DNA from: Spirochaetia bacterium
Lineage (GTDB): Bacteria > Spirochaetota > Spirochaetia > Sphaerochaetales > Sphaerochaetaceae
Direction: 5' to 3'
DNA: 64,000 nt
NCBI GenBank assembly: GCA_022482625.1
Contig: JAKVOU010000001.1
Coordinates: forward strand, 1,412,784-1,476,783
Below the pieces are notes generated by a model. That model did no database searches and was not told the DNA's origin. It saw nothing but the letters and a program-made list of their open reading frames with translations. This document shows positions 1-64,000 of this stretch, piece by piece (position 1 is the stretch's first letter; each line of letters begins with the position of its first letter). Position numbers and translations under genes: made by a program.

Positions 1-383
1 GGAAGGTTACCACAGATGACATCAGGGGTACCGTGTCTTTTCCACTGCATTTCCCAAGATTTCAGTGCATCACCTTCGACAAGATGGAAGTTCGGCATAT
101 CAAGAAAAGCCTGTCCGCTCAAGATCCTGCAGAAACCATGGTCAATTTCGAAACAGGTCACCTCGGCTTTGGAATCCAACAGCAAGGTAGTCAAAGCCCC
201 GATACCGGGACCGATTTCCCAGACTTGTTTCGACTGGTCCAAATCCATCAGGCTGACAATCTTTTCCCTGACTGTTTCAGACAGCAGAAAATTCTGCCCG
301 AATTTCTTTGACATGGCCAATCCATTGACCTCAAGAATATCCCGTATCGCCGTGGGGGATCCGTAGGGAAAGTTCCAGCTCAT
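1..383 (-). CDS. rsmA: 16S rRNA dimethyladenosine methyltransferase, N-terminal part
   Basis: Only the first ~127 residues are in the window; the gene continues past the left edge. The start ATG at 383 has an AGGAG site about 11 bases upstream. The family signature KKFGQNFL is seen near residue 26, followed by a Rossmann methyltransferase glycine motif (EIGPGIGALT) and the acidic SAM-binding strand (CFEIDHG), and the visible part ends at VICGNLP, the start of the family's catalytic NLPY motif. KsgA/RsmA enzymes dimethylate two adjacent adenosines near the 3' end of 16S rRNA during small-subunit assembly. The start overlaps the end of the upstream comEC by about 50 bases, suggesting translational coupling. 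Identification is firm; only the C-terminal part is unseen. Confidence 0.93.
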   Translation of the reverse strand, partial: MSWNFPYGSPTAIRDILEVNGLAMSKKFGQNFLLSETVREKIVSLMDLDQSKQVWEIGPGIGALTTLLLDSKAEVTCFEIDHGFCRILSGQAFLDMPNFHLVEGDALKSWEMQWKRHGTPDVICGNL

Positions 384-1566
384 ATGCACGATATCTCCTG
401 TTTCTCAAATACTTGCAAGCATACAGATACACTGCAAGTGAGGTCAAGAGTGTCAAGGCAAAGCATCGGTATCCCCATCGTCCGCTATAGCAGGCCGGTA
501 TATACAGCTTGACCCTGACAGACCAAGAAAACAAAGACAGCAAGACATCCTGTACTTTTGCAAGCAAACGGAGACTCCTCAGGCATACCACAGGGAAAGG
601 AAGACAAGACGACATGAGGCAGAACAATGCCAAGGCAAGGGCAAAGGTAATCAGCAATCCTCCCACAGGTGCCGAGACAAGGGCCGCCACCGTCCATTCC
701 CCGCCTATGCATTCAGAAAGAGGATAGACAAGCAGCAGGGCAAAGAGCGTAGGCAGCAAGATACCGGACAATGGAGAAGGAGCCGGAAGCAACAGAGCCA
801 TGCACAGCAAAGCCCCTACAGCTCCGTAGCTAAGCAAGGTCCCTGCCTGTCCGATGGCATACGGAAAGAGAAGCAGCTGCACCACGAACGAAAAACCAAA
901 CACCTTTTCCCTGGCATAGCATTGCCACGGTCCGATGATTACTGCCAGGAAATTCATAAGCAAAGCCCTGACCAAACTGGGAAGAGGCCCTGCAACAATG
1001 GTAAAGCACAATGGAAAGACAAGTGACAGCCGTCGTCCCAGATAAGGACCGAACAGCAAGGTAGGTAAAAAAGAAAAGATAAGCGTCAGGACAGAAAGAT
1101 GCATGCCAGACAGAGCCAGCAGGTGTGCGCAACCACACTTCAAGGCAGCTTCCTTTATGGGAAAACCTTCCTGGTCGCATCGTCCCAACAGCAACAGACG
1201 GCCGAGTGTCACAGGAATCCTGCGCAGCAACTGATGCTGCACACCGGTACGGAACAGGTCCAGCCACCACTGCCAATCAGCAAGGCCCTTACGAAGTACC
1301 TGAATCTGCCCGGCCTTGAAACCGATATCTGTTACCTTCCCTTCAGCTGACAGCCTGTCACCGACCTGTACTTCGACAGGTTGTCCATAGAATATGCAGG
1401 CGGTACCTCGGCAAGAGAAAGTTCCTCCGTCCTTAGAGGCGACAAGGCTGGTCCTGACCTGCACGAACATGTTACCCCCGGAAGTTTCCTTTTCATCAGA
1501 AATAGCAACACCTTCGATTCCTGTAACCATCTGCAGTTCTGCATCCGGGAACAAATGATGATACAT
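331..1566 (-). CDS. comEC: ComEC/Rec2-type DNA uptake channel, main part (frameshifted gene)
   Basis: This reading frame holds the competence domain of ComEC, the inner-membrane channel that passes single-stranded DNA into the cytoplasm during transformation. It begins with an OB-fold-like stretch (about residues 15-95). The family hallmark HLLALSGMHLSVL is near residue 147, and several hydrophobic helices follow to about residue 390. There is no C-terminal metallo-beta-lactamase domain. A TGA stop lies just four codons upstream of the ATG, and the membrane N-terminus expected for ComEC is present immediately upstream in another frame. Removing one base from the run of four C at 1572-1575 (plus strand) joins the two. 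Either the gene is broken, or this is a sequencing indel, or the two parts are translated separately. The 3' end overlaps rsmA. Confidence 0.8.
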   Translation of the reverse strand: MYHHLFPDAELQMVTGIEGVAISDEKETSGGNMFVQVRTSLVASKDGGTFSCRGTACIFYGQPVEVQVGDRLSAEGKVTDIGFKAGQIQVLRKGLADWQWWLDLFRTGVQHQLLRRIPVTLGRLLLLGRCDQEGFPIKEAALKCGCAHLLALSGMHLSVLTLIFSFLPTLLFGPYLGRRLSLVFPLCFTIVAGPLPSLVRALLMNFLAVIIGPWQCYAREKVFGFSFVVQLLLFPYAIGQAGTLLSYGAVGALLCMALLLPAPSPLSGILLPTLFALLLVYPLSECIGGEWTVAALVSAPVGGLLITFALALALFCLMSSCLPFPVVCLRSLRLLAKVQDVLLSLFSWSVRVKLYIPACYSGRWGYRCFALTLLTSLAVYLYACKYLRNRRYRAYELELSLRIPHGDTGYS

Positions 1567-1822
1567 CTTCTCCCCTCATAGTCAGCAGCAACGCCAGAAA
1601 AGAGAAAACAGTCAACCGGAAACATACATTGATGCAGCTAGGGAAACAAACAACGGACAGGGACATAAAGACAAAGCACGCAACAAGGAAAAAAAGCGGA
1701 TAACGTAACACCGAAGCTCCCGTAAAGCCAAGAAAGGCAAGTACGGGACAAGACAGATAAGATACAGGCGCAATAAAATTCCTGAGAATCTTTCTTCCAT
1801 GCTTCTTTAGCACAGAAAACAC
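1496..1822 (-). pseudogene. N-terminal membrane segment of ComEC in a different frame
   Basis: A GTG-started frame encodes about 85 residues rich in hydrophobic helices (for example PVLAFLGFTGASVL and LTVFSFLALLLT). These match what is expected at the N-terminus of ComEC before its OB-fold. Past 1575 this frame runs out of phase with the competence domain, so residues after about 85 are not meaningful. Read together with the frame that starts at 1566, the unbroken gene would span 331-1822. The call rests on position, hydrophobicity and the one-base repair, not on a recognisable motif. Confidence 0.55.
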
Positions 1823-1836
1823 TGCTTTCGGTTGCT

Positions 1837-2625
1837 TCAGATACTCCTTATCAATGCATCAAGCGCTACCATCGAAGCAAGAAGTGACAAATCAATATGG
1901 CCTGCTCCTGCAAGGTGAAATAATCGTGAAGAAAGTTTTTCACTGCGTTTTTTTTCCCTTCTCAGGTCCAGGACCTTTTCCAATGCATCCTTGGTCTCTC
2001 CAGAAGGTACGACGACCTGTTTGTGGAGCATCCAGTAAAGATCACGCAACCAGACGCCTTTCCTTTCCTCCGGCACTTCCAAAGGATCCAAAGCCACTGA
2101 ACCAAGATTGCAAAGTTCGTCACATAGTTCAATTGCATCCATGGCAGCCATTTTCTCAAGGTACCCCTCAATCATTCCGAGCCCGTCATTGACAACAAAA
2201 AGGCTATTGCCAGCGCTCTGTTTCAGCTCAAGCCTACGCTTGTCAACGATTTCACTTTTGGAATCATGCTCGGCCATGTAACGCCACAGCATGAATGCTG
2301 CCAGCAATCCACCGGCAAGCTCACCGATGATAGGAATGGGATCACGGATGACCAGGGAAAGAAAAAGATAGACAGCAAGGAAAATACCTGCAGAAGCAAA
2401 AAGACGGGGAAAATAGCGGGCATCATTGACCCATCCGTCAATTGCATCGTCAATCTGCACATAGGTCTTGCCACGTGCGATATCCTTGTCCGCGTCCGAC
2501 CAATTATGGCAGGAGTTCCACCTTACCTCTTCGTTCTCGTCCATCCTGTCGATGTCAGACCGTTTGAAATAAGGAGTCAGATAATATTCCCTTCCTGCAG
2601 CCCTGAGATGATAGCAGTCAATCAC
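1837..2625 (-). CDS. Conserved-looking membrane protein of unknown function
   Basis: I do not recognise this 262-residue protein. The GTG at 2625 is chosen because a GGAGG site lies seven bases upstream; the frame remains open further upstream, but without a better start. About residues 70-90 (LFASAGIFLAVYLFLSLVI) and 95-115 (IIGELAGGLLAAFMLWRYM) form a likely membrane hairpin. The N-terminal ~65 residues and the long C-terminal part are soluble and rich in charged helix. The C-terminal region (about 120-250) is likely cytoplasmic and helical. It lies between the HAD phosphatase remnant and comEC on the same strand, possibly in one transcript, but nothing in the context fixes a role. Confidence 0.65.
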   Translation of the reverse strand: MIDCYHLRAAGREYYLTPYFKRSDIDRMDENEEVRWNSCHNWSDADKDIARGKTYVQIDDAIDGWVNDARYFPRLFASAGIFLAVYLFLSLVIRDPIPIIGELAGGLLAAFMLWRYMAEHDSKSEIVDKRRLELKQSAGNSLFVVNDGLGMIEGYLEKMAAMDAIELCDELCNLGSVALDPLEVPEERKGVWLRDLYWMLHKQVVVPSGETKDALEKVLDLRREKKRSEKLSSRLFHLAGAGHIDLSLLASMVALDALIRSI

Positions 2626-2685
2626 ATCGACACCTCCTGGTCTCAATGATACGCAGAGGCAAGAAAAAAGGCAACGGCACAAGAC

Positions 2686-3358
2686 CTAGTCAAAGCAGGC
2701 CTGTCGCAGCAACTCTTCCAGCCGGCCGACATTTTCTGCAACAGGACAACCAAAAGTTTCAAGTGCACTCATAGGACGGAACCCCCAGCTACAGAGAAGG
2801 CAGCTGGTCCCTGCATTTCCTGCCGTACTGACATCAACTTCGCTGTCCCCGACATAGCATAGCTGACTAGGTGCAAGGTCAAGCTGTGCTGCAAATTCAA
2901 GTACTCCACCTTGGATCTGGTTTCTTTGCATATCCCTCACGCAAACCATGGACAAATGAAAAAGAAACAGCAGGAAACAATGTTGCAACAATAGTCTGCA
3001 CAAGCGCATCATCCTTATTGGACAGGATACCGAAAGGAACCTTCAAAGAATCCAACATATCTATAATCCCATCATAGGGATAGCTTTTATCCACCGGATG
3101 TTCGGTGTAATGGGAGGAAAGCTGGGCATATGCATGGTCAAATGCTACGCCTTCAACATCTTTCCCATAAAGGGAAAGAGCCCTATGAAGGGCATTTTTC
3201 AGGCCATGACCGACCAATGTCATTACTTTTTCTTCAGGCAGAGGCAACAGTCCTTTGTCTGACAGCGGCGCATTTATCGCCCCTGTGATATCCCCGATCG
3301 TATTTACCAATGTCCCGTCCAAATCAAACAGGACAGCCTTGCATCTTCCTTCGTACAT
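2686..3358 (-). pseudogene. HAD-family phosphoglycolate-phosphatase-like gene with a frameshift
   Basis: The 5' frame from ATG 3358 gives a HAD hydrolase: nucleophile motif DLDGTLVNT, motif II FGILSNK, then GYAKKPDP, after which it runs into a stop. The remaining HAD motifs continue in another frame (GGVLEFAAQL, then CYVGDSEVDVSTAGNAG, the motif IV acidic pair) down to 2686. Dropping one base at about 2908-2916 restores the expected KPDP-GGVLE junction, so this is a single indel in an otherwise normal ~220-residue protein. Gph-type enzymes remove phosphate from 2-phosphoglycolate or other small phosphoesters. It is divergent from rlmI, and its start lies close to the rlmI upstream region. Real mutation and assembly error cannot be told apart here. 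Confidence 0.8.
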
Positions 3359-3443
3359 AGAAGCATTATCACAAGAGAACAAGTTTTGGTCAACGCATGA
3401 TCCGCCCGTTCCCCAAAAGACAGAAAAGGACTATCATGCAGCC

Positions 3444-4667
3444 ATGAACACGATACAGATAAAGAGTGGAAAAGAGAAACAACTGGTTACCCATCATCCA
3501 TGGGTATTTTCAGGTGCCATAGAATCCCAGGAAGGGACCCAGCCAGGTGTCTGCAAGGTCCTGAAAAGTGACGGTTCTTTCCTTGCCTGGGGCTGGTGGG
3601 ATGAAAAATCACATATTCCGGTTCACCTACTCAGTTGGAACGAAACAGATCAGATTGATGACAACTGGTGGAAACATACAGTGGCAGCAAGCGTACTGCG
3701 AAGAAGAAGTTTCTTTGATAGCGACGGAAGTACTACCGCCTTCAGGATTATCTTCTCAGAAGCAGACATGCTGCCAGGAATCGTTGCAGATGTCTATGGT
3801 ACGACCATCAGAATTGTCATAAGTGCACGGGTCGGCTGGGACCAGAAAGACAAAGTGGTGGAAACACTGGATAAAATGCTTCACCCGCATCTTATGGTCA
3901 TTACTACCGACCACAACTTTCTGTCCATCGAAGGGCTGAAGGATACGACATCGTACTACAGCAACGGACAGTATTTTACCCCGGAATCCCGCTTAGAGGC
4001 AATTTCCTTCAAGGAAGACGGTCTGGTATATGAAACCATTCCAGGAGGAGGGCAAAAAAGTGATTTTTACTGCGACCAAAGGGACAACAGGAAAAAAATA
4101 GAAAAATACTGCAAGGGGAAAAACGTACTTGATGGTTTTTCCTATACAGGCGGTTTTACCCTTCATGCACTGAGAGCCGAAGCACAGTCGGTCTACAGCC
4201 TTGACAGTTCGGAACCTGCCTTGCACGGACTATTGCGCAACATACATCTCAATGAGGACAAAGGCACGCTCCCTGAAGGTTCCAGACAGCGCTGTACGAC
4301 AAAATGCTGCAATGTCTTCGAAGAGATGCGAAACATCACAAAGGACCAGTTTGATGTCATGGTCCTTGACCCACCGAAGCTTGCCAAGACAAAAGGACAG
4401 GCCGAAAAGGCAGCAAGGGCATACAAGGATCTCAACCGCCTTGCAATGGAAAAGATCAGGGACAATGGTATCATTGCGACTTTCTCCTGCTCCAGTGCAA
4501 TCGACGCAGCAATGCTGCGGACAATCCTCGCATGGGCAAGCATCGATGCCCGCTGTGAAGTCCAGGTCCTTGAAATACTTTCTGCAGGATCTGATCATCC
4601 TGTCAGATTATCATTCCCCGAAAGCGAATACCTATGCGGATATATACTCCGGGTACTGAAGCACTGA
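3444..4667 (+). CDS. rlmI: 23S rRNA (cytosine-C5) methyltransferase, RlmI-like
   Basis: The protein has 407 residues. An N-terminal PUA-like RNA-binding part includes the HHPWVFSGAI stretch. A SAM-dependent Rossmann domain follows, with LDGFSYTGGFTLHAL, the catalytic-site VLDPPKLAK motif (DPPK) near residue 310 and the TFSCSS cysteine motif near residue 350. These are typical of RlmI/YccW, which methylates C5 of a cytosine in 23S rRNA. The open frame extends upstream, but the ATG at 3444 fits the family N-terminus and has AAGGA about 13 bases before it. It is divergently oriented to the HAD gene. The substrate nucleotide is inferred from the family only. Confidence 0.88.
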   Translation: MNTIQIKSGKEKQLVTHHPWVFSGAIESQEGTQPGVCKVLKSDGSFLAWGWWDEKSHIPVHLLSWNETDQIDDNWWKHTVAASVLRRRSFFDSDGSTTAFRIIFSEADMLPGIVADVYGTTIRIVISARVGWDQKDKVVETLDKMLHPHLMVITTDHNFLSIEGLKDTTSYYSNGQYFTPESRLEAISFKEDGLVYETIPGGGQKSDFYCDQRDNRKKIEKYCKGKNVLDGFSYTGGFTLHALRAEAQSVYSLDSSEPALHGLLRNIHLNEDKGTLPEGSRQRCTTKCCNVFEEMRNITKDQFDVMVLDPPKLAKTKGQAEKAARAYKDLNRLAMEKIRDNGIIATFSCSSAIDAAMLRTILAWASIDARCEVQVLEILSAGSDHPVRLSFPESEYLCGYILRVLKH

Positions 4668-4865
4668 CAATCTATCATCCGACAGCCTGTTGCTTTCAAG
4701 CAACTTCAGAAAAGGACAGGAGGTACTGGCGGATGATATAATTTTTCAACAAAGTGAAAACGATTACATAAAGATTCTACAAACTTTTAAAAAAACACAA
4801 GCAACTTCACAAAAGATTTATAAAGTTTCTAACGACATAAATATTACTAATAAATCCGACACAAT

Positions 4866-5303
4866 TCACATAGATCCCTCCGGTATGATTTTCCTAATAA
4901 TCCTCTGGCACTGCCGGATGGAAAGCTTTACATGGTACTGCTGCCGGATAAAGGCCTGCAGGCTTTGCCCATCATGGAACAACTTTTGCGAACCTGCAGG
5001 AGGTTGCTGGAACAATCTGCCGATTTCTGCAAGTTCATCAGAAGAAAGCCTTGAGGGCCTACCTGTTTTCTTGAATTCATGCAAAGCATCAATTCCTTGC
5101 TCACAAGCAATCTTTACCCATCTTTCAATGGTAGTTCTGGTTTCATTTGAAAAATGGCTTAAAGAAGTCGGAGATAGCCCGGCCATCACCAAAGTTACAA
5201 TCTCTACCCTGTGCAAGTATCTGCAATCAGCAGATGAAGCAAGAATGGATCTCCCTTCAGCAAGCAATGACGACCTTTCTTCTTCTGATATACCCGTATG
5301 CAT
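4866..5303 (-). CDS. Solitary helix-turn-helix protein resembling the N-terminus of IS630-type transposases
   Basis: A 145-residue protein with two predicted HTH-type segments: one about residues 30-60 (VEIVTLVMAGLSPTSLSHF) and one about 115-140 (YHVKLSIRQCQRIIRKI). The linker GRPSRLSSDELAEI is characteristic of winged-helix domains of IS630-type transposases. No DDE catalytic domain follows; the frame ends shortly after the second helix pair. The start ATG 5303 has an excellent AGGAGG site, so it looks expressed rather than a random remnant. It could be a truncated transposase, or a DNA-binding regulator derived from one. It lies between rlmI (convergent) and the sugar operon (divergent), but no target is evident. 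Confidence 0.6.
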   Translation of the reverse strand: MHTGISEEERSSLLAEGRSILASSADCRYLHRVEIVTLVMAGLSPTSLSHFSNETRTTIERWVKIACEQGIDALHEFKKTGRPSRLSSDELAEIGRLFQQPPAGSQKLFHDGQSLQAFIRQQYHVKLSIRQCQRIIRKIIPEGSM

Positions 5304-5452
5304 AAAAGCACCTCCTGCCGGCAACCGTAAATCATAACAGAATCTTTGTAAATGAAAATATATTATGACGTAAATAAAATGAAAAACAAAAATCTTATGC
5401 AAAAACTTCAGATATATTCGTTGATAGTACTTCAATCTGTGAAAATTTCAGT

Positions 5453-5470
5453 AATGTAAACGTTGACATT
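5453..5470. promoter_or_regulatory. LacI-type operator overlapping the sugar operon promoter
   Basis: The 18 bases AATGTAAACGTTGACATT form an imperfect palindrome (16 of 18 positions symmetric) with the central CG and AACGTT core typical of LacI/GalR operators. They overlap the -35 hexamer of the downstream promoter, so binding would block RNA polymerase. The operon encodes its own LacI-family protein, the obvious candidate ligand. Confidence 0.6.
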
Positions 5471-5492
5471 CGTAGTGCGATTACAGTACATT
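5463..5492 (+). promoter_or_regulatory. Sigma-70-like promoter of the sugar importer operon
   Basis: TTGACA at 5463-5468 and TACATT at 5487-5492 are separated by 18 bases. The -35 is perfect and the -10 matches four of six positions. The 5' untranslated region to the start at 5569 would be about 70 bases. Confidence 0.55.
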
Positions 5493-5568
5493 GGAGTCCG
5501 CCTCAGATTTATAAGCAACGAGGTCAAATTAAATTTTTGGTCCAACGTATCAAAAAGGAGTACACGAA

Positions 5569-6981
5569 ATGAAAAACTTACGTTCTACTGTACTTGCATT
5601 GGGCATAACGGCACTGCTGTTGGTCTCATGTGCAAAAGGACAGACAGAAAACACTGCCACACAGGCAACTTCAACGCAAGCGACTGATGCTACACCTGCT
5701 GCAACGGCAACGACCACTGCTCCAGCAACGGCAACCTCCCAAGCATCACCCGCAACTTCGAATGACAAAATCGGACAACCTTTTGCCAATACGGTCAAGA
5801 TTACCGTCATGAACTCGAAACCTGAAATCGAAGATGCTCTTGAAGCAGGCGCGAAGGCCTTTGGCAGTGAGTATAATGTCTCAATCGAAATCTATGAGAC
5901 AGACTCTCCGGGCAATACACTTGCAGAAAGATATGCAGCCGGAGATGCGCCGACAATAGGCATCATGGATATAGCAAACATCCGCGACCTTGCGGCTGAA
6001 AAGCTTGTTGATCTGTCAGACCAACCATGGGCCGATGTCGGAGGCAGAACCATGGGAGCTGTCCGTGATGGAAAAATCTACGGCATGCCGCTTACTGTCG
6101 AAGGCATGTGCCTGATTTACAATAAGACTGCAATTGAAAAAACAACAGGACATGCATTTGATCCTACGAAGTACACTTCCCTTGATGCATTTTCTTCTCT
6201 GTTGAAAGAACTGCAGGCCGGTGGCATGAAATATCCAATGGTCCTGAATGCTGAAGATTGGTCAATCGGACAGAAAGGTTATCAGTTTGTCTATGACTAT
6301 CAGGATGGTACGGCGGCAGGTGCCATTTCATTCCTCAAGAACGTACATGACGGCAAGACATCCTTCAGTGAAAATACAGTCTTCAACAAAGTCTATGATG
6401 CCTTTGACCTGTTCATTGCGGATAATATCAACCATGAGGATCCCTTGGCTGCAGATTACGATCTGAATGCAAACTATGTGGCAGACGGCGAAGCCGCCTT
6501 CTGGCTCAATGGTACATGGGCATGGCCTGATTTTGCTCCATATGCACAGGAAGGTTCCGAATATGGCATCTGTGCCTTCCCACTCAACGACGAGCCGGCA
6601 ACCCAAGGCAAAGTAGTCGCAGGAGCAACAAAATTTGCAGCAGTTGACAAAATCGATGCATCAGAGGACCAGCAGAAAGCTGCTGAAATGTTCTTGAATT
6701 GGCTTGTATTCTCAGATGAAGGGCAGGATACTTTGGTCAACAAATGTGGTATCGTCACTGCATTCAAAAACATCAAGCTGCAGCCAAACAATCCGTTCAA
6801 TATAGGTCTCAAGCATTACATTGACGAAGGCATGGTCATTGATGGCGCAACCTATATGCCTTCAGACCACAGGAGCCTTCTGGCAGCCAACATGCAGGCC
6901 TATATGGTAGGAAAGATGACCAGGGCAGATATCGCCTCAAAACTTGATGCTTACTGGAAATCTCACACACCGACCGAATAA
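5569..6981 (+). CDS. Extracellular sugar-binding lipoprotein of an ABC importer
   Basis: A 470-residue solute-binding protein of the family 1 (maltose/multiple-sugar) type. The signal peptide ends in a lipobox (LLVSC, Cys21). A roughly 35-residue Thr/Ala-rich tether (about residues 25-60) follows, then the two-lobed binding fold with typical elements such as GDAPTIGIMDIANI, YGMPLTVEGMCLIYNK and a GEAAFWLNGTWAW segment. It sits in the outer leaflet of the inner membrane or periplasm and delivers a sugar to the permeases encoded next. The start has AAGGAG upstream. It is the first gene of the operon, behind a LacI operator. The GH13 phosphorylase in the operon suggests a glucoside such as sucrose, but the ligand is not determined by sequence. 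Confidence 0.9.
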   Translation: MKNLRSTVLALGITALLLVSCAKGQTENTATQATSTQATDATPAATATTTAPATATSQASPATSNDKIGQPFANTVKITVMNSKPEIEDALEAGAKAFGSEYNVSIEIYETDSPGNTLAERYAAGDAPTIGIMDIANIRDLAAEKLVDLSDQPWADVGGRTMGAVRDGKIYGMPLTVEGMCLIYNKTAIEKTTGHAFDPTKYTSLDAFSSLLKELQAGGMKYPMVLNAEDWSIGQKGYQFVYDYQDGTAAGAISFLKNVHDGKTSFSENTVFNKVYDAFDLFIADNINHEDPLAADYDLNANYVADGEAAFWLNGTWAWPDFAPYAQEGSEYGICAFPLNDEPATQGKVVAGATKFAAVDKIDASEDQQKAAEMFLNWLVFSDEGQDTLVNKCGIVTAFKNIKLQPNNPFNIGLKHYIDEGMVIDGATYMPSDHRSLLAANMQAYMVGKMTRADIASKLDAYWKSHTPTE

Positions 6982-7009
6982 ATTAGCACGCTATTGGTAT
7001 TTTTCTTTT

Positions 7010-7040
7010 CCACAGCAGCAGTTTTCTGCTGCTGTGGTTT
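7010..7040 (+). terminator. Strong intercistronic hairpin after the binding-protein gene
   Basis: A perfect 12-bp stem (CCACAGCAGCAG / CTGCTGCTGTGG) with a TTTT loop is followed by only three T. This suits partial termination or protection of the upstream mRNA 3' end, which would give more binding protein than permease. Confidence 0.65.
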
Positions 7041-7069
7041 AGCGCAATGGTTCAATTATTGGAGTTCCT

Positions 7070-7954
7070 ATGAATCAAAAAATGAGCAATGGGAAAAAAA
7101 CATTCCTGTTCCTGTCTTTTGCAGGTCCATCGGTACTGTTTTTTATACTCGCCTTTGTCTTTCCTCTCATCTATGGTGTCTATCTGACATTCACAGATTG
7201 GAACGGCCTTTCAAGCACAGTCAACTTCGTCGGACTTGCAAACTACAAAGTAGTATTGCATGACGCTTCATTCTGGAAATCACTTTCACTGACAGTCGGC
7301 TACTCACTGGTTTCCGTTCTGACGATAAATCTGGTTGCCTTCGGCCTCGCCTATCTTTTGACCAGCGGCATAAAGGGACAGAATTTCCTGAGAGCCGGTT
7401 TTTTTACCCCGAATCTGATCGGCGGGCTGATCCTTGGATACGTCTGGCAGTTCATCTTCAGCAGGGTATTGGTCCCATTTTATAAATTCCTGCCTGTCGC
7501 ACTACTCCAGAAATCATGGCTTTCATCGCCACATACGGCCATGGCTGCAATGATCATAGTCACGACCTGGCAATACTCCGGCTACATGCTGCTGATTTAT
7601 ATTGCAGGCTTCGTAGGAATTCCTTCAGATTTGATTGAAGCCGCTAAGATTGACGGAGCAAATGAGCACAGGATAACACGAAGCATACGCTTGCCACTGA
7701 TGGTACCCTCCATCGTCATAAGCCTTTTCATTTCCATCACAAGGACGTTCAAGGTATATGACCTGAACCTTTCACTGACAGCAGGCGGTCCTTATGATTC
7801 AACGAAACTGGCTGCAATGCATATATTTACCAAAGCATTCGAAGAACAGAAATATGGAATCGGACAGGCAGAAGCCCTAGTCATGTTCATTGTCATGGCG
7901 GCCATTGCTTTGACGCAGACTTACATTGGTAAGAAACGTGAATTGGAGATGTAA
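7070..7954 (+). CDS. ABC sugar importer permease, MalF/UgpA type
   Basis: A 294-residue inner-membrane protein with about six helices. The binding-protein-dependent transport EAA loop is seen as EAAKIDGANEHRITRSIRLPL near residue 190, where the cytoplasmic ATPase docks. The FLSFAGPSVLFFILAFVFPL start is typical of the UgpA/LacF group. ATG 7070 has GGAG six bases upstream. It pairs with the permease encoded immediately downstream. No ATPase gene is present in the operon, so a shared MsmK/MalK-type ATPase encoded elsewhere is expected. Confidence 0.9.
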   Translation: MNQKMSNGKKTFLFLSFAGPSVLFFILAFVFPLIYGVYLTFTDWNGLSSTVNFVGLANYKVVLHDASFWKSLSLTVGYSLVSVLTINLVAFGLAYLLTSGIKGQNFLRAGFFTPNLIGGLILGYVWQFIFSRVLVPFYKFLPVALLQKSWLSSPHTAMAAMIIVTTWQYSGYMLLIYIAGFVGIPSDLIEAAKIDGANEHRITRSIRLPLMVPSIVISLFISITRTFKVYDLNLSLTAGGPYDSTKLAAMHIFTKAFEEQKYGIGQAEALVMFIVMAAIALTQTYIGKKRELEM

Positions 7955-7955
7955 C

Positions 7956-8819
7956 ATGAAAAATCCTTATCGTTACAGTCAGAAAATATCCACCGGTAGC
8001 AAGGTAAAAACCATCTTGGCTTCCTTTCTGCTGATTCTCTATCTTGTTCCCTTTGCCCTTGTTGCTATAAATTCACTGAAACAGAAAATAAATATAGTCA
8101 GGTTTCCACTGGAACTGGTTGACCCCAAAGGCCCCCAATGGATCAACTATAAACATGCAATAGAAGAAATGGCTTTCTTCCGGTCATTTGGAAACAGTTT
8201 CATCATTACAAGCTGCAGTGTAGTCCTACTGCTGGTCTTTTCCGCAATGGCAGCTTATATTTTCGTCCGTGCTTCAGAGTGGAAAGCCTGTAAAATCAGT
8301 TTTGCCCTGCTGCTGGCATCCATGGCTGTTCCATTCCAAGTCGTCATGATTCCACTTATCTCCATATATGGAGGTATCTTCGGTATTCTCAATTCAAAAA
8401 CCACTCTGATATTGATGAACTTTGGCTTTGGGACGGGCCTATGCATATTCATGTGTGATGGTTTCATAAAGACAAGCGTCCCCATTGCACTGGAAGAGGC
8501 TGCAACAATTGACGGCTGTTCCTATCATGGCATCTTTTTCAGGATTGTCCTGCCATTGATGAAGCCTATTCTTTCCACGATAGCCATACTCCAAATCCTT
8601 GGATTCTGGAACGATTACCTGCTTCCTTCCCTCGTACTCGGGAAAAAGCGTCTGTATACCCTTCCTTTGGCAATCAGGACTTTCTATGGAACGTTTACGA
8701 ATGACTATGGGAACATCATGGCAGGTCTGATGCTATCAATCATTCCTATCATCATCGTGTACATTTTTCTACAAAAATATATCATCGGTGGTGTTATTGC
8801 CGGCGCAGTAAAATCATAA
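7956..8819 (+). CDS. ABC sugar importer permease, MalG/UgpE type
   Basis: A 287-residue membrane protein forming the second half of the importer pore. The EAA loop appears as LEEAATIDGCSYHGIFFRIVLPL, and the C-terminus has the typical FLQKYIIGGVIAGAVKS ending of this subfamily. The ATG at 7956 lies one base after the stop of the upstream permease, so the two are almost certainly translationally coupled. The frame is open slightly upstream, but those codons overlap the preceding gene and lack a better ribosome site. Confidence 0.9.
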   Translation: MKNPYRYSQKISTGSKVKTILASFLLILYLVPFALVAINSLKQKINIVRFPLELVDPKGPQWINYKHAIEEMAFFRSFGNSFIITSCSVVLLLVFSAMAAYIFVRASEWKACKISFALLLASMAVPFQVVMIPLISIYGGIFGILNSKTTLILMNFGFGTGLCIFMCDGFIKTSVPIALEEAATIDGCSYHGIFFRIVLPLMKPILSTIAILQILGFWNDYLLPSLVLGKKRLYTLPLAIRTFYGTFTNDYGNIMAGLMLSIIPIIIVYIFLQKYIIGGVIAGAVKS

Positions 8820-8838
8820 CGCCGAAAAGGAGAAATGC

Positions 8839-9810
8839 ATGGCAACAATCAAGGATGTCGCAAAGGAAGCCGGGGTTTCTACGGCAACAGTCTCAAGGGT
8901 ACTTAACAAACGGAGCCCATTGAGTCCAGATGCAATCAAGAATGTCCGGCTTGCAATGGAAAAATTGAATTATCATCCGAACGCAGTCGCCAGATCACTG
9001 GTAAAAGGAAACAACAACTGCATAGGTATCATGTTACCGGACCTCATCATGCCGTTCTGGACGCAGATGGCTCATGAATTGGAGCATGCAGCCGCCAAGC
9101 ACGGCTACAGCATCATCGTCACGTCAGCCCCGGGAAATGCTACTGACTATATCCGCGAATATGAGTATCTGACAAGGAACATACCCAACGGCATCATCAC
9201 CTCCTATATAAAAGACACGGAAGATTACCTGCACAAATCGATGACTCCGACGGTAATCATCGGAAATGCTGATTGCCCCCCGTCTGTTTCCTCAAACGAC
9301 AAGCAAGGCGGTCTGCTTGCAACCAGACATCTGATTGCAAAAGGATGCAAGAATCTCATACATATCAGCGGTGAACTGGAAATCAGCAAATCGGCAAATG
9401 ATCGCTCATTCTCCTTCATACAGGAATGTGAAAGGAAACATATCAAGTACAAGATCTATCAGGTAACCGAAGCACAGCAGAAAATGCTGGATTTTGCAGG
9501 AGTCATCAGCGATATCTTCTTTGAGAACAATGATTTCGACGGTATATTCACCAGTAATGACATACTGGCAACCTACTGCATATCCACAGCATTGTCACTC
9601 GGCTACAGAATTCCTGAAGATATCCGTATCATCGGATACGACGATATCCTTGTCAGTGCACTGATCTACCCGTCATTGTCAACGATCCGCCAGAATTACC
9701 AGAAACTCGCAGAAACCGCAGTCGAGACCTTGATTGCAGTCATAGAGGGAAAGAAAGTCCCTCCCAAACAAATAATACCAGTAGAGTTGATCGAAAGAAA
9801 ATCAACCTGA
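8839..9810 (+). CDS. LacI-family transcriptional regulator
   Basis: A 323-residue regulator. The N-terminal HTH (ATIKDVAKEAGVSTATVSRVLN) and hinge helix (NAVARSLVKG) are canonical for LacI/GalR, and the periplasmic-binding-protein-like effector domain follows (IIGYDDILVSALIYPSLSTI near the C-terminus). It lies inside the operon, 19 bases after the permease, with an AAGGAG site. It is the likely repressor acting on the palindrome at 5453-5470, with a sugar or sugar phosphate as inducer. Local autoregulation is inferred from position. Confidence 0.92.
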   Translation: MATIKDVAKEAGVSTATVSRVLNKRSPLSPDAIKNVRLAMEKLNYHPNAVARSLVKGNNNCIGIMLPDLIMPFWTQMAHELEHAAAKHGYSIIVTSAPGNATDYIREYEYLTRNIPNGIITSYIKDTEDYLHKSMTPTVIIGNADCPPSVSSNDKQGGLLATRHLIAKGCKNLIHISGELEISKSANDRSFSFIQECERKHIKYKIYQVTEAQQKMLDFAGVISDIFFENNDFDGIFTSNDILATYCISTALSLGYRIPEDIRIIGYDDILVSALIYPSLSTIRQNYQKLAETAVETLIAVIEGKKVPPKQIIPVELIERKST

Positions 9811-9823
9811 CAGGGAGTATTGC

Positions 9824-11281
9824 ATGCCACAGAAACTTACGAACAAGATTATGTTGATTACCTATGCTGACTGCATGGGTAAAGACCTCAAGGACCTTTC
9901 TTATGTTCTTGACCACTACCTGCAGGATGCGGTAGGCGGCATCCATCTGCTGCCATTCTTTCCTTCCTCTGCAGATAGAGGCTTCACGCCGATTACCTAT
10001 AAGGAAGTTGACCCCGCTTTCGGCAGTTGGGATGACATACAGGACCTTGGGGAAAACTACTACCTGATGTTCGACTACATGATCAACCATCTGTCCGCAG
10101 AGAGTGATATATACAAGGATTTCATCAAGAAAAAGGATAATTCTGTCTACAAGGATTTCTTCATACGATATAAGGATTTCTGGAAACATGGCGGAGAACC
10201 GACCCAAGAGGAATATGAAAAGCTGTACAAAAGAAAGGAAGTGCCGTACATCGAGGCTGAATTTGCTGACGGAACAAAAGAAAAGCTCTGGACGACCTTC
10301 AGTGACCATCAGATAGACATCAATCAAGATTCCCTTGCAGCAAAACGTTTCATGAAGGAAAATCTATCATTCTTGGCAGAACATGCAGCGGCAGTCATCC
10401 GTCTTGATGCATTGGGATATGCATCCAAACGCGAAGATACACGATGTTTCTTCATCGAACCGGAAGTCTGGGACATCTTGGCTGAATGTGACAAGGTATT
10501 GGAACCGTATGACGTCACTATACTTCCCGAAGTCCATGAACACTATTTTCTGCAGAAAAAGCTTGAAGAAAGAAACTACTATACCTATGATTTCCAGCTT
10601 CCGATGCTATTGCTCAATGCTTTCTACTTCGGTAAGACCCTTTACCTCAAGAACTGGCTGAAGATCTGCCCAAGGAAGCAATTCACCACATTGGATACAC
10701 ATGACGGCATCGGTGTCGTCGATGCACGTTACCTGATGCCGGATGAGGAACTGCTCAAGACAAAACGCAAGGTATTCGAGATAAATCCTGGCATATCCGA
10801 GGTATATGTCAAATCGAACATGAAAATAGACTTCAATACTTTTGATACCTACCAAATCAACTGTACATATTTCTCGGCATTAGGCGAAGATGAACAGAAG
10901 TATTTCATTGCAAGGGCCGTACAGTTCTTCACTCCTGGTATTCCACAAGTCTACTATGTAGGTCTTTTTGCCGGTAAGAATGATTTTGAACTGTATCATA
11001 GGACAGCAGTAAACAGAGACATCAACAGGCATTATTATTCTCTTGAAGAAATAGACCAGCTGTCTCAGGCCTCTATCGTACAGCGACTTAACAGGCTGAT
11101 GAAATTCAGGAATTCACATCCGGCTTTCAACGGCCAGTTCCTCCTATTGCTTTCCGATACCCAAAGCCTGCACATGCGTTGGGAAAATGATATGGACTAT
11201 GCAGACTTATCAGTAGATTTTATCAGTCTTGAATGCCAAATAACCTATTCTTGCAAAGGCAAGGAAAAGGCATTTGTATAA
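9824..11281 (+). CDS. GH13 subfamily 18 glucoside phosphorylase, sucrose-phosphorylase-like
   Basis: A 485-residue (beta/alpha)8 enzyme. Visible GH13 active-site elements are the nucleophile Asp in IRLDALGY (about residue 195), the acid/base Glu in ILPEVHEHY (about 237) and the transition-state Asp in TLDTHDGIGVV (about 290). The N-terminal LITYADCMGKDLKDL and HLLPFFPSSADRGF blocks are typical of sucrose phosphorylases. These cytoplasmic enzymes split sucrose or related alpha-glucosides with phosphate to give glucose 1-phosphate. Subfamily 18 also includes sucrose-6-phosphate, glucosylglycerol and glucosylglycerate phosphorylases, so the acceptor is uncertain. It follows the LacI gene by 13 bases and would process what the importer brings in. 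Confidence 0.87.
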   Translation: MPQKLTNKIMLITYADCMGKDLKDLSYVLDHYLQDAVGGIHLLPFFPSSADRGFTPITYKEVDPAFGSWDDIQDLGENYYLMFDYMINHLSAESDIYKDFIKKKDNSVYKDFFIRYKDFWKHGGEPTQEEYEKLYKRKEVPYIEAEFADGTKEKLWTTFSDHQIDINQDSLAAKRFMKENLSFLAEHAAAVIRLDALGYASKREDTRCFFIEPEVWDILAECDKVLEPYDVTILPEVHEHYFLQKKLEERNYYTYDFQLPMLLLNAFYFGKTLYLKNWLKICPRKQFTTLDTHDGIGVVDARYLMPDEELLKTKRKVFEINPGISEVYVKSNMKIDFNTFDTYQINCTYFSALGEDEQKYFIARAVQFFTPGIPQVYYVGLFAGKNDFELYHRTAVNRDINRHYYSLEEIDQLSQASIVQRLNRLMKFRNSHPAFNGQFLLLLSDTQSLHMRWENDMDYADLSVDFISLECQITYSCKGKEKAFV

Positions 11282-11292
11282 AGAAGGCGCAT

Positions 11293-12588
11293 ATGAGCAA
11301 CAAGGTAATCGTTATTTCTTCCGACGCAATGGTCGGGGAAGACCTGGAATATATGTCTACATTGCCAAACTATCAGAAGTATCTTGCAGGTGGGTCCACT
11401 ATTACCAAGGTATCTTCGATCTATCCCTCGGTGACGTTTCCTGCACATGCAACCATGATGACAGGGATGTTTCCTGACCGGCACGGCATTTTCTCCAACT
11501 TCCAGTTTCCTTCAGATAAAGAACCGGTACCATGGCAATGTGACTATCGTTTCCTCAACTGTACTGATATTTTCCGTGTAGCAAAATCAGCAGGCAGATC
11601 CACAGCTGCAGTCCTGTGGCCGGTAACGGCAGGCAACCCTGCAATAGATTACCATATTGCAGACTACTGGGCACAAAATGAACACGAAACAACAAATGAG
11701 GCATTCGTTCAAAGCGGCACCTCCCCACAGGTACTGGAGATCATCAAGAAACATGAGTACCTTTTCAAAGGTGTAGAACGTTGCCATCCGCAGAGAGATG
11801 AATTCGGCATCGCCTGTGCAGCAGACATCATACGTGAATTTCAACCGGATCTGCTGATGGTCCATCCTGCAAACATAGATGCAGTGCGACACGCAAAAGG
11901 TGTCTTCGGAAGCCATCTTAAACCAGCCATAGAATCTGTTGACCGGTGGCTTGGCAAAATCTGCCATGCAGCAGAACAAGCCGGGACCTTCAATGATACC
12001 GACATCTTTCTGGTAAGTGACCATGGACAGATGGACGTACGAAGGACTATCAGCCTCAATGTCCTCTTTGCAGAACATGGATTCATCAGACTGACAGCAG
12101 ATGGAAAACTTGCAGATTGGACTGCCTACAGTGTCTCAAACGGCATGTCTGCAGTCGTCTTCCTCAAAGACAAGCATGATCATACCTTACGGGAAAAAGT
12201 ACAGGAATTCCTTGAACAGCTTTTGGAAAGGGAAGTCTATGGTTTTTCCAAGATCTTTACCGAAGAAACATGCCGAAAAGAAGAGCGATACGGAGGAGAT
12301 TTTTCTTTCGTCATCGAAACGGACGGGTACACTGCCTTTGCAGACTATCTGACCCGTCCTTTGGTCAGAGAGCAGGATAACAGTGACTACCGTTTCGGCC
12401 GGGCAACCCACGGTTACCTGCCGCAAAAAGGACCACAGCCGATTTTGGTAGCAAAAGGGCCGGATATCAGAACCAAAACGACCCTAGAAGGCAATCACAT
12501 CGTAAATGAAGCTCCTACATATGCAAAGTTACTTGGCATCGACCTAGGAGCTACGGACGGACATCCGATCATGGAAATATTACGGTAG
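11293..12588 (+). CDS. Alkaline-phosphatase-superfamily nucleotide pyrophosphatase/phosphodiesterase (ENPP-like)
   Basis: The protein has 431 residues, with a metal site Asp near the N-terminus (VIVISSDAM). The likely nucleophile Thr sits in YPSVTFPAHATMMTG, followed by PDRHGI, and later metal ligands lie in VSDHGQMDVR and near the C-terminal ATHGYLP. This is the ENPP/PhnA-like type I phosphodiesterase pattern. There is no signal peptide, so it appears cytoplasmic. The ATG at 11293 is preceded by AGAAGG; the upstream in-frame sequence overlaps the phosphorylase gene. Being the last gene of the sugar operon suggests the transported compound, or a product of it, contains a phosphodiester or pyrophosphate bond. 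The substrate is unknown. Confidence 0.85.
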   Translation: MSNKVIVISSDAMVGEDLEYMSTLPNYQKYLAGGSTITKVSSIYPSVTFPAHATMMTGMFPDRHGIFSNFQFPSDKEPVPWQCDYRFLNCTDIFRVAKSAGRSTAAVLWPVTAGNPAIDYHIADYWAQNEHETTNEAFVQSGTSPQVLEIIKKHEYLFKGVERCHPQRDEFGIACAADIIREFQPDLLMVHPANIDAVRHAKGVFGSHLKPAIESVDRWLGKICHAAEQAGTFNDTDIFLVSDHGQMDVRRTISLNVLFAEHGFIRLTADGKLADWTAYSVSNGMSAVVFLKDKHDHTLREKVQEFLEQLLEREVYGFSKIFTEETCRKEERYGGDFSFVIETDGYTAFADYLTRPLVREQDNSDYRFGRATHGYLPQKGPQPILVAKGPDIRTKTTLEGNHIVNEAPTYAKLLGIDLGATDGHPIMEILR

Positions 12589-12602
12589 AAAAAAGCAACG
12601 GG

Positions 12603-12637
12603 CTGACCGTCAGGCAATACTGTCGGTCAGATATTTT
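12603..12637 (+). terminator. Possible terminator at the end of the sugar operon
   Basis: Stem CTGACCG / CGGTCAG (12603-12609 and 12624-12630) with a 14-base loop, then ATATTTT. It overlaps the last codons of the convergent corA gene. The long loop makes it only moderately convincing. Confidence 0.4.
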
Positions 12638-13682
12638 GGCTCCTGCTTTTCTCTCTCTTCCGCTTGTTCGAAGGAAAGACCTTCATGGGACGTTTCCTTT
12701 GGAGCTTTACGGGATCTTCCAGTGAATTTGCTTTTCGCAAAGCTCTGTCACTTCTTTTGTCAGAAAGGAAAACAGACCCGAATCCAGCTGAAAAAATACA
12801 AGCAATCAACAACCATATCCAAATCCTGGACAATCCGCTGAATGGTAATTTGACATTCATACCATAGAAACTGGTAATGAATGTCGGAAACATCAAGGCA
12901 ATTGAAATGATGGTCAACCGTTTCATTATCATATTCATATTGTTGCTGATCACAGAACCAAAGACTTCCATGGTACCACGAAGCAAATCAGTATAGATAC
13001 TTGCCATCGAAATTGCCTGTTTGGTATCGGTAATGGTATCTTCAAGAAAATCTTTTTCCTCTTCACCTGAGAGTTTAAAGAAAGGATATTTCTGCAATTT
13101 TTCCAAAAGCATTTCATTCGTGGTAAGGCTGGTCGTAAAGAACACGAGGCTTTTTTGGATCTGCTGCAGTTGCAGTAACTCCCGGTTCATGACGACACCG
13201 GAAAGCCTTTCCTCCACCTGATTGCGCTGTCGGTTGATGTACTTCAGGAGTCTGATGTAGACCATGGCAGCCCTTCCCATGATTGAAATGACGAAACCTT
13301 CCTTTGTTGCTATGGGATATTGGCGGAAACGTCTTTTTGCAAAATCCTCCAAAACAACGGAATCACTCTGACAAATGGTAATTACCATATTTTCATAAAG
13401 CACGATACCTAAAGGAATGGAATATTGATGCAACCCTTCGCAGTCATCATCCTTGGCAGGAAGTCGGACAATCAAGGAAGTATATTCATCTTCCTTTTCG
13501 ATACGGGCCTGTTCGTCGGGATCAAGTATGTCTGCAAGTAATTCACTGTCAATGGCAAATTCTTCTTCCAGACGGGCTATATCATCCCTGTTGATGTCAC
13601 GGGCGTCAACCCATGTATACGCTACATTCTGGGACATATCTCCCGGAATCGGCGAAACGACATTATTCCTGATTGTAATCAT
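12627..13682 (-). CDS. corA: CorA-type magnesium/cobalt transporter
   Basis: A 351-residue protein with a large cytoplasmic N-terminal domain and two C-terminal helices. The diagnostic YGMN motif (FYGMNVKLPF) follows the first helix at about residue 275. The stretch AISMASIYTDLLRGTMEVFGSVISNNMN before it is the long pore helix typical of the family. The protein forms a pentameric inner-membrane Mg2+ channel. ATG 13682 has GGGAGG upstream. It is convergent with the sugar operon. The basic C-terminal tail (KRPMKVFPSNKRKREKSR) is long but not unusual. Confidence 0.93.
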   Translation of the reverse strand: MITIRNNVVSPIPGDMSQNVAYTWVDARDINRDDIARLEEEFAIDSELLADILDPDEQARIEKEDEYTSLIVRLPAKDDDCEGLHQYSIPLGIVLYENMVITICQSDSVVLEDFAKRRFRQYPIATKEGFVISIMGRAAMVYIRLLKYINRQRNQVEERLSGVVMNRELLQLQQIQKSLVFFTTSLTTNEMLLEKLQKYPFFKLSGEEEKDFLEDTITDTKQAISMASIYTDLLRGTMEVFGSVISNNMNMIMKRLTIISIALMFPTFITSFYGMNVKLPFSGLSRIWIWLLIACIFSAGFGSVFLSDKRSDRALRKANSLEDPVKLQRKRPMKVFPSNKRKREKSRSQNI

Positions 13683-14002
13683 CTAGCTGTCCTCCCTCGA
13701 AGAGCAAATCCTGCTTATGGACAACTGAAGGACCCTGAAACAGACTACAAGGCCTCTCCTGAAGAAGAAAGGATGCTCATCGTTCTTGATATTGTTATTG
13801 AAGCAGGCAGAGGTTTACCACTATCGTCCGGCAATGACATACATTCTCCTCCTCTGTGATTGAAAATTCACCATTATCCTAACACAAGTGGAAATCAAAA
13901 GAAAGGCAAGAAGGAAAGAAAAAAGCAATTTTCTGAACATATTGGAATTTGATGCAAAAGTGCTTACTATACAGGAAATTAGGTGCCAATTTGCCAATGT
14001 AA

Positions 14003-14031
14003 TTGACATCGGAAATGGAATTTCTTACCAC
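14003..14031 (+). promoter_or_regulatory. Possible promoter of the tetR-flavin module
   Basis: A perfect -35 TTGACA (14003-14008) is separated by 17 bases from a weak -10 TACCAC. It is immediately followed by the operator palindrome. The rest of the gap from 13683 to this point shows no gene I can support. Confidence 0.4.
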
Positions 14032-14056
14032 TTAATTAAACTATAAGTTTAATTAA
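14032..14056. promoter_or_regulatory. TetR-type operator palindrome
   Basis: Perfect inverted repeat TTAATTAAAC / GTTTAATTAA with a five-base centre (TATAA), directly in front of the tetR start and downstream of the putative promoter. Position and symmetry suggest autoregulation by the TetR protein, whose gene is now interrupted. Confidence 0.7.
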
Positions 14057-14063
14057 TTAAGGA

Positions 14064-14711
14064 TTGACAAAGGGAAGAAGGAAAAAGGAACCGGTCGAAG
14101 TACATCGCAACAAAATTGCTTCATCGGCAGAAAAACTGTTCAGAGTAAAAGGAATCGAGGGAACCACAATGGATGAAGTTGCTGCAGAAGCTGGCTACAG
14201 CAAAGCAACGCTATATGTATATTTCAAAAACAAGCAGGATATCGTACATGTACTGGCACTAAGAGGTATGACCATGCTGCACACGCGTATCTGCACGGTC
14301 ATTGCATCATGTACAGGAACAGAGGCACAATATATGGCACTTTGTACAGAACTGGTACGATACCAAGAACAGTTTCCCTTTTATTTCACCATCCTCCAGG
14401 CAGGCATCACCAAGCATTTTGAAAATTGCACCGAAACCGAGAGAAAAATATTCGAATAAGGAGAACAAATCAACAAAGAGATTGTTTCCCTGCTTGAAAC
14501 AGGTATCAGAAATGGTAACCTGCACAGCAGCCTCCATATATTACCGACAGTCTTCTTATTTTGGGCAAGCTTATCCAGCGTCATAAGGATGTCAACCGAG
14601 AAAAAAGAATACATTGCAAAAGTCATGAAAATGACCAGGCTCGAATTCCTTAAGGAAAGTTTTGAAACGTTGTACAACTCAATCAGGCAGGATAGTTCCG
14701 ATGGCAAATGA
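14064..14711 (+). pseudogene. TetR-family regulator with an in-frame stop
   Basis: The N-terminal HTH is clear (TTMDEVAAEAGYSKATLYVYF, about residues 36-56). A TAA at 14457-14459 ends the frame after 131 residues, but the same frame continues without shift (GEQINKEIVSLLETGIRNG and onward) to a normal TetR-length C-terminus at 14711. This is therefore a nonsense mutation rather than a frameshift. The start is TTG 14064 with a poor ribosome site. The truncated product would keep the DNA-binding domain but lose most of the ligand/dimer domain. The downstream flavin-reductase gene overlaps its end and is also broken. Confidence 0.8.
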
Positions 14712-15158
14712 AAAGAACAAAGGTTTACCGGCACTACGGCTTCTGGCAATATCAGGAAGTCCTCATGCAACCGGTACCAGTACATTGATGCTTGACTGTG
14801 CAGTCTCCGCTGCAAAAGCAAGAGGATGGCACATCGATGAAATCCATCTATATGACTGCAAAATAAACTGCCTTGGTTGCCGTACTTGTCTCAAGGCTGA
14901 CAGCTGTGTACAGGATGATGATATCCATCAGATTGCCGACCTATTATCAATGTTGCAGTACTTTCAGCTCCTACGTACCGGGGCAATGTCCCGGCTATCG
15001 TAAAAAACAAAAATATCTTTTGCTGACCTCATGCAATGGAAACATTCTTCCGACAGACGGGCATGCAAGCGCTTGGCAGGATCAGCGCTGACGGTATGAG
15101 TAAGAAAACAGGGCTCTCTCCTGGTATTGTTCAAAAAATCGAGAGGTATTGGAAATGA
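14701..15158 (+). pseudogene. NADPH-dependent FMN reductase / flavodoxin-like protein, decayed
   Basis: From ATG 14701 the first 80 residues match a flavodoxin-fold reductase: FMN-phosphate loop LLAISGSPHATGTST, then DCKINCLGCRTCLKADSC, a cysteine motif of iron-sulfur flavoproteins. The frame then shifts near 14940: the expected VAVLSAPTYRGNVPAIVKN strand is one frame away. That frame meets a TGA near 15025 and resumes as METFFRQTGMQALGRISADG, ending IERYWK at 15158. Compared with ~200-residue relatives, about 40 residues of the middle seem missing. The terminal TGA overlaps the ATG of the next gene (ATGA), a relic of coupling that supports this reading. Confidence 0.75.
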
Positions 15159-15568
15159 AACTGAGCAAACATACCTATTGGTATCTGGTCATCGGGCTCT
15201 TACTGCTATCATCTTGCCTATATGGCTTCCACTATACCCATAAGATAGCAGCTTACAGGAAGGCAGTAGCTGAAATTTCCATTTCGGACGTCAATATCCC
15301 AGCTATCCCAAATGGTACTTATATCGGCGAATGCAATGTCGACCTGATCTCTGCGAAAGTGCAGGTTACCATGCAGGATGGAAGAATCGTTGATATCATC
15401 TTATTGAAACACAAGAATGGCCATGGTACTGCAGCAGAAACCATCCCTGATAAGATTGTCAGTGAACAGCGCATTGACATCGATGCCATTTCCGGTGCTA
15501 CGAACTCAAGCGAAGTGATAGAAAAAGCAATTGAAAACGCATTGACCTCCGATTTTGAGACGAAATGA
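15155..15568 (+). CDS. Membrane-anchored FMN-binding domain protein
   Basis: A 137-residue protein. An N-terminal hydrophobic helix (about residues 9-25) serves as signal anchor or lipoprotein signal (LLLLSSC), and an FMN_bind domain follows: GTYIGE near residue 50, then DAISGATNSS near residue 115. The Thr of SGATNSS is the residue that ApbE-type flavin transferases attach to FMN in this family. It probably acts outside the membrane in electron transfer. The ATG at 15155 overlaps the stop of the broken reductase gene. It appears intact although its two upstream partners are not. Confidence 0.82.
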   Translation: MKLSKHTYWYLVIGLLLLSSCLYGFHYTHKIAAYRKAVAEISISDVNIPAIPNGTYIGECNVDLISAKVQVTMQDGRIVDIILLKHKNGHGTAAETIPDKIVSEQRIDIDAISGATNSSEVIEKAIENALTSDFETK

Positions 15569-15677
15569 CCAGCTGCATACCAAGATTTTCTTAATTTTCT
15601 GACAGCAAAAAGTAGGCCGGTCACGGTATACGAAGAGTTTCAATCTGCATATACTTCTATGGAGGAGGACAGAACCG

Positions 15678-16226
15678 ATGACAAGAGATGAAGCATTCGC
15701 ATTATTGAAGAAATACACGAAGAATGAAGCCCTCATTCACCATGGCATGGCCGTCGAGGCAACAATGAAAGCCTTTGCCAAGGAATTGGGAGAAGATGAA
15801 GCTTATTGGGGCAATGTAGGCTTGCTGCATGACATAGACTGGGACATGTGGCCTGAACAGCATTGCAAGAAAGCACCTGAACTGCTGAAAGAAGTCGGAG
15901 CTGATGAAGATTTCATCCATGCTGTATGTAGCCATGGGTGGAACATCTGCAGTGATGTGGAACCGACAAAAAAGATGGAAAAAGTCTTATACACCATTGA
16001 TGAGTTGACCGGATTGGTAAATGCAACGGCTTTGATGAGACCTACCCACATGGAAGGCATGACTGTCAAAAGCGTAAAGAAAAAATTCGCCAGTAAAGGA
16101 TTCGCTGCCGGCGTAAACCGGGACCTCATCAAAAATGGTGCCGATATGTTGGGAATGGACCTGTCACACATCATTCAGGTTACCATTGATGCAATGGCCT
16201 CTGTAGCACCTCAGATAGGGTTATAG
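15678..16226 (+). CDS. HD-domain hydrolase of unknown substrate
   Basis: A 182-residue HD superfamily protein. The first His is near residue 22 (LIHHGMAVE). The HD pair lies in GLLHDIDWDMWPEQH (about 52), and a later Asp sits in YTIDELTGLVNATALMRPT. This small form is common as an uncharacterised phosphohydrolase (HDIG-like) that cleaves nucleotides or cyclic nucleotides. The ATG is preceded by GGAGGAGG. It has its own upstream gap of about 110 bases and converges on pyrC, overlapping its 3' end by 16 bases. Confidence 0.8.
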   Translation: MTRDEAFALLKKYTKNEALIHHGMAVEATMKAFAKELGEDEAYWGNVGLLHDIDWDMWPEQHCKKAPELLKEVGADEDFIHAVCSHGWNICSDVEPTKKMEKVLYTIDELTGLVNATALMRPTHMEGMTVKSVKKKFASKGFAAGVNRDLIKNGADMLGMDLSHIIQVTIDAMASVAPQIGL

Positions 16227-17284
16227 TCACTTCTCAGAGAAATAAAGCCATCATATGGATAAGCCTTTGCTGCTTCCATGCTCCAAAGGCTTAGCTTTTT
16301 TCTGTCAGGAAGGGTAAAATCCACATCTTCGGCATCAAGGCCAAAGGCAGCATATACATTCCGACCGGTAAGATCCATGAGCCTTTTCCTGCTGCAGCCA
16401 TGTTCCCACAGGGCTTTCAGCAGCAACAGTGTCCCGCTGAAGCCGGGAATTCCGGCAGCTCCCCTCTGCTTATCCTTCAATGTATGGGGAGCATGGTCAC
16501 TTTCAATCCAATCAATCCTGCCATCCAGCAGACCTTCAAAAATCTCATTTCGGTCTTCTGCACTGCGCAGGGGAGGATTCATCCTGGCATAGGAAAGGGA
16601 AGACGCATCACAGCTGGTCAGCAGCGCATGGTGCGTTGTCGCCCCACAGGTCACATGCATTCCCTTTTCCTTGGCTTCAGCAACCAATGAAAGTGCTTTC
16701 GCCGTTGAAATATGGCAAATATGCAACGTCCCCCTGAAGCCGGTCTCAGCAGCAAGGCGAAGCATGTCACTCACGGAATCGATTTCAGCCTGTGCAGGAC
16801 GTGCAATACTCTGGGAAGAAAGATCCTGTGGATTGAAACGTGCCATGTCCAGCAGAGCTTCCTTCTCACAATGGACAGCCAGTACACCCTCATATCCGAC
16901 TTCGGCAAGGGTAGCAAAGACCATACGCTGGTCTTTTTCCTTTATGATCCCCATGCCTCCTGTACTGTTTCCGGCAAACAGTTTCAGACCGACGACCAGA
17001 GGGAACAGTTCCATCACTGCATAGGCCATCTGGACAATCTGGTCATGGTCGGCCTGCAAGCCTGCCCAGACATGATAGGAAATTTCCTTTCCAAGGTCCT
17101 TGATTGCAGCTTGGGCATCGGAAAGCCTGTCAAGCAAGGCATCCCGGCTTACCAAAGGCGGATCAGTATTGGGCATATCAAAAACTTCATCAATGCCACA
17201 TGCATAGGCAACCGAAAGGCCATGGACAAGCGTTTCCTTGTCTTTTTGATTCCAATCACGAAGATGCACATGAGGATCTACCAT
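16211..17284 (-). CDS. pyrC: Dihydroorotase
   Basis: A 357-residue amidohydrolase. The metal-binding HVHLR motif is in the first ten residues (VDPHVHLRDW), with CHISTAKAL, the C-terminal DHAPH motif and a Pro-Gly rich tail. It closes carbamoyl-aspartate to dihydroorotate, the third step of pyrimidine synthesis. The start ATG shares one base with the stop of pyrDK (TAATG), so translation is coupled; longer in-frame upstream sequence lies inside pyrDK. It is the last gene of the pyr operon and overlaps the convergent HD gene. No terminator is evident at its end. Confidence 0.9.
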   Translation of the reverse strand: MVDPHVHLRDWNQKDKETLVHGLSVAYACGIDEVFDMPNTDPPLVSRDALLDRLSDAQAAIKDLGKEISYHVWAGLQADHDQIVQMAYAVMELFPLVVGLKLFAGNSTGGMGIIKEKDQRMVFATLAEVGYEGVLAVHCEKEALLDMARFNPQDLSSQSIARPAQAEIDSVSDMLRLAAETGFRGTLHICHISTAKALSLVAEAKEKGMHVTCGATTHHALLTSCDASSLSYARMNPPLRSAEDRNEIFEGLLDGRIDWIESDHAPHTLKDKQRGAAGIPGFSGTLLLLKALWEHGCSRKRLMDLTGRNVYAAFGLDAEDVDFTLPDRKKLSLWSMEAAKAYPYDGFISLRSDYNPI

Positions 17285-19002
17285 TATTTCTTCCTTCCCA
17301 GCAACTGAGGCATTTCCTGTTCCAGATACCCGTATTCCATGAACGTCCCCCACTGGCAGGTAAGACGATCACCACAGGCACACTCTCCACACATGCCTAT
17401 CCCGCATCTGGTATTTCTTTCCATGGAAAGATACATGAGTCTTTTATCAGCACCGGCAGCAATCAGCTTGTCGGCGGCAATGGCCATGAACTTTTCAGGA
17501 CCGACTAAATAGCAAGCAGTCGTTTCATCGATATGCAAAGATGGAATCAGAGACAAGACCCGGCCAGGTATTCCATCATCGGCAACACAGGTGAAATTAC
17601 CATATGCAGCAAGTTCATCAGCAAGCAAAGGTTTTTCATCCTCCCTTTCACTTGTTCCGACCAATATATCCATTTTTGTATTCTGTCCTTGCAGTTTCCT
17701 AGCCAAGGCAGGAAGTACCGCAATTCCTGTACCTCCGGCAATCAGGATTGCCCTGGCAGTCTTGGCATTGACCAAAGGAGCACCATAGACGCCACGGACA
17801 TACAGGTCGCTTCCTACTTGGAGATTCCAAAGAGCGGCAGTAAAAGTACCCCGTCTCTTGATAATGAAAGTAACAGGATCATCACCGGCAAGAGAAAAAG
17901 GCTTCTCTCCCACTCCAGGAAGCCAAAGGAAAGCAAATTCTCCAGCTTCGGTAGGAAGTTTTCCATCAAGGGTAAGGACGATGGTATCATTGCCATGGAA
18001 ATTTATGCTGGTAACCGGCATCCGGCTGTATGCCATCTGACGTTGGGTCGAAAGGAACATATCTGCAGCATGGCTGTCAGCATCGACAAAATCATGCTTT
18101 ACGGCAACAAGATAGGATGGCCACAGCTTCTGATTTACTCTTCCAAGGGCAGAACCTATGCCTACTGCATCAGCACCGGCATCCATCAGCTTACGACAAT
18201 CTGCTCCTGTTGCAATCCCTCCCATGCCGATGATTGGCACTGTCGGACCGACAGCCTCTCGAATTGAAGCCACACAAGCCAGCGCCCGTTCCTTGACCCA
18301 GCTACCACTGCACCCACCTTTTCCACCAAGAGAGTTCTGAAGGATCGGGGCATTGGCAACACGATCCACATGTAAGGCAGGACCAGTCGTATTGATGGCT
18401 ACGATACCATCGGCACCAGCTTCAATACAGGCTTTTGCTATCAGGCCGATATCATCGACATTAGGAGTAAGCTTGACAAAAAGCAAAGATTTCTGACTTT
18501 GAACAGCTTTCCTGATTTCCCGTACATATGAACTTGCAATGCCGGCATCACAGCCGATTGAAGCCCCATAGCCAGCTGCAGCATGCGGACAAGAAAAGTT
18601 CAGTTCAATGGAATCAGCAATTGCATCGAATTTTTTGACCAGGATTATAAAATCCTCAGGGCAATCTGCCGAAACACTGACATTCAGGAAAGCCCGTAGA
18701 CCTTCATCTTTTACCTGTTTCAATTCAGGATAGACCGCATCCATCCCAGGATTTCTCAGTCCGACCGAATTACCGAAGTTTCCAAGACTGGTCTCACAGA
18801 TAATCGGTTCCCGGTTGCCAGGGTTTTCCTTCACTTGGAAGCTCTTTGTCGTAATGATATCAATCGCAGGTACCTTATGGTCAAAGTATCTGATCATCCG
18901 TGGCGTAGTCGATGCAACTCCACTTACAGTTGCAAGATAAAGCTGACGGGCCTCCCGTGCATGATTGCCGCTGAGCAGGCTGAAGAACTCTTTCCCTTCC
19001 AT
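17284..19002 (-). CDS. Fused dihydroorotate dehydrogenase (class 1B) and its PyrK electron-transfer subunit
   Basis: A single 572-residue chain. Residues 1 to about 320 are a dihydroorotate dehydrogenase barrel: FMN site elements GMGGI and GIGSALG, and active-site Cys in LNFSCPHAAAG near residue 137. Residues about 330-572 are a PyrK-type ferredoxin reductase: the FAD element KPFSLAG, the nucleotide-binding GGTGIAVLPAL, and four cysteines for a [2Fe-2S] cluster in CGIGMCGECACGDRLTC. Normally these are separate pyrD and pyrK products that form a complex oxidising dihydroorotate with NAD+. The stop of pyrF is directly adjacent to this start. The fusion is uninterrupted by any stop or internal ribosome site that I can see. 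Confidence 0.93.
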   Translation of the reverse strand: MEGKEFFSLLSGNHAREARQLYLATVSGVASTTPRMIRYFDHKVPAIDIITTKSFQVKENPGNREPIICETSLGNFGNSVGLRNPGMDAVYPELKQVKDEGLRAFLNVSVSADCPEDFIILVKKFDAIADSIELNFSCPHAAAGYGASIGCDAGIASSYVREIRKAVQSQKSLLFVKLTPNVDDIGLIAKACIEAGADGIVAINTTGPALHVDRVANAPILQNSLGGKGGCSGSWVKERALACVASIREAVGPTVPIIGMGGIATGADCRKLMDAGADAVGIGSALGRVNQKLWPSYLVAVKHDFVDADSHAADMFLSTQRQMAYSRMPVTSINFHGNDTIVLTLDGKLPTEAGEFAFLWLPGVGEKPFSLAGDDPVTFIIKRRGTFTAALWNLQVGSDLYVRGVYGAPLVNAKTARAILIAGGTGIAVLPALARKLQGQNTKMDILVGTSEREDEKPLLADELAAYGNFTCVADDGIPGRVLSLIPSLHIDETTACYLVGPEKFMAIAADKLIAAGADKRLMYLSMERNTRCGIGMCGECACGDRLTCQWGTFMEYGYLEQEMPQLLGRKK

Positions 19003-19893
19003 CTAGAGCGACGCCTCCCCGACCAATGCACGCAGATTTGCAATACAGAGGTCAAGCCAATCATCAGGGGCAGCACCATGTTTCCAAGGATGGGTCAGGG
19101 AACTGCTGCTGTTGATCCTTGCAAGCGGCATCGGATAGCCGGCTTTCTTAAGTGCAGCCATGACTTCTGTTGCGCTGCCACCCTGGGAACCCACGCCCGG
19201 AATCAACAAAGGAATCTGTCTGCCGCTCTCAGCATAATATGCAGCCAGCCGTCCCAGTTCCTCCATGTTGGTTGCTCCGACGACCGCACCGACTCCTTCG
19301 TGGATATCTGCCCATCCTGCGATGGCATGGGCAACGGCCATATAAAGCGGATACACATCACTTGCATCAACCTTATCCATCACCACAAGATCCTGCAGGT
19401 CTGCACCGCCAGGATTGCTCGTACGGTCAAGGATATATACACCCTTGTCAGGATAATAAAACGGAGATACTGAATCCGTTCCCATGTAAGGAGAAACTGT
19501 AACTGCATCAGTACCCCAGGCTTCAAAGGCTTCCTTTGCATAGTTGAGGCTGCTCCGTGCAATGTCACCCCGCTTGGCATCCATGATTACAGGAACACCC
19601 GGAAAAAAAGAGTCCAGCATGTCAAGGATATCGCAAAGACATTGTGAACCTGTAAAATCATCATCCCGAGGCTTGTCCAGACTCTGATAGTACCCGATGT
19701 TCGGCTTGAAGGCTGCAGGGAACAAGCCCCCCAATGACATCCTGCGAAACAGGTTGCTGAAGAAATCATTCATACGTTCCCTCAGCTCCTTTCCTTCAGC
19801 ATCAGGAAGAAGTTCAGGCTTGGGATCCAATCCCATGCAGACGATATTTCCTACTTGTCCGGCACTTTCTTTCAATTGCTCCAGATAGTTCAT
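19003..19893 (-). CDS. pyrF: Orotidine 5'-phosphate decarboxylase, long type
   Basis: A 296-residue protein with the catalytic Lys/Asp motif MDAKRGDIARSS near residue 102, plus CMGLDPKPELLP at the N-terminus and the phosphate-gripper region LIPGVGSQGG near the C-terminus. The length and the DPKPELLP block match the subgroup 2 decarboxylases rather than the ~230-residue E. coli type. It removes CO2 from OMP to give UMP. It lies 16 bases after pyrE and abuts pyrDK without a gap, in the middle of the operon. Confidence 0.93.
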   Translation of the reverse strand: MNYLEQLKESAGQVGNIVCMGLDPKPELLPDAEGKELRERMNDFFSNLFRRMSLGGLFPAAFKPNIGYYQSLDKPRDDDFTGSQCLCDILDMLDSFFPGVPVIMDAKRGDIARSSLNYAKEAFEAWGTDAVTVSPYMGTDSVSPFYYPDKGVYILDRTSNPGGADLQDLVVMDKVDASDVYPLYMAVAHAIAGWADIHEGVGAVVGATNMEELGRLAAYYAESGRQIPLLIPGVGSQGGSATEVMAALKKAGYPMPLARINSSSSLTHPWKHGAAPDDWLDLCIANLRALVGEASL

Positions 19894-19909
19894 TTTTTTC
19901 TCCTGTCAA

Positions 19910-20602
19910 TCATTTCTGTGGCATAAAACCGTTCTTTTCTCCCCATCCGAACGGATCACCTTTCCATTGTACCAGCAATTCCGCACCCTTGTCCCTGATG
20001 TATTCTTTTTCCAAGGCACATTGTACCATAAGATCATAGTCAAGGATAGAAAGGGCAGTACAGGAAGGATCCAGATCATCAAAGGCCTTGGCTGAAGCGT
20101 CAAGCCCATACGTAAAGATGGCAAAAGTATACGGACATACTCCGCCGGCAGCAACAATTGCCTGTACAGCCTTTATAGATGAACCTCCCGTAGAAATGAG
20201 ATCCTCTATCAAAAGGACGGAGGCCCCTCCATAACTGTGGCTGTCCAGGAGCCCTTCGATCTGCTGCTGCATGCCATGGTTCTTGCTGCTGCTCCTTACA
20301 TAGGAAAGCGGCAGTGCAAGTGCATCTGCCAATGTCGTGGCATGGGGAATCCCTGCAGTGGATGTCCCTGCAATGTTCTGGGGTTTGAAACCGACCTCCT
20401 CAAGCATAGCCTGGAAAGCCTGGCAAACCAATTTGCGCGCTTCCGGTCTTGAAAGCAACCGCCTGTTGTCATTGTAAATCGGCATCCTGTACCCACTGGC
20501 CCAGGTAAAGGGATCATCAGGCCTTAGCTTGATGGCCCCCAGCTCAAATGCCAAAGCGGCCAGTTTCCGTCCATAGTTCTCCCTGATGTCACTGCTGTTC
20601 AT
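19910..20602 (-). CDS. pyrE: Orotate phosphoribosyltransferase
   Basis: A 230-residue PRTase. The flexible-loop region (SYVRSSSKNHG) and the PRPP-binding motif VLLIEDLISTGGSS near residue 130 are clear, and the N-terminal GAIKLRPDDPFTWASGYRMPIY block is the orotate-site signature. It joins orotate to PRPP to form OMP for pyrF. ATG 20602 with GGAGA upstream is chosen over the longer open frame, which overlaps pyrBI. It starts 10 bases after the pyrBI stop. Confidence 0.94.
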   Translation of the reverse strand: MNSSDIRENYGRKLAALAFELGAIKLRPDDPFTWASGYRMPIYNDNRRLLSRPEARKLVCQAFQAMLEEVGFKPQNIAGTSTAGIPHATTLADALALPLSYVRSSSKNHGMQQQIEGLLDSHSYGGASVLLIEDLISTGGSSIKAVQAIVAAGGVCPYTFAIFTYGLDASAKAFDDLDPSCTALSILDYDLMVQCALEKEYIRDKGAELLVQWKGDPFGWGEKNGFMPQK

Positions 20603-20612
20603 GATCTGTCTC

Positions 20613-22199
20613 CTATTTTCCCCAGATTTCCTTGAAGGAATGGGTCTTTCCGCAATATGCACATGCATATTTGTTGTCACTTGTACGATAGAACATTGCC
20701 GGTACATTCTCCCCTGCAGCAGGAGAGGAAATGCAGGCGTCGTTCTTGCAGGCCAAGTCTGAAAAGTTGTAAATCCGAGGAGGCATCTTTGTCCGGTACT
20801 TTTCAGCAACCTTGCCATTCTGGATGATATTGAGCGTACAGCCAGGGGCAACTGCAGCCAACCGTTTCAGTTCCTTTCTGGAAAATGTCTTGTCACCAGG
20901 CCGGAACAGAATACCTTTATATAACCCGTCGTGCCCCTGGCTGACCCATTCACCGCCCTTGCCATCATCAAGACCGAGTACCCTTGACATCAATGCCATA
21001 TGGGATCTGATTTCGGCCGGTGTATCACCTTTGCAGATATGGTCGATCACAATACCATCCTTTATCGGATGTACACCTTCGCTGTATACCTTGGCCTTCT
21101 TGTTGCATTCCGCATCCGGCACCCTGAAAATATACTCTTCGTCCTTGTAGCTTGGCTTGCTTTCTTCCTGCGGCAGGAAGTCTGCACCGATCTTCCCTCC
21201 GATCAGCCCCAGCAGCACGATTCTTACATACATACCGTTGATAGATTCCCTTTCCCATGCATTCAGGCTGGTATCATCAAGAAATGTCGGTATGGTCGGT
21301 GTAAGCTTATGCCGAGGAAGCGGATGATAGAACTTGCAGTCAGCAGGCAAAAGAGGTAAGAATTCAGCCCTGAACGTAATTGACTTTCTCAGTCCATCCT
21401 GCCTTTGGAGAATCTGTTCACCCATTCTTTCCAGCTGAGGTCTGGTAAAATACCATTTATGGGCCACATCAGGTGCAGAAAGATATTCACGTATGGAAGG
21501 AAATGTCCGTACTTCAAATCCGTTGTCCTTCATCGTCTGCAGGTAGGATGCAGGCATAGAAAGTTCATCAGGTGCAATCAAGTCAACTTTCACATGCTTG
21601 AATATATTCAGTCCATTGGCCTTGGAATGTACGGTCCTTCCATGGAAAAGGTCACCGACCATGGCCAGATGGATACTGTCATAACTCCATTCATTGTCTT
21701 CAAGGAACGTAAACTCATCAAGCAGTTCCTGGGTAGGATGTTCGTGCCTGCCGTCCCCCGCATTGATGAATGCCGGTGTATAGGACAGATGGTTACGCCT
21801 TGCATAGGCTCCGCAGGTTTCTTCCAGATGCCGGCACAGGCCTTCGACTTTGCTACGGATGACAAAGATGGAATTCCTGTAGCCCGCCAAAGTATTGAAG
21901 GTATCGCTGAAACTTTCCCCTTTGTTGATGGAAGAACTTTCACTATGCAGTTCACTTACCTTGACAAGATGAAATTCCGCGGCATTCCTGAAGGATTCCT
22001 TTGTACGGGTAGAGTCTTCCAGAAAAACTTCATAGATGCCGAAATCCGGATCATTGATCCTGAACTCATCCAATTCAGTCTTGTCTCCGCTCAAGACGGC
22101 CTGTTTCAGTTGTCTGACCTTGGAAAACAGATACTTTCTCTCTTCGATAGTGAAGTCATCGATTACCGTAAGAGACCTGGACTTGAATACGTTGTGCAT
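20613..22199 (-). CDS. Fused aspartate carbamoyltransferase catalytic and regulatory chains (PyrB-PyrI)
   Basis: A single 528-residue chain. Catalytic part: carbamoyl-phosphate motif DSTRTKESF (about 60), HPTQELLDEF (about 140), GDLFHGRTVHS and HPLPRHKLTP, ending near residue 350. Regulatory part: a nucleotide-binding domain starting near VYSEGVHPIKDGIVIDHI, then a zinc domain with paired cysteines (CKNDAC and CAYC) close to the C-terminus. ATCase condenses carbamoyl phosphate with aspartate; the regulatory chain allows nucleotide feedback. Such fusions are known from spirochaetes and Thermotoga. The ATG 22199 has GGAGG directly after a terminator T-run. It is the first gene of the pyr operon. 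Confidence 0.94.
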   Translation of the reverse strand: MHNVFKSRSLTVIDDFTIEERKYLFSKVRQLKQAVLSGDKTELDEFRINDPDFGIYEVFLEDSTRTKESFRNAAEFHLVKVSELHSESSSINKGESFSDTFNTLAGYRNSIFVIRSKVEGLCRHLEETCGAYARRNHLSYTPAFINAGDGRHEHPTQELLDEFTFLEDNEWSYDSIHLAMVGDLFHGRTVHSKANGLNIFKHVKVDLIAPDELSMPASYLQTMKDNGFEVRTFPSIREYLSAPDVAHKWYFTRPQLERMGEQILQRQDGLRKSITFRAEFLPLLPADCKFYHPLPRHKLTPTIPTFLDDTSLNAWERESINGMYVRIVLLGLIGGKIGADFLPQEESKPSYKDEEYIFRVPDAECNKKAKVYSEGVHPIKDGIVIDHICKGDTPAEIRSHMALMSRVLGLDDGKGGEWVSQGHDGLYKGILFRPGDKTFSRKELKRLAAVAPGCTLNIIQNGKVAEKYRTKMPPRIYNFSDLACKNDACISSPAAGENVPAMFYRTSDNKYACAYCGKTHSFKEIWGK

Positions 22200-22210
22200 A
22201 CGCTTCCTCC

Positions 22211-22241
22211 AAAAAAAAATCAGCCTTGGAAAAGACTGATT
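22211..22241 (-). terminator. Attenuator terminator in front of pyrBI
   Basis: On the minus strand a 10-bp stem (AATCAGTCTT / AAGGCTGATT, one G-T pair) with a TTCC loop is followed by a run of nine T. It ends directly at the pyrBI ribosome site. It can only terminate before the operon, so it must be regulatory. The leader peptide stop codon overlaps its 5' arm. Confidence 0.85.
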
Positions 22242-22324
22242 CAACAAATAAGAAAGAAAAGGGAAAAAGGTGATAAACCCGGTCTGTTGCTGCATAGGGT
22301 ACAGCCCCGCCAATTCATCTGCAT
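22241..22324 (-). CDS. Candidate leader peptide of the pyr operon attenuator
   Basis: A 27-codon frame, MQMNWRGCTLCSNRPGLSPF followed by a pyrimidine-coded end (SLFFLIC), begins at ATG 22324 with a GAGGAGG site eight bases upstream. Its TGA stop overlaps the base of the attenuator stem. The mRNA over codons 18-26 is extremely U- and pyrimidine-rich (CCUUUUUCCCUUUUCUUUCUUAUUUG in two pieces). This layout parallels E. coli pyrBI. There, RNA polymerase stalls on U-rich leader when UTP is low, the trailing ribosome catches up, and it blocks the terminator. The peptide itself need have no function. It is inferred from layout; no homologue is known to me. Confidence 0.6.
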   Translation of the reverse strand: MQMNWRGCTLCSNRPGLSPFSLFFLIC

Positions 22325-22589
22325 ACTTCTGCCCTCCTCACCTTTAGGTACTACCCAATTTACATTTCTGCCTATTTTGCAACAAATCATATATTTCTTC
22401 AAGCATCAAAAGAGACTTTTTTCAATCAAATATCCAAATACATAGGGTGACCCATGCTATCAGGTAACAGTTCTTGGCATATGCGTGCAAAGCGTACATC
22501 AATTACCTTACACCATGACAATTTTGATTTTCAAAATGAAAACTTACGTCAAATCTGCACCATTACTATCACATATTTGATATCTATCT

Positions 22590-22730
22590 TGCATTTACTA
22601 TGTTTTAGGAACTTTTCTATACTACATTATCTGAAATTATAATTAAAAATATTTAAATGAATTTATGTTTATATAAATTATATTTTAGTATTTTTATAAA
22701 TCAATAAATAATCAAATAAACAATTTTCTT
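22590..22730. promoter_or_regulatory. Very AT-rich upstream region
   Basis: This stretch is almost entirely A and T with repeated A/T tracts, directly upstream of a consensus promoter. It may act as an UP-element or curved DNA for high expression. The remaining sequence back to 22325 holds the pyr leader start and its unidentified promoter; I see no gene there. Confidence 0.45.
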
Positions 22731-22759
22731 TTGACATGGGTTCGTTCTCATAATATAAT
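22731..22759 (+). promoter_or_regulatory. Consensus sigma-70 promoter of the nucleoside importer
   Basis: TTGACA and TATAAT with a 17-base spacer, a perfect match to the consensus. Transcription would start near 22766, giving a 50-base leader with an AAGGAG site before the ATG at 22816. Confidence 0.88.
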
Positions 22760-22815
22760 GGCAAGGTCAAGTGTGCATTGCACACAGCATTCACATTTTT
22801 CAAGGAGAAAAAAGA

Positions 22816-23922
22816 ATGAAAAAAATCACTGTTGCCTTGCTGTCTGCCCTTTTTGTCACAGCCAGCGTGTTTGCCCAAGGCGGAACGGAAACGCAGGCTA
22901 CCGCTCCAGCAAAAACCAATGAGCCGTTCAAGGTAGGTTTCCTTTATATTTCTGCTCCCGGTGACTTTGGCTACTCCTATGCCCACGACCAAGGCACAAA
23001 GGCTGCTGAAAAATATTTCGGAGACAAGATTAAAGTCTATCGTGCTGAAAATGTCCCTGAAAACCAGGACAGCGAACGCTACATGGAAGATATGATTGAT
23101 GAAGGCTGCAAGATGATTTTTGCTACTTCATATAACTATATGGATTATGTCCTTCAGGAAGCACAGGCTCATCCTGACGTTTATTTCGAGCACTGTTCCG
23201 GTTACAAGACTGCTGCAAATATGTCAAACTACTTCGGCAGGATGTATCAGATGCGTTATCTCTCAGGTATGATTGCCGGCAAAATGAGCAAGAGCGGAAA
23301 GATCGGCTATGTCGGTGCCTATAATACTCCTGAAGTTGTGCGTGGTATCGATGCCTTCACACTCGGCGCACGTTCCATCAACCCGAAAGCAACAGTGACT
23401 GTCGTATGGACAAACACATGGTTTGATCCAGCTCTTGAAAGACAGGGTGCTGTTTCTCTCCTTGACCAGGGCTGCGATATAATTGCACAGCACCAGGACA
23501 CCACGGAACCTGCAAAGGCTGCAATCGAGAGAGGTTGCTATGCCATCGGTTACAATGCAGATTTCAGAAGCATCATCAAATCAGACAACGTATTGGTTTC
23601 CCCGATGTGGAACTGGGGCAACTACGTAATTCCTGAAATCAAGGCTGCCATGGATGGAACATGGAAGAGTCAGTCCTATTGGGGTGGCTTGGATGACAAG
23701 ATGATCCAGCTTTCTGAGATTTCTCCGTTGGTACCGAAAGATTTCCAGGATAAGGTTGCAGCAACGGAAGCCAAGATGGCTGATGATTCCTTTGATGTCT
23801 TCTGGGGTGAACTCAAAGACAACCAGGGCAAGGTCCGCCAGCAAGCCGGTGAAAAGATGTCTGATGCAGATATGCTCAGCCTCGACTGGTTTGTGGAAGG
23901 TGTCATCGGCTCTGTCAAATAA
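22816..23922 (+). CDS. PnrA/BMP-family nucleoside-binding protein
   Basis: A 368-residue exported binding protein. The signal peptide MKKITVALLSALFVTASVFA is followed by QGG; no lipobox Cys is seen, unlike many BMP lipoproteins. The BMP fold is visible as FKVGFLYISAPGDFGYSYAHDQG, then YFGRMYQMRYLSGMIAGKMSKSGKIGYVGA, and DIIAQHQDTTEPAKAA. The family binds purine (sometimes also pyrimidine) nucleosides for an ABC importer. Strong promoter, strong ribosome site and trailing hairpins suggest it is made in large excess over the transporter. It is divergent from the pyr operon, linking salvage with synthesis. Confidence 0.92.
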   Translation: MKKITVALLSALFVTASVFAQGGTETQATAPAKTNEPFKVGFLYISAPGDFGYSYAHDQGTKAAEKYFGDKIKVYRAENVPENQDSERYMEDMIDEGCKMIFATSYNYMDYVLQEAQAHPDVYFEHCSGYKTAANMSNYFGRMYQMRYLSGMIAGKMSKSGKIGYVGAYNTPEVVRGIDAFTLGARSINPKATVTVVWTNTWFDPALERQGAVSLLDQGCDIIAQHQDTTEPAKAAIERGCYAIGYNADFRSIIKSDNVLVSPMWNWGNYVIPEIKAAMDGTWKSQSYWGGLDDKMIQLSEISPLVPKDFQDKVAATEAKMADDSFDVFWGELKDNQGKVRQQAGEKMSDADMLSLDWFVEGVIGSVK

Positions 23923-23930
23923 TTTAGGGA

Positions 23931-23952
23931 TAGACCGGACACATCCGGTCTA
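23931..23952 (+). terminator. First hairpin after the nucleoside-binding gene
   Basis: A perfect 9-bp stem TAGACCGGA / TCCGGTCTA with a CACA loop, starting eight bases after the stop codon. No T-run follows, so it more likely protects the mRNA end than terminates. Confidence 0.55.
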
Positions 23953-23965
23953 AAGCCTATTGGAT

Positions 23966-23997
23966 AATAGGGGTGGGGAATTCCCTGCCCCTATTTT
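23966..23997 (+). terminator. Second hairpin, partial terminator before the transporter genes
   Basis: Stem AATAGGGG / CCCCTATT continues inward through further G-C pairs to an AATT loop, giving 12-13 pairs with two wobble pairs, then TTTT. It would let only some transcripts continue into the ATPase gene. Confidence 0.65.
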
Positions 23998-24036
23998 GCA
24001 TCAATCGGCCTGACAAGCCATCAAACAGGAACAGTT

Positions 24037-25569
24037 ATGGAAAATATACCTGTCGTCGAGATGCAGCACATTACCAAACGTTTCCCTGGCGTCGTCGCAA
24101 ACGAAGATGTCAACCTTACGCTTCATAAAGGAGAAGTACTTGCTCTCCTAGGGGAAAACGGAGCTGGAAAAAGCACCTTGATGAACATGCTCGTCGGTCT
24201 CTACAGACCTGATGAAGGAAAAATACTGGTCAACGGCAAACTTGCACGCATCGAAAATCCAAATGACTCAATGAAACTCGGCATCGGTATGGTACATCAG
24301 GAATTCATGCTGGTAGACAACCTCACGGTTGCGGAGAACATAGTGCTTGGTCTGAGAGACCTGCCTGTCGTACCGGACTTTGAAAGAATCTGCTCTGAAT
24401 TGACACAGCTCAGCAAAAAATATGATCTGCATGTCGAACCACGCAGAAAAATAAGCTCACTTACAGTAGGTGAGCAGCAAAGGGTGGAAATACTTAAATT
24501 GCTCTATAGAGGAGCAAATATACTGATCCTTGACGAACCGACGGCTGTTTTGACCCCACAGGAATCCAAGGAACTGAACATGATCATCAAGAAAATGCTC
24601 AGTGAAGGCAAAAGTGCTATCTTCATTACCCACAAGATGGCGGAGGTCAAGGAATTTTCTGATACAGTAATGGTCCTGCGCAAAGGCAAATGTGTCGGTA
24701 CAAAACCGACTTCAAGCATAGAGAAACCAGAAGACATAGCAAAGTTGATGGTAGGTCGGAATGTCCTGTTCTCATTGGACAAGGGCCCGTACAATCCCTG
24801 TGAAGTGAAAGTAAACCTGAGCCATGTCACCGTCAACCATGAAGGTGATCCCCGTCCTTTGCTCAACGACATCTCCTTTGAGATAAGAGGCGGAGAAATC
24901 TTCGGCATTGCAGGTGTAGCAGGGAACGGACAGCAAGCTCTCTCACAAGTCATCACAGGATTGATGAAAGTCACAAGCGGTACAATTACGCTGAATGGCA
25001 AGGACATGACAAACAAGACTCCTCTTCAGGTAATCAAGACAGGAGTAAGCCATATCCCCGCAGACAGAGGTCACATGGGTGTAGTAGGAGACATGAGTGT
25101 CGGAGAAAACCTGGCGATGAAAAAATATCGTACCCCGGAGCTTACCCAACACAATGTCGTCCAGAAAGCTTTGCTCAGACGTTTTGCTGATCGTCTGATT
25201 GAGACTTTTACAATCAAGACTCCTTCTCAGGCTACGGAAGTCAAGTTCCTCAGCGGAGGCAACATACAGAAGACAATCCTAGCACGCGAGATTGATTCCT
25301 GCAGAGGCATTCTCATTGCAGTATATCCCTCAAGGGGACTGGATGTAGGGGCCACCGAATCCGTAAGGGAAAATATCATAGCACAGCGCGACAAAGGATG
25401 TGCAGTCCTGTTCGTAAGCGAAGAACTTGACGAACTGCAACAGGTCTGCGACAAAATTGCCGTCATGTTCGAAGGGAAAATCATGGATATCCTTGATGTA
25501 GCAGACGCCTCTACTGAACGCCTTGGCCTTCTGATGGCAGGTGTAAAAACCAAAGGAGAAGAAAAGTGA
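24037..25569 (+). CDS. Nucleoside ABC importer ATPase with two ABC domains
   Basis: A 510-residue protein with tandem ABC modules, as in the NupA/YufO and ribose-type importers. Module one: Walker A GENGAGKST, signature LTVGEQQRVEIL, Walker B ILILDEPTAVLTP. Module two: degenerate Walker A AGVAGNGQQAL, signature FLSGGNIQKTILA and Walker B-like ILIAVYPSRGLDVGA. The degeneracy of the second Walker sites is normal for the family. It hydrolyses ATP on the cytoplasmic face. The stop overlaps the GTG start of the first permease (GTGA). Confidence 0.93.
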   Translation: MENIPVVEMQHITKRFPGVVANEDVNLTLHKGEVLALLGENGAGKSTLMNMLVGLYRPDEGKILVNGKLARIENPNDSMKLGIGMVHQEFMLVDNLTVAENIVLGLRDLPVVPDFERICSELTQLSKKYDLHVEPRRKISSLTVGEQQRVEILKLLYRGANILILDEPTAVLTPQESKELNMIIKKMLSEGKSAIFITHKMAEVKEFSDTVMVLRKGKCVGTKPTSSIEKPEDIAKLMVGRNVLFSLDKGPYNPCEVKVNLSHVTVNHEGDPRPLLNDISFEIRGGEIFGIAGVAGNGQQALSQVITGLMKVTSGTITLNGKDMTNKTPLQVIKTGVSHIPADRGHMGVVGDMSVGENLAMKKYRTPELTQHNVVQKALLRRFADRLIETFTIKTPSQATEVKFLSGGNIQKTILAREIDSCRGILIAVYPSRGLDVGATESVRENIIAQRDKGCAVLFVSEELDELQQVCDKIAVMFEGKIMDILDVADASTERLGLLMAGVKTKGEEK

Positions 25570-26627
25570 GATTCGTCATTGAAAAACGCAATGTGCGGTC
25601 CCGGAAAATGGAACTACTCGTCCCACTTTTCTCCTTACTCGTATCATTCGTACTAGGTGCAATAGTACTTGCACTTTCCAAGGCGCCGCCGCTTGAGACA
25701 TATAGGGCACTCATTCACGGTGCCTTCGGCTCACGGACAAAACTTCAGTATACGATTGTAAAGGCCCTTCCCTTGCTTATGTGCGGATTGGCAGTCGGTA
25801 TTGCATTCAGATTGAAATTCTGGAACATCGGTGCCGAAGGCCAGTATGTCATGGGTGTCATCGGTATCACATGGGTAATCCAGTTCTGGAACTTACCCCC
25901 CACGCTGATGTTACCTGTCGGTTTGGCCATGTCCATCGTTTTCGGAAGTATCTGGGGAGGTATTCCCGGTGCACTCAAGGCAAACTGGAAGGTCGATGAA
26001 ACCATAACGACCCTTATGATGAACTATATAGCAATCGGCATTGCAGAGTATCTCTATATAAACGCATGGAAGGCCCCGAAAGGCAATATGGGAACCATCA
26101 AGTTTCCTGAAGCTGCTTGGCTCAAGGGAATCTGGGGCAGGGTCCATGCGGGTATCATCATTGCCTTGGTTCTCGTAGTTGTTCTCTATTTTGTACTCTA
26201 CAAGACAAAATGGGGATTCGAACTCAATATGATAGGCAAGAACCCGACCGCAGCCAGATGCCAAGGCGTAGCAATCAAAAGGAATATCATCCTTGCGATG
26301 CTTGTTTCAGGTGCAATAGCCGGGTTGGCAGGCGGTATCGATACTGCAGGGGTCACACATTGCCTGACAAAGGGCGTTGACAGCGGTTACGGCTTTACCG
26401 GTATCATCGTTGCATGGATGAGCGGACTCAATCCTTTCATTTCCATCCTCGTAGCAATGTTGCTGGCAGCATTGGAAACAGGAGCCGATGCTTTGCAGAT
26501 TTCATTGCATCTGCCTGCCGCAATGGGCAATGTCCTGGAAGGACTTATCCTTATCCCGTTGCTAGCCGGAAACATTTTCATTGATTACAGGCTCAAGAAG
26601 ATTGATACCAAGGAGGAAAAGGCATGA
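25566..26627 (+). CDS. Nucleoside ABC importer permease, first subunit
   Basis: A 353-residue protein of the branched-chain/nucleoside permease family (YufP-like) with about nine membrane helices. Characteristic parts are LGAIVLALSKAPPLETYRAL, FWNIGAEGQYVMGVIG and GKNPTAARCQGVAIKR, a cytoplasmic loop that contacts the ATPase. The GTG start at 25566 overlaps the ATPase stop by four bases. It forms the pore with the second permease, whose ATG overlaps this stop (ATGA). Confidence 0.9.
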   Translation: MRFVIEKRNVRSRKMELLVPLFSLLVSFVLGAIVLALSKAPPLETYRALIHGAFGSRTKLQYTIVKALPLLMCGLAVGIAFRLKFWNIGAEGQYVMGVIGITWVIQFWNLPPTLMLPVGLAMSIVFGSIWGGIPGALKANWKVDETITTLMMNYIAIGIAEYLYINAWKAPKGNMGTIKFPEAAWLKGIWGRVHAGIIIALVLVVVLYFVLYKTKWGFELNMIGKNPTAARCQGVAIKRNIILAMLVSGAIAGLAGGIDTAGVTHCLTKGVDSGYGFTGIIVAWMSGLNPFISILVAMLLAALETGADALQISLHLPAAMGNVLEGLILIPLLAGNIFIDYRLKKIDTKEEKA

Positions 26628-27586
26628 ACACATTGATATTTATCCAGAATCTGCTTGCTGCGACACTGGCAATGGGAACAAGTCTCACCTACACGACCTT
26701 GGGAGAAGTCTTTACTGAAAAGAGCGGCATATTGAACCTTGGACTTGAAGGGACGATGCTGTTCGGAGCCCTTTGTGGTTTCGCCACGGCATATCACACC
26801 GGTAGTCTCCTGCTTGGCCTGCTCATGGCTATGGCGGCCGGAGTATTGCTTGCTGCAATCCATTCGTTTCTCTCAATCACGCTAAGAGCAAACCAAGTAG
26901 TCACAGGACTTGCAATTACCATGTTTGGTTCTGGATTGGCTAATTTCTTGGGAAAAAGACTCGGTCCTGTGTCGAATGACCTGAACTTGGTCGGCATGTC
27001 CCTAAAGGCAACCTTTGACAACCTTGCCATCCCAGGCTTGAGCAAAGTACCGATACTCGGTGCTTTCTTCAATGTATCAATTCTGACCTATATCATGTAT
27101 CTGTTGCTTCCTTTGGCCTGGTACCTGATGTATAAGACCAGATATGGGCTTACCATCCGTGCTGTCGGGGAAAATCCGATGACAGCAGCAGCCATGGGGA
27201 TAAGCGTAACAAAAGTCCGCTACCTCTATACTTTGATCGGAGGTGCAATGGCTGGCTTGGGCGGGGCATGTCTCTCCCTTTCGTTCACACCAAGTTGGAA
27301 CGACAACATGACAGGAGGAATGGGATGGATTGCCATAGCCTTGGTAATTTTCTCAGGATGGAACCCCGGAAGAGTAGCAATAGGAACACTGGTGTTCGGC
27401 GGCATCACAAGCTTGCAATTTGCCATTCAGGCCGCAGGGCTTCAAATTGGTCATACCGGCGCAGTTATTGGGTATCACTCCTTATTTCATCACACTGCTG
27501 GTCCTCATTGTCATGACCATCAGCAGTCAGAAGCAAGGCAACAGCTTTGCTGCACCTTCTGCATTGGGCACATCCTTTGCAATTGA
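26624..27586 (+). CDS. Nucleoside ABC importer permease, second subunit, with a 3' frameshift
   Basis: A YufQ-like permease. Typical blocks include LGEVFTEKSGILNLGLEGTML near the N-terminus, RAVGENPMTAAAMGI and GMGWIAIALVIFSGWNP. The last 35-40 residues of the present frame (HSLFHHTAGPHCHDHQQSEA) are hydrophilic and unlike the family. One frame away, from about 27470, the DNA encodes the expected last helix and tail (GITPYFITLLVLIVMTISSQ), ending at a TAA at 27596. A single indel near 27460-27475 therefore changes the C-terminus. If real, the final helix is lost; if a sequencing error, the gene ends at 27596. Confidence 0.82.
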   Translation: MNTLIFIQNLLAATLAMGTSLTYTTLGEVFTEKSGILNLGLEGTMLFGALCGFATAYHTGSLLLGLLMAMAAGVLLAAIHSFLSITLRANQVVTGLAITMFGSGLANFLGKRLGPVSNDLNLVGMSLKATFDNLAIPGLSKVPILGAFFNVSILTYIMYLLLPLAWYLMYKTRYGLTIRAVGENPMTAAAMGISVTKVRYLYTLIGGAMAGLGGACLSLSFTPSWNDNMTGGMGWIAIALVIFSGWNPGRVAIGTLVFGGITSLQFAIQAAGLQIGHTGAVIGYHSLFHHTAGPHCHDHQQSEARQQLCCTFCIGHILCN

Positions 27587-27664
27587 TGAAAAATAACAGA
27601 AATGCTATAATTGTTGACAGGCAAAGATAGATGCAATTGTCTCTTTGTCTTGCAAACAAAACAT

Positions 27665-27708
27665 AGAGACAGATCATCAATCTCATCACGATGATCTGTC
27701 TCTTTTTT
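27665..27708 (+). terminator. Intrinsic terminator of the nucleoside importer operon
   Basis: A perfect 14-bp stem AGAGACAGATCATC / GATGATCTGTCTCT with an 11-base loop, followed by six T. Confidence 0.92.
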
Positions 27709-27832
27709 ACTGCAGAAGCAGCAACTGCTTCTGCCCCGGCTGATGAGTTATCCTTCACCTGCCATATCGAAGCAAAAACGATAGATTTTCATCGGATTGA
27801 CGGAAATTTCTTCTGATCTTAAGATAGACCGT

Positions 27833-28315
27833 ATGGCAGCGAAACTGAAAAAAACAAATGCAATGAGAATCCTTGAAACAAAAGGACTACCTTATGAAGT
27901 ATTTACCTATGAGTTTGACCTGGAACATCTGGATGCAATCCATGCCAGCGAGAGTGCCGGACTTGATCCCCAACGCGTATTCAAGACCATTGTCATGGTA
28001 GACAATGAGAAAAATGTCTTTGTCTTCTGTCTGCCGGCACAGTTTACCATAAGCATGAAAAAAGCCAGGCAACTTACAGGAAGCAAGACCATGGATCTCA
28101 TCAGACTGGAGGATTTGCAGAAAGTCACAGGATATGTCCGTGGAGGCTGTTCCCCCCTTGGCATGAAAAAGCAGTTCATGACATTCATCGAGGAAGTTGC
28201 ACAGCTGGAAGACTATATCTTTGTCAGCGGAGGTCAACGCGGCATCCAGCTTAAAGTCAAGCCCGATGACCTCCTGGAAGCAGCAGAGGCCCGTTACGCC
28301 GACTTCACAATCTGA
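27833..28315 (+). CDS. ybaK: YbaK/EbsC-type aminoacyl-tRNA deacylase
   Basis: A 160-residue protein with the YbaK fold: KKTNAMRILETKGLPYEVFTYE at the N-terminus, DPQRVFKTIVM, then GYVRGGCSPLGMKK, which contains the family's conserved glycine-rich loop. The conserved lysine is in RVFKT. The enzyme hydrolyses Cys-tRNA(Pro) made by mistake by prolyl-tRNA synthetase. ATG 27833 is preferred by alignment to the family start, although its ribosome site is weak; a TTG 36 bases upstream is possible. It lies alone behind a terminator. Confidence 0.88.
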   Translation: MAAKLKKTNAMRILETKGLPYEVFTYEFDLEHLDAIHASESAGLDPQRVFKTIVMVDNEKNVFVFCLPAQFTISMKKARQLTGSKTMDLIRLEDLQKVTGYVRGGCSPLGMKKQFMTFIEEVAQLEDYIFVSGGQRGIQLKVKPDDLLEAAEARYADFTI

Positions 28316-28349
28316 CGGACCATGTTTTGCTTCTATAAACAAAAGATGA

Positions 28350-29405
28350 TTACCTAAGAGCGATGGCCTCTATTTCAACCAAAGCAGCCTTAGGCAATTT
28401 TGCTACCTGTACCGCAGATCTGGCAGGAAGGATTCCTTCCCCAAAGAATTGGGCATAGACCCCGTTCATTGCGGCAAAATCATCCATATCAGCTAAAAAC
28501 ACCGTAGTTTTCACCACTTTCGACAGATTTGAGCCAGCAGCTTCCAATACAGCCTGCAGATTATGAAGCGCTTGTGTTGTCTGCTCTTCGATTCCTGTCG
28601 CCATTTTTCCCGTTTCCGGATGCAAAGGAATCTGACCTGAAGTCATGACAAAAGGTCCTGCTGACACCGCTTGGCTATAAGGGCCGATCGCCGAAGGCGC
28701 CTTTTCCGTTACGACAACCATCTTTTCATTTTTTTCCATACTATCTCCGTTATCCAAAATTTCCAACAAATCAAGAGGCTTATCCAGCAATGCCTTGATT
28801 CCCCGCGAAAGCGTAGACTTTTCATCAAAGCCGAAACCATACCTTACAGCAATGAAATCTACCCCTGCACCCATTGCACCGGCAAAATCGTGAAGGGTGT
28901 CGCCAACCAGCACGGTACGCCTGTTTGGAATACCAAGCTCCCTGCAGACTTTATCAATTACCATTGCCTTATTGAGTTTTCCATCGGCATCAGAACCTCT
29001 CATAGCTGAAAAATACGGTGCAAGACCAAAATATTGCATCATCTCCCTTGCTACCGGTTCATATTTCATCGTCCCTACGGCACAGGTATAACCTCTTGCA
29101 ACCAAGGTTTTCAGAAGTTCTTTGATACCCGGATACATCTTGGCCCGAAATTTTCCATCCTCTCCATAGATTGTCCGATAGATAGAAACCGCACGTTCAA
29201 GCTCACTGTCATCTTCCATGCCATAGGTAAGCCGGAAACAATCCTTCAACGGAGGCCCGACAAACTTTTTCAACTGTGCGAACTCATGTTCTTCAGGAAG
29301 TCCCATTTCCTTTCTCGTGGCATTTGCAGTGGCAAATATTCCTGGAGATGTATCCATCAGCGTCCCGTCGAGGTCAAAGACAATCAAATCATAGTCTTTC
29401 TTCAT
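28350..29405 (-). CDS. Fusion of a HAD phosphatase and a RidA/YjgF imine deaminase
   Basis: A 351-residue protein with two complete domains. Residues 1 to about 218 form a HAD hydrolase: DLDGTLMDTSPG, a cap region containing KKFVGPPLKDCF, VGTMKYEP, and VLVGDTLHDFAGAMGAG with the motif IV acidic pair. Residues about 228-351 are a RidA-type deaminase: KAPSAIGPYSQAVSAG, FVMTSGQIPLHPETG, and the conserved Arg in GILPARSAVQVAKLPK. RidA removes reactive enamines such as 2-aminoacrylate. The junction DNA holds GGAG followed five bases later by an in-frame ATG, which looks like the original ribosome site of a formerly separate ridA, so internal initiation may also occur. Confidence 0.88.
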   Translation of the reverse strand: MKKDYDLIVFDLDGTLMDTSPGIFATANATRKEMGLPEEHEFAQLKKFVGPPLKDCFRLTYGMEDDSELERAVSIYRTIYGEDGKFRAKMYPGIKELLKTLVARGYTCAVGTMKYEPVAREMMQYFGLAPYFSAMRGSDADGKLNKAMVIDKVCRELGIPNRRTVLVGDTLHDFAGAMGAGVDFIAVRYGFGFDEKSTLSRGIKALLDKPLDLLEILDNGDSMEKNEKMVVVTEKAPSAIGPYSQAVSAGPFVMTSGQIPLHPETGKMATGIEEQTTQALHNLQAVLEAAGSNLSKVVKTTVFLADMDDFAAMNGVYAQFFGEGILPARSAVQVAKLPKAALVEIEAIALR

Positions 29406-29450
29406 GCTTCATAGTTCCTTTGCTTCCTGAAAGGGAAATCCCTCCCTGTT

Positions 29451-32400
29451 CTAGTCATCTTCATCGGTATGTTTTCGTTCTTGGAACCGTTCGACCGTCG
29501 AGACAACAAATTTCCAGTCAATAGGCTGGAAATCATCTTTCGAGATTCCCAATTCAACTGCCCTCACAAGCTTGCCGCTCCGTCCATATTTCAAGGTCAA
29601 CGCTGTCCATTCTTCACATCCATGTGAGTACATCACTGCGCCTACATTGTTTTTCCTATCCCAATTGCGAAGCAAATCATCCTGCCCCGTTGTCAGGACA
29701 ATTGTCAGATCAGAGTCCGGCACGGTAAACATCTTGTCTTTTCCATCTGCCAATTGGGCAAGACGGACTTGTTCAAGAACCCGTGCCATTTCTGCTAGGA
29801 AAACCGCATCAGCTGCATCGCAAATACCATAGAATTTACTTGTTTCAGCCTTTTCGAGCTTGCTGAAAATTTCAGCAATCTTATCAGGCCATTTTGATTT
29901 TGGAGTATTCATATCTTGTTTTTCTGTCCTCTTTTCCAGAAGTATTCCGGAACCAGGTTCAGGAATTACAGCATCCAGTTCACTATAAGGATCATCACCT
30001 GCATTTCCATCATCTTCACTGGACTCACTCATAGTCTCTTCATTGTCATCGGATTCAAGATCCGCATCAAATGTTGCATTCAACTCCTTTTCCAATGGGT
30101 CGATTTCATCAGTCTCTTCATCATCCTTTGCTTTATTAGCAATATATGGATCAAGTTTCTTAGTATCGGAATCTTCGATGCTGCCTGCAACATCCCCGGC
30201 ATCATCAGCTTCCATATCCTCATCAGCCAATGTCAATTGTACAAGTTCCTCGGAAAAAGGCATCTCAGGTTCCTGTTCATGTTCCTCTGCTTCATCAACC
30301 TGTTCATAATCCTTATTCAAGAGAAGTTCTTCATCAAGTCCATCATCATTGCCGGCAATATCCTCCGGGAATCGGGAATCATCGGCTTCGGCGGAATCCA
30401 TATGGGTATTTCCAGGAAGAAAATCCTCATCCGGTTCATCTTCAGCCCGCTTGTAATCTTCCAAATCTTTTTCCAAGTCATCGGTGTCATCCTGATCATC
30501 ATCGGATGCATCAGACGATTCGTCAACCGGTTGGGCACCAACCGGCTGTTTGCCGAATGCCTTTGCAAAAGAATATCCGGCTTCCTTGGGTAAATCATCA
30601 TCAGATTCTTCTCCGTCGAGAATCTCCTCGTCATCAACATCTGCATAGGCATCTGCCTTGTTGCCTGACTCCTCTTTTGGGGCTGTAAACTCACTTTTGC
30701 CCTCAGCGACATTCTGCAGCAATGTTGCAAAACTAAAAGGTGTTTTCTTCGTCGATTCCGTTGCTTCTTTTTCCTTTGTCTTGACATCTGCATCAGCACT
30801 TGGCTTTTCATCAGAACCAGCTTCTTCTGCAGCAAGACCAGCAAACAAATCCTGTCCATCTCCATCCATTGTCCTAACCCGAGTTTTGTCTTCTAAGACA
30901 TCAGGAATAGCAACAACGTCGTCAGCAGCAACAGTTCCAACAGTTTCTTCCGGGATAGCATCCGAAACTTCCCCAGCAAGGGGATCCTTTCCTCCTGCGA
31001 CATTCTGCAATACAGTGGCAAAGGAAAAACCTGAAACCGTCTTTTTCGGCCGATCATCCTTTTCTGTAGCATCCTGTGGTTCCGTAAAGTCAGTTTTCTT
31101 CTGCTTGACTTCCATCGGCTGCAGTTCATCATCAGACTCTTGCATGGACTTCATACCCTCCTGCAGTTCTGTGGATTTCTGTTCGTCATGCTGGTTTTTC
31201 CCTGATTCTGAAACATCCTGAGGTTTCATAGCTTCCGTCTCAGTATCCTCTGCTTCCGCAGATGCTACGACTTCCTGTGTCTCTGTGCATTCCGATTCGT
31301 CCTGCTGCTTCATAGAGGCTCCGGATGCATGCGCTTTGACCTCCAGCTGAGGTAATCCCAACGTATCTTTGAACTGTCGAATCTTATCCCAGTCATTTAC
31401 AAAGGTACAGAGTTGCAGAAGCGAAATTGTCAAAATTCTATCTGTATCAAGTCCCAAAGGATAGCAGATATCAGCGGTATCATCTACCAAGACAAGAGGG
31501 CCAGGTGCCTGACCGGCAAGTTGCCTGCATGATGTCTGCTGTTCCAGTATTTCGGCAGTTTTTGCAAGATCATCAAATGGATTCAAGGGCATGGCAGAAA
31601 CATGGCATGAAGAGATACAGACATTGACTCTTCTTTCTCCCCGTTCAAAGACCACATCAAAATATGAATCACCACATTGCTGGTTGAAGGAATAATCAAG
31701 ACCGCCCAAAACACCAGCAAGGATAGAAAAAGGCAACAACCGTTTTCTGGATATTTCGGTTTCTGCCCATTGCTTCATATATTCCGGATAGGAAGTCAAG
31801 ACAGCGTGCTTGATGGCATCCCATGCCCGATCAAAGATAAACTTGCCTTCAAAAGAAAAAAAGACACCTCCGAAATTGATGAACAACGTTTCATCCAAGC
31901 CGGCATCTGCAGTCAAGAATGCCAGGTCCTTCTCACCTGCTGAACCAGCAAGGAGGGAAAGCAACCGGCAGTCATGGTCCGAAAGAGAACAATAGTCCTT
32001 GACCATAAAAAGACCCAGACCATCCCGTTTTTCCACAATACTACGGTCACGTTCCTGCCAACCTTTTTCCCTGATTATCAGCTTGATCAATTCTGGATCT
32101 TCCATTCCGGGATGGGTAGCCCTGGCCGCAGGAAGCATAGGAACAAGATCCTCCTGATATGCCTTGAACTCTTCAGAAAAACGAGCAATACCTTCATATC
32201 CCTGCAAAGCCAATTTACCAAGCTCTTCTATCAGATCCTCAAGCGGAGCATCAAAGACTTTGTTTACCATGGATGCAAAAGGTTGTAGCCTGTCCCGCAA
32301 TTCTTTTTTCCGGGCTTCCAGAAGAGTGACATCGACCGGGCATGGCAGGCAGTACCCCCCACAGTATTCCTGCAACATACGGGCTTGGTCAGATGGCAAT

Positions 32401-32801
32401 TGAAGGGAAAGGACCCTGTTGTCGACATAACGTGTAGTATGGCTTTCCAAGGCTGAAAAATATTTCAGGCTTTTCTTCCAATCCGCATCCTTTATGGCGA
32501 TTTCTTCAGAGAAGCCTCCGGCAGGGGCAAATTCCCTGGACACCAACAGTTTTATCAAGAAGCGTGTGAAAGCATACGATTTTGTCCGTAGGAAAATTTC
32601 CGATGCTTTTGATGTACGTTCAACCTGCTCCATATTCCAACAGGCGGTCCTGATGTATGCCAGTGGATTATATTTCATGACAAGCATGGCAAGCCTGTGC
32701 ACGTCATTCTGCATCAAGGATTCAGCCTGTAGTATATTCTTCCGTATTTTCTCGGATGAAATATGAATTTCATCTAGATTCCATGATTCATTGTTTCTCA
32801 T
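29451..32801 (-). CDS. Very large acidic protein with unknown folded ends and a disordered centre
   Basis: I do not recognise any catalytic family in this 1116-residue protein. Residues 1 to about 490 look folded and mostly helical. About 495-960 is low-complexity, packed with Asp, Glu, Ser and Gln, surely disordered. About 968-1116 is a second folded domain (KWPDKIAEIFSKLEKAET to the end). Within the acidic part a short hydrophobic motif recurs: FSFATVLQNVAGGK at 592, FSFATLLQNVAEGK at 689 and a weaker YSFAKAFGKQPVG at 743. The same motif occurs in the patatin at 46323. No signal peptide or membrane segment is seen, so it is likely cytoplasmic. The start has a GAGG site. Confidence 0.75.
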   Translation of the reverse strand: MRNNESWNLDEIHISSEKIRKNILQAESLMQNDVHRLAMLVMKYNPLAYIRTACWNMEQVERTSKASEIFLRTKSYAFTRFLIKLLVSREFAPAGGFSEEIAIKDADWKKSLKYFSALESHTTRYVDNRVLSLQLPSDQARMLQEYCGGYCLPCPVDVTLLEARKKELRDRLQPFASMVNKVFDAPLEDLIEELGKLALQGYEGIARFSEEFKAYQEDLVPMLPAARATHPGMEDPELIKLIIREKGWQERDRSIVEKRDGLGLFMVKDYCSLSDHDCRLLSLLAGSAGEKDLAFLTADAGLDETLFINFGGVFFSFEGKFIFDRAWDAIKHAVLTSYPEYMKQWAETEISRKRLLPFSILAGVLGGLDYSFNQQCGDSYFDVVFERGERRVNVCISSCHVSAMPLNPFDDLAKTAEILEQQTSCRQLAGQAPGPLVLVDDTADICYPLGLDTDRILTISLLQLCTFVNDWDKIRQFKDTLGLPQLEVKAHASGASMKQQDESECTETQEVVASAEAEDTETEAMKPQDVSESGKNQHDEQKSTELQEGMKSMQESDDELQPMEVKQKKTDFTEPQDATEKDDRPKKTVSGFSFATVLQNVAGGKDPLAGEVSDAIPEETVGTVAADDVVAIPDVLEDKTRVRTMDGDGQDLFAGLAAEEAGSDEKPSADADVKTKEKEATESTKKTPFSFATLLQNVAEGKSEFTAPKEESGNKADAYADVDDEEILDGEESDDDLPKEAGYSFAKAFGKQPVGAQPVDESSDASDDDQDDTDDLEKDLEDYKRAEDEPDEDFLPGNTHMDSAEADDSRFPEDIAGNDDGLDEELLLNKDYEQVDEAEEHEQEPEMPFSEELVQLTLADEDMEADDAGDVAGSIEDSDTKKLDPYIANKAKDDEETDEIDPLEKELNATFDADLESDDNEETMSESSEDDGNAGDDPYSELDAVIPEPGSGILLEKRTEKQDMNTPKSKWPDKIAEIFSKLEKAETSKFYGICDAADAVFLAEMARVLEQVRLAQLADGKDKMFTVPDSDLTIVLTTGQDDLLRNWDRKNNVGAVMYSHGCEEWTALTLKYGRSGKLVRAVELGISKDDFQPIDWKFVVSTVERFQERKHTDEDD

Positions 32802-32834
32802 GTCTACCTCATTTCCCAGTAAAATAACAGGCTC

Positions 32835-33326
32835 TCATGCATCTGATGATTTGCTTGGTATTGTTCGTTTGCCGCTGATGGACACAATTGTGATACCAAC
32901 CACAGTTACAGAAGAAAAGAACCTGTCCATGTATGCATCAACTGCAACAGGCGGCTGCTGTGGTGCATATTTGCTGCAGGTTTTCCGTAATACTTCACGC
33001 TTCAATGCTTCGTTTCCAATTACATAAGCCTGGCCTTGGGCAACTACGGATTCGTACATCAGTGAAAAGCCACTCCCGCTTACAAAAGCTCTTCCGACTG
33101 CATGGATACAGACCTTGTCATCACGTTCCAGCAATTCCAATTTGTATCCTTCTGAAGCACAATGGAAATATACACATCCATCCAGCACTACAGGCGATAT
33201 GGAAACACAATAAGGGAAACCATCAGGTCCTGCATTGAATGCAACATCAGCCCATTTGCATTGTTCCAACAACTTCCATGCTTCTGAAACAGGCATGCAT
33301 CTATCCTGCCGCCTCAACTCTCTCAT
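32835..33326 (-). CDS. Pyridoxamine-5'-phosphate-oxidase-like flavoprotein (NimA type)
   Basis: A 163-residue split-barrel protein. RDQ-like N-terminus MRELRRQDRCMPVSEAWKLL, then ADVAFNAGPDGFPYCVSISPVVLDGCVYFHCASEGYKLE in pieces, are characteristic of the NimA/PPOX group that binds FMN and may reduce nitro compounds. It probably acts in the cytoplasm as a flavin-dependent reductase; the substrate is unknown. ATG 33326 has AGGAG upstream and starts nine bases after the MFS transporter stop, so they are likely cotranscribed. Confidence 0.82.
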   Translation of the reverse strand: MRELRRQDRCMPVSEAWKLLEQCKWADVAFNAGPDGFPYCVSISPVVLDGCVYFHCASEGYKLELLERDDKVCIHAVGRAFVSGSGFSLMYESVVAQGQAYVIGNEALKREVLRKTCSKYAPQQPPVAVDAYMDRFFSSVTVVGITIVSISGKRTIPSKSSDA

Positions 33327-33335
33327 ATCATACTC

Positions 33336-34541
33336 CTAAATTACATCAAAGGCAATTTTATCTTGACTCCGTAAGAACTTTCCAAAGATCAAGCCAATTA
33401 TGACGGCAGCCAGGCTCACTGCTGCGTAGGTATAGAACATCCTCGCATAGCCAAATGCGTCGACCATATGTCCCCCTACCATTGAGCCGACGACAGAAGG
33501 CAAGCCACTGGCAAGAGAAAAATAAAGGCTGATCCCGGCTCCAAGCCTGTCCTTCCTTACATGCGAAGCAATATAATTCAACGCAGCGGGATGGAAAGCA
33601 CCATAGCAGAAAGCATGCAACGTCTGTGAAAGTATCAATCCTGTCTTCGTCGGGAACCAGACATATAGACAAAGTCTCAACGCCATTGCAGCACTTCCGA
33701 CCATCAGAAAAAAATAAGCACTCAGCTTCCTTTTCTTCATCAGCCAGCCTGCAAGCAACATAACAAAGAACTCACAGCCGGCAGCTACGGCATTGAGAAT
33801 AGTAATATCGGGAACATGGGCGACATCAAGTGCATACAGAGAAAGGAAACTATATACGGCAGAAAGGGAAAAACGACTCATTGCAATGAGCAGAAGCATA
33901 AGGACAAAAGCATTGTCATACCATTTGCCGGTATTTCTGTCCTTTCCGATTTTCTCACAGCTCTTCAGATGGTCATACCGTACCGGCAACAGGATGATAG
34001 CCAACACACCGAGGCAACAGACAAGACCAAATGTGATGGCAATTGCCTTGTTGTCAGAAGGCGCGGGAATCCCTGCCACAGACATTGCAACAGAAAGGAT
34101 GACAAATCCCATGGTACCTGCTGACCTGATTCCTGTATACTTTTGGCTGTCACCCTGGACGGCATCCATGGAAATACTGTCAAGCAAGGGAGCATTTGCA
34201 CGGAAACAGAACCCAAGAGATCCAAGGATCAGAAAATAGAGCCAGCCAGGCAGCTTAAGGACAAAGCCGCCGAACAGCAAAGCAGAAAAAAACAGCGAAA
34301 GAGCATCGAAGGAACGGAATCGCCCGGTCCTCTCTGCCAGCAGGCCAACTGCCAACGGGCCTACGATTCCCACAGCTTCAAAGCACCCCATCCCTAATCC
34401 GACCTGAGAAACGGAAAATCCCAAGTTAGCAAGGACAACGGGCAAAAATGGAGTGATTACAGCAAAAGTTGCCTGTACGATGAAGTAGGTAAGATAGAAC
34501 TGTATCATAAAACCATTGTATGTAAAGCTTGGGGAAGTCAC
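33336..34541 (-). CDS. Major facilitator superfamily transporter
   Basis: A roughly 400-residue, 12-helix inner-membrane protein. The N-terminal half has LLAERTGRFRSFDAL, the MFS A-loop between helices 2 and 3. The second half has a matching loop MKKRKLSAYFF. The order of helices and GASLSLYFSLASGLPSVVGS-like ending recall LacY/nucleoside-symporter-like MFS proteins. The GTG at 34541 gives the longest form; an ATG at 34508 is an alternative start with less upstream sequence. Substrate is unknown. The following PPOX-like gene is in the same transcript. Confidence 0.82.
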   Translation of the reverse strand: MTSPSFTYNGFMIQFYLTYFIVQATFAVITPFLPVVLANLGFSVSQVGLGMGCFEAVGIVGPLAVGLLAERTGRFRSFDALSLFFSALLFGGFVLKLPGWLYFLILGSLGFCFRANAPLLDSISMDAVQGDSQKYTGIRSAGTMGFVILSVAMSVAGIPAPSDNKAIAITFGLVCCLGVLAIILLPVRYDHLKSCEKIGKDRNTGKWYDNAFVLMLLLIAMSRFSLSAVYSFLSLYALDVAHVPDITILNAVAAGCEFFVMLLAGWLMKKRKLSAYFFLMVGSAAMALRLCLYVWFPTKTGLILSQTLHAFCYGAFHPAALNYIASHVRKDRLGAGISLYFSLASGLPSVVGSMVGGHMVDAFGYARMFYTYAAVSLAAVIIGLIFGKFLRSQDKIAFDVI

Positions 34542-34563
34542 AAGCCAAAAGGGAAAAAAGGAT

Positions 34564-34590
34564 AAAAAAACAGCTACCCGAAAGCAGCTG
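34564..34590 (-). terminator. Intrinsic terminator after the aminotransferase gene
   Basis: On the minus strand, stem CAGCTGC / GTAGCTG (7 pairs, one wobble) with a TTTCGG loop is followed by seven T. Confidence 0.75.
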
Positions 34591-34625
34591 CATAATCATA
34601 ATGGCAACAAGTGAAGAAAAGTTCC

Positions 34626-35825
34626 TCAGACTCCCATTATATCCCGGCGATATACCTTGAGACCTTCTTCAAGACATTTGATGGCACAAGCCAACTCCTC
34701 CGTACTGCGTACATAGGCCAATCTGGCTTGGGTCCTGCCTATGCCTGCAGTAACATAGAAATCTTCGGCAGGAGCAATCATAACCGTATTTCCTTGCCAG
34801 TTGAACTGGGACAACAGAAATGTAGCAAAGGATTCCGCATTATCGACAGGGAACTGTACAACCATGTAGAATGCCCCTTTCGGCTTGGAACAGCGGACTC
34901 CATCAATCTTGGACAACCCATCATAGAGAAAATCCCTCCGACGCCTGTATTCTTCCTTGACCTCGAGCACATAGGAAACATCGGTATCCAAAGCAGCAAG
35001 CGCAGCAACCTGTTCGATATCAGGCGGGCAAAGCCTGGCTTGGGCAAGTTTCAATGCATTGTCCAGGACCTCATGGTTCCGGCAGACCAAGGCGCCTACC
35101 CTTGCACCGCACATGCTATAGCGCTTTGAAAAAGAATCGACACAGATTACCCTGTCTGCATATTCATCGAAGGACAAGACACTGGTGAATATACCCTCAT
35201 AGCAGAACTCCCTGTAGACTTCATCGACAATAAGAAAGATATCATGTTTCTTTACCAATTCAAGAAGTTGCCGTATTTCTTCTGCCGTATAGATATGTCC
35301 GGTCGGATTATTAGGACTGCATAACAGGATGGCACCGGTCTTCCTTGTAATTCTTTTCTCGAATTCCTCAATCGGCGGCAAAGAAAAGCAATCTTCCATC
35401 CGGGAAGTAACCGGGACCAGATTTACCATTGCTATCTTTGCAAATGACGTGACATTGGTGTAATAAGGTTCCGGGATGATAACCTCATCGTATGGGTCGC
35501 ATAAGGTCATGAAAGCAAATTGGATTGCTTCAGAGCCTCCAGTCGTGATAAGAATATCATCTTCGTTGACATCGACACCTATTGTCTTGTAGTAACGCGT
35601 CAGTCCTTTCCTAAGTTCAGGAAGCCCTTCGCTAGGGCCATAAGGAATCAACTCCTTGCTGTAATTATCAACGGCAGTAATAACTTGGGCAGGTGTCTTT
35701 ATGTCAGGCTGACCGATATTGAGATAATGAACTTTGATTCCCGATGCTTCAGCCTTCCTTGCAAGAGGAGAGAGTCTCCTTATAGGCGAACAATTGAAAG
35801 CTGATATCCGATGGGACATATCCAT
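34626..35825 (-). CDS. PLP-dependent class I/II aminotransferase
   Basis: A 399-residue fold-type I aminotransferase. The N-terminal YLNIGQPDIKTP, the CSPNNPTGHIYT block (Asn ligand of PLP), IVDEVYREFCYEG (Asp/Tyr) and SFSKRYSMCGARVG with the Schiff-base Lys near residue 240 are all present, as is the C-terminal Arg region. It resembles AspC/AlaT-like enzymes; the amino acid substrate cannot be fixed. The ATG at 35825 is preferred because of AAGGAGGAAAT upstream; a longer open frame exists but lacks a site. It stands alone before a terminator. Confidence 0.9.
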   Translation of the reverse strand: MDMSHRISAFNCSPIRRLSPLARKAEASGIKVHYLNIGQPDIKTPAQVITAVDNYSKELIPYGPSEGLPELRKGLTRYYKTIGVDVNEDDILITTGGSEAIQFAFMTLCDPYDEVIIPEPYYTNVTSFAKIAMVNLVPVTSRMEDCFSLPPIEEFEKRITRKTGAILLCSPNNPTGHIYTAEEIRQLLELVKKHDIFLIVDEVYREFCYEGIFTSVLSFDEYADRVICVDSFSKRYSMCGARVGALVCRNHEVLDNALKLAQARLCPPDIEQVAALAALDTDVSYVLEVKEEYRRRRDFLYDGLSKIDGVRCSKPKGAFYMVVQFPVDNAESFATFLLSQFNWQGNTVMIAPAEDFYVTAGIGRTQARLAYVRSTEELACAIKCLEEGLKVYRRDIMGV

Positions 35826-36014
35826 GATTATTTCCTCCTTCCCAAACCTGTGGGAATATTTTGTTTCAGATGATTTTATTGTCATGATGCAAAAAAAGAC
35901 TCTGCAGCTGCAGGGCCTTTTCAAATTGCATGCATCATAACGGCCAGGAGCTCAAACAAGAATCCTCCTCCCGGTGGGAAGAAGATACTAGAAAGCCAGA
36001 CCCCGGATCCACTC

Positions 36015-37322
36015 CTATTTGGTGTGGTCCGGGCTCATAGCGCTTGGCTGCGCCTGAGCATTGGCAGCAGCGGCTGCAGTAGCAGCCTGCTGCGTATCTA
36101 TGAGCCTTTGTATAAATTTTCTGTTATCAAGTAACGGGCTGATAGGTCTCCCATGGTGTAACCGGGAAATCGTCCGTGCAAACAGTTCTGTGATATCAGC
36201 TTGGATGTACCACGGCTTGTCAAGTAAGTCATGTCCATGCGCCACTGCATTGGTACCGATGATACGGTAGAACACACCTTCCTTGTATGCAGCATCGAAA
36301 TTCTCTACACCGCCACCATTGAAGAAAGGCAGGGAAACCATACAGATGACACGTCTTGCCCCGAGTTTCGTCAATTCCCGCATTGCAGTAATCATAGTAC
36401 CGCCGGTTGCAATCATATCATCAGCCATCAGCACGGTCTTTCCTTTTACATCGCCAAGAAGGACTATGCTCTTTATATTCGTATGCTTTGCATCAGTAGA
36501 AACGATGGAATAATCACGTTCCTTGTAGAGCATGGCAAGCGGTCTATGGAGCGCCTGTGCATAGAACTTGTTCCTTGAGATCGCTCCGGTATCCGGTGCA
36601 ACGACAACAAGATCAGGATCAGACAGGTCAATGATCCTGCTCAGGGCAATCAAAGTCTGATAAGAACCATGTAGATTCTCCAAGTGTGTAGTCAAGAAAC
36701 TGTTTTCTATCTCTCTGCTATGGATATCCAAGGTAATGACTCTTTCGACTTTCATCATTTCACAGATATGGCAGAACAGACTGGCAGTAAGAGCCTCCCT
36801 GCTGGTTTTCTTATGCTGACGGGCATAGGGGAATGTAGGAAGTACCAAGGTAACGGATTCAGCACCCGCCAATTGCAGAGCATCAATAGTGGTCAGCAAA
36901 AACATCAGATGGTCATTTACAGAAAGATGTATGGGATCTGAAGGACCAGCAACCTTTATCGGCTCCATATTCGACATATCATAGATGAAAAAGATCCTCA
37001 ACCCCCTCACGGGATCAAGGATTTCTGCTTTTTCTTCCCCATTCGCAAATCTGGTATACTTAGCCTTGATGGTAAAATCAGGGCAATGGAATTCTTTCGG
37101 ACATTTTCGCTGAGGGATGGTCTTGCTATTCATATCATCTACCAATGTGACCATCTGAAGAATCTGTTCTTCAGTCATATCATGACGTTTGGCCAAGGCA
37201 GCAGAAAGCTTCTCATATCGTTCCCGATATAGTATCCTCAAATGCTTTACTACTTTGCTTGTAAAATATTCACTACCAGGGCCAGCAATTACCCCAAGTT
37301 TATGTGGTTTGATAATGCTCAT
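36015..37322 (-). CDS. prs: Ribose-phosphate pyrophosphokinase, long form
   Basis: A 435-residue PRPP synthetase. The family signature elements are seen: LPTFPYARQHKKTSREALTA (ATP/Mg site), VITLDIHSREIENSF, VVAPDTGAISRNKFYA and the PRPP loop TVLMADDMIATGGTMI. It makes PRPP from ribose 5-phosphate and ATP, feeding pyrE, purine, His and Trp pathways. The chain is about 120 residues longer than the usual ~315. The excess lies in a roughly 100-residue N-terminal extension with MTEEQILQMVTLVDDMNSKT and a Gln/Ala-rich C-terminal tail (QQAATAAAAANAQAQ). This long type is the spirochaete style. It is transcribed separately from argH upstream. Confidence 0.9.
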   Translation of the reverse strand: MSIIKPHKLGVIAGPGSEYFTSKVVKHLRILYRERYEKLSAALAKRHDMTEEQILQMVTLVDDMNSKTIPQRKCPKEFHCPDFTIKAKYTRFANGEEKAEILDPVRGLRIFFIYDMSNMEPIKVAGPSDPIHLSVNDHLMFLLTTIDALQLAGAESVTLVLPTFPYARQHKKTSREALTASLFCHICEMMKVERVITLDIHSREIENSFLTTHLENLHGSYQTLIALSRIIDLSDPDLVVVAPDTGAISRNKFYAQALHRPLAMLYKERDYSIVSTDAKHTNIKSIVLLGDVKGKTVLMADDMIATGGTMITAMRELTKLGARRVICMVSLPFFNGGGVENFDAAYKEGVFYRIIGTNAVAHGHDLLDKPWYIQADITELFARTISRLHHGRPISPLLDNRKFIQRLIDTQQAATAAAAANAQAQPSAMSPDHTK

Positions 37323-37409
37323 AGCCTACACCATACTGCAAAAGATTGCTTCATGCAATCCAAAATTCGAGCAAAAATGCATAAAATAGCACCATTTTTG
37401 CCTATAATC

Positions 37410-38783
37410 TCAGACAAGCACTGCTGCTATATCATCCAAGCCACAGAGATTTTTATAGGCTTGCGAATACTGGCCAAGGACCTTGTCGCAACCCTCTGCC
37501 AATAGCGAAACAAACAGCTTGTCTTCATCAAGACCGAGGTTACCTGTAGTGCCTTCACTGGTCCGTTCCTTGATTGCCTGGTAAGGATCATAAGCAGACA
37601 GTTCATCAAGGTGCATCCCCACATACCTGTAAGTATCCCGGAAATTCTCACCCTTCAGTACTTTTTTGAACACTTCGTCAGTGGCATAAAGTTCTTTGCT
37701 GCATCCAGCAACCAATTTGTCTTCATGTACCTCAATTCCTGCCACCATTTCCTGCATGATTGCAACCAGATTCCAAGTTGCCTTGCATCCTTCCAGCAAC
37801 GGTTGCTTCGTATCCTGGAAATCCCTGTTGTAGCCTGAAGGAAGGCTCCTTATTATTGATTTTACCCTGAAAGCACAGGACGTAATCACGCTGCTGCGAC
37901 TTCTTGCAAGCTCCAATCCATCAGGATTTTTCTTCTGTGGCATTATGGAACTGCCGGTACACAACTGCTTAGGCAAAGCAAAGTAACCGAATTCAGGCAA
38001 CGTAAAGAGTATGAGGTCCTGGGCAAGCTTGCTGCAAGTCAAGCCAATATAATCACACAGGTCAAGAAGCATGGCTTCAAACTTTCCTCTGCTGTTATTG
38101 GCATACAGTACATTGTTCTGTACCCTTGAGAATCCCATTTCTGTTGCCGTAAAGTGACGGTCAAGAGGAAGAGGGACACCATAGGATGCTGCAGATCCCA
38201 GCGGACTCTGGTCAAGCGTCCATGAAAACTGCATCAGACGTTGGGCTTCATCATAAAGTTCTTCTGCAAAAGAGGTTGCCCATAAACCGACAGATGATGG
38301 CATTGCAATCTGCATATGGGTACGACCAGGCATCGGCACATGTTCATACTTTTTTGCAAACTCAAGCAAAGCTTCAGCAAAAAGAGCTGTGTGATGACAG
38401 AGTCTGACAGTAAATTCCCGCATCCACAGGCGCAGCGCAGTCTGGACCTGGTCATTGCGGCTCCGCCCTGTATGAATTTTCTTTCCTGCTTCTCCGACTG
38501 TACGTGTAAGGTATCCTTCTATGGCAGTATGGCAGTCTTCATCCTGCTTTGTAATGGTAAACTTTCCTTCAAGACGCAACTTGATGACTTCCGTAAGCCC
38601 TTTTTCCAAATCAGCAAGTTCCTTCTCATCAAGAATACCGATCCGGTGCAGGCCTCTGGCATGGGCAATTGAAGCCAAAGCATCACAGATAACCAGATCC
38701 TGATCCAACAGATAGTCATTGGAGACTGTGAAATCTTCCATCAGCGTATCCAGCGTATATTCCTTCTGCCATAGTTTAGCCAT
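37410..38783 (-). CDS. argH: Argininosuccinate lyase
   Basis: A 457-residue fumarase/aspartase superfamily enzyme with the signature GSSIMPQKKNPDGLELAR near residue 275, HTGRSRNDQV near 110 and the conserved YGVPLPLDR region. It splits argininosuccinate into arginine and fumarate in the last step of arginine synthesis. The ATG has AAGGAG upstream. No other arg gene is nearby. Its 5' flank contains one arm of a 17-bp direct repeat bounding the downstream island. Confidence 0.95.
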   Translation of the reverse strand: MAKLWQKEYTLDTLMEDFTVSNDYLLDQDLVICDALASIAHARGLHRIGILDEKELADLEKGLTEVIKLRLEGKFTITKQDEDCHTAIEGYLTRTVGEAGKKIHTGRSRNDQVQTALRLWMREFTVRLCHHTALFAEALLEFAKKYEHVPMPGRTHMQIAMPSSVGLWATSFAEELYDEAQRLMQFSWTLDQSPLGSAASYGVPLPLDRHFTATEMGFSRVQNNVLYANNSRGKFEAMLLDLCDYIGLTCSKLAQDLILFTLPEFGYFALPKQLCTGSSIMPQKKNPDGLELARSRSSVITSCAFRVKSIIRSLPSGYNRDFQDTKQPLLEGCKATWNLVAIMQEMVAGIEVHEDKLVAGCSKELYATDEVFKKVLKGENFRDTYRYVGMHLDELSAYDPYQAIKERTSEGTTGNLGLDEDKLFVSLLAEGCDKVLGQYSQAYKNLCGLDDIAAVLV

Positions 38784-38831
38784 ATGAGAAACTCCTTGCG
38801 GTTTTTGACCTTATCTTATTTGTTTTGGAAA

Positions 38832-38848
38832 AATCAAGCAATACAGCA
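38832..38848. repeat. Left 17-bp direct repeat of an accessory island
   Basis: AATCAAGCAATACAGCA, identical to 42772-42788 and in the same orientation. Between the copies lie a toxin-antitoxin pair, a nuclease gene and an IS. Either an attachment-site duplication or chance; see the matching right copy. Confidence 0.6.
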
Positions 38849-38962
38849 GTCCGCTCCACTAACAAATCAATACCGGTAGGTCTGACATAGCAAAATGGCA
38901 AATTGCAATATAGAACAAAACAAGGACAATAGGTATATACCTCCCGTGGTTCCCATCCATAG

Positions 38963-39346
38963 TCAGAAATAATCAAAGAATCTACGAAATTCCTCAGGTA
39001 AGAAGTCTGTTTTTTCTGCCCCCTCTTGAATGAGGGCAATAACAGCAACAGGCATGTCTTCTTTTCTGATAAGAAGACCCTTCTGTATGCCGTTGAATAT
39101 CTCCATATAATTCATTACTCGTGAACGTGAATAATCAACCCAGGATTTGTGCGTAATAAAGGGATGGCATCCCGCAGACAAAATGCAACTGTCATCTTGT
39201 CCTGGAAGTTCTTCATGCCACGTCGTTATGGACACAACAAGATAATCTCGGTTTTCGTCGGCATCTGTAATGACGACACGTAAGTGTCGATACTTACCAT
39301 GATGAGTTTCTTCTGGCTCGCTTAGAAAAGTCTGATTTTTCCCCAT
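38963..39346 (-). CDS. Probable toxin partner of a Panacea-domain antitoxin
   Basis: A 127-residue soluble protein that I cannot assign with certainty. The middle (KYRHLRVVITDADENRDYLVV, SITTWHEELPGQDDSC, GCHPFITHKSWVDYSRSR) has the alternating beta pattern of small SH3-like barrels such as MazF/PemK ribonucleases, but no catalytic motif is unambiguous. Its gene begins 21 bases after the stop of the Panacea gene on the same strand, the usual antitoxin-first layout of these modules. The ribosome site is weak. The toxin role is inferred from the partner alone. Confidence 0.55.
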   Translation of the reverse strand: MGKNQTFLSEPEETHHGKYRHLRVVITDADENRDYLVVSITTWHEELPGQDDSCILSAGCHPFITHKSWVDYSRSRVMNYMEIFNGIQKGLLIRKEDMPVAVIALIQEGAEKTDFLPEEFRRFFDYF

Positions 39347-39367
39347 TGTATTCTATTTGGCCATCAA

Positions 39368-39934
39368 CTAAATCTCACTGGACAATTTATCAAGAAGTTC
39401 TTCTTCCTTCTTGTATACAGCAGACTCTTCCAAAATGGTTGATATTTCTTGCGGTGTCCTTCCAAGTGAGGTAAGGATGTTTTCTTCAGTAATTATTTTA
39501 GACGTATTTCCAGGATTGTGCCACTCAGGGCAATTCTCCGGGTTATGGACAAAACAAATCATTTCACGGAATGAATTATTATGAAATTTAGCTTCAATAT
39601 CATCCAATACTTTTTTTTCAAAACGTGATAATTTACCCTCCGGTATTTTATCGGACAAAAGAATCAGGTCATATCCGTCACGAGAAAACCTTCCATTCCA
39701 AAAGCACTGAGACATCGCATCCGAATCCCGGTCCTTGATTAAATCGTATAATCTGCTCAACACAGGCCCATTGGGCATAGCAACATATCTATCACCGGTT
39801 ATAGAATGGTTTATTGCCTTATAGGACTCCTTATCAGCCAGATAGAGAAGCTTTATTAATTTAGTGTAGTTTAATCTTCCATCATTTTTTTTGAGAACAT
39901 AGCCAACTACTTGAACAATTTTCTCAATATCCAT
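39368..39934 (-). CDS. Panacea-domain (SocA/DUF4065-like) antitoxin
   Basis: A 188-residue protein. The domain signature [46 protein letters not shown] (seen in pieces from about residue 20 to 65) is clear for the Panacea family, which includes the SocA proteolytic adaptor and many type II antitoxins neutralising unrelated toxins. ATG 39934 has GGAG five bases upstream. The downstream 127-residue protein is the likely cognate toxin. The pair sits inside a region bounded by direct repeats, consistent with horizontal transfer. Confidence 0.82.
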   Translation of the reverse strand: MDIEKIVQVVGYVLKKNDGRLNYTKLIKLLYLADKESYKAINHSITGDRYVAMPNGPVLSRLYDLIKDRDSDAMSQCFWNGRFSRDGYDLILLSDKIPEGKLSRFEKKVLDDIEAKFHNNSFREMICFVHNPENCPEWHNPGNTSKIITEENILTSLGRTPQEISTILEESAVYKKEEELLDKLSSEI

Positions 39935-40147
39935 GCCATCTCCTACATACTGAAATTTACATGCATACAAGACACTTTAGAACGATATGAACTGAATCGT
40001 CTATTATAGTATGATCTTCCTTTGCTAATATAACACAACAAGAGGTTTTTGCATATACTAAAAATAATTCATATAACCAGTTATGAGTAACTCTATTGAT
40101 GTGAATAGTAATATCAAACTAAAATCTCGCAGGCAGTTCTCAATTGT

Positions 40148-41320
40148 TTATAGAAAGAACTTCTCATTCTGTTTGTCAACAAGCTCCCTAAGAGTTTTGC
40201 TGACAGTAATCACATCACTCCTATCCACATATGATGTCCACTCCCAGGATTCACCCCACAAATATGAAAAACTATCTGGCATATATTCTTTTGATACGTC
40301 CAGTACTAACTTTTTGGGATTATCTCTATTCATAGATTCATCTCCACCAAGCAATACGCCCAAATATGACCTTTCCTTGTCATTCATTCCCTGCCATTCT
40401 ATTCCTATTCCATAGCAAGGCTTGCCTTTTTCTGGAATTTCAGCATTGAAGACAAGGCCAATACATGGACCCAATTCTTCAACCACCTTGGATTGGAATT
40501 CCCTATCATCTGTACCCACAATTTTCTGGTTGCAAACATAGACCACTCTGGAAGATTCTTTTTCAGATAAAGATGCGCACATCTGTTGTCGTAAGGAACA
40601 AAAATACTTAAGCTTTGTACGAGTTTCGTTCATGCTGTGTATAGCTTGTTCAACTACCTTCATTTTATCCAAATCATATTCCAAAAATGATTCATACCAG
40701 TTTTTTTTGAGTTCTTCAGACTTGTCACTCATTTTCAGCACCCCTTGAATTGCAAGTTTATATTGCACAATGGCAGATGACACCAGTTCGTTAGTCAAGT
40801 TTTTCTTTGTGTCATCCAACCACGTAAGAATATCTTTTTTATAGGAAATAGAAGAATAATGAGCACCAAGCCCCTTAAGTTCATCCCTCGTAATTGAGTA
40901 TTCTGAAGGATTTCTACCCTCAAATGTCAGATAACAAAAGAAAACATTTTCATTGCCATATTGTTTTTTAAAATATTCATAATATCGCTTCAATTGATTT
41001 TTTTGGTCAGATGCCCAAATCTTATTTTCAATGACAACAACCCGCTCATAAGAGGGTTTTCTCCTTAAGAACAAAACAAGATCAGCCCGACCCATTCCTT
41101 GCAATGACGCTTCACGTTTTGTTTCTATGATTTTGTAATTCCCAAATGCATTGTTGAATTTTTGATTAAGTAGCAATAAAAAACTTTCCCTGCTCTCGGG
41201 AATCTTCTCCAAAAACGATTGGATAATATCACTATGAAGATTTTCATAATGCTCCATACCTGTAAGAGAAAGCAATGAAATCCCTCCGTTACAAAGTTCA
41301 AAACTAGTAGCTTGTAACAC
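40148..41320 (-). CDS. PD-(D/E)XK nuclease family protein, 5' end lost to an IS insertion
   Basis: The remaining protein carries a PD-(D/E)XK-type active site: acidic GMGRADLVLFL, then VVVIENKIWASDQKNQLKRY near residue 95, the (D/E)XK element, as in the PDDEXK_4 family linked to defence and phage-like islands. The original gene began at ATG 42621 (MSDAINMENLIWEKLVELSS) and was 405 residues long. An IS630-family copy at 41307-42560 interrupts codon 20. The present frame begins with a GTG inside the IS end and adds four foreign residues. Translation might also start at the ATG of MEHYENLH (about residue 22 of this frame), leaving the catalytic core intact. Confidence 0.75.
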   Translation of the reverse strand: MLQATSFELCNGGISLLSLTGMEHYENLHSDIIQSFLEKIPESRESFLLLLNQKFNNAFGNYKIIETKREASLQGMGRADLVLFLRRKPSYERVVVIENKIWASDQKNQLKRYYEYFKKQYGNENVFFCYLTFEGRNPSEYSITRDELKGLGAHYSSISYKKDILTWLDDTKKNLTNELVSSAIVQYKLAIQGVLKMSDKSEELKKNWYESFLEYDLDKMKVVEQAIHSMNETRTKLKYFCSLRQQMCASLSEKESSRVVYVCNQKIVGTDDREFQSKVVEELGPCIGLVFNAEIPEKGKPCYGIGIEWQGMNDKERSYLGVLLGGDESMNRDNPKKLVLDVSKEYMPDSFSYLWGESWEWTSYVDRSDVITVSKTLRELVDKQNEKFFL

Positions 41321-41326
41321 TTAAAA

Positions 41327-41965
41327 CTATTCCTTGACTACAGGATAAAGGCGCTTGAGTTTGATTCTGGCATCGCTTGTCTTGAACTGCCAGTCGATGC
41401 CTTTCTGCCTTGCGTTCCTGTCCCGGCACCAGGCTGGCACCTCCCTGGAAACCGTTGCAAGATCGGGCAATCTTCTTGTCTCGATGCATTGGGCGATCAA
41501 TGCGGAAAATTCGCATTCGTCCATGTTCAGCCAACTGCCATGCTTCGGGGTATGGTGAATCTCCAGTCTGGATGCGATGCGGAAGGCCTCTTCCGGACGG
41601 AAGGTGTCGTACAGAGACCCGATCTTGTGGGTGTTGAGGTTGTCCATGACCAGGCGGATGACCTCTGCATCCGGATAGTCCTCGTCGACGAGCCGCTTGA
41701 TCTGATGGGCCCAGTCTTCCTTTGTCCTGCGTTCCTTTGCATCGGCATAGCGGTACTTGCCTAGCGGTTCGTTGAACATGAAGATGCTGCAGGTCCCCTT
41801 GCGGACGTATTCAGAATCCTCCCGCAAGGGCTTCCCCTGTTCCATCGGGATGCTCTTCCTTTTGTGTGCCAGCAGCTGCAGTGGCTTCTCATCCATACAT
41901 ACCACCGGCCTGCGGCTGTCATATGGCTGTGCGTAGAGGTCAAGCACATCCTCCATGGCCGCCAC
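41327..41965 (-). CDS. IS630-family transposase, catalytic part (copy 1)
   Basis: This frame holds the DDE catalytic domain: first Asp in [12 protein letters not shown], second in [13 protein letters not shown], and the Glu in [15 protein letters not shown], spaced as in IS630. It is open upstream to the A8 slip site at 42027-42034. The full protein is made by a -1 frameshift from the upstream HTH frame (LKK then [19 protein letters not shown]). Compared with copy 2 a few residues differ ([13 protein letters not shown] versus [13 protein letters not shown]). The catalytic triad appears intact. Confidence 0.85.
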
Positions 41966-42006
41966 GAAATCGCCGTTCTGCTTGGCCGGGATGGTCCAGC
42001 ACTGCT

Positions 42007-42477
42007 TCAGGTGAGGCTTGAATCGGTTTTTTTTAATGTCCGCGAGACTGACATGGACGATATCTCATCGATATATTCCAGTTCCACCATCTTCTCGGCA
42101 AGCAACCTGACGGTCCATCGGGCATGGCCCTCGGGAACCGGACCGCAGCACAAGGCTATGAGATGGGCCTCCACCTCGCCGGTGATCTTCGTCTCCCTCG
42201 GCCCTTTCTCCCGCCGCTTGCGGTTGACCACGGCCTCGACATCCTTGCCGAGCTCATGGAATGCCTTCTTCACTGACTTTACTGTCGGGAGGCTTACCCC
42301 GACCCTTTCCGCTATCACCGGTTCCGTGTCCGGCCGCCGGGCTCCGGAAGTGTCGCATTCCAGCAGAAGCCTTGCACGTTTGACGGCCTGCACAGACCTG
42401 ACCCCCCTGGAGATGAAATCCTGCAGGTATGTTCTTTGTTCCTCGGTCAATGTGATGGTTCTCTTTGTGTATCCCAT
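42007..42477 (-). CDS. IS630-family transposase, DNA-binding part (copy 1)
   Basis: A 156-residue HTH frame ([19 protein letters not shown], then [16 protein letters not shown], a clear helix-turn-helix). ATG 42477 has GGAGG eight bases upstream. It ends at a stop about ten codons after an A8 tract, where a -1 shift joins it to the catalytic frame. Without shifting, the product would be a DNA-binding truncated transposase that could act as an inhibitor. Confidence 0.85.
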
Positions 42478-42562
42478 GGCAGTATCCTCCTTCATTGTTC
42501 TCCAATACAAAGAATACTGCAAGTAGTATTAAAAGTCTATATTTAAGTGTTACAGACTACTA

Positions 42563-42621
42563 GAACTTAATTCAACCAATTTTTCCCATATCAAGTTTTC
42601 CATATTTATTGCATCAGACAT
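42563..42621 (-). pseudogene. 5' fragment of the PD-(D/E)XK gene separated by the IS
   Basis: ATG 42621 with AAGGA nine bases upstream begins MSDAINMENLIWEKLVELSS and runs into the IS at the TA target. Removing the IS and one TA copy restores an unbroken 406-codon frame continuing as SFELCNGGISLLSL. Confidence 0.85.
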
Positions 42622-42771
42622 TTCTCATTTCCTTATTTCTCTTAAAATGATAGTTTATTCTGTTACAAAACAAGTCGTCAACAGAACACCTCACAGGAAA
42701 TTCTTTACTGTTTTTCGGCTTTTATCAGCCAGTTGCCACAATTATTAAAATTAGATCATAGCTTTCATGAT

Positions 42772-42788
42772 AATCAAGCAATACAGCA
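42772..42788. repeat. Right 17-bp direct repeat of an accessory island
   Basis: A perfect second copy of AATCAAGCAATACAGCA, 20 bases upstream of the LTD lipoprotein start. The distance between copies is about 3.9 kb. Confidence 0.6.
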
Positions 42789-42808
42789 ATCTATACTGAT
42801 AACAAGGT

Positions 42809-43795
42809 ATGGACAAAAAAAGAAAAGTAGCTGTCATGGTTCTGACCTCAATGCTTATGACCGTTTCCTGCAGCGGTTGCCAAGAAGATGTGGCAGAAGC
42901 CTATGACCTGTTAAGCTACAGGGACAGCACCCCACCAGTCTTCGAAGATATGCAAGCACTGTCACCCACAAGCCTGAGACTTTGCTTCAATGAGCAACTG
43001 AAACAAGATACAGAATCAAAATTCAGACTCAACGGAACCATACATACCAACTATCGTTACCAAGGCCAGTTCCTATATATTTATACGACGATACCGATTT
43101 CTCCCGGTGCGGAAACAACCATAGAAGGTACAGTCAGTGACCTGAGTGGGAACACCACCAGATTCTCTTGCATCACCTATGGCGCCAATACAAATCCAGC
43201 CTCACTGCTTATCAACGAATTTACGACAAAAGGTACCGGAAAGTCACCTGACAGAGTAGAACTGGTTGCCACTAAATCAGGTTCCCTTGCAGGGATAACG
43301 CTTTCAGATGGTCCCGGCGCTTCCTATGATGATCGTTGCATACTACCTGACAGAAATGTCTGCGTAGGAGAATATGTAGTAATCAACTTCGGCAAAAAGA
43401 TTGATGATGGTTCATTCCAATCCGACAAAGGCTTAGGCTTGGGAGGAAACAATGGTACGCTTGTCCTTGCTGAAGACCCTTCCATAGGAGCTGCAATCAT
43501 GGACGCCGTAGTGTACTCAAATAAAAGTTCAGCCACCTGCCAAGGATTTGGTTCAACGGAAATACTTACACGGGCCAGTACATTGGCAAAACTCGGAGCA
43601 TGGCAATGGCAGGAACCATTGTGCCAAGCCGCCATAGACAGCTCAACCTCTACAGCTACACGAAGCATCAACAGAAAGAGGAATTCCTATGGAGCGCCCC
43701 AAGATACTGACAGCAGCAATGATTGGTACATTACCATCACGGGTGGAAAAACCTTCGGCAATATCAACAACACTGCGACATACGAAACGGAATGA
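42809..43795 (+). CDS. Exported lipoprotein with a lamin-tail-like domain
   Basis: A 328-residue protein. The signal peptide ends in a lipobox (MTVSC, Cys21, with a second Cys at 24). An Ig-like segment follows (about 40-125: STPPVFEDMQALSPTSLRL). The LTD-type core begins at LLINEFTTKGTGKSPDRVELV (about 133) and runs through GLGGNNGTLVLAED. LTD domains on bacterial surface proteins are usually adhesion or nuclease-associated modules; no catalytic domain is seen here. It lies alone, just outside the island and divergent from it. The function is unknown. Confidence 0.78.
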   Translation: MDKKRKVAVMVLTSMLMTVSCSGCQEDVAEAYDLLSYRDSTPPVFEDMQALSPTSLRLCFNEQLKQDTESKFRLNGTIHTNYRYQGQFLYIYTTIPISPGAETTIEGTVSDLSGNTTRFSCITYGANTNPASLLINEFTTKGTGKSPDRVELVATKSGSLAGITLSDGPGASYDDRCILPDRNVCVGEYVVINFGKKIDDGSFQSDKGLGLGGNNGTLVLAEDPSIGAAIMDAVVYSNKSSATCQGFGSTEILTRASTLAKLGAWQWQEPLCQAAIDSSTSTATRSINRKRNSYGAPQDTDSSNDWYITITGGKTFGNINNTATYETE

Positions 43796-43885
43796 TATAA
43801 TAAAACGAGGCATCCAGACATACAGCCGGGATACCTCAAAAGCAAATGATACCGGAGGGGTATATAAGAAGCTTTTTCCTTTACC

Positions 43886-44293
43886 TCAGAAATCCATTGG
43901 TGGCTCACCTCCTTCGGGACAGGCTAGGGAATCCACAGGTAACGATTCCTTTTTCCCTGTACCTTTTGTCCGAAACTCAAGATGCTGGCAGCGGATAAAA
44001 TGTTTCCTCGCAGTATTGCCATCCTTTGTCTGCCATATGTCGAGCCTCAGTTCTCCCACAGCCCGTATGGCATCTCCCTTTGAAAGATATCGCTGGCAAT
44101 TTTCGGCGGTACCATTCCATACCTGAATATCAACATAGGTAGCTTCCCGCATCTCTTCACCATTTTTTCCTCTGAAAGAACGGTTTATGGCAATCGGCAG
44201 GATACACACCTTGTTTTCCGTACCGACAGCTTTCATTTCGGGATCACGGGTCAGGCGTCCTTCCACCAAGCAGGAATTCAAATCATTGTACAT
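43886..44293 (-). CDS. ssb: Single-stranded DNA-binding protein
   Basis: A 135-residue OB-fold protein: NSCLVEGRLTRDPEMKAVGT at the N-terminus, FRGKNGEEMREATYVDIQVWNG in pieces, and YLSKGDAIRAVGELRLDIWQ. The C-terminal tail is short and ends PPMDF, the acidic-hydrophobic tip that recruits repair and replication proteins. Compared with E. coli SSB the linker is short. The start ATG 44293 has AAGGAG upstream, which abuts a long inverted repeat. No rpsF or rpsR is adjacent, so this may be a second, specialised SSB. Confidence 0.9.
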   Translation of the reverse strand: MYNDLNSCLVEGRLTRDPEMKAVGTENKVCILPIAINRSFRGKNGEEMREATYVDIQVWNGTAENCQRYLSKGDAIRAVGELRLDIWQTKDGNTARKHFIRCQHLEFRTKGTGKKESLPVDSLACPEGGEPPMDF

Positions 44294-44303
44294 GGTTTTC
44301 TCC

Positions 44304-44361
44304 TTATAAAGCAGCATGGCAAAAGAACCAAAACTTTTTTGATTTTCCTGCTGCTTTATAA
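44304..44361. repeat. 13-bp inverted repeat in the ssb 5' region
   Basis: TTATAAAGCAGCA (44304-44316) and TGCTGCTTTATAA (44349-44361) are perfect inverted copies separated by 32 bases. In the ssb mRNA the 3' arm ends directly at the AAGGAG ribosome site. It could be a repressor site or an mRNA hairpin that controls translation. Confidence 0.65.
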
Positions 44362-44454
44362 CCTACTAATAGGTTTCTTTGCTATTTATGTTGATTTTTT
44401 CGTTGTGCATCAGGTTTTTCTTTGCTAAAATTGTCGTAATTAGGAGAAATTGAC

Positions 44455-45147
44455 ATGAGTAATCTGACAGTATTGTCACTCGGAGGGTCCATCATAGCTC
44501 CGAATACCCCGGATACAGCATTCCTTAAGGAATTCAACACAGCACTCAGAGCTTACCTGAGAGAGAATAGCAGCCATAAACTTATCCTTGTCTGTGGTGG
44601 AGGTGGACCTGCAAGAATCTACCAGGAATCATATAGAGAAATAACCAGCAACGCTGAGCCAGATGCCCAGGATTGGATCGGCATACGGGCCACACATCTC
44701 AACGGCATGTTGATCCAGGCCATCTTCAGCGACTTATGCAGCAACGACCTGGTGACTGACCCTACTGCACATATCAGCTTTCAAGGACAAGTATTGGTAG
44801 CAGCAGGGTGGAAACCTGGATTTTCAACAGATACGGATGCAGTTTTCCTCGCAGAGCGCTTCGGAGGCAAATTGATCGTAAATCTTTCGAACATAGCAAA
44901 AGTCTATACTGATGATCCAAGGAAAAACCCTGATGCAACGCCATTGGACTCAATCAGCTGGGAAAATTTCCGTAAAATGGTCGGAGATGAATGGGTTCCT
45001 GGCAAAAATTGTCCGTTCGATCCCATTGCAAGTAAGACGGCCCAGAAAGAAAATATGAAAGTCATCTGTGCTGACGGCAGAAATATCAAGAACACGTTGG
45101 CAATTCTCAGAGGACAGCCCTTTGAAGGAACAACCATAGGAGATTGA
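44455..45147 (+). CDS. pyrH: UMP kinase, archaeal/spirochaete type
   Basis: A 230-residue amino-acid-kinase fold protein: LSLGGSIIAPNT, LVCGGGGPARIYQ, HISFQGQVLVAAGWKPGFSTDTDAV in pieces, and NLSNIAKVYTDDPRKNP. The layout matches the archaeal-type UMP kinases rather than the E. coli PyrH. It phosphorylates UMP to UDP, the step after the pyr operon product. AGGAG lies nine bases before the ATG. It is divergent from ssb across a 160-base gap. Confidence 0.9.
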   Translation: MSNLTVLSLGGSIIAPNTPDTAFLKEFNTALRAYLRENSSHKLILVCGGGGPARIYQESYREITSNAEPDAQDWIGIRATHLNGMLIQAIFSDLCSNDLVTDPTAHISFQGQVLVAAGWKPGFSTDTDAVFLAERFGGKLIVNLSNIAKVYTDDPRKNPDATPLDSISWENFRKMVGDEWVPGKNCPFDPIASKTAQKENMKVICADGRNIKNTLAILRGQPFEGTTIGD

Positions 45148-45153
45148 ACCTGC

Positions 45154-45179
45154 AGATGAAGGGCTGTTGCCCTTCATCT
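45154..45179. terminator. Hairpin between convergent pyrH and radical SAM genes
   Basis: A perfect 11-bp stem AGATGAAGGGC / GCCCTTCATCT with a TGTT loop, without a clear T-run on either side. It probably separates the two convergent transcripts. Confidence 0.6.
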
Positions 45180-45201
45180 AGCAAAAGGAAACCCGGAGGA
45201 A

Positions 45202-46182
45202 TCAAACAGTCTCATCAACCCTCTGATGCTTCAATTCAAGAAAAAGAGGATTAGGATCACAGAAGGAAACAGGGAAAGGAACATCTTTCCTGAAATCAGG
45301 AATCCATTGGATATCATCACCAAGTTCCTGGATATATCCATCTTCGATACCTGCCTCGTCTGCCATATCAAGCAGACTCGTATATTCTCCTTCACTCATA
45401 GGAGGAAAATCAGGATCATCAGGACGTGGAGCTACAAACTGCACCATAAGAGAAAGCTCTGCAACTTTCGATAGACCGGAGTCTACAAAATAGCGCAACA
45501 CACGGCGAGTCTGCCGCAATGTGCCAGGGAAGACAAGATGTCTGACCAAAAGTCCTGTCGGTGTATCATACGGACCTGTTTCCTTGTATGGCTTGCAGTT
45601 TTTCATCAGGAAACCAAAGACATCCTTGATGATATCGGCATACCGGGCAAGGCCGCAGAAACGTGCGGCCACAGTATGGCTGAGCGTCTTCAAATCGATC
45701 AGATACAGGTCAACATAAGGATTGATGAGTTGCAGGCCGACCTGCGACTCATACCCACTGGTATTCCATACAATGGGAAGATGCATACCCTTTTTTCGGG
45801 CCAGATCCAATGAGGCACAGATTGAAGGGATAAAATGGGTACCGGTTACGAAATTAATATTATTGGCCCCCATACGTTGCAAGGCAAGCATCAGATCGGA
45901 AAGTTCCTCAATGGATATTTCAATGCCGACACTAGCGGCAGTACTGGAAGTTTCCCCTGAAATCTGATGGTTCTGGCAAAATGCACAATGCAAGGGGCAA
46001 CCACAGAAAAAAATCATACCGGAGCCCTTGCGACCAGTAACGGGAGGTTCCTCTCCCCTATGCAAGCCACTCCAGGCTATCCGCATCGCATCACGTTCGC
46101 CGCAACGTCCGATTTGTCCTTTGAGCCTGTTGACTCCACATGCATTCGGACAGAGCATACATGCCGCATATGCAGATCCCAT
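45202..46182 (-). CDS. Radical SAM protein of the pyruvate-formate-lyase-activase-like group
   Basis: A 326-residue protein. N-terminal cysteines (CMLCPNACGVNR, then GRCGE) resemble an auxiliary iron-sulfur or zinc knuckle. The radical SAM cluster motif is FFCGCPLHCAFCQN with C-X3-C-X2-C near residue 60. Later blocks (NINFVTGTHFIPSI, LPIVWNTSGYE, DLYLIDLKTL) match the AmmeMemoRadiSam/PflA-related uncharacterised radical SAM proteins. Its substrate is unknown. GGAGG precedes the ATG. It is convergent with pyrH. Confidence 0.87.
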   Translation of the reverse strand: MGSAYAACMLCPNACGVNRLKGQIGRCGERDAMRIAWSGLHRGEEPPVTGRKGSGMIFFCGCPLHCAFCQNHQISGETSSTAASVGIEISIEELSDLMLALQRMGANNINFVTGTHFIPSICASLDLARKKGMHLPIVWNTSGYESQVGLQLINPYVDLYLIDLKTLSHTVAARFCGLARYADIIKDVFGFLMKNCKPYKETGPYDTPTGLLVRHLVFPGTLRQTRRVLRYFVDSGLSKVAELSLMVQFVAPRPDDPDFPPMSEGEYTSLLDMADEAGIEDGYIQELGDDIQWIPDFRKDVPFPVSFCDPNPLFLELKHQRVDETV

Positions 46183-46322
46183 ACCATATCCTCCATAACC
46201 TTGACTCAGATGATAACTATATTTTCCCTTTTATTGAAGCATACTGTTCCCTAAAAACGCAAAAGGGTGGTTGAATCGTATGAAAAGTGTTATTTTATGG
46301 ACACGGGAAGATAGGAGCAGAA

Positions 46323-47858
46323 ATGATTCGCAACAAAATAAGGAAAAAGGCTGAAGTACAAGCTGAACAGCGATTTATACTTGCCATAGATGGCGGAGGC
46401 ATGAGAGGTATCGTGCCGGCAGTATTACTCAGCAAACTTGCAGAAAGCCTAAAGGGAAAAGGCGACACGCTACCCTTCTATGCCCATTTTGATCTCATAG
46501 CAGGAACTTCAACCGGAGGCCTGCTTGCCTTGGCTTTGGGTGCTCCATCCTCCCTGGTCAATATAAAGGCAGAAGAAGGAAACAATGTATTGATTACATA
46601 TCCGACAAAACCATTGAGCTGGTGGGCAAAGCTAGCAGGTAAAAAATCCGCACAGCAAAAAGAACCCTTGGTAATAGCACGGGGATGTGATCCTGCCGCA
46701 TTGGTCGACCTTTATGCTTCCAATGGTCCCAGGATATTTCCAAAACAAAACCGCAGGATATTCGGACAAGTACTTAGAGAAAAATATGACGAGCGGGATC
46801 TTGTTTCATTCCTGGATGATACCTTCCGACTTTCCATGATGGAGGATTGCCTGGTCCCGACGATGGTTACGACCTATGATGTACGCAATGGTGAACCATA
46901 CTGTTTCACATCTTGGAATAACAAAGGTTACTTCATAAAGGAAGCAGCCAGGGCAACCAGTGCTGCACCGACCTACTTTGCGCCATTCGAGATAAAAGAC
47001 CATGACAGCGGACAAAGAAGAAGTTTTGTCGATGGTGGTATCATTGCGAACAATCCGACTCTGGCAGCTTATGCAGAAGCAAGGAAACTCTATCCGGACT
47101 GTACATTATTCCACATTATTTCACTGTCCACGGCAACCATTGAGTTCAAGCTTGACAGCCTCGACCTCGGTGGTGGAGTCATCGGATGGATTGATCCGGC
47201 AAAAGGTGCACCGATGCAGAAAATCTATGCTGCGAGCCAAATGCAGCTTGTTGATCAAATCGCCTCCCAGCTTCCGGATGTTACCTACACAAGACTGAAT
47301 CTGAACATCAGTGCAGATGACAGGATCAAAATGGATGATACTTCTTTTCAAAGCATCGACAAACTTAAGAACTATGGAATATCCATCTTCAACAACCAAC
47401 AGGAAGAAATTGAGAAATACCTTAACCTTCTGACTGAACGCACAGATTTCTCTCAGGTTCGGCAGCCACAGGTAAATGCCATAGATGATGCAGAATTGCT
47501 CAGGAAAAGGAAAGAAGAATCCGACAGATTGAAGCGACTGGAGGACGAACGCAGAAAGGAAGAAGAAAAAAAACAGGAAAATGCCATACAGGAGAATGAA
47601 ACGAAAACAAATATACCTGTAGCTAAGAGTATTGGAACACATACAGCCAAACCGGGACGTTTTTCATTCTCACACCTGCTACAGAACTTCAAATCCGGAA
47701 ATAAGGATGCTGGCACAGCCACAGCACTTCCTCTGCCGCCGTCAGATGACAGCAAAAACAAAATAGACAGCCCACAGCAAGCAGAAGCACTGCCTTCGCC
47801 CGATTATCAGGAACTACTAAAAAGTTATGGCCTTTCCGATGATGAAGGAGAAAATTGA
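46323..47858 (+). CDS. Patatin-like phospholipase with a charged C-terminal tail
   Basis: A 511-residue protein. Patatin active-site elements are complete: oxyanion loop DGGGMRGIVPAVLL (about residue 22), nucleophile Ser in GTSTGG (about 63) and catalytic Asp in DGGIIANNP (about 237). The family hydrolyses acyl esters of phospholipids with a Ser-Asp dyad. After about residue 390 comes a coiled-coil, Lys/Glu-rich segment, then a disordered tail. In it FSFSHLLQNFKSGNK (447-461) repeats the motif of the 1116-residue acidic protein at 29451-32801. ATG 46323 has GGAG upstream. The next gene begins three bases after its stop. Confidence 0.88.
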   Translation: MIRNKIRKKAEVQAEQRFILAIDGGGMRGIVPAVLLSKLAESLKGKGDTLPFYAHFDLIAGTSTGGLLALALGAPSSLVNIKAEEGNNVLITYPTKPLSWWAKLAGKKSAQQKEPLVIARGCDPAALVDLYASNGPRIFPKQNRRIFGQVLREKYDERDLVSFLDDTFRLSMMEDCLVPTMVTTYDVRNGEPYCFTSWNNKGYFIKEAARATSAAPTYFAPFEIKDHDSGQRRSFVDGGIIANNPTLAAYAEARKLYPDCTLFHIISLSTATIEFKLDSLDLGGGVIGWIDPAKGAPMQKIYAASQMQLVDQIASQLPDVTYTRLNLNISADDRIKMDDTSFQSIDKLKNYGISIFNNQQEEIEKYLNLLTERTDFSQVRQPQVNAIDDAELLRKRKEESDRLKRLEDERRKEEEKKQENAIQENETKTNIPVAKSIGTHTAKPGRFSFSHLLQNFKSGNKDAGTATALPLPPSDDSKNKIDSPQQAEALPSPDYQELLKSYGLSDDEGEN

Positions 47859-47861
47859 GCA

Positions 47862-48263
47862 ATGGCAAGCCATCCGAAACAGATTGCCTTGGAAACGACC
47901 ATGAGGAAGCTCTGTGATGAACTTGATGAATTCCTCGAAGACAATTTCGGTACAATTTATCCGATTCATCCAAACAGGATGCAACGGGGAACAACAGCAA
48001 GTCCCTCCTATGACGGTTTGTTTTCAACAGGGACAAGGTTTTCCCTAGGATATGGATCAAAAGCCGGAAGGGGATACCTCGTTGACATTGAAATCAGGAC
48101 TTTGTCAACAGTGCAGGAAGAAGACAAGAAAAAGATAAGGGGTGCCGCATTTGAAAAAATAAATGACCTCATTCCCAAGTATTTTCCCCAACGTAAAATT
48201 AAAATCGTCCAAGAAAATGGCATATTCAAGCTGGTCGGCGATTTTTCACTTGGGAACGTATAG
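47862..48263 (+). CDS. Small protein of unknown function encoded with the patatin
   Basis: A 133-residue soluble protein that I cannot place in a family. It begins MASHPKQIALETTMRKLCDE; the middle GTRFSLGYGSKAGRGYLVDIEIRTL looks beta-rich, and the end FEKINDLIPKYFPQRKIKIV is helix then strand. The start is three bases after the patatin stop with a GGAG site inside that gene, so the two are translationally linked. It could be a regulator, chaperone or substrate-delivery partner of the phospholipase; this is inferred from coupling only. Confidence 0.7.
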   Translation: MASHPKQIALETTMRKLCDELDEFLEDNFGTIYPIHPNRMQRGTTASPSYDGLFSTGTRFSLGYGSKAGRGYLVDIEIRTLSTVQEEDKKKIRGAAFEKINDLIPKYFPQRKIKIVQENGIFKLVGDFSLGNV

Positions 48264-48353
48264 GAATAAGCAAAGCAGCAAACACAGATGCCTGCATAAA
48301 AAAGTACCCCCAGGCTTTATCTCTACCCTTGCCTTGGCAGTTCATGAAATGAA

Positions 48354-49694
48354 TCAAATGAGCCCCAGGCCAAGCGGTACAGGGCGCTCGGCATCCTCAA
48401 GTGAAAGATACCGGTCAGCCAGATGCAAGGCATGGCTGCCATCCGGAGCATAGATTCCTGACGAGCCTCCTCCGTCGAGATTAACCATCCACTCGGCTCC
48501 CAGATTACGGCACAGCAAGACAAATTCAGATAAGGAAACTCCTGCACTAAGCTTACCAGGTTCATAGAACCGCACATTCGTTCCACTGACCCAAAGCACT
48601 GCAGGCCTGTCCTTGATGATACCGACAGCCATCCTGGCAGCCCTCCCATGTTCCCATGAAAGCGGATATACCGTAGGAGGAAAAGCCGGTCCCTTGCCGG
48701 CAAAGAACGGAGTATCAAAAGTATCATACCCCTTCCCGGCTGCTATAAGGGGTGGTCCTACCTGGATACCAAATACAGTATCTTCAAACCCATGGAACGA
48801 TACATCTCCTTCAATTTTTCCTTCATCCCGCGGGTAAGAAAGGACAAAGCCTCCCAAAGGAATCATAGTATCGCCGTCGGCATGTACGCAGGCAATGCCA
48901 CCGTTTTCTATGACAAGGTCGATATACCCAGGGGCCACAGGAGAACGTTCCATGGCAGGCCGACTGAAGAATCTGGCATTCTTACCATCCTTAAAGACAT
49001 ATCTACCGACCTGGACACTGATATCACTGAGCCTTGGATGGGAAATCCTTACCTTGCCATCAAAGCCCACCATAAGGGCAGCTCTGCCTAACAGCGGCGG
49101 CTGCAGGATTTTCCCTTGGCATTGCAGGTATCCGTACGGTGTTCCAAGTTTATCCCATTCACCGGCACAGTCCAGAGGGTCCATCAGGAAAAAGTGTGAA
49201 TTCAACATGAAGAAAAATCCTTTTGCCTTGCTCAGAAGTCCCATCGTAGAAGCAACTGGCTGGTATCTGACACCTACAGCCATACCTTCCTCAACATATA
49301 GCAGGGAACGTGCAGCAAGCGTATCAAAGAACTCCTGTACACGGGCATCAGTACAATGAATTTTTTTTCGGTCAACGGTAAGTCTTCCCTGTGCATACAA
49401 GCTTCGGAACCAATAGGCAACACAAAGTTGCCGGTCAAGGATAAGGCCAGCAGGTGTCTCCACCGCAAACGGAAAATCCAGATCATCCGGAACATAGGCC
49501 AAAATGAATGTAGGAAAATGTTCACGGTCCTTCGGAATGATGTTGACTGTGTACAACCTCATCAGTTCGGCGACACAAATAGAATCTGTCTTTCCGTACA
49601 CAGGTCTGAGATCCGACCAGGAAAAACCATCAACTATCTGGTAATCGGCAAACTCTCCGTTTCCAAAATTCTTACGTCCGGTATAACTTTCCAT
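48354..49694 (-). CDS. NAGPA-type phosphodiester glycosidase domain protein
   Basis: A 446-residue protein. The C-terminal half has the phosphodiester glycosidase signature: TVFGIQVGPPLIAAGKG, RAARMAVGIIKDRPAVLWV and the hallmark NLDGGGSSGIYAPDGS near residue 400. Relatives such as the human uncovering enzyme cleave GlcNAc-1-phosphate diesters. No signal peptide or membrane helix is seen, so it should act in the cytoplasm. ATG 49694 is preceded by GGGTAAGAG. It is the last gene of an ABC sugar importer operon, five bases after the permease, suggesting the importer brings in a glycosyl phosphodiester. Confidence 0.82.
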   Translation of the reverse strand: MESYTGRKNFGNGEFADYQIVDGFSWSDLRPVYGKTDSICVAELMRLYTVNIIPKDREHFPTFILAYVPDDLDFPFAVETPAGLILDRQLCVAYWFRSLYAQGRLTVDRKKIHCTDARVQEFFDTLAARSLLYVEEGMAVGVRYQPVASTMGLLSKAKGFFFMLNSHFFLMDPLDCAGEWDKLGTPYGYLQCQGKILQPPLLGRAALMVGFDGKVRISHPRLSDISVQVGRYVFKDGKNARFFSRPAMERSPVAPGYIDLVIENGGIACVHADGDTMIPLGGFVLSYPRDEGKIEGDVSFHGFEDTVFGIQVGPPLIAAGKGYDTFDTPFFAGKGPAFPPTVYPLSWEHGRAARMAVGIIKDRPAVLWVSGTNVRFYEPGKLSAGVSLSEFVLLCRNLGAEWMVNLDGGGSSGIYAPDGSHALHLADRYLSLEDAERPVPLGLGLI

Positions 49695-49699
49695 AACTC

Positions 49700-50542
49700 T
49701 TACCCCTTGACGCCTGAGCCCATTGCACTTTCGATGATATAACGTTGGCAGAAAACGAATAAGATAAGCAATGGGAGTATTGATATGACACTGCCGGCCA
49801 ACAAGAGGTTCCATTGCGTATCATACTGGCTTTGGAAAGCTGTCAGAGCAAGTGTCACCGTCTGCAGCTTGTCCGTCGAAATATACAGCATGGGACGAAG
49901 CAAGCCATTCCATGCATTCATGAAAGCGATGATAAACAAGGTTACAGTCGGGGAAGCAGTCAAAGGAAAGTAGATCCGTGAGAACATACCGAAGGCACCG
50001 ACGCCATCAATGATACCGGCATCAAATAGTGGTTGGGGAACAACCTCAAAAAACTCTTTGTACATAAAGGTACCGAAAGCCCCTGCAAGGAATGAAGGGA
50101 CAATCAAAGGGAGAAAGGAATCAATCCATCCGAAACTCATCATGAGAAAATATTCAGGGATGATAGTGACCTGGACAGGAATCATCATGGTCATCAGCAA
50201 AAAACTGAAAACAAAGTTCTTGCCTCTGAATTTCATCTTGGCAAATGCAAAACCGGCCAAGGAACAGACAAGTACTTGTCCTATTGCACAGGAAAGGCTG
50301 ACAAACAGACTGTTGAGGATGTACCGGCTGAACTGAAACTCCTTGAGTACCACCTGATAGTTACGGAACATATCCTTCCTGAACAACATATCCGAAAAAA
50401 GACTAGGCGTAGCAGAAAAGACATTGGAATCAGATTTGAAAGAACTGGAAACCATCCAGAGAAACGGGAAAATACTTACCAAGGCAACCAATATCAGCAA
50501 GGCATACACACCTGTCGTCTGGATTCTGTTATTTTTACGCAT
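49700..50542 (-). CDS. ABC sugar importer permease, MalG/UgpE type
   Basis: A 280-residue inner-membrane protein with about six helices. The N-terminal helix is followed by the conserved FPFLWMVSSSFKS block. The EAA loop FDAGIIDGVGAFGMFSRIYFPL is near residue 190, and the C-terminus CQRYIIESAMGSGVKG is typical. It forms half of the pore. ATG 50542 has AGGAGAG upstream, eleven bases after the other permease. No ATPase gene is in the operon. Confidence 0.92.
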   Translation of the reverse strand: MRKNNRIQTTGVYALLILVALVSIFPFLWMVSSSFKSDSNVFSATPSLFSDMLFRKDMFRNYQVVLKEFQFSRYILNSLFVSLSCAIGQVLVCSLAGFAFAKMKFRGKNFVFSFLLMTMMIPVQVTIIPEYFLMMSFGWIDSFLPLIVPSFLAGAFGTFMYKEFFEVVPQPLFDAGIIDGVGAFGMFSRIYFPLTASPTVTLFIIAFMNAWNGLLRPMLYISTDKLQTVTLALTAFQSQYDTQWNLLLAGSVISILPLLILFVFCQRYIIESAMGSGVKG

Positions 50543-50553
50543 GTTTGCTCTCC

Positions 50554-51438
50554 TCAGCCTTGGGTGACCCATTTCTTCTTGATATAGAAGTTCATAAGCG
50601 TCAGCACGCCGACGAAAATCAACAGGACAAAGGCAACTGCAGAGGCATATCCATTACGATAATTGACAAATCCATTGAGATATACATCATACACAAGCGT
50701 ATCCGTTGCGTTCTGGGGTCCTCCCTTGGTCATGGTGTAGATCAACTCAAAATTGTGGAATGAATCAATGATAGCTACCGTCAGGACGAAGAATGTCGTA
50801 GGAGAGAGCAACGGCAACGTAACATGAAAGAACTTCTGGAAAGGTTTTGCCCCGTCTACAGTTGCAGCCTCAAGTACCTCATGGGGCATATTCTGCAGGC
50901 CGGCAAGGAAAAGTATCATATAATATCCGGCCATCTTCCACACCTGTACGACTGAAACCGACAGCAAGGCCAAACGGGGATCGCCCAACCAGTATGGAGG
51001 AGTAATGCCCAACTTCGTCAATATAATGTTCAGGATTCCGTATTGTGGTCCAAGAATCCAGTTCCATACAATGCCTACGGCTACTGCAGAGGTAATGACA
51101 GGCAGATAGAGTGCCGCCCGGAAAAAGTTGATACCCTTGAGTTTTCTGTTGATCAGCAAGGCAAAGGCAAGACTGACGACCATGACACCTACCACATAAA
51201 TCAGAGAAAACACGACCGTATTGGTCACCACCTTGAAAAAGGTAGCGCTTGCAAACGCTTCCTTATAGTTCCGTAGGCCAATGAATACAGGATTGTTCAG
51301 CAGGGACCACCGGGTAAAACCCAAATAGAAGGCCGCTCCTACAGGAATTGCACGAAACACCAGCAATCCGATGACCGTCGGAAGCAGGAACAGCCACGGA
51401 GTCAACGGGCCATGCCAGCATAATTTTCTTCTTCTCAC
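50554..51438 (-). CDS. ABC sugar importer permease, MalF/UgpA type
   Basis: A roughly 294-residue protein whose core (PWLFLLPTVIGLLVFRAIPV near the start, then LEAATVDGAKPFQKFFHVTLPL, the EAA loop) is typical of the UgpA/LacF subunit. The GTG at 51438 with AAGGGAT upstream gives the family-like N-terminus MRRRKLCWHGPL. An open frame extends to an ATG at 51537 that would add 33 hydrophilic residues, so the start is uncertain. It pairs with the downstream permease. Confidence 0.85.
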   Translation of the reverse strand: MRRRKLCWHGPLTPWLFLLPTVIGLLVFRAIPVGAAFYLGFTRWSLLNNPVFIGLRNYKEAFASATFFKVVTNTVVFSLIYVVGVMVVSLAFALLINRKLKGINFFRAALYLPVITSAVAVGIVWNWILGPQYGILNIILTKLGITPPYWLGDPRLALLSVSVVQVWKMAGYYMILFLAGLQNMPHEVLEAATVDGAKPFQKFFHVTLPLLSPTTFFVLTVAIIDSFHNFELIYTMTKGGPQNATDTLVYDVYLNGFVNYRNGYASAVAFVLLIFVGVLTLMNFYIKKKWVTQG

Positions 51439-51557
51439 TTTATCATCCCTTTCTTTGCAGATAGCTTCTTTTTGAAAGGAATACCATCTCTCATCGTATA
51501 CACAGACGGGGGTCGTCGGATCGGCAACCCCTGTCATCCATTCACTTTACATTCCGA

Positions 51558-52886
51558 TCAATTATAATAGCGCGCAAGCACGGAGTTAATATTCTTGTCA
51601 GCCTTGGACATGCCCTCATCAAAACTCATATCTCCATTGATGATACTATCCAAAATTGAGTTGAGACCAAGGTTTGCAGCCGCGCCATACCCTCTCCATT
51701 CAGACCAGCCCATTGTAAAGGAAGTCTTCATGGTCTGGGCAGCCTGCTGTGTCAGGATGGAAATCTCGGCAGGCTGTTTGCTTGGGTCATTGAATGTAGA
51801 CGAAGTTGCCAATGGCTTGTAAGACGGAATCTTACCTGCCATGAACATATCCGCTGTCTGCCCCTGTCCTGCAATATATTTCAACAGTTTCCAAGCTGCA
51901 TCAGGATGCTTGGCATTAGGTGCAATCGCATAGTAATCAGGCCAACCATAGACAATGCCCTTCTGCCCATGAGGGCCGACAGGAACTGTCGTAATACCCC
52001 AGCGCATCGAGGGATCTGCTACATTGCGATTGTTGTCAATGAACCAAGAACCATCAACCCACATGGCAGCCAGTCCTTTCGGGAAAATATCCTGGTTACG
52101 GACATCACTCATTTCCTTCTGTGTCGGTGCTACATGGTACTTGAGTGTCAAATCCGTAAGGAATTTCAAGGTTTCCATTGCATTGGCATCTGGAGCAAAA
52201 CGCATCTTGGAACGATCAATCAGGTTTCCACCGTCAGCATAGACCCAAGGTTCGACCTGAGCATACCGACCGTATCTCCAGAAACCCCATTGGTCGATTT
52301 TTCCATCGCCATCCTTGTCGATAGTCAGCTTCTTGGCAGCATTGAGAAAATCATCCCACGTCCAATCAGCAGTAGGATATGAAAGTCCGGCGGCATCAAA
52401 CATACCTTTATTATAGAAAAGTACCGTCGTTACCAGGGCAAAAGGCATGGCAACATAACGGTCACCACCGCTGATGGTCTTGCCGGCATCAATGAGAGAC
52501 TTATAGAAATCATTGATATCGGGGTCATTGTTGATATAGGAATCAAGATTAAGCATGAGGTTGGACTTTCTCCATTCCTCGATATATCCGGAACTCATCG
52601 TAAAGACATCCGGAAGCTTTTTCTGATTTGCCAATATTCGAATTTTCGTCCAATATTCAGAAGTACTTGCAGTGGCAAGGTTTACCTTTATACCAGGATT
52701 CTTGGCTTCAAACTGTTTGATCAAGGCCTCGTTTTTTTCCTTGAGGGAAGGATCCCATGACCACCATTCCAGAGTGACAGGGGTCGAAGTGTCAGAGGAA
52801 ACAGGCTTGGTTTCCTTTGTTCCATTTGCAAAAACTGAAGCTGCCAAGCAGATGAATACCAGCAGACTGGCTACTGTCTTTTTCAT
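51558..52886 (-). CDS. Extracellular sugar-binding protein of an ABC importer
   Basis: A 442-residue family 1 binding protein. Signal peptide [20 protein letters not shown] is followed by NGTKET with no lipobox Cys. The mature part begins [21 protein letters not shown], with later TAYW-like elements ([24 protein letters not shown]). It delivers a sugar or glycoside to the permease pair next to it. AGGAG precedes ATG 52886. The NAGPA-type glycosidase at the end of the operon hints at a phosphodiester-linked sugar. First gene of its operon; promoter not clearly identified. Confidence 0.9.
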
Positions 52887-53156
52887 GTAATCTCCTATTG
52901 AGTGGGATTCTATCTTATAGGCTTTTTTGCTGTCAAACCGCAAGACGTTAAAAAAATATTAAATTTTTGATATACCATAGAAAATCTATTAGGTAAGTGA
53001 AAAGAAAATAGACCACTTTTGATCATCTGTTATATTCATCTTTTTTTATCTATATGTTGAAAACATCAAGATTACATGGAACTATACCATACCATAAAGC
53101 GACGTTGAGATTTCCAAAACAGAGTATACAGCCGATAATCCAGCTATCCTTTGAGA

Positions 53157-53783
53157 CTATCGCAAAAAGGAATTATGGGTGAGATACTGCAACAATGTAT
53201 CAAATGCAAAGCTGAAGGATTTGTCAGCCTCTGACATAAACTTACCAAAAGACTTGGGACGGTGTCCTTCATAATCATCGCTGGCAACACGGTAGACATA
53301 AAGAGACACACCTAGTTTCAGGCAGGCAAAAGCCACAGCATAGCTTTCCATATCACACATGCCGATTCCCAAGTCTTCCAGCCAAGGATTTTCTTCACGG
53401 TACCTGCGAAGCAAGAAACGGTCGGCACAACCAAGCAGGACACCCTCGATTCTACCAGGCAAAGCCAAGTCCAACATTCCCTTTTGGCCACCTTTCCCAT
53501 CCGGTACTATGCCTCTGCAAAACCCGAAAGCCTGCAAATCTATATCATATTGGATGCAACGATATCCCCAGCGCCCTTCGCCTATCCTGATTGAGGGTAT
53601 GGTCGCTCCGCTCCATCCTACAAGGAATACTGCATCAGGCTTCGCTTCCTGAACAATCTGCATGGTATTGGCACATGCCTGGACCTTGCCTGTTCCGATA
53701 ATCCCAGATTGCACCCCGTCCCGCTGTGAGCACCAACCTAGTTCACTTTTCGAAGCAGCCAGAACCAACACTTCATTTTGCAT
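53157..53783 (-). CDS. Nucleoside phosphorylase/nucleosidase superfamily protein
   Basis: A 208-residue protein of the PNP/UDP/MTA-nucleosidase superfamily. Gly-rich start GIIGTGKVQACANTMQIV, the GWSGATIP strand, the catalytic-region MCDMESYAVAFACLKLGV (Met-Glu pair that binds the ribose) and the RVASDDYEG near the C-terminus are visible. It probably cleaves a purine nucleoside or 5'-methylthioadenosine. The ATG at 53783 is best placed after GGAAGG; another ATG is three bases upstream. It is alone between the sugar operon and a long gap. Confidence 0.82.
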   Translation of the reverse strand: MQNEVLVLAASKSELGWCSQRDGVQSGIIGTGKVQACANTMQIVQEAKPDAVFLVGWSGATIPSIRIGEGRWGYRCIQYDIDLQAFGFCRGIVPDGKGGQKGMLDLALPGRIEGVLLGCADRFLLRRYREENPWLEDLGIGMCDMESYAVAFACLKLGVSLYVYRVASDDYEGHRPKSFGKFMSEADKSFSFAFDTLLQYLTHNSFLR

Positions 53784-54102
53784 CATCACCTTCCTTGACG
53801 GCTTATCGACTCCTTGCAAGCCTACCAGACTGGAAAAAAGACTTCAATAGACATAGTAAGTCACAAAATGGAAATAAGTAGCTACCATTTTTGTACCTTA
53901 TGACAGCATCGGGTTTCTAGAACTGAACATCAAGTGTCAACAGTAAAGAGGCATTATCTGACTCAAACAGAAATGACATACTTGAATAGCAGAAGTATCA
54001 GCAGTATCCTATGTTGCGAAAGTTGGATGCACCTATTCCAGTTTACTCCATGCAGAGAAAGGAGATCTGATAGTCCACTAGCAGGATATCAGCTACAACA
54101 AC
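53784..54102. other. Intergenic gap with no supported gene
   Basis: About 320 bases between the divergent nucleosidase and phosphohexomutase genes. Several short open frames occur but have no ribosome site or recognisable product. No clear promoter, tRNA or repeat was seen. Confidence 0.6.
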
Positions 54103-55959
54103 ATGAAATTTATCGACAGCAGTACAAATCTTTTTATCGCAGATTCCCAAGGGGAACCCTTGGGACCGGAAATTCCGACATCAGCACAGTTACAGGAATC
54201 ACTTGGAAATACTATCCTCTCAGCCTCTGGATGGAGAAAGGTCTTTGCAAGCTCAGGAAAAGAAGAAGACAAGGAACCAAGCATCTCAATCCCGGATCGA
54301 TACCTCTGCTGCATGATGGCACTGAGCCTGGCCCATTATCTAGGTGCCTCCGATGACAACATGGCAATTTCAAAAGATAAAACCATACTTGTAGGCATTG
54401 ACGCAAGGCCGACAGGACCTACAATCCTAGACCTGATGACCCGTACGCTTCTGTCATGTGGTTTCAAAGTACGTTCTCTTTTCATTGCTGCAGCACCTCA
54501 GATCATGGCTTACAGCGCCATGGAAAAAGCAGATGCCTTTCTCTACATCACAGCCTCACATAATCCCATAGGCCACAATGGAATTAAATTCGGTACCGAC
54601 GGTGGCGTGTTTCCTGGTCCAATCACCGCACAGCTTGCAAAGGACCTTGTACAAATGGTCCACGATCCAAATACGGTAGTTTTCTGCAGAAAACTTATCC
54701 AGCAAACTGATATTTCTTCCTATGAACAGGTCTTGGCAGACATTCCCAATGAACATGAAAGAAGTTGTCTTGCCTACCGGAGCTTCGTATTGCAGACTGC
54801 TTCAATGGGAAAGGAAGAAAACAAGTTTCTGACACAGCTCAAGGAAAAACTGACCGCCTCTCCCATAGGTATTGTCGGAGAATTCAATGGCAGCGCAAGA
54901 GCTGCCTCAATCGACAAAGAATTTCTTGCTGAAATAGGAATCAAGACCTGTTTTATCAATGACATGCCACGACAGATTGTACATGGTATCGTCCCAGAAG
55001 GGATAAATCTTGAACCTTGCCGCAAGGCATTGGAAACGACCTATGCAAAGGATAAGGATTTCCTGCTCGGCTATGTCCCTGACAATGACGGAGACAGAGG
55101 CAACTTGGTCTATATCAAGGAATCAGACGGAAAAGCCTACATCCTCAAGGCACAGGAAGTCTTCGCCCTAGTGGCCTTGGCTGTTCTCAGCAAGATGCGT
55201 ATGCTGCACCCGGATGCAAAACTGGCAATCGCCGTGAACGGACCTACATCAAATAGAATCGATGCCTTATGCCATACCCTCAATGTCGAAGTTGCTCGGG
55301 CAGAAGTCGGAGAAGCCAATGTCGTACAACTTGCACAGCAACTGCGGGACAAGGGTTACCTAGTCAAATTGCTGGGTGAAGGTTCAAACGGAGGCAATAT
55401 TACCTTCCCTGCCAAAGTCAGGGATCCCATGAACACTCTGATGAGCCTTGTAGACCTGCTGACTGATCCGGATATTTTTGCGACATTTAGAAAATTATCA
55501 GGGTATAAAAACACAAACCTTACCATTGAAAACATATTGAACAGCCTGCCGAAATATTCAACCACTGATGCGTTCAGCAAACAGGCAAAGTTACACGTCA
55601 CAAAAGATCACGGACTGCTGAAGACACGTTTTGAAGAGCTGTTCAGAGCATATTTTGAAAAACATAAGGAGATGTTCGAACAAAAATTCGGCATCACCAG
55701 TTGGGTAGAATATCAAATGGAAGGAACTGTCTGCAGGCAAGGTGTCGGTTCTACGTTCCGAACTCCCCCTTATAAAGGTGGATTGAAAATTTCTTTCTGC
55801 AATGAACTTGGAGTAGAAACGGATTTCATCTGGATGAGAGGTAGTGGTACAGAACCCATTTTCAGAATCTTGGTCGACTGTCGTGGATGTGACAGCGATC
55901 GGCATGATTTCCTATTGAACATGGAAAGGGAACTGATTACTCAGGCAGATACACAATAG
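54103..55959 (+). CDS. Phosphohexomutase (phosphoglucomutase/phosphomannomutase family)
   Basis: A 618-residue alpha-D-phosphohexomutase. Active-site phosphoserine loop TASHNPIGHNG (about residue 150), metal-binding DNDGDRGN (about 327), sugar-binding GEGSNGGN (about 428) and phosphate-binding GSGTEPIFR (about 580) are all present in order. It moves phosphate between the 1- and 6-positions of glucose or mannose. The chain is longer than the usual 450-550 residues; extra sequence lies near the N-terminus and between domains. The ribosome site of ATG 54103 is weak, so the true start may be slightly different. Confidence 0.9.
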   Translation: MKFIDSSTNLFIADSQGEPLGPEIPTSAQLQESLGNTILSASGWRKVFASSGKEEDKEPSISIPDRYLCCMMALSLAHYLGASDDNMAISKDKTILVGIDARPTGPTILDLMTRTLLSCGFKVRSLFIAAAPQIMAYSAMEKADAFLYITASHNPIGHNGIKFGTDGGVFPGPITAQLAKDLVQMVHDPNTVVFCRKLIQQTDISSYEQVLADIPNEHERSCLAYRSFVLQTASMGKEENKFLTQLKEKLTASPIGIVGEFNGSARAASIDKEFLAEIGIKTCFINDMPRQIVHGIVPEGINLEPCRKALETTYAKDKDFLLGYVPDNDGDRGNLVYIKESDGKAYILKAQEVFALVALAVLSKMRMLHPDAKLAIAVNGPTSNRIDALCHTLNVEVARAEVGEANVVQLAQQLRDKGYLVKLLGEGSNGGNITFPAKVRDPMNTLMSLVDLLTDPDIFATFRKLSGYKNTNLTIENILNSLPKYSTTDAFSKQAKLHVTKDHGLLKTRFEELFRAYFEKHKEMFEQKFGITSWVEYQMEGTVCRQGVGSTFRTPPYKGGLKISFCNELGVETDFIWMRGSGTEPIFRILVDCRGCDSDRHDFLLNMERELITQADTQ

Positions 55960-56032
55960 TCCTGCAGAAAGGACACATCAATCTGCCAAGCAGAATGCAT
56001 ATGGCGTAGCACTAGGAAGAAAAGCTTTGCGT

Positions 56033-56680
56033 TTACATCAACCGGTGCTTACTTGCATATTCCTCAAAACTTACAATGATTGCGTCAGCAATATTGCCGG
56101 CCAGCAATCCAACCATTATTCCCCCGATTATATCTGAGGGATAATGTACATAAAGATACATTCGTGAAAACGAAATCAAAGCAGCCAAGACATATGCAGG
56201 AATCCAAAGCCTCAGATTCTTCCTTCCAGAAAGATACAACGCAGTAGCTGCTGCAAAAGAAGCTGAAGTATGTCCAGAAGGAAATGAAAAATCTGTCGGC
56301 CTGGGAATAAGAAGCTGTACAGCCCAATGTACATTGCAAGGCCTTATTCTCCCTACCAAAGGCTTGAGCAACAACGTACAGAAGGCCACAGAAAACAGCA
56401 ACGCAAGAAGTAAAACATACCCCTGTTTTCTGTAGTCAGGCAGGAACAACAATATTACTGCACAAATAATCCAGATTGCTCCCCCTTTTCCAGCCAACGA
56501 AAGCAACGGCATAAGCCAATCCATGAAAGAAGATCGAAGATAGGTTTGGATACCATCAAGGAAATCAAATTCCTTGGTACTGCCTATTGAGGCAATCACA
56601 AAAAAGGACATCAAGGCCAAACAAATGACCAAAAGCAACAATTTCATAAATTCCGTGTTTCTTTTATGCCCCAGTCCCAT
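56033..56680 (-). CDS. PAP2-family membrane lipid phosphatase
   Basis: A 215-residue protein with about six helices and the complete PAP2 triad of motifs: KPLVGRIRP (KX6RP), FPSGHTS and SRMYLYVHYPSD (SRX5HX3D). It faces the outside of the inner membrane and removes phosphate from lipids such as phosphatidate, undecaprenyl pyrophosphate or phosphatidylglycerophosphate. The start overlaps the end of the glycosyltransferase by 17 bases, so it is the last, translationally coupled gene of the lipid operon. Confidence 0.92.
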   Translation of the reverse strand: MGLGHKRNTEFMKLLLLVICLALMSFFVIASIGSTKEFDFLDGIQTYLRSSFMDWLMPLLSLAGKGGAIWIICAVILLFLPDYRKQGYVLLLALLFSVAFCTLLLKPLVGRIRPCNVHWAVQLLIPRPTDFSFPSGHTSASFAAATALYLSGRKNLRLWIPAYVLAALISFSRMYLYVHYPSDIIGGIMVGLLAGNIADAIIVSFEEYASKHRLM

Positions 56681-57743
56681 ACAGTGTTCCTTTCTTTTCC
56701 GCGTCCGGCTTACATGTCGCCAGGCATCGCTTTGTATTTTTTCCATAGCAAAGGCCCAAATATCGGTAGGCAGCATCCAGTTGACTGCTGACTGATTGAA
56801 TACTATGACTGGCTGCAACGGCCTGTCCGTGGTTTACAAGTGATGGCAAACCATGGTTTAACAGCAATTCAATATGCCGTTGAAAATCCTCAATCCCATT
56901 TGCTTTGTATACATTCCTCCCATCTTTAAGCCAACCGTCATAGACTGGAATATCCCTGACAATGACATCGGTACCGCAAGCAAGCGCTTCCAAAACTACA
57001 ATTCCTTCAGTTTCTTCATGGCTTAGAAATACAAAAACATCACTGCCACAATACGCATCTCTCAAGTCTTCCTGATCAACATAACCAGGGAACTGCAAAT
57101 TATCAGGAGCTTCTGCAATTGCCTTTGTTATCTTCGAAGGTATGAGATAAGGTGCCGTGTAGCCAAACCAGAGGAAAGTGACCTGAGGCATGCTACGTGC
57201 AAGTTCAATAAATTCAACAATTCCTTTTCGTTCCATATAGTGTCCGACAGAAATCACGACTTTTCTGTCATTGCTGAAACCGAATTTTTTCCTGAAGCGC
57301 AGGCGGCACTCCCTATCCGGTTTGAAAAACTGCGTATCCACTCCATTGCTGACAACCTTTATTGGCTTAGTGATACCAGAATGTATAAGTAAGTCCCGAG
57401 AATAGACAGTAGGTGTAATGATGACATCAGCAAATCCATAGCAAAAGCAAATCCATTTTTGGAACAAGGGTGCAAGAATATCAGATCCTCTGAATGAATT
57501 ACAAAAATCCTCCATTGTAGAATGAGCATAATAAATGATTTTTTTTCTTTTTATCCGTGCATATATAGCTACAAAAAGGGAATCCAAGAATATCGTGTTC
57601 ACTTGTACAGCTTCAGCGTCAGCAAAAGCATATGCAAAAGGTATGCTGAGCCGGCTGATCATTTTTCTCTGATGAACGATAGCCTGTCCAATACCGCTCT
57701 TACCTACCAGACGCAAGCCACCTAGATATAGATATATACCCAT
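56664..57743 (-). CDS. GT4 glycosyltransferase, probable diacylglycerol glucosyltransferase
   Basis: A 359-residue GT-B enzyme of family 4. The C-terminal nucleotide-sugar binding part includes VISVGHYMERKGIVEFIELA, SHEETEGIVVLEALACGTDV (EX7E) and RDIPVYDGWLKDGRNVYKA. This last block and the overall form resemble the glycolipid synthases of Gram-positive bacteria and Acholeplasma (1,2-diacylglycerol glucosyltransferases). It would add a sugar to a membrane lipid on the cytoplasmic side. ATG 57743 has AAGGAGG upstream, 14 bases after the TVP38 stop. The lipid substrate is inferred from resemblance and operon. Confidence 0.82.
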   Translation of the reverse strand: MGIYLYLGGLRLVGKSGIGQAIVHQRKMISRLSIPFAYAFADAEAVQVNTIFLDSLFVAIYARIKRKKIIYYAHSTMEDFCNSFRGSDILAPLFQKWICFCYGFADVIITPTVYSRDLLIHSGITKPIKVVSNGVDTQFFKPDRECRLRFRKKFGFSNDRKVVISVGHYMERKGIVEFIELARSMPQVTFLWFGYTAPYLIPSKITKAIAEAPDNLQFPGYVDQEDLRDAYCGSDVFVFLSHEETEGIVVLEALACGTDVIVRDIPVYDGWLKDGRNVYKANGIEDFQRHIELLLNHGLPSLVNHGQAVAASHSIQSVSSQLDAAYRYLGLCYGKNTKRCLATCKPDAEKKGTLYGTGA

Positions 57744-57757
57744 CACTATCCTCCTTC

Positions 57758-58339
57758 TCAAACTATTTTCGGAAATATATGACGTGAAATCATGTAGAGT
57801 CCTAGGCTATAAGCCGCAATGGCAAAGGGTTTTCCCAAAAAAACAACGGCAGAAAACCTCTTCCATGACATTGAAGTAGTCCCAGCAAGATAACAGAGAA
57901 TGTCATCAGGAGCTAGCGGCAGAAATATGGCAATGGCAAACATTTTGAAGAATCTCTCGGAATTTTCCGTCCATGAAGTATATTTGTCGATTAATCGTTT
58001 CGGAAACAAAGTCCCCATCAAAGGTTTCCCATAATTCCTGGCAATTCCAAATGCCAGCAGTGACCCTAGGCAAATGCCAACATAATTATAGAAAAAACCC
58101 TTTAAGGCACCAAAAAGAAGGACACCAGCAAGGCAACTGATGCCACCAGGAAGAATCGGGATGACAACTTGGACAATTTGGAACAGAATAAACAAAGCCA
58201 TGCAGGCTTTGCCATATTTGTCCAGAAAAGCCTTAAGAGTATCCTGAGAAGTAAAGAGCCCTGCATGATACCCCCAGAAACCAATTAGCAGACAACTGAA
58301 AAAAGCAATAAGAGTCAGCCTTTTAATTGTTGATTTCAT
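57758..58339 (-). CDS. TVP38/TMEM64-family membrane protein (DedA-like)
   Basis: A 193-residue protein with about five helices. The VTT domain signature VIPILPGGISCLAGVLLFGALKGFFYNYVG (in pieces) and the later FLPLAPDDILCYLAGTTSM are typical of this family, related to DedA and eukaryotic lipid scramblases TMEM41/VMP1. Bacterial members have been linked to flipping of phospholipids or undecaprenyl phosphate. Its ATG overlaps the stop of the phospholipase gene (ATGA). Its role in moving lipid across the membrane for the operon is inferred. Confidence 0.87.
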   Translation of the reverse strand: MKSTIKRLTLIAFFSCLLIGFWGYHAGLFTSQDTLKAFLDKYGKACMALFILFQIVQVVIPILPGGISCLAGVLLFGALKGFFYNYVGICLGSLLAFGIARNYGKPLMGTLFPKRLIDKYTSWTENSERFFKMFAIAIFLPLAPDDILCYLAGTTSMSWKRFSAVVFLGKPFAIAAYSLGLYMISRHIFPKIV

Positions 58340-59034
58340 ATAATAGTCTCTCTTGCCTTGGAAGTATGGGAGAAACCACGCGGAATAGCTAATTCCGACC
58401 TGTCAAACAATGGCATCAGTCCGATACCACTATAACTTTCATGCTGTAATTCTTTTTTAGGGATATTATATGAATTGTTTATATTTTCAAGGACAGTAAT
58501 GACAATTGCCATACTCACGTTCAATGCCCATCGGATATCAGTTGTTGCTGATGGAAAAATCTCAAGATAAAGTTCATGTGCATTTGAAAACAACAATGGA
58601 ACAGAATCACAAGAAAGTATAGGTATGGAACTCTTTTCCCCACTGATAGTAAAAAGAATAACCAAAAGAGAATCACCAAGCTTTTTTTCATAAGCCATAT
58701 GTTCTTTCAGAGTCCCATGGAATGTTACATTATGAGGATAAGTGAAAGCGTCGGTTACGTAATGGATCAATCTGCCAAGGGCATAAAAAGTAAAAACAGA
58801 GGAATGCCGAAGTGTATCCATTTTCGTTGCAGTCCTTTGAATAGTTTTCCAAGAGTTGGCAAAATCATGTCCTCTGAAAGCTCTTGCATGTAATGATCCC
58901 TTCAAAAAAGTTCCAGGATTAAAATCTGGTTCCACACAGCCGAATCTGAATGCCTTACGTTCCAACTGTGACCTTTTTCCCAGTAATGATATATCTATCC
59001 AAGCTGCCAATGTTTTATGAGACATATATTTCAT
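58336..59034 (-). CDS. Zinc-dependent phospholipase C family protein
   Basis: A 232-residue helical protein. Metal-site residues typical of the S1/P1-like zinc phospholipase C family are visible: N-terminal MSHKTLAAWI, acidic GCVEPDFNPG, RGHDFANSW, the central LGRLIHYVTDAFTYPHN with its His/Asp pairs, and HMAYEKK. No signal peptide is evident, so it may work on the inner leaflet, or the domain is used differently. It would release diacylglycerol from phospholipid. First gene of the lipid operon; GGAG precedes the ATG. Confidence 0.8.
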   Translation of the reverse strand: MKYMSHKTLAAWIDISLLGKRSQLERKAFRFGCVEPDFNPGTFLKGSLHARAFRGHDFANSWKTIQRTATKMDTLRHSSVFTFYALGRLIHYVTDAFTYPHNVTFHGTLKEHMAYEKKLGDSLLVILFTISGEKSSIPILSCDSVPLLFSNAHELYLEIFPSATTDIRWALNVSMAIVITVLENINNSYNIPKKELQHESYSGIGLMPLFDRSELAIPRGFSHTSKARETII

Positions 59035-59097
59035 CTGTCTTCCGCTCCTATCATATTTACAGTGTAGAAGCAGAAGATTACATCAACTTAATGTATG

Positions 59098-59114
59098 CTT
59101 AAACGATTGTTAAA
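59098..59114 (-). promoter_or_regulatory. Direct-repeat box upstream of the lipid operon
   Basis: On the minus strand TTTAAC-AATCG-TTTAAG, an 11-base-period direct repeat 64 bases upstream of the phospholipase start. OmpR/PhoP-type regulators bind such repeats. The same arrangement lies upstream of the sensor kinase gene at 62571-62587. The IS inserted three bases away. Confidence 0.55.
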
Positions 59115-59200
59115 CTAGTAGTCTGTAACACTTAAATATAGACTTTTAATACTACTTGCAGTATTCTTTGTATTGGAGAACAATGAAGGAGGATACTGCC

Positions 59201-59671
59201 ATGGGATACACAAAGAGAACCATCACATTGACCGAGGAACAAAGAACATACCTGCAGGATTTCATCTCCAGGGGAGTCAGGCCGGTGCAGGCCGTCAAAC
59301 GTGCAAGGCTTCTGCTGGAATGCGACACTTCAGGAGCCCGGCGGCCGGACACGGAACCGGTAATAGCGGAAAGGGTCGGGGTAAGCCTCCCGACAGTAAA
59401 GTCCGTGAAGAAGGCATTCCATGAGCTCGGCAAGGATGTCGAGGCCGTGGTCAACCGCAAGCGGAGGGAGAAAGGGCCGAGGGAGACGAAGATCACCGGC
59501 GAGATGGAGGCCCATCTCATAGCCTTGTGCTGCGGTCCGGTTCCCGAGGGCCATGCCCGATGGACCGTCAGGTTGCTTGCCGAGAAGATGGTGGAACTGG
59601 AATATATCGATGAGATATCGGCCATGTCAGTCTCGCGGACATTAAAAAAAACCGATTCAAGCCTCACCTGA
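59201..59671 (+). CDS. IS630-family transposase, DNA-binding part (copy 2)
   Basis: A 156-residue HTH frame, equal to that of copy 1 apart from a few substitutions (VRPVQAV for VRSVQAV, EMEAH for EVEAH, EISAM for EISSM). GGAGG precedes the ATG. It ends soon after the A8 tract, where a -1 frameshift would join it to the catalytic frame. Confidence 0.85.
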
Positions 59672-59712
59672 AGCAGTGCTGGACCATCCCGGCCAAGCAG
59701 AACGGCGATTTC

Positions 59713-60351
59713 GTGGCGGCCATGGAGGATGTGCTTGACCTCTACGCACAGCCATATGACAGCCGCAGGCCGGTGGTATGTATGGATGAGAAGCCACTGC
59801 AGCTGCTGGCACACAAAAGGAAGAGCATCCCGATGGAACAGGGGAAGCCCTTGCGGGAGGATTCTGAATACGTCCGCAAGGGGACCTGCAGCATCTTCAT
59901 GTTCAACGAACCGCTAGGCAAGTACCGCTATGCCGATGCAAAGGAACGCAGGACAAAGGAAGACTGGGCCCATCAGATCAAGCGGCTCGTCGACGAGGAC
60001 TATCCGGATGCAGAGGTCATCCGCCTGGTCATGGACAACCTCAACACCCACAAGATCGGGTCACTGTACGACACCTTCCGTCCGGAAGAGGCCTTCCGCA
60101 TCGCATCCAGACTGGAGATTCATCATACCCCGAAGCATGGCAGTTGGCTGAACATGGCCGAATGCGAACTTTCCGCATTGACCACCCAGTGCATCGAGAC
60201 AAGGAGATTGCCCGATCTGGCAACGGTTTCCAGGGAGGTGTCAGCCTGGTGCCGGGACAGGAACGCAAGACAGAAAGGTATCGACTGGCAGTTCAAGACA
60301 AGCGATGCCAGAATCAAACTCAAGCGCCTTTATCCTGTAGTCAAGGAATAG
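59713..60351 (+). CDS. IS630-family transposase, catalytic part (copy 2)
   Basis: DDE domain with Asp in [10 protein letters not shown], Asp in VMDNLNTHK and Glu in [15 protein letters not shown]. The frame is open back to the slip tract at 59644-59651, and the functional protein should be the -1 fusion with the HTH part. The triad is intact, so this copy may be active. Confidence 0.85.
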
Positions 60352-60370
60352 TTTTAAGTGTTACAAGCTA

Positions 60371-61069
60371 CTAGGACAGAAATGCATTGAATCTATATCC
60401 AGCACCTCTTACAGTCTGGATTAACTTCGGATTATTCGGATCAGCTTCAATTTTTTTTCGCAGTCTGTTGATATGCACGGCAACCGTAATATTGTCACCG
60501 TCACCATCCATTCCCCACAGCTGTTCATATAAATCTTCCCTGTTGAAGATTGTATCTGAATTTATCATGAGGAAACATAACAGCTCATACTCTTTGTTTG
60601 CAAGATCAATGGGTTTGTCTTTTACATACACACGGTGAGCTTGTGTATCAAGACGGATGCTGCCAATGCTAATCTGGGACTGTTCATGAAAAGAATTTCC
60701 ACGCAACCTTTCAAACCTCGAAATATGCGCTTTGACCCGCGCCACAAGAACACTGGGAGAAAAAGGTTTTTCAATATAATCATCAGCTCCGAAACCAAAT
60801 CCTCTGATTTTGTCTATATCCTCTCTACGTGCAGATACCATAAGAATCGGTGTATCAATCTTTTCCCGTAATTTTCTACAGATTGAAAAGCCATCCAGAT
60901 CAGGCAACATCAAATCAAGAAGTATCAAGTCATAGTTGCCATTCAGACCTGCTCTCAAGCCAGTTTTTCCATTCTTTGCTATATCTACCACAAAGTCTGA
61001 TAGTTCAAGATAATCTTTTTCGATTGCAGCTATGGCTTCATCATCTTCAATAATAAGTACTTGTTTCAT
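60371..61069 (-). CDS. OmpR/PhoB-family response regulator
   Basis: A 232-residue regulator. The receiver domain has IIEDDEAIAA (acidic pocket) and the phospho-acceptor Asp52 in LLDLMLPDLDG, plus the conserved Lys in DYIEKPFSP. The C-terminal winged helix ends VRGAGYRFNAFLS. Its start overlaps the kinase stop by four bases (ATGA). The stop codon TAG lies at the junction with the inserted IS. In the ancestral arrangement the lipid operon followed it directly on the same strand. The repeats at 59098 and 62571 are its likely targets. Confidence 0.94.
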   Translation of the reverse strand: MKQVLIIEDDEAIAAIEKDYLELSDFVVDIAKNGKTGLRAGLNGNYDLILLDLMLPDLDGFSICRKLREKIDTPILMVSARREDIDKIRGFGFGADDYIEKPFSPSVLVARVKAHISRFERLRGNSFHEQSQISIGSIRLDTQAHRVYVKDKPIDLANKEYELLCFLMINSDTIFNREDLYEQLWGMDGDGDNITVAVHINRLRKKIEADPNNPKLIQTVRGAGYRFNAFLS

Positions 61070-62505
61070 AAAGTCTTCCCTTTCTTGAATCCCATCCTGA
61101 TAACCAAACCGTGAGGTATCGCATTATAGGCTCGGGCACTCCCTCCCATTTTCTGGATTGCCTTTGCAACAAAAGCAAGTCCTAATCCACTGCCTGTTCC
61201 TGGGTTGTTCCTTGATCGGTCTGCCCGATAAAAGACATCAAACAGACGGGGCAAGTCAGTCTCCTTGACGCCAGGCCCGTCATCTGCAATCTCAACGATT
61301 ATCTCTTGTTCTGTTTCTTGCATGCTGATATGCACATCAACTTGTCCACTCCGACAATACTTGATACTGTTCCCCAGTATATTTGACAGTATACGTCTTA
61401 GCTGATCAAAATCAAAAATTGCTACGGCAGGAACCAATTCCTCGACAATGTTTAAACCTTGTGCTGAGTAATGCTCCCTTTCCTCAGCCAAAAATCGGCT
61501 GATGATAACTGAAAGATCAGACGAAACAAGATGCAGGGGATATTCATCAAACTCCATTTGTGAAAAAGCAAGCAATTGAGATACCATATGGTCGATATCC
61601 ATTGCTTTTGCCTTGATTGTCATAAGGTAGCTATGTTTCTTTTTTTCATCTGTTGCAACACCGTCAAGCAGTCCCTCTACATATGCCTGAATGGAAGTCA
61701 AGGGAGAACGCAAGTCATGGGAAATATCTGCCATAAGTTCTTTCCGGTCATTTTCATCTTGTATCAACTGTTTTTCAGAAGCTTGCAACCTCATGGCCAT
61801 TTCGTTGAAAGCCCTGCAAATTGGCAAAAATTCATTTTCTTCTGTAAATTCAAGCCTGTATTCAAGATTTCCTTGACCTAATTGTTTTTCTCCTTCCGCC
61901 AGTAAATCAAGGGGATCCTTGATTTTTCTAAAAACAAATTTTGTCAGGAACCGATTGGTCAGCCTCACTGAAAAGAAAATGGTAAAAGCTAGGAAAATCA
62001 AGGCAAGGGCAACGACACTCTTTACAGAAGCATAGGATTTGTTACTCTGACTGCTGAACAACAGCAACCGATAAGGCTTGTTTCCTACAGAAAACGTATG
62101 AGAATAAAGATTTCTCTCTCCATTTGAGACCACTCCGTTATCATGGAAAAGAGATACAGCTTTGAGCAACTGCATATCTTCAGGTTTTTTTTCTCCGTAA
62201 CTGAAATATTCCAAAGACCCTTCATAGATAACCAACGTCATCGAACTACGGTCAAGGATACGGCTCAACCGTGCAATTTTGCTTTTCATGTCCGCAGCAG
62301 AGCTGGAAAGCTCCTCTTCGACTAAGGTTGAAATGCCCTGGCTTGCAGAAAAAAAATCTTCACTATCCTCAAAACCAACTCCAGTACTGCGAGTAATCGT
62401 AAACCAGATACCAGCAACACAGAGACCAGCAATAAGAAAGGTAATGAGTACTGGTACGAGTATCATGTAAAGATTGGAAAGAGCCAATCGTTTCTCTATA
62501 GTCAT
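61066..62505 (-). CDS. Sensor histidine kinase with HAMP domain
   Basis: A 479-residue membrane kinase. Two helices (about residues 10-37 and 163-183) enclose an extracytoplasmic sensor region of about 125 residues. A HAMP linker follows (RKIKDPLDLLAEGEKQ), then the H-box ADISHDLRSPLTSIQAYVEG with the phospho-His near 263, N-box NILGNSIKYCRSG, and the G-boxes IADDGPGV and GTGSGLGLA. ATG 62505 follows AGGAG; a GTG 12 bases upstream is closer to that site. It senses an unknown external signal and phosphorylates the response regulator encoded next. Confidence 0.93.
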   Translation of the reverse strand: MTIEKRLALSNLYMILVPVLITFLIAGLCVAGIWFTITRSTGVGFEDSEDFFSASQGISTLVEEELSSSAADMKSKIARLSRILDRSSMTLVIYEGSLEYFSYGEKKPEDMQLLKAVSLFHDNGVVSNGERNLYSHTFSVGNKPYRLLLFSSQSNKSYASVKSVVALALIFLAFTIFFSVRLTNRFLTKFVFRKIKDPLDLLAEGEKQLGQGNLEYRLEFTEENEFLPICRAFNEMAMRLQASEKQLIQDENDRKELMADISHDLRSPLTSIQAYVEGLLDGVATDEKKKHSYLMTIKAKAMDIDHMVSQLLAFSQMEFDEYPLHLVSSDLSVIISRFLAEEREHYSAQGLNIVEELVPAVAIFDFDQLRRILSNILGNSIKYCRSGQVDVHISMQETEQEIIVEIADDGPGVKETDLPRLFDVFYRADRSRNNPGTGSGLGLAFVAKAIQKMGGSARAYNAIPHGLVIRMGFKKGKTL

Positions 62506-62544
62506 TGCATACTTCACTCCTGTCTACAAAAAATGAACGATCCT

Positions 62545-62587
62545 AGTATAGCATGCAAATCAACGCAGATGTTTAACTCCCGTTAAA
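62545..62587 (-). promoter_or_regulatory. Promoter and direct-repeat box of the two-component system
   Basis: On the minus strand TTTAAC-GGGAG-TTAAAC (62571-62587) lies 20 bases upstream of a good -10 TATACT (62545-62550). No good -35 hexamer exists, as at activator-dependent promoters. The box resembles the one before the lipid operon in sequence, spacing and orientation. Confidence 0.55.
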
Positions 62588-62654
62588 TTGCCACATAGAC
62601 AGATCGTTCCTTTCCTATTTCGTTTTGTCAGGATTGATTTTTACCAAAATTGTT

Positions 62655-63578
62655 TCAGAACAGCACCCTCAAGGCATTGCCATAGAACAACTTGTCCAAG
62701 ACAGACATACTCAGATCAGTATGCTCATGCAGATAAGTATAGAAATCAGGCATCCCTGAAATATCCTTCGGTTCATAGGAACCGTCGATACCGTCATAGT
62801 CTGGACCTATTGCCAGGATATCCTCTCCACCGACTTGGTACAGATGAAGTATATGTTTGGCCAATCCCTGATATGTCGCCTTGGGTTCAGGTCCTTCTTC
62901 AACAAACGGAGGGAAGAAATTGATTCCTACGACTCCTCCGGTATCTGCTATACCCTTTATCTGTTCGTCAGTAAGGTTCCTCTGATGATTGCATAAACTA
63001 CGGCAATTGGAATGTGAAGCAATGACTGGACGCTTTGCCCTTTCCAGCAGATCTGCAATCCCCTTGTCATTGAGATGACTGACATCAATGAGCACCTTGC
63101 AGGCTTCCAATGCCTCGGCAATCTCAAATCCCTTGTCCTTCAAGCCCATGGACATGACATTCCGATCCGTACTGGTAGGATAAGCCAAATCATTTTCAAA
63201 GTTCCAGGTAAGTGTTGAAATCCTTACGCCCCAGTCATAGAATTTTTTTACATTTGCCACATCACCTTTGTAAACAGCACCTTCTTCAATGGAAAGGATT
63301 GCACTCGTCTGCTTGCTTTCATAGCCAGCTCTGTCCGAAATAAGTGAAATAAGATCCTTGTTCTCATCGAATTCCCGCTTCTGGATCCCATGAAGCTTTT
63401 CAAGGTAGGAAAAAGCATCCGGATGTTTGTCCAGCGGGACAAAAAAGGCAAATGTAGTAAGGCTCTTGAATCCACTTAGTTTTTCAAGTGAGAGATCAAA
63501 ATCATTAGACCTAAGGTTTCCACCTTCCTGCTCAATTTTAAAAATCGTATCCGAATGTAAAGTAACCAGTTGTTTCAT
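62655..63578 (-). CDS. Membrane-dipeptidase-type peptidase M19
   Basis: A 307-residue amidohydrolase-fold dipeptidase. The HSDT motif (VTLHSDTIFKI, metal His and Asp) opens the protein. The metal-bridging Glu is in AILSIEEGAVYKGD, then VLIDVSHLNDKG and PVIASHSNCRSLCNHQRNLTDEQI carry the next metal His residues, and IGPDYDGIDG ends the site. These enzymes cleave dipeptides, including D-amino-acid forms. No signal peptide is seen. It follows the kinase promoter region and lies upstream of nothing in an evident operon. Confidence 0.9.
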   Translation of the reverse strand: MKQLVTLHSDTIFKIEQEGGNLRSNDFDLSLEKLSGFKSLTTFAFFVPLDKHPDAFSYLEKLHGIQKREFDENKDLISLISDRAGYESKQTSAILSIEEGAVYKGDVANVKKFYDWGVRISTLTWNFENDLAYPTSTDRNVMSMGLKDKGFEIAEALEACKVLIDVSHLNDKGIADLLERAKRPVIASHSNCRSLCNHQRNLTDEQIKGIADTGGVVGINFFPPFVEEGPEPKATYQGLAKHILHLYQVGGEDILAIGPDYDGIDGSYEPKDISGMPDFYTYLHEHTDLSMSVLDKLFYGNALRVLF

Positions 63579-63627
63579 AAAGTCGAATTCTACTCCTCAT
63601 ATATTAGCTTTACGACAGGGCAGGACA

Positions 63628-64000
63628 TCAACGTCTGCGCCTTGCCGGCCTAGGATCCTTGCCCTCAAGCCCCTGCAAATCATAAATTTCATTTACCAGT
63701 CCCTGGAGAGTCAATTCACGGCGTTCCTTAGTCGCTAGTTCACACTCCCAGACAATGAATACACGATAGCCCATTTGCTGCAGTTTCTGTCGTACCTGCA
63801 AGTCTCTTCTGCGATTCCTTTCAATTTTCTTTTGCCAGAACTCCGTATTGGTTTTCGGCAAAACAAACTTCGGGCAACCTTCATGCCCGTGCCAGAAGCA
63901 ACCATTGAAAAAAATAACTGTCCTATAGCGTGGCAGGACAATATCAGGACTCCCAGGCAAAGAACGGTCATTCTTCCTATAACGGAAACCATGGGCAAAC
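63628..64000 (-). CDS. vsr: Very short patch repair endonuclease, N-terminus beyond the window
   Basis: The C-terminal ~123 residues of Vsr are present: FRYRKNDRSLPGSPDIVLPRYRTVIFFNGCFWHGHEGCP (in pieces), with the catalytic Asp in PDIVL and zinc-site His/Cys in GCFWHGHEGC. Vsr nicks next to T-G mismatches that arise by deamination of 5-methylcytosine in methylated sites. The frame stays open to the right edge. A cytosine methyltransferase gene is expected just beyond. Confidence 0.93.
   Translation of the reverse strand, partial: FAHGFRYRKNDRSLPGSPDIVLPRYRTVIFFNGCFWHGHEGCPKFVLPKTNTEFWQKKIERNRRRDLQVRQKLQQMGYRVFIVWECELATKERRELTLQGLVNEIYDLQGLEGKDPRPARRRR

Follow-up and report, generated by a model that had tools for sequence, protein, structure and literature searches.

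A candidate leader-peptide attenuator before the fused pyrBI gene of Sphaerochaetaceae, with a co-varying helix predicted to seal the leader ribosome site

The leader and the operon behind it

The interval upstream of the fused pyrBI gene of a Spirochaetia bacterium raised the question of whether pyrimidine synthesis in this lineage is governed by a translation-coupled attenuator of the kind known from E. coli pyrBI. The window, that is, the whole stretch of 64,000 nucleotides that was analyzed, carries the interval on its minus strand, and the parts that were recognized are listed in Table 1. A 27-codon leader with a strong Shine-Dalgarno sequence (SD), running through a U-rich stretch towards an intrinsic terminator, had been proposed in the preliminary description, and this was borne out on the minus strand, where the pyrimidine-rich tract sits within the leader ORF. 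The T-run was likewise found to end at the pyrBI SD (the last T at 22211, the SD from 22210). Two further statements held only in part. The leader stop codon, placed inside the 5' arm of the terminator, does overlap this arm, but only by the first two bases of the stem. The stem, described as perfect, is an unbroken run of 11 pairs with a folding energy of -11.4 kcal/mol, but not all of them are Watson-Crick pairs, two being G-U (and three G-C). The promoter of the window leader was weak by consensus, and the fold of the whole leader was unremarkable (z = -0.85).

Table 1. Parts of the predicted attenuator and of the pyr genes behind it, in window positions
Feature	Position	Strand	Basis or remark
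Leader ORF, 27 codons and stop	22241..22324	-	ORF reading; frame conservation in the family
Leader ATG and stop TGA; peptide MQMNWRGCTLCSNRPGLSPFSLFFLIC	22324-22322 and 22243-22241	-	
Leader SD, AGGAGG	22338-22333	-	sequence
Predicted sealing helix, 5' arm, AAAGGTGAGGAGG	22333..22345	-	includes the leader SD; family co-variation
Predicted sealing helix, 3' arm (anti-SD), TCACCTTTTTCCC	22261..22273	-	folding; family co-variation
Pyrimidine-rich tract TTTATCACCTTTTTCCCTTTTCTTTCTTATTTG, presumed UTP-sensitive slow zone	22245..22277	-	sequence; family T enrichment against control terminators
Predicted intrinsic terminator hairpin, GAATCAGTCTT-TTCC-AAGGCTGATTT	22217..22242	-	11 pairs, loop TTCC
Terminator T-run, nine T	22211..22219	-	first three T inside the stem
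pyrBI SD, GGAGG	22206..22210	-	adjoins the terminator T-run
pyrBI, fused aspartate carbamoyltransferase catalytic and regulatory chains	20613..22199	-	ATG at 22199
pyrE, orotate phosphoribosyltransferase	19910..20605	-	start inferred
pyrF, orotidine-5'-phosphate decarboxylase	19003..19893	-	
Fused pyrD-pyrK, dihydroorotate dehydrogenase	17284..19002	-	
pyrC-like ORF, dihydroorotase	16211..17353	-	translation inspected only; start uncertain

PyrB and PyrI form one fused protein, which matched NF009916 with 799.9 bits against a cut-off of 800. Together with pyrE, pyrF, the fused pyrD-pyrK and the pyrC-like ORF, the predicted operon therefore covers all steps from carbamoyl phosphate to UMP. The five ORFs (16211-22199, minus strand) form one unit behind a single attenuator. 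The upstream neighbour is a gene for a BMP-family lipoprotein, which starts at about 22771 on the plus strand and is divergent, and the hairpin therefore does not belong to the 3' end of a different gene. The carA gene lies elsewhere in the genome (G000:C1:1885719), and no such attenuator was found at carA, which was checked in the genus. Upstream of carA in three genomes of the genus (L201-L203), repeated TTGTTGCAA / TTGCAACAA-like inverted motifs were observed, perhaps a repressor site. At L205, the region just 5' of a uracil permease-like gene (uraA) holds a weak hairpin and, after it, ten T that adjoin the ribosome site; in this one species, it may be a second attenuator.

Conservation and specificity of the leader

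A total of 111 pyrBI 5' regions were collected from Sphaerochaetaceae, a family whose genomes group together and to which the host is assigned, and the comparison of related genomes that the preliminary description had called for agreed with it in frame, tract and hairpin. A T-tailed hairpin was present within about 150 nt of pyrBI in 108 of the 111 regions, the exceptions being L066, L093 and L110. The leader start was picked by SD strength alone, which avoided circularity, and the frame that followed was then read towards the hairpin. In 62 of the 64 non-redundant leaders, no stop codon interrupted this SD-defined frame before the terminator, compared with 26 and 18 for the other two frames, and in both exceptions a GTG start with an open frame lay nearby. 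Of 94 leaders, 70 had their stop codon at -10 to +12 relative to the start of the stem, and in 21 it lay further on. The peptide sequence itself was not conserved and differed strongly between genera. Among 23 close leader pairs, substitutions at the three codon positions numbered 22/14/14, of which 37 were non-synonymous and 13 synonymous. This pattern indicated that selection keeps the leader frame open while the peptide drifts freely. In genome G044, two complete pyrBI genes were seen (L010 and L048), each with its own leader and attenuator, by contamination or duplication.

The specificity of the layout was assessed in 464 kb of control DNA, comprising 20 random 20-kb stretches from seven family genomes and the window. 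It contained 131 terminator-like sites, 14 of which precede an SD-led gene. Only the window's own pyrBI had all three elements together: the hairpin, an ATG leader with a strong SD that extends to it, and an SD-led gene within 95 nt. A short TTG ORF at one other site was left out of this count. The 24 nt before the hairpin contained 46% T at pyrBI, compared with 29% at the 131 control sites (p about 1e-14); such a T-rich tract is the sequence correlate of the presumed UTP-dependent pausing. The composition profile of the family was rich in T between -7 and -24 before the hairpin, with a C-rich patch at -19 to -24, and the tract was less T-rich in some Sphaerochaeta leaders.

Outside the family, the same layout was found before the fused pyrBI in a Treponema-type genus, where long SD/tract duplexes were again present, and in several other spirochaete families; among the other spirochaete families examined it was absent in some. 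In other spirochaete families (L158, L159 and L160), the upstream gene has its stop codon at a strong terminator just before pyrBI, as in E. coli rph-pyrE, and this arrangement is possibly a second mode of coupling in spirochaetes.

Pairing between the leader SD and its tract

A helix between the leader SD and the pyrimidine-rich tract, which had been missed in the preliminary description, is new here. When the window RNA was folded, the leader SD was about 11% paired before the tract was made and 99% paired afterwards. For the family, the mean SD pairing was 0.50 at first and reached 0.70 as the last 20 nt were added, compared with 0.63 for shuffled tracts. A separate shuffle test of the SD pairing gave a mean z of -1.2, with 30% below p 0.05. 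In the window's own leader, the pairing of the SD was not stronger than with a shuffled CU-rich tract, and the claim of selection for the seal therefore rests on the family. Because CU-rich tracts pair with any SD, the shuffle test was too blunt, and it was therefore replaced by a permutation of cognate against non-cognate pairs with controls.

In this co-variation test, the duplex energy of the SD region was calculated against the last 35 nt before the hairpin from its own and from other genomes, for 69 non-redundant leaders. Cognate SD/tract pairing was far better than non-cognate pairing, with z = -9.7, and -7.8 when the permutation was made within genera. The controls gave 0.0 for the SD against the early ORF body, -0.5 for the segment upstream of the SD and +2.3 for the pyrBI SD, which, if anything, appeared to avoid the tract. 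By eye, the matches were seen to change together in one subgroup, in which AAGGT, AAGGG and AAGGAT face ACCTT, CCCTT and ATCCTT. Since the leader SD pairs and co-varies with its own tract, these results suggested that the SD would be free until the tract is transcribed and would then be sealed.

It was worth noting that nine leaders (L069, L070, L080, L082, L087, L090, L092, L096 and L100) carried no SD, and that their ORFs still reach near the terminator. Such leaders occur in one clade of the family, that of five genomes with PyrR, and in another genus. By our reading, their ATG follows closely on the -10 box, near the presumed transcription start, and these leaders may be translated as leaderless mRNA. 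SD-less leaders keep the ORF although the seal is not available to them, and the seal is thus dispensable in some cases.

The proposed switch, its alternatives and known systems

Based on these data, the pyrBI leader is probably an E. coli pyrBI-like, translation-coupled and UTP-sensing attenuator in which a co-evolving SD seal would time the loading of the ribosome. We are less confident that the seal takes part in the switching than that the leader is an attenuator at all. Comparative sequence evidence supports the ORF, a layout that depends on its translation, the U-rich tract and the terminator, as well as the co-variation of SD and anti-SD and the lack of PyrR. The sensed signal is probably UTP, as the base composition of the tract and the target genes suggest, and we infer both termination at the predicted terminator and the kinetic order of events. 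While the polymerase copies the leader RNA, the leader SD would be free at first. When UTP is plentiful, the U-rich tract would be made fast, fold back on the SD and seal it; no ribosome would then follow, the terminator would form and transcription would stop before pyrBI. When UTP is short, the polymerase would linger in the U-rich tract while the seal was still incomplete, and a ribosome would load. This ribosome would translate to the foot of the terminator and block the formation of both seal and terminator, and transcription would continue into pyrBI-E-F-DK-C. The tract would in this way have a double role, slowing the polymerase at low UTP and sealing the leader SD once made. A working seal would explain the timing of a single ribosome relative to a polymerase at a distance of 70-90 nt.

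A simpler account, in which pausing and blockage by the ribosome do all the switching and the SD/tract pairing only lowers background translation or steadies the RNA, would explain the layout and the T-rich tract, and it fits with the existence of leaders without an SD and with the known E. coli model, which needs no seal (PMC10135430). It leaves unaccounted for a strong co-variation that involves only the leader SD and the 35 nt preceding the hairpin, and in which the pyrBI SD takes no part; we regard this account as rather unlikely. An attenuator of the trp or his type, in which a ribosome stalled at particular codons picks between two RNA structures, would share the translated leader ORF and the terminator. 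No common codon run was found, however; the peptides vary by genus, codon use is spread over many residues, and the leaders tolerate non-synonymous change. The co-varying helix, moreover, is located entirely 5' of the terminator stem, both in the window and in the regions tested, and is therefore no antiterminator. Attenuation by amino acids is thus very improbable. Alternatively, the terminator could be a stray one and the ORF fortuitous, or the hairpin could simply close an upstream gene, without any regulation; in a few other spirochaete lineages an upstream gene ends right at the hairpin. In the window the upstream gene is divergent, and the layout is unique in the 464 kb of control DNA and conserved in the family. 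This conservation refutes the explanation, which is scarcely credible.

PyrR, the common means of pyr control outside enterobacteria, would be a protein that binds the leader RNA with UMP or UTP and favours the terminator. Over the cut-off, a PyrR gene was found in five of the 139 family genomes and in none of the other 134, the window's genome among them; there, the look-up that the preliminary description had suggested yielded only a weak match below the cut-off. The Rfam model of the PyrR site (RF00515) gave no match in the window at the gathering score and none in L001 at E up to 1. Weak, sub-threshold site matches were seen beside the pyrR gene itself (L115-L117) in the five PyrR-bearing genomes (L115-L118), and no site match was found before pyrBI in the same genomes. 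The preliminary description had been concerned with a leader frame lost while a PyrR structure was kept; what was found instead was a conserved frame, no Rfam PyrR site in the window and no PyrR gene in its genome, and PyrR-type control is therefore largely refuted and of negligible likelihood.

The translation-coupled attenuator favoured here can thus be set beside the known systems. It resembles the PyrR attenuators of the Bacillus type (RF00515) in that a termination choice controls a pyr operon, and differs from them in having neither a PyrR gene nor a site match and in relying on translation of the leader. A leader peptide and a terminator are shared with the amino-acid leaders (trp, his, thr, leu), which differ by their regulatory codon run and by an antiterminator competing with the terminator stem, neither of which was found here, the latter as judged from the co-varying helix. 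With E. coli rph-pyrE the attenuator would share an upstream frame that is translated as far as a terminator in front of a pyr gene, but in the window this frame is a dedicated short leader, preceded by an SD of its own, and not the gene of an upstream enzyme. In a survey of 2010, leader-peptide systems were known only in Proteobacteria and Actinobacteria, to which Firmicutes were added, with no spirochaete or pyrB named (PMC2965389). No account of spirochaete pyrBI attenuation or of SD sealing was found in the literature searched, and an earlier mention is possible.

The closest likeness is that to E. coli pyrL-pyrBI, where high UTP leads to fast transcription and termination (PMC5021804) and, according to recent work, no NusA-dependent hairpin stabilises the pause (PMC9291695). 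Sequence comparison agreed with the E. coli arrangement claimed for this locus: a short SD-led leader ORF runs into a terminator, a U-rich tract lies just before the hairpin, the terminator adjoins the pyrB start and the target genes belong to pyrimidine synthesis. The SD is complementary to the tract in both (CGGGAGG / CTTCCCG in E. coli). Unlike in E. coli, the system lies in another phylum, the fused PyrBI heads a whole pyr operon, and many leaders stop at the stem foot instead of continuing beyond it. The leaders, compared by inspection, share no peptide or RNA sequence similarity. Since the sequences are unrelated and the distribution in spirochaetes is patchy, an origin independent of the enterobacterial pyrL is plausible. 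The findings would extend the textbook E. coli pyrBI logic to a distant phylum, in which about 100 genomes give evidence of selection, and a seal formed by the same tract that presumably senses UTP as it is made would be an added, testable part.

SD/tract co-variation is documented here for spirochaetes and was not found described for E. coli in the literature searched. SD/tract complementarity was present in all five gammaproteobacterial pyrBI leaders compared (E. coli, Klebsiella, Proteus, Photobacterium and Aeromonas), with cognate pairing ranking 5th of 120 permutations; the statistics are weak, and the complementarity is only suggestive. We tentatively propose, with somewhat less than even confidence, that in pyrBI attenuators generally, E. 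coli included, the tract would act both as slow zone and as anti-SD, the switch being a race between ribosome loading and tract completion, and more than the pursuit of a paused polymerase by a ribosome, that had separate origins in spirochaetes and Gammaproteobacteria. As E. coli has the matching complementarity, the same question applies there.
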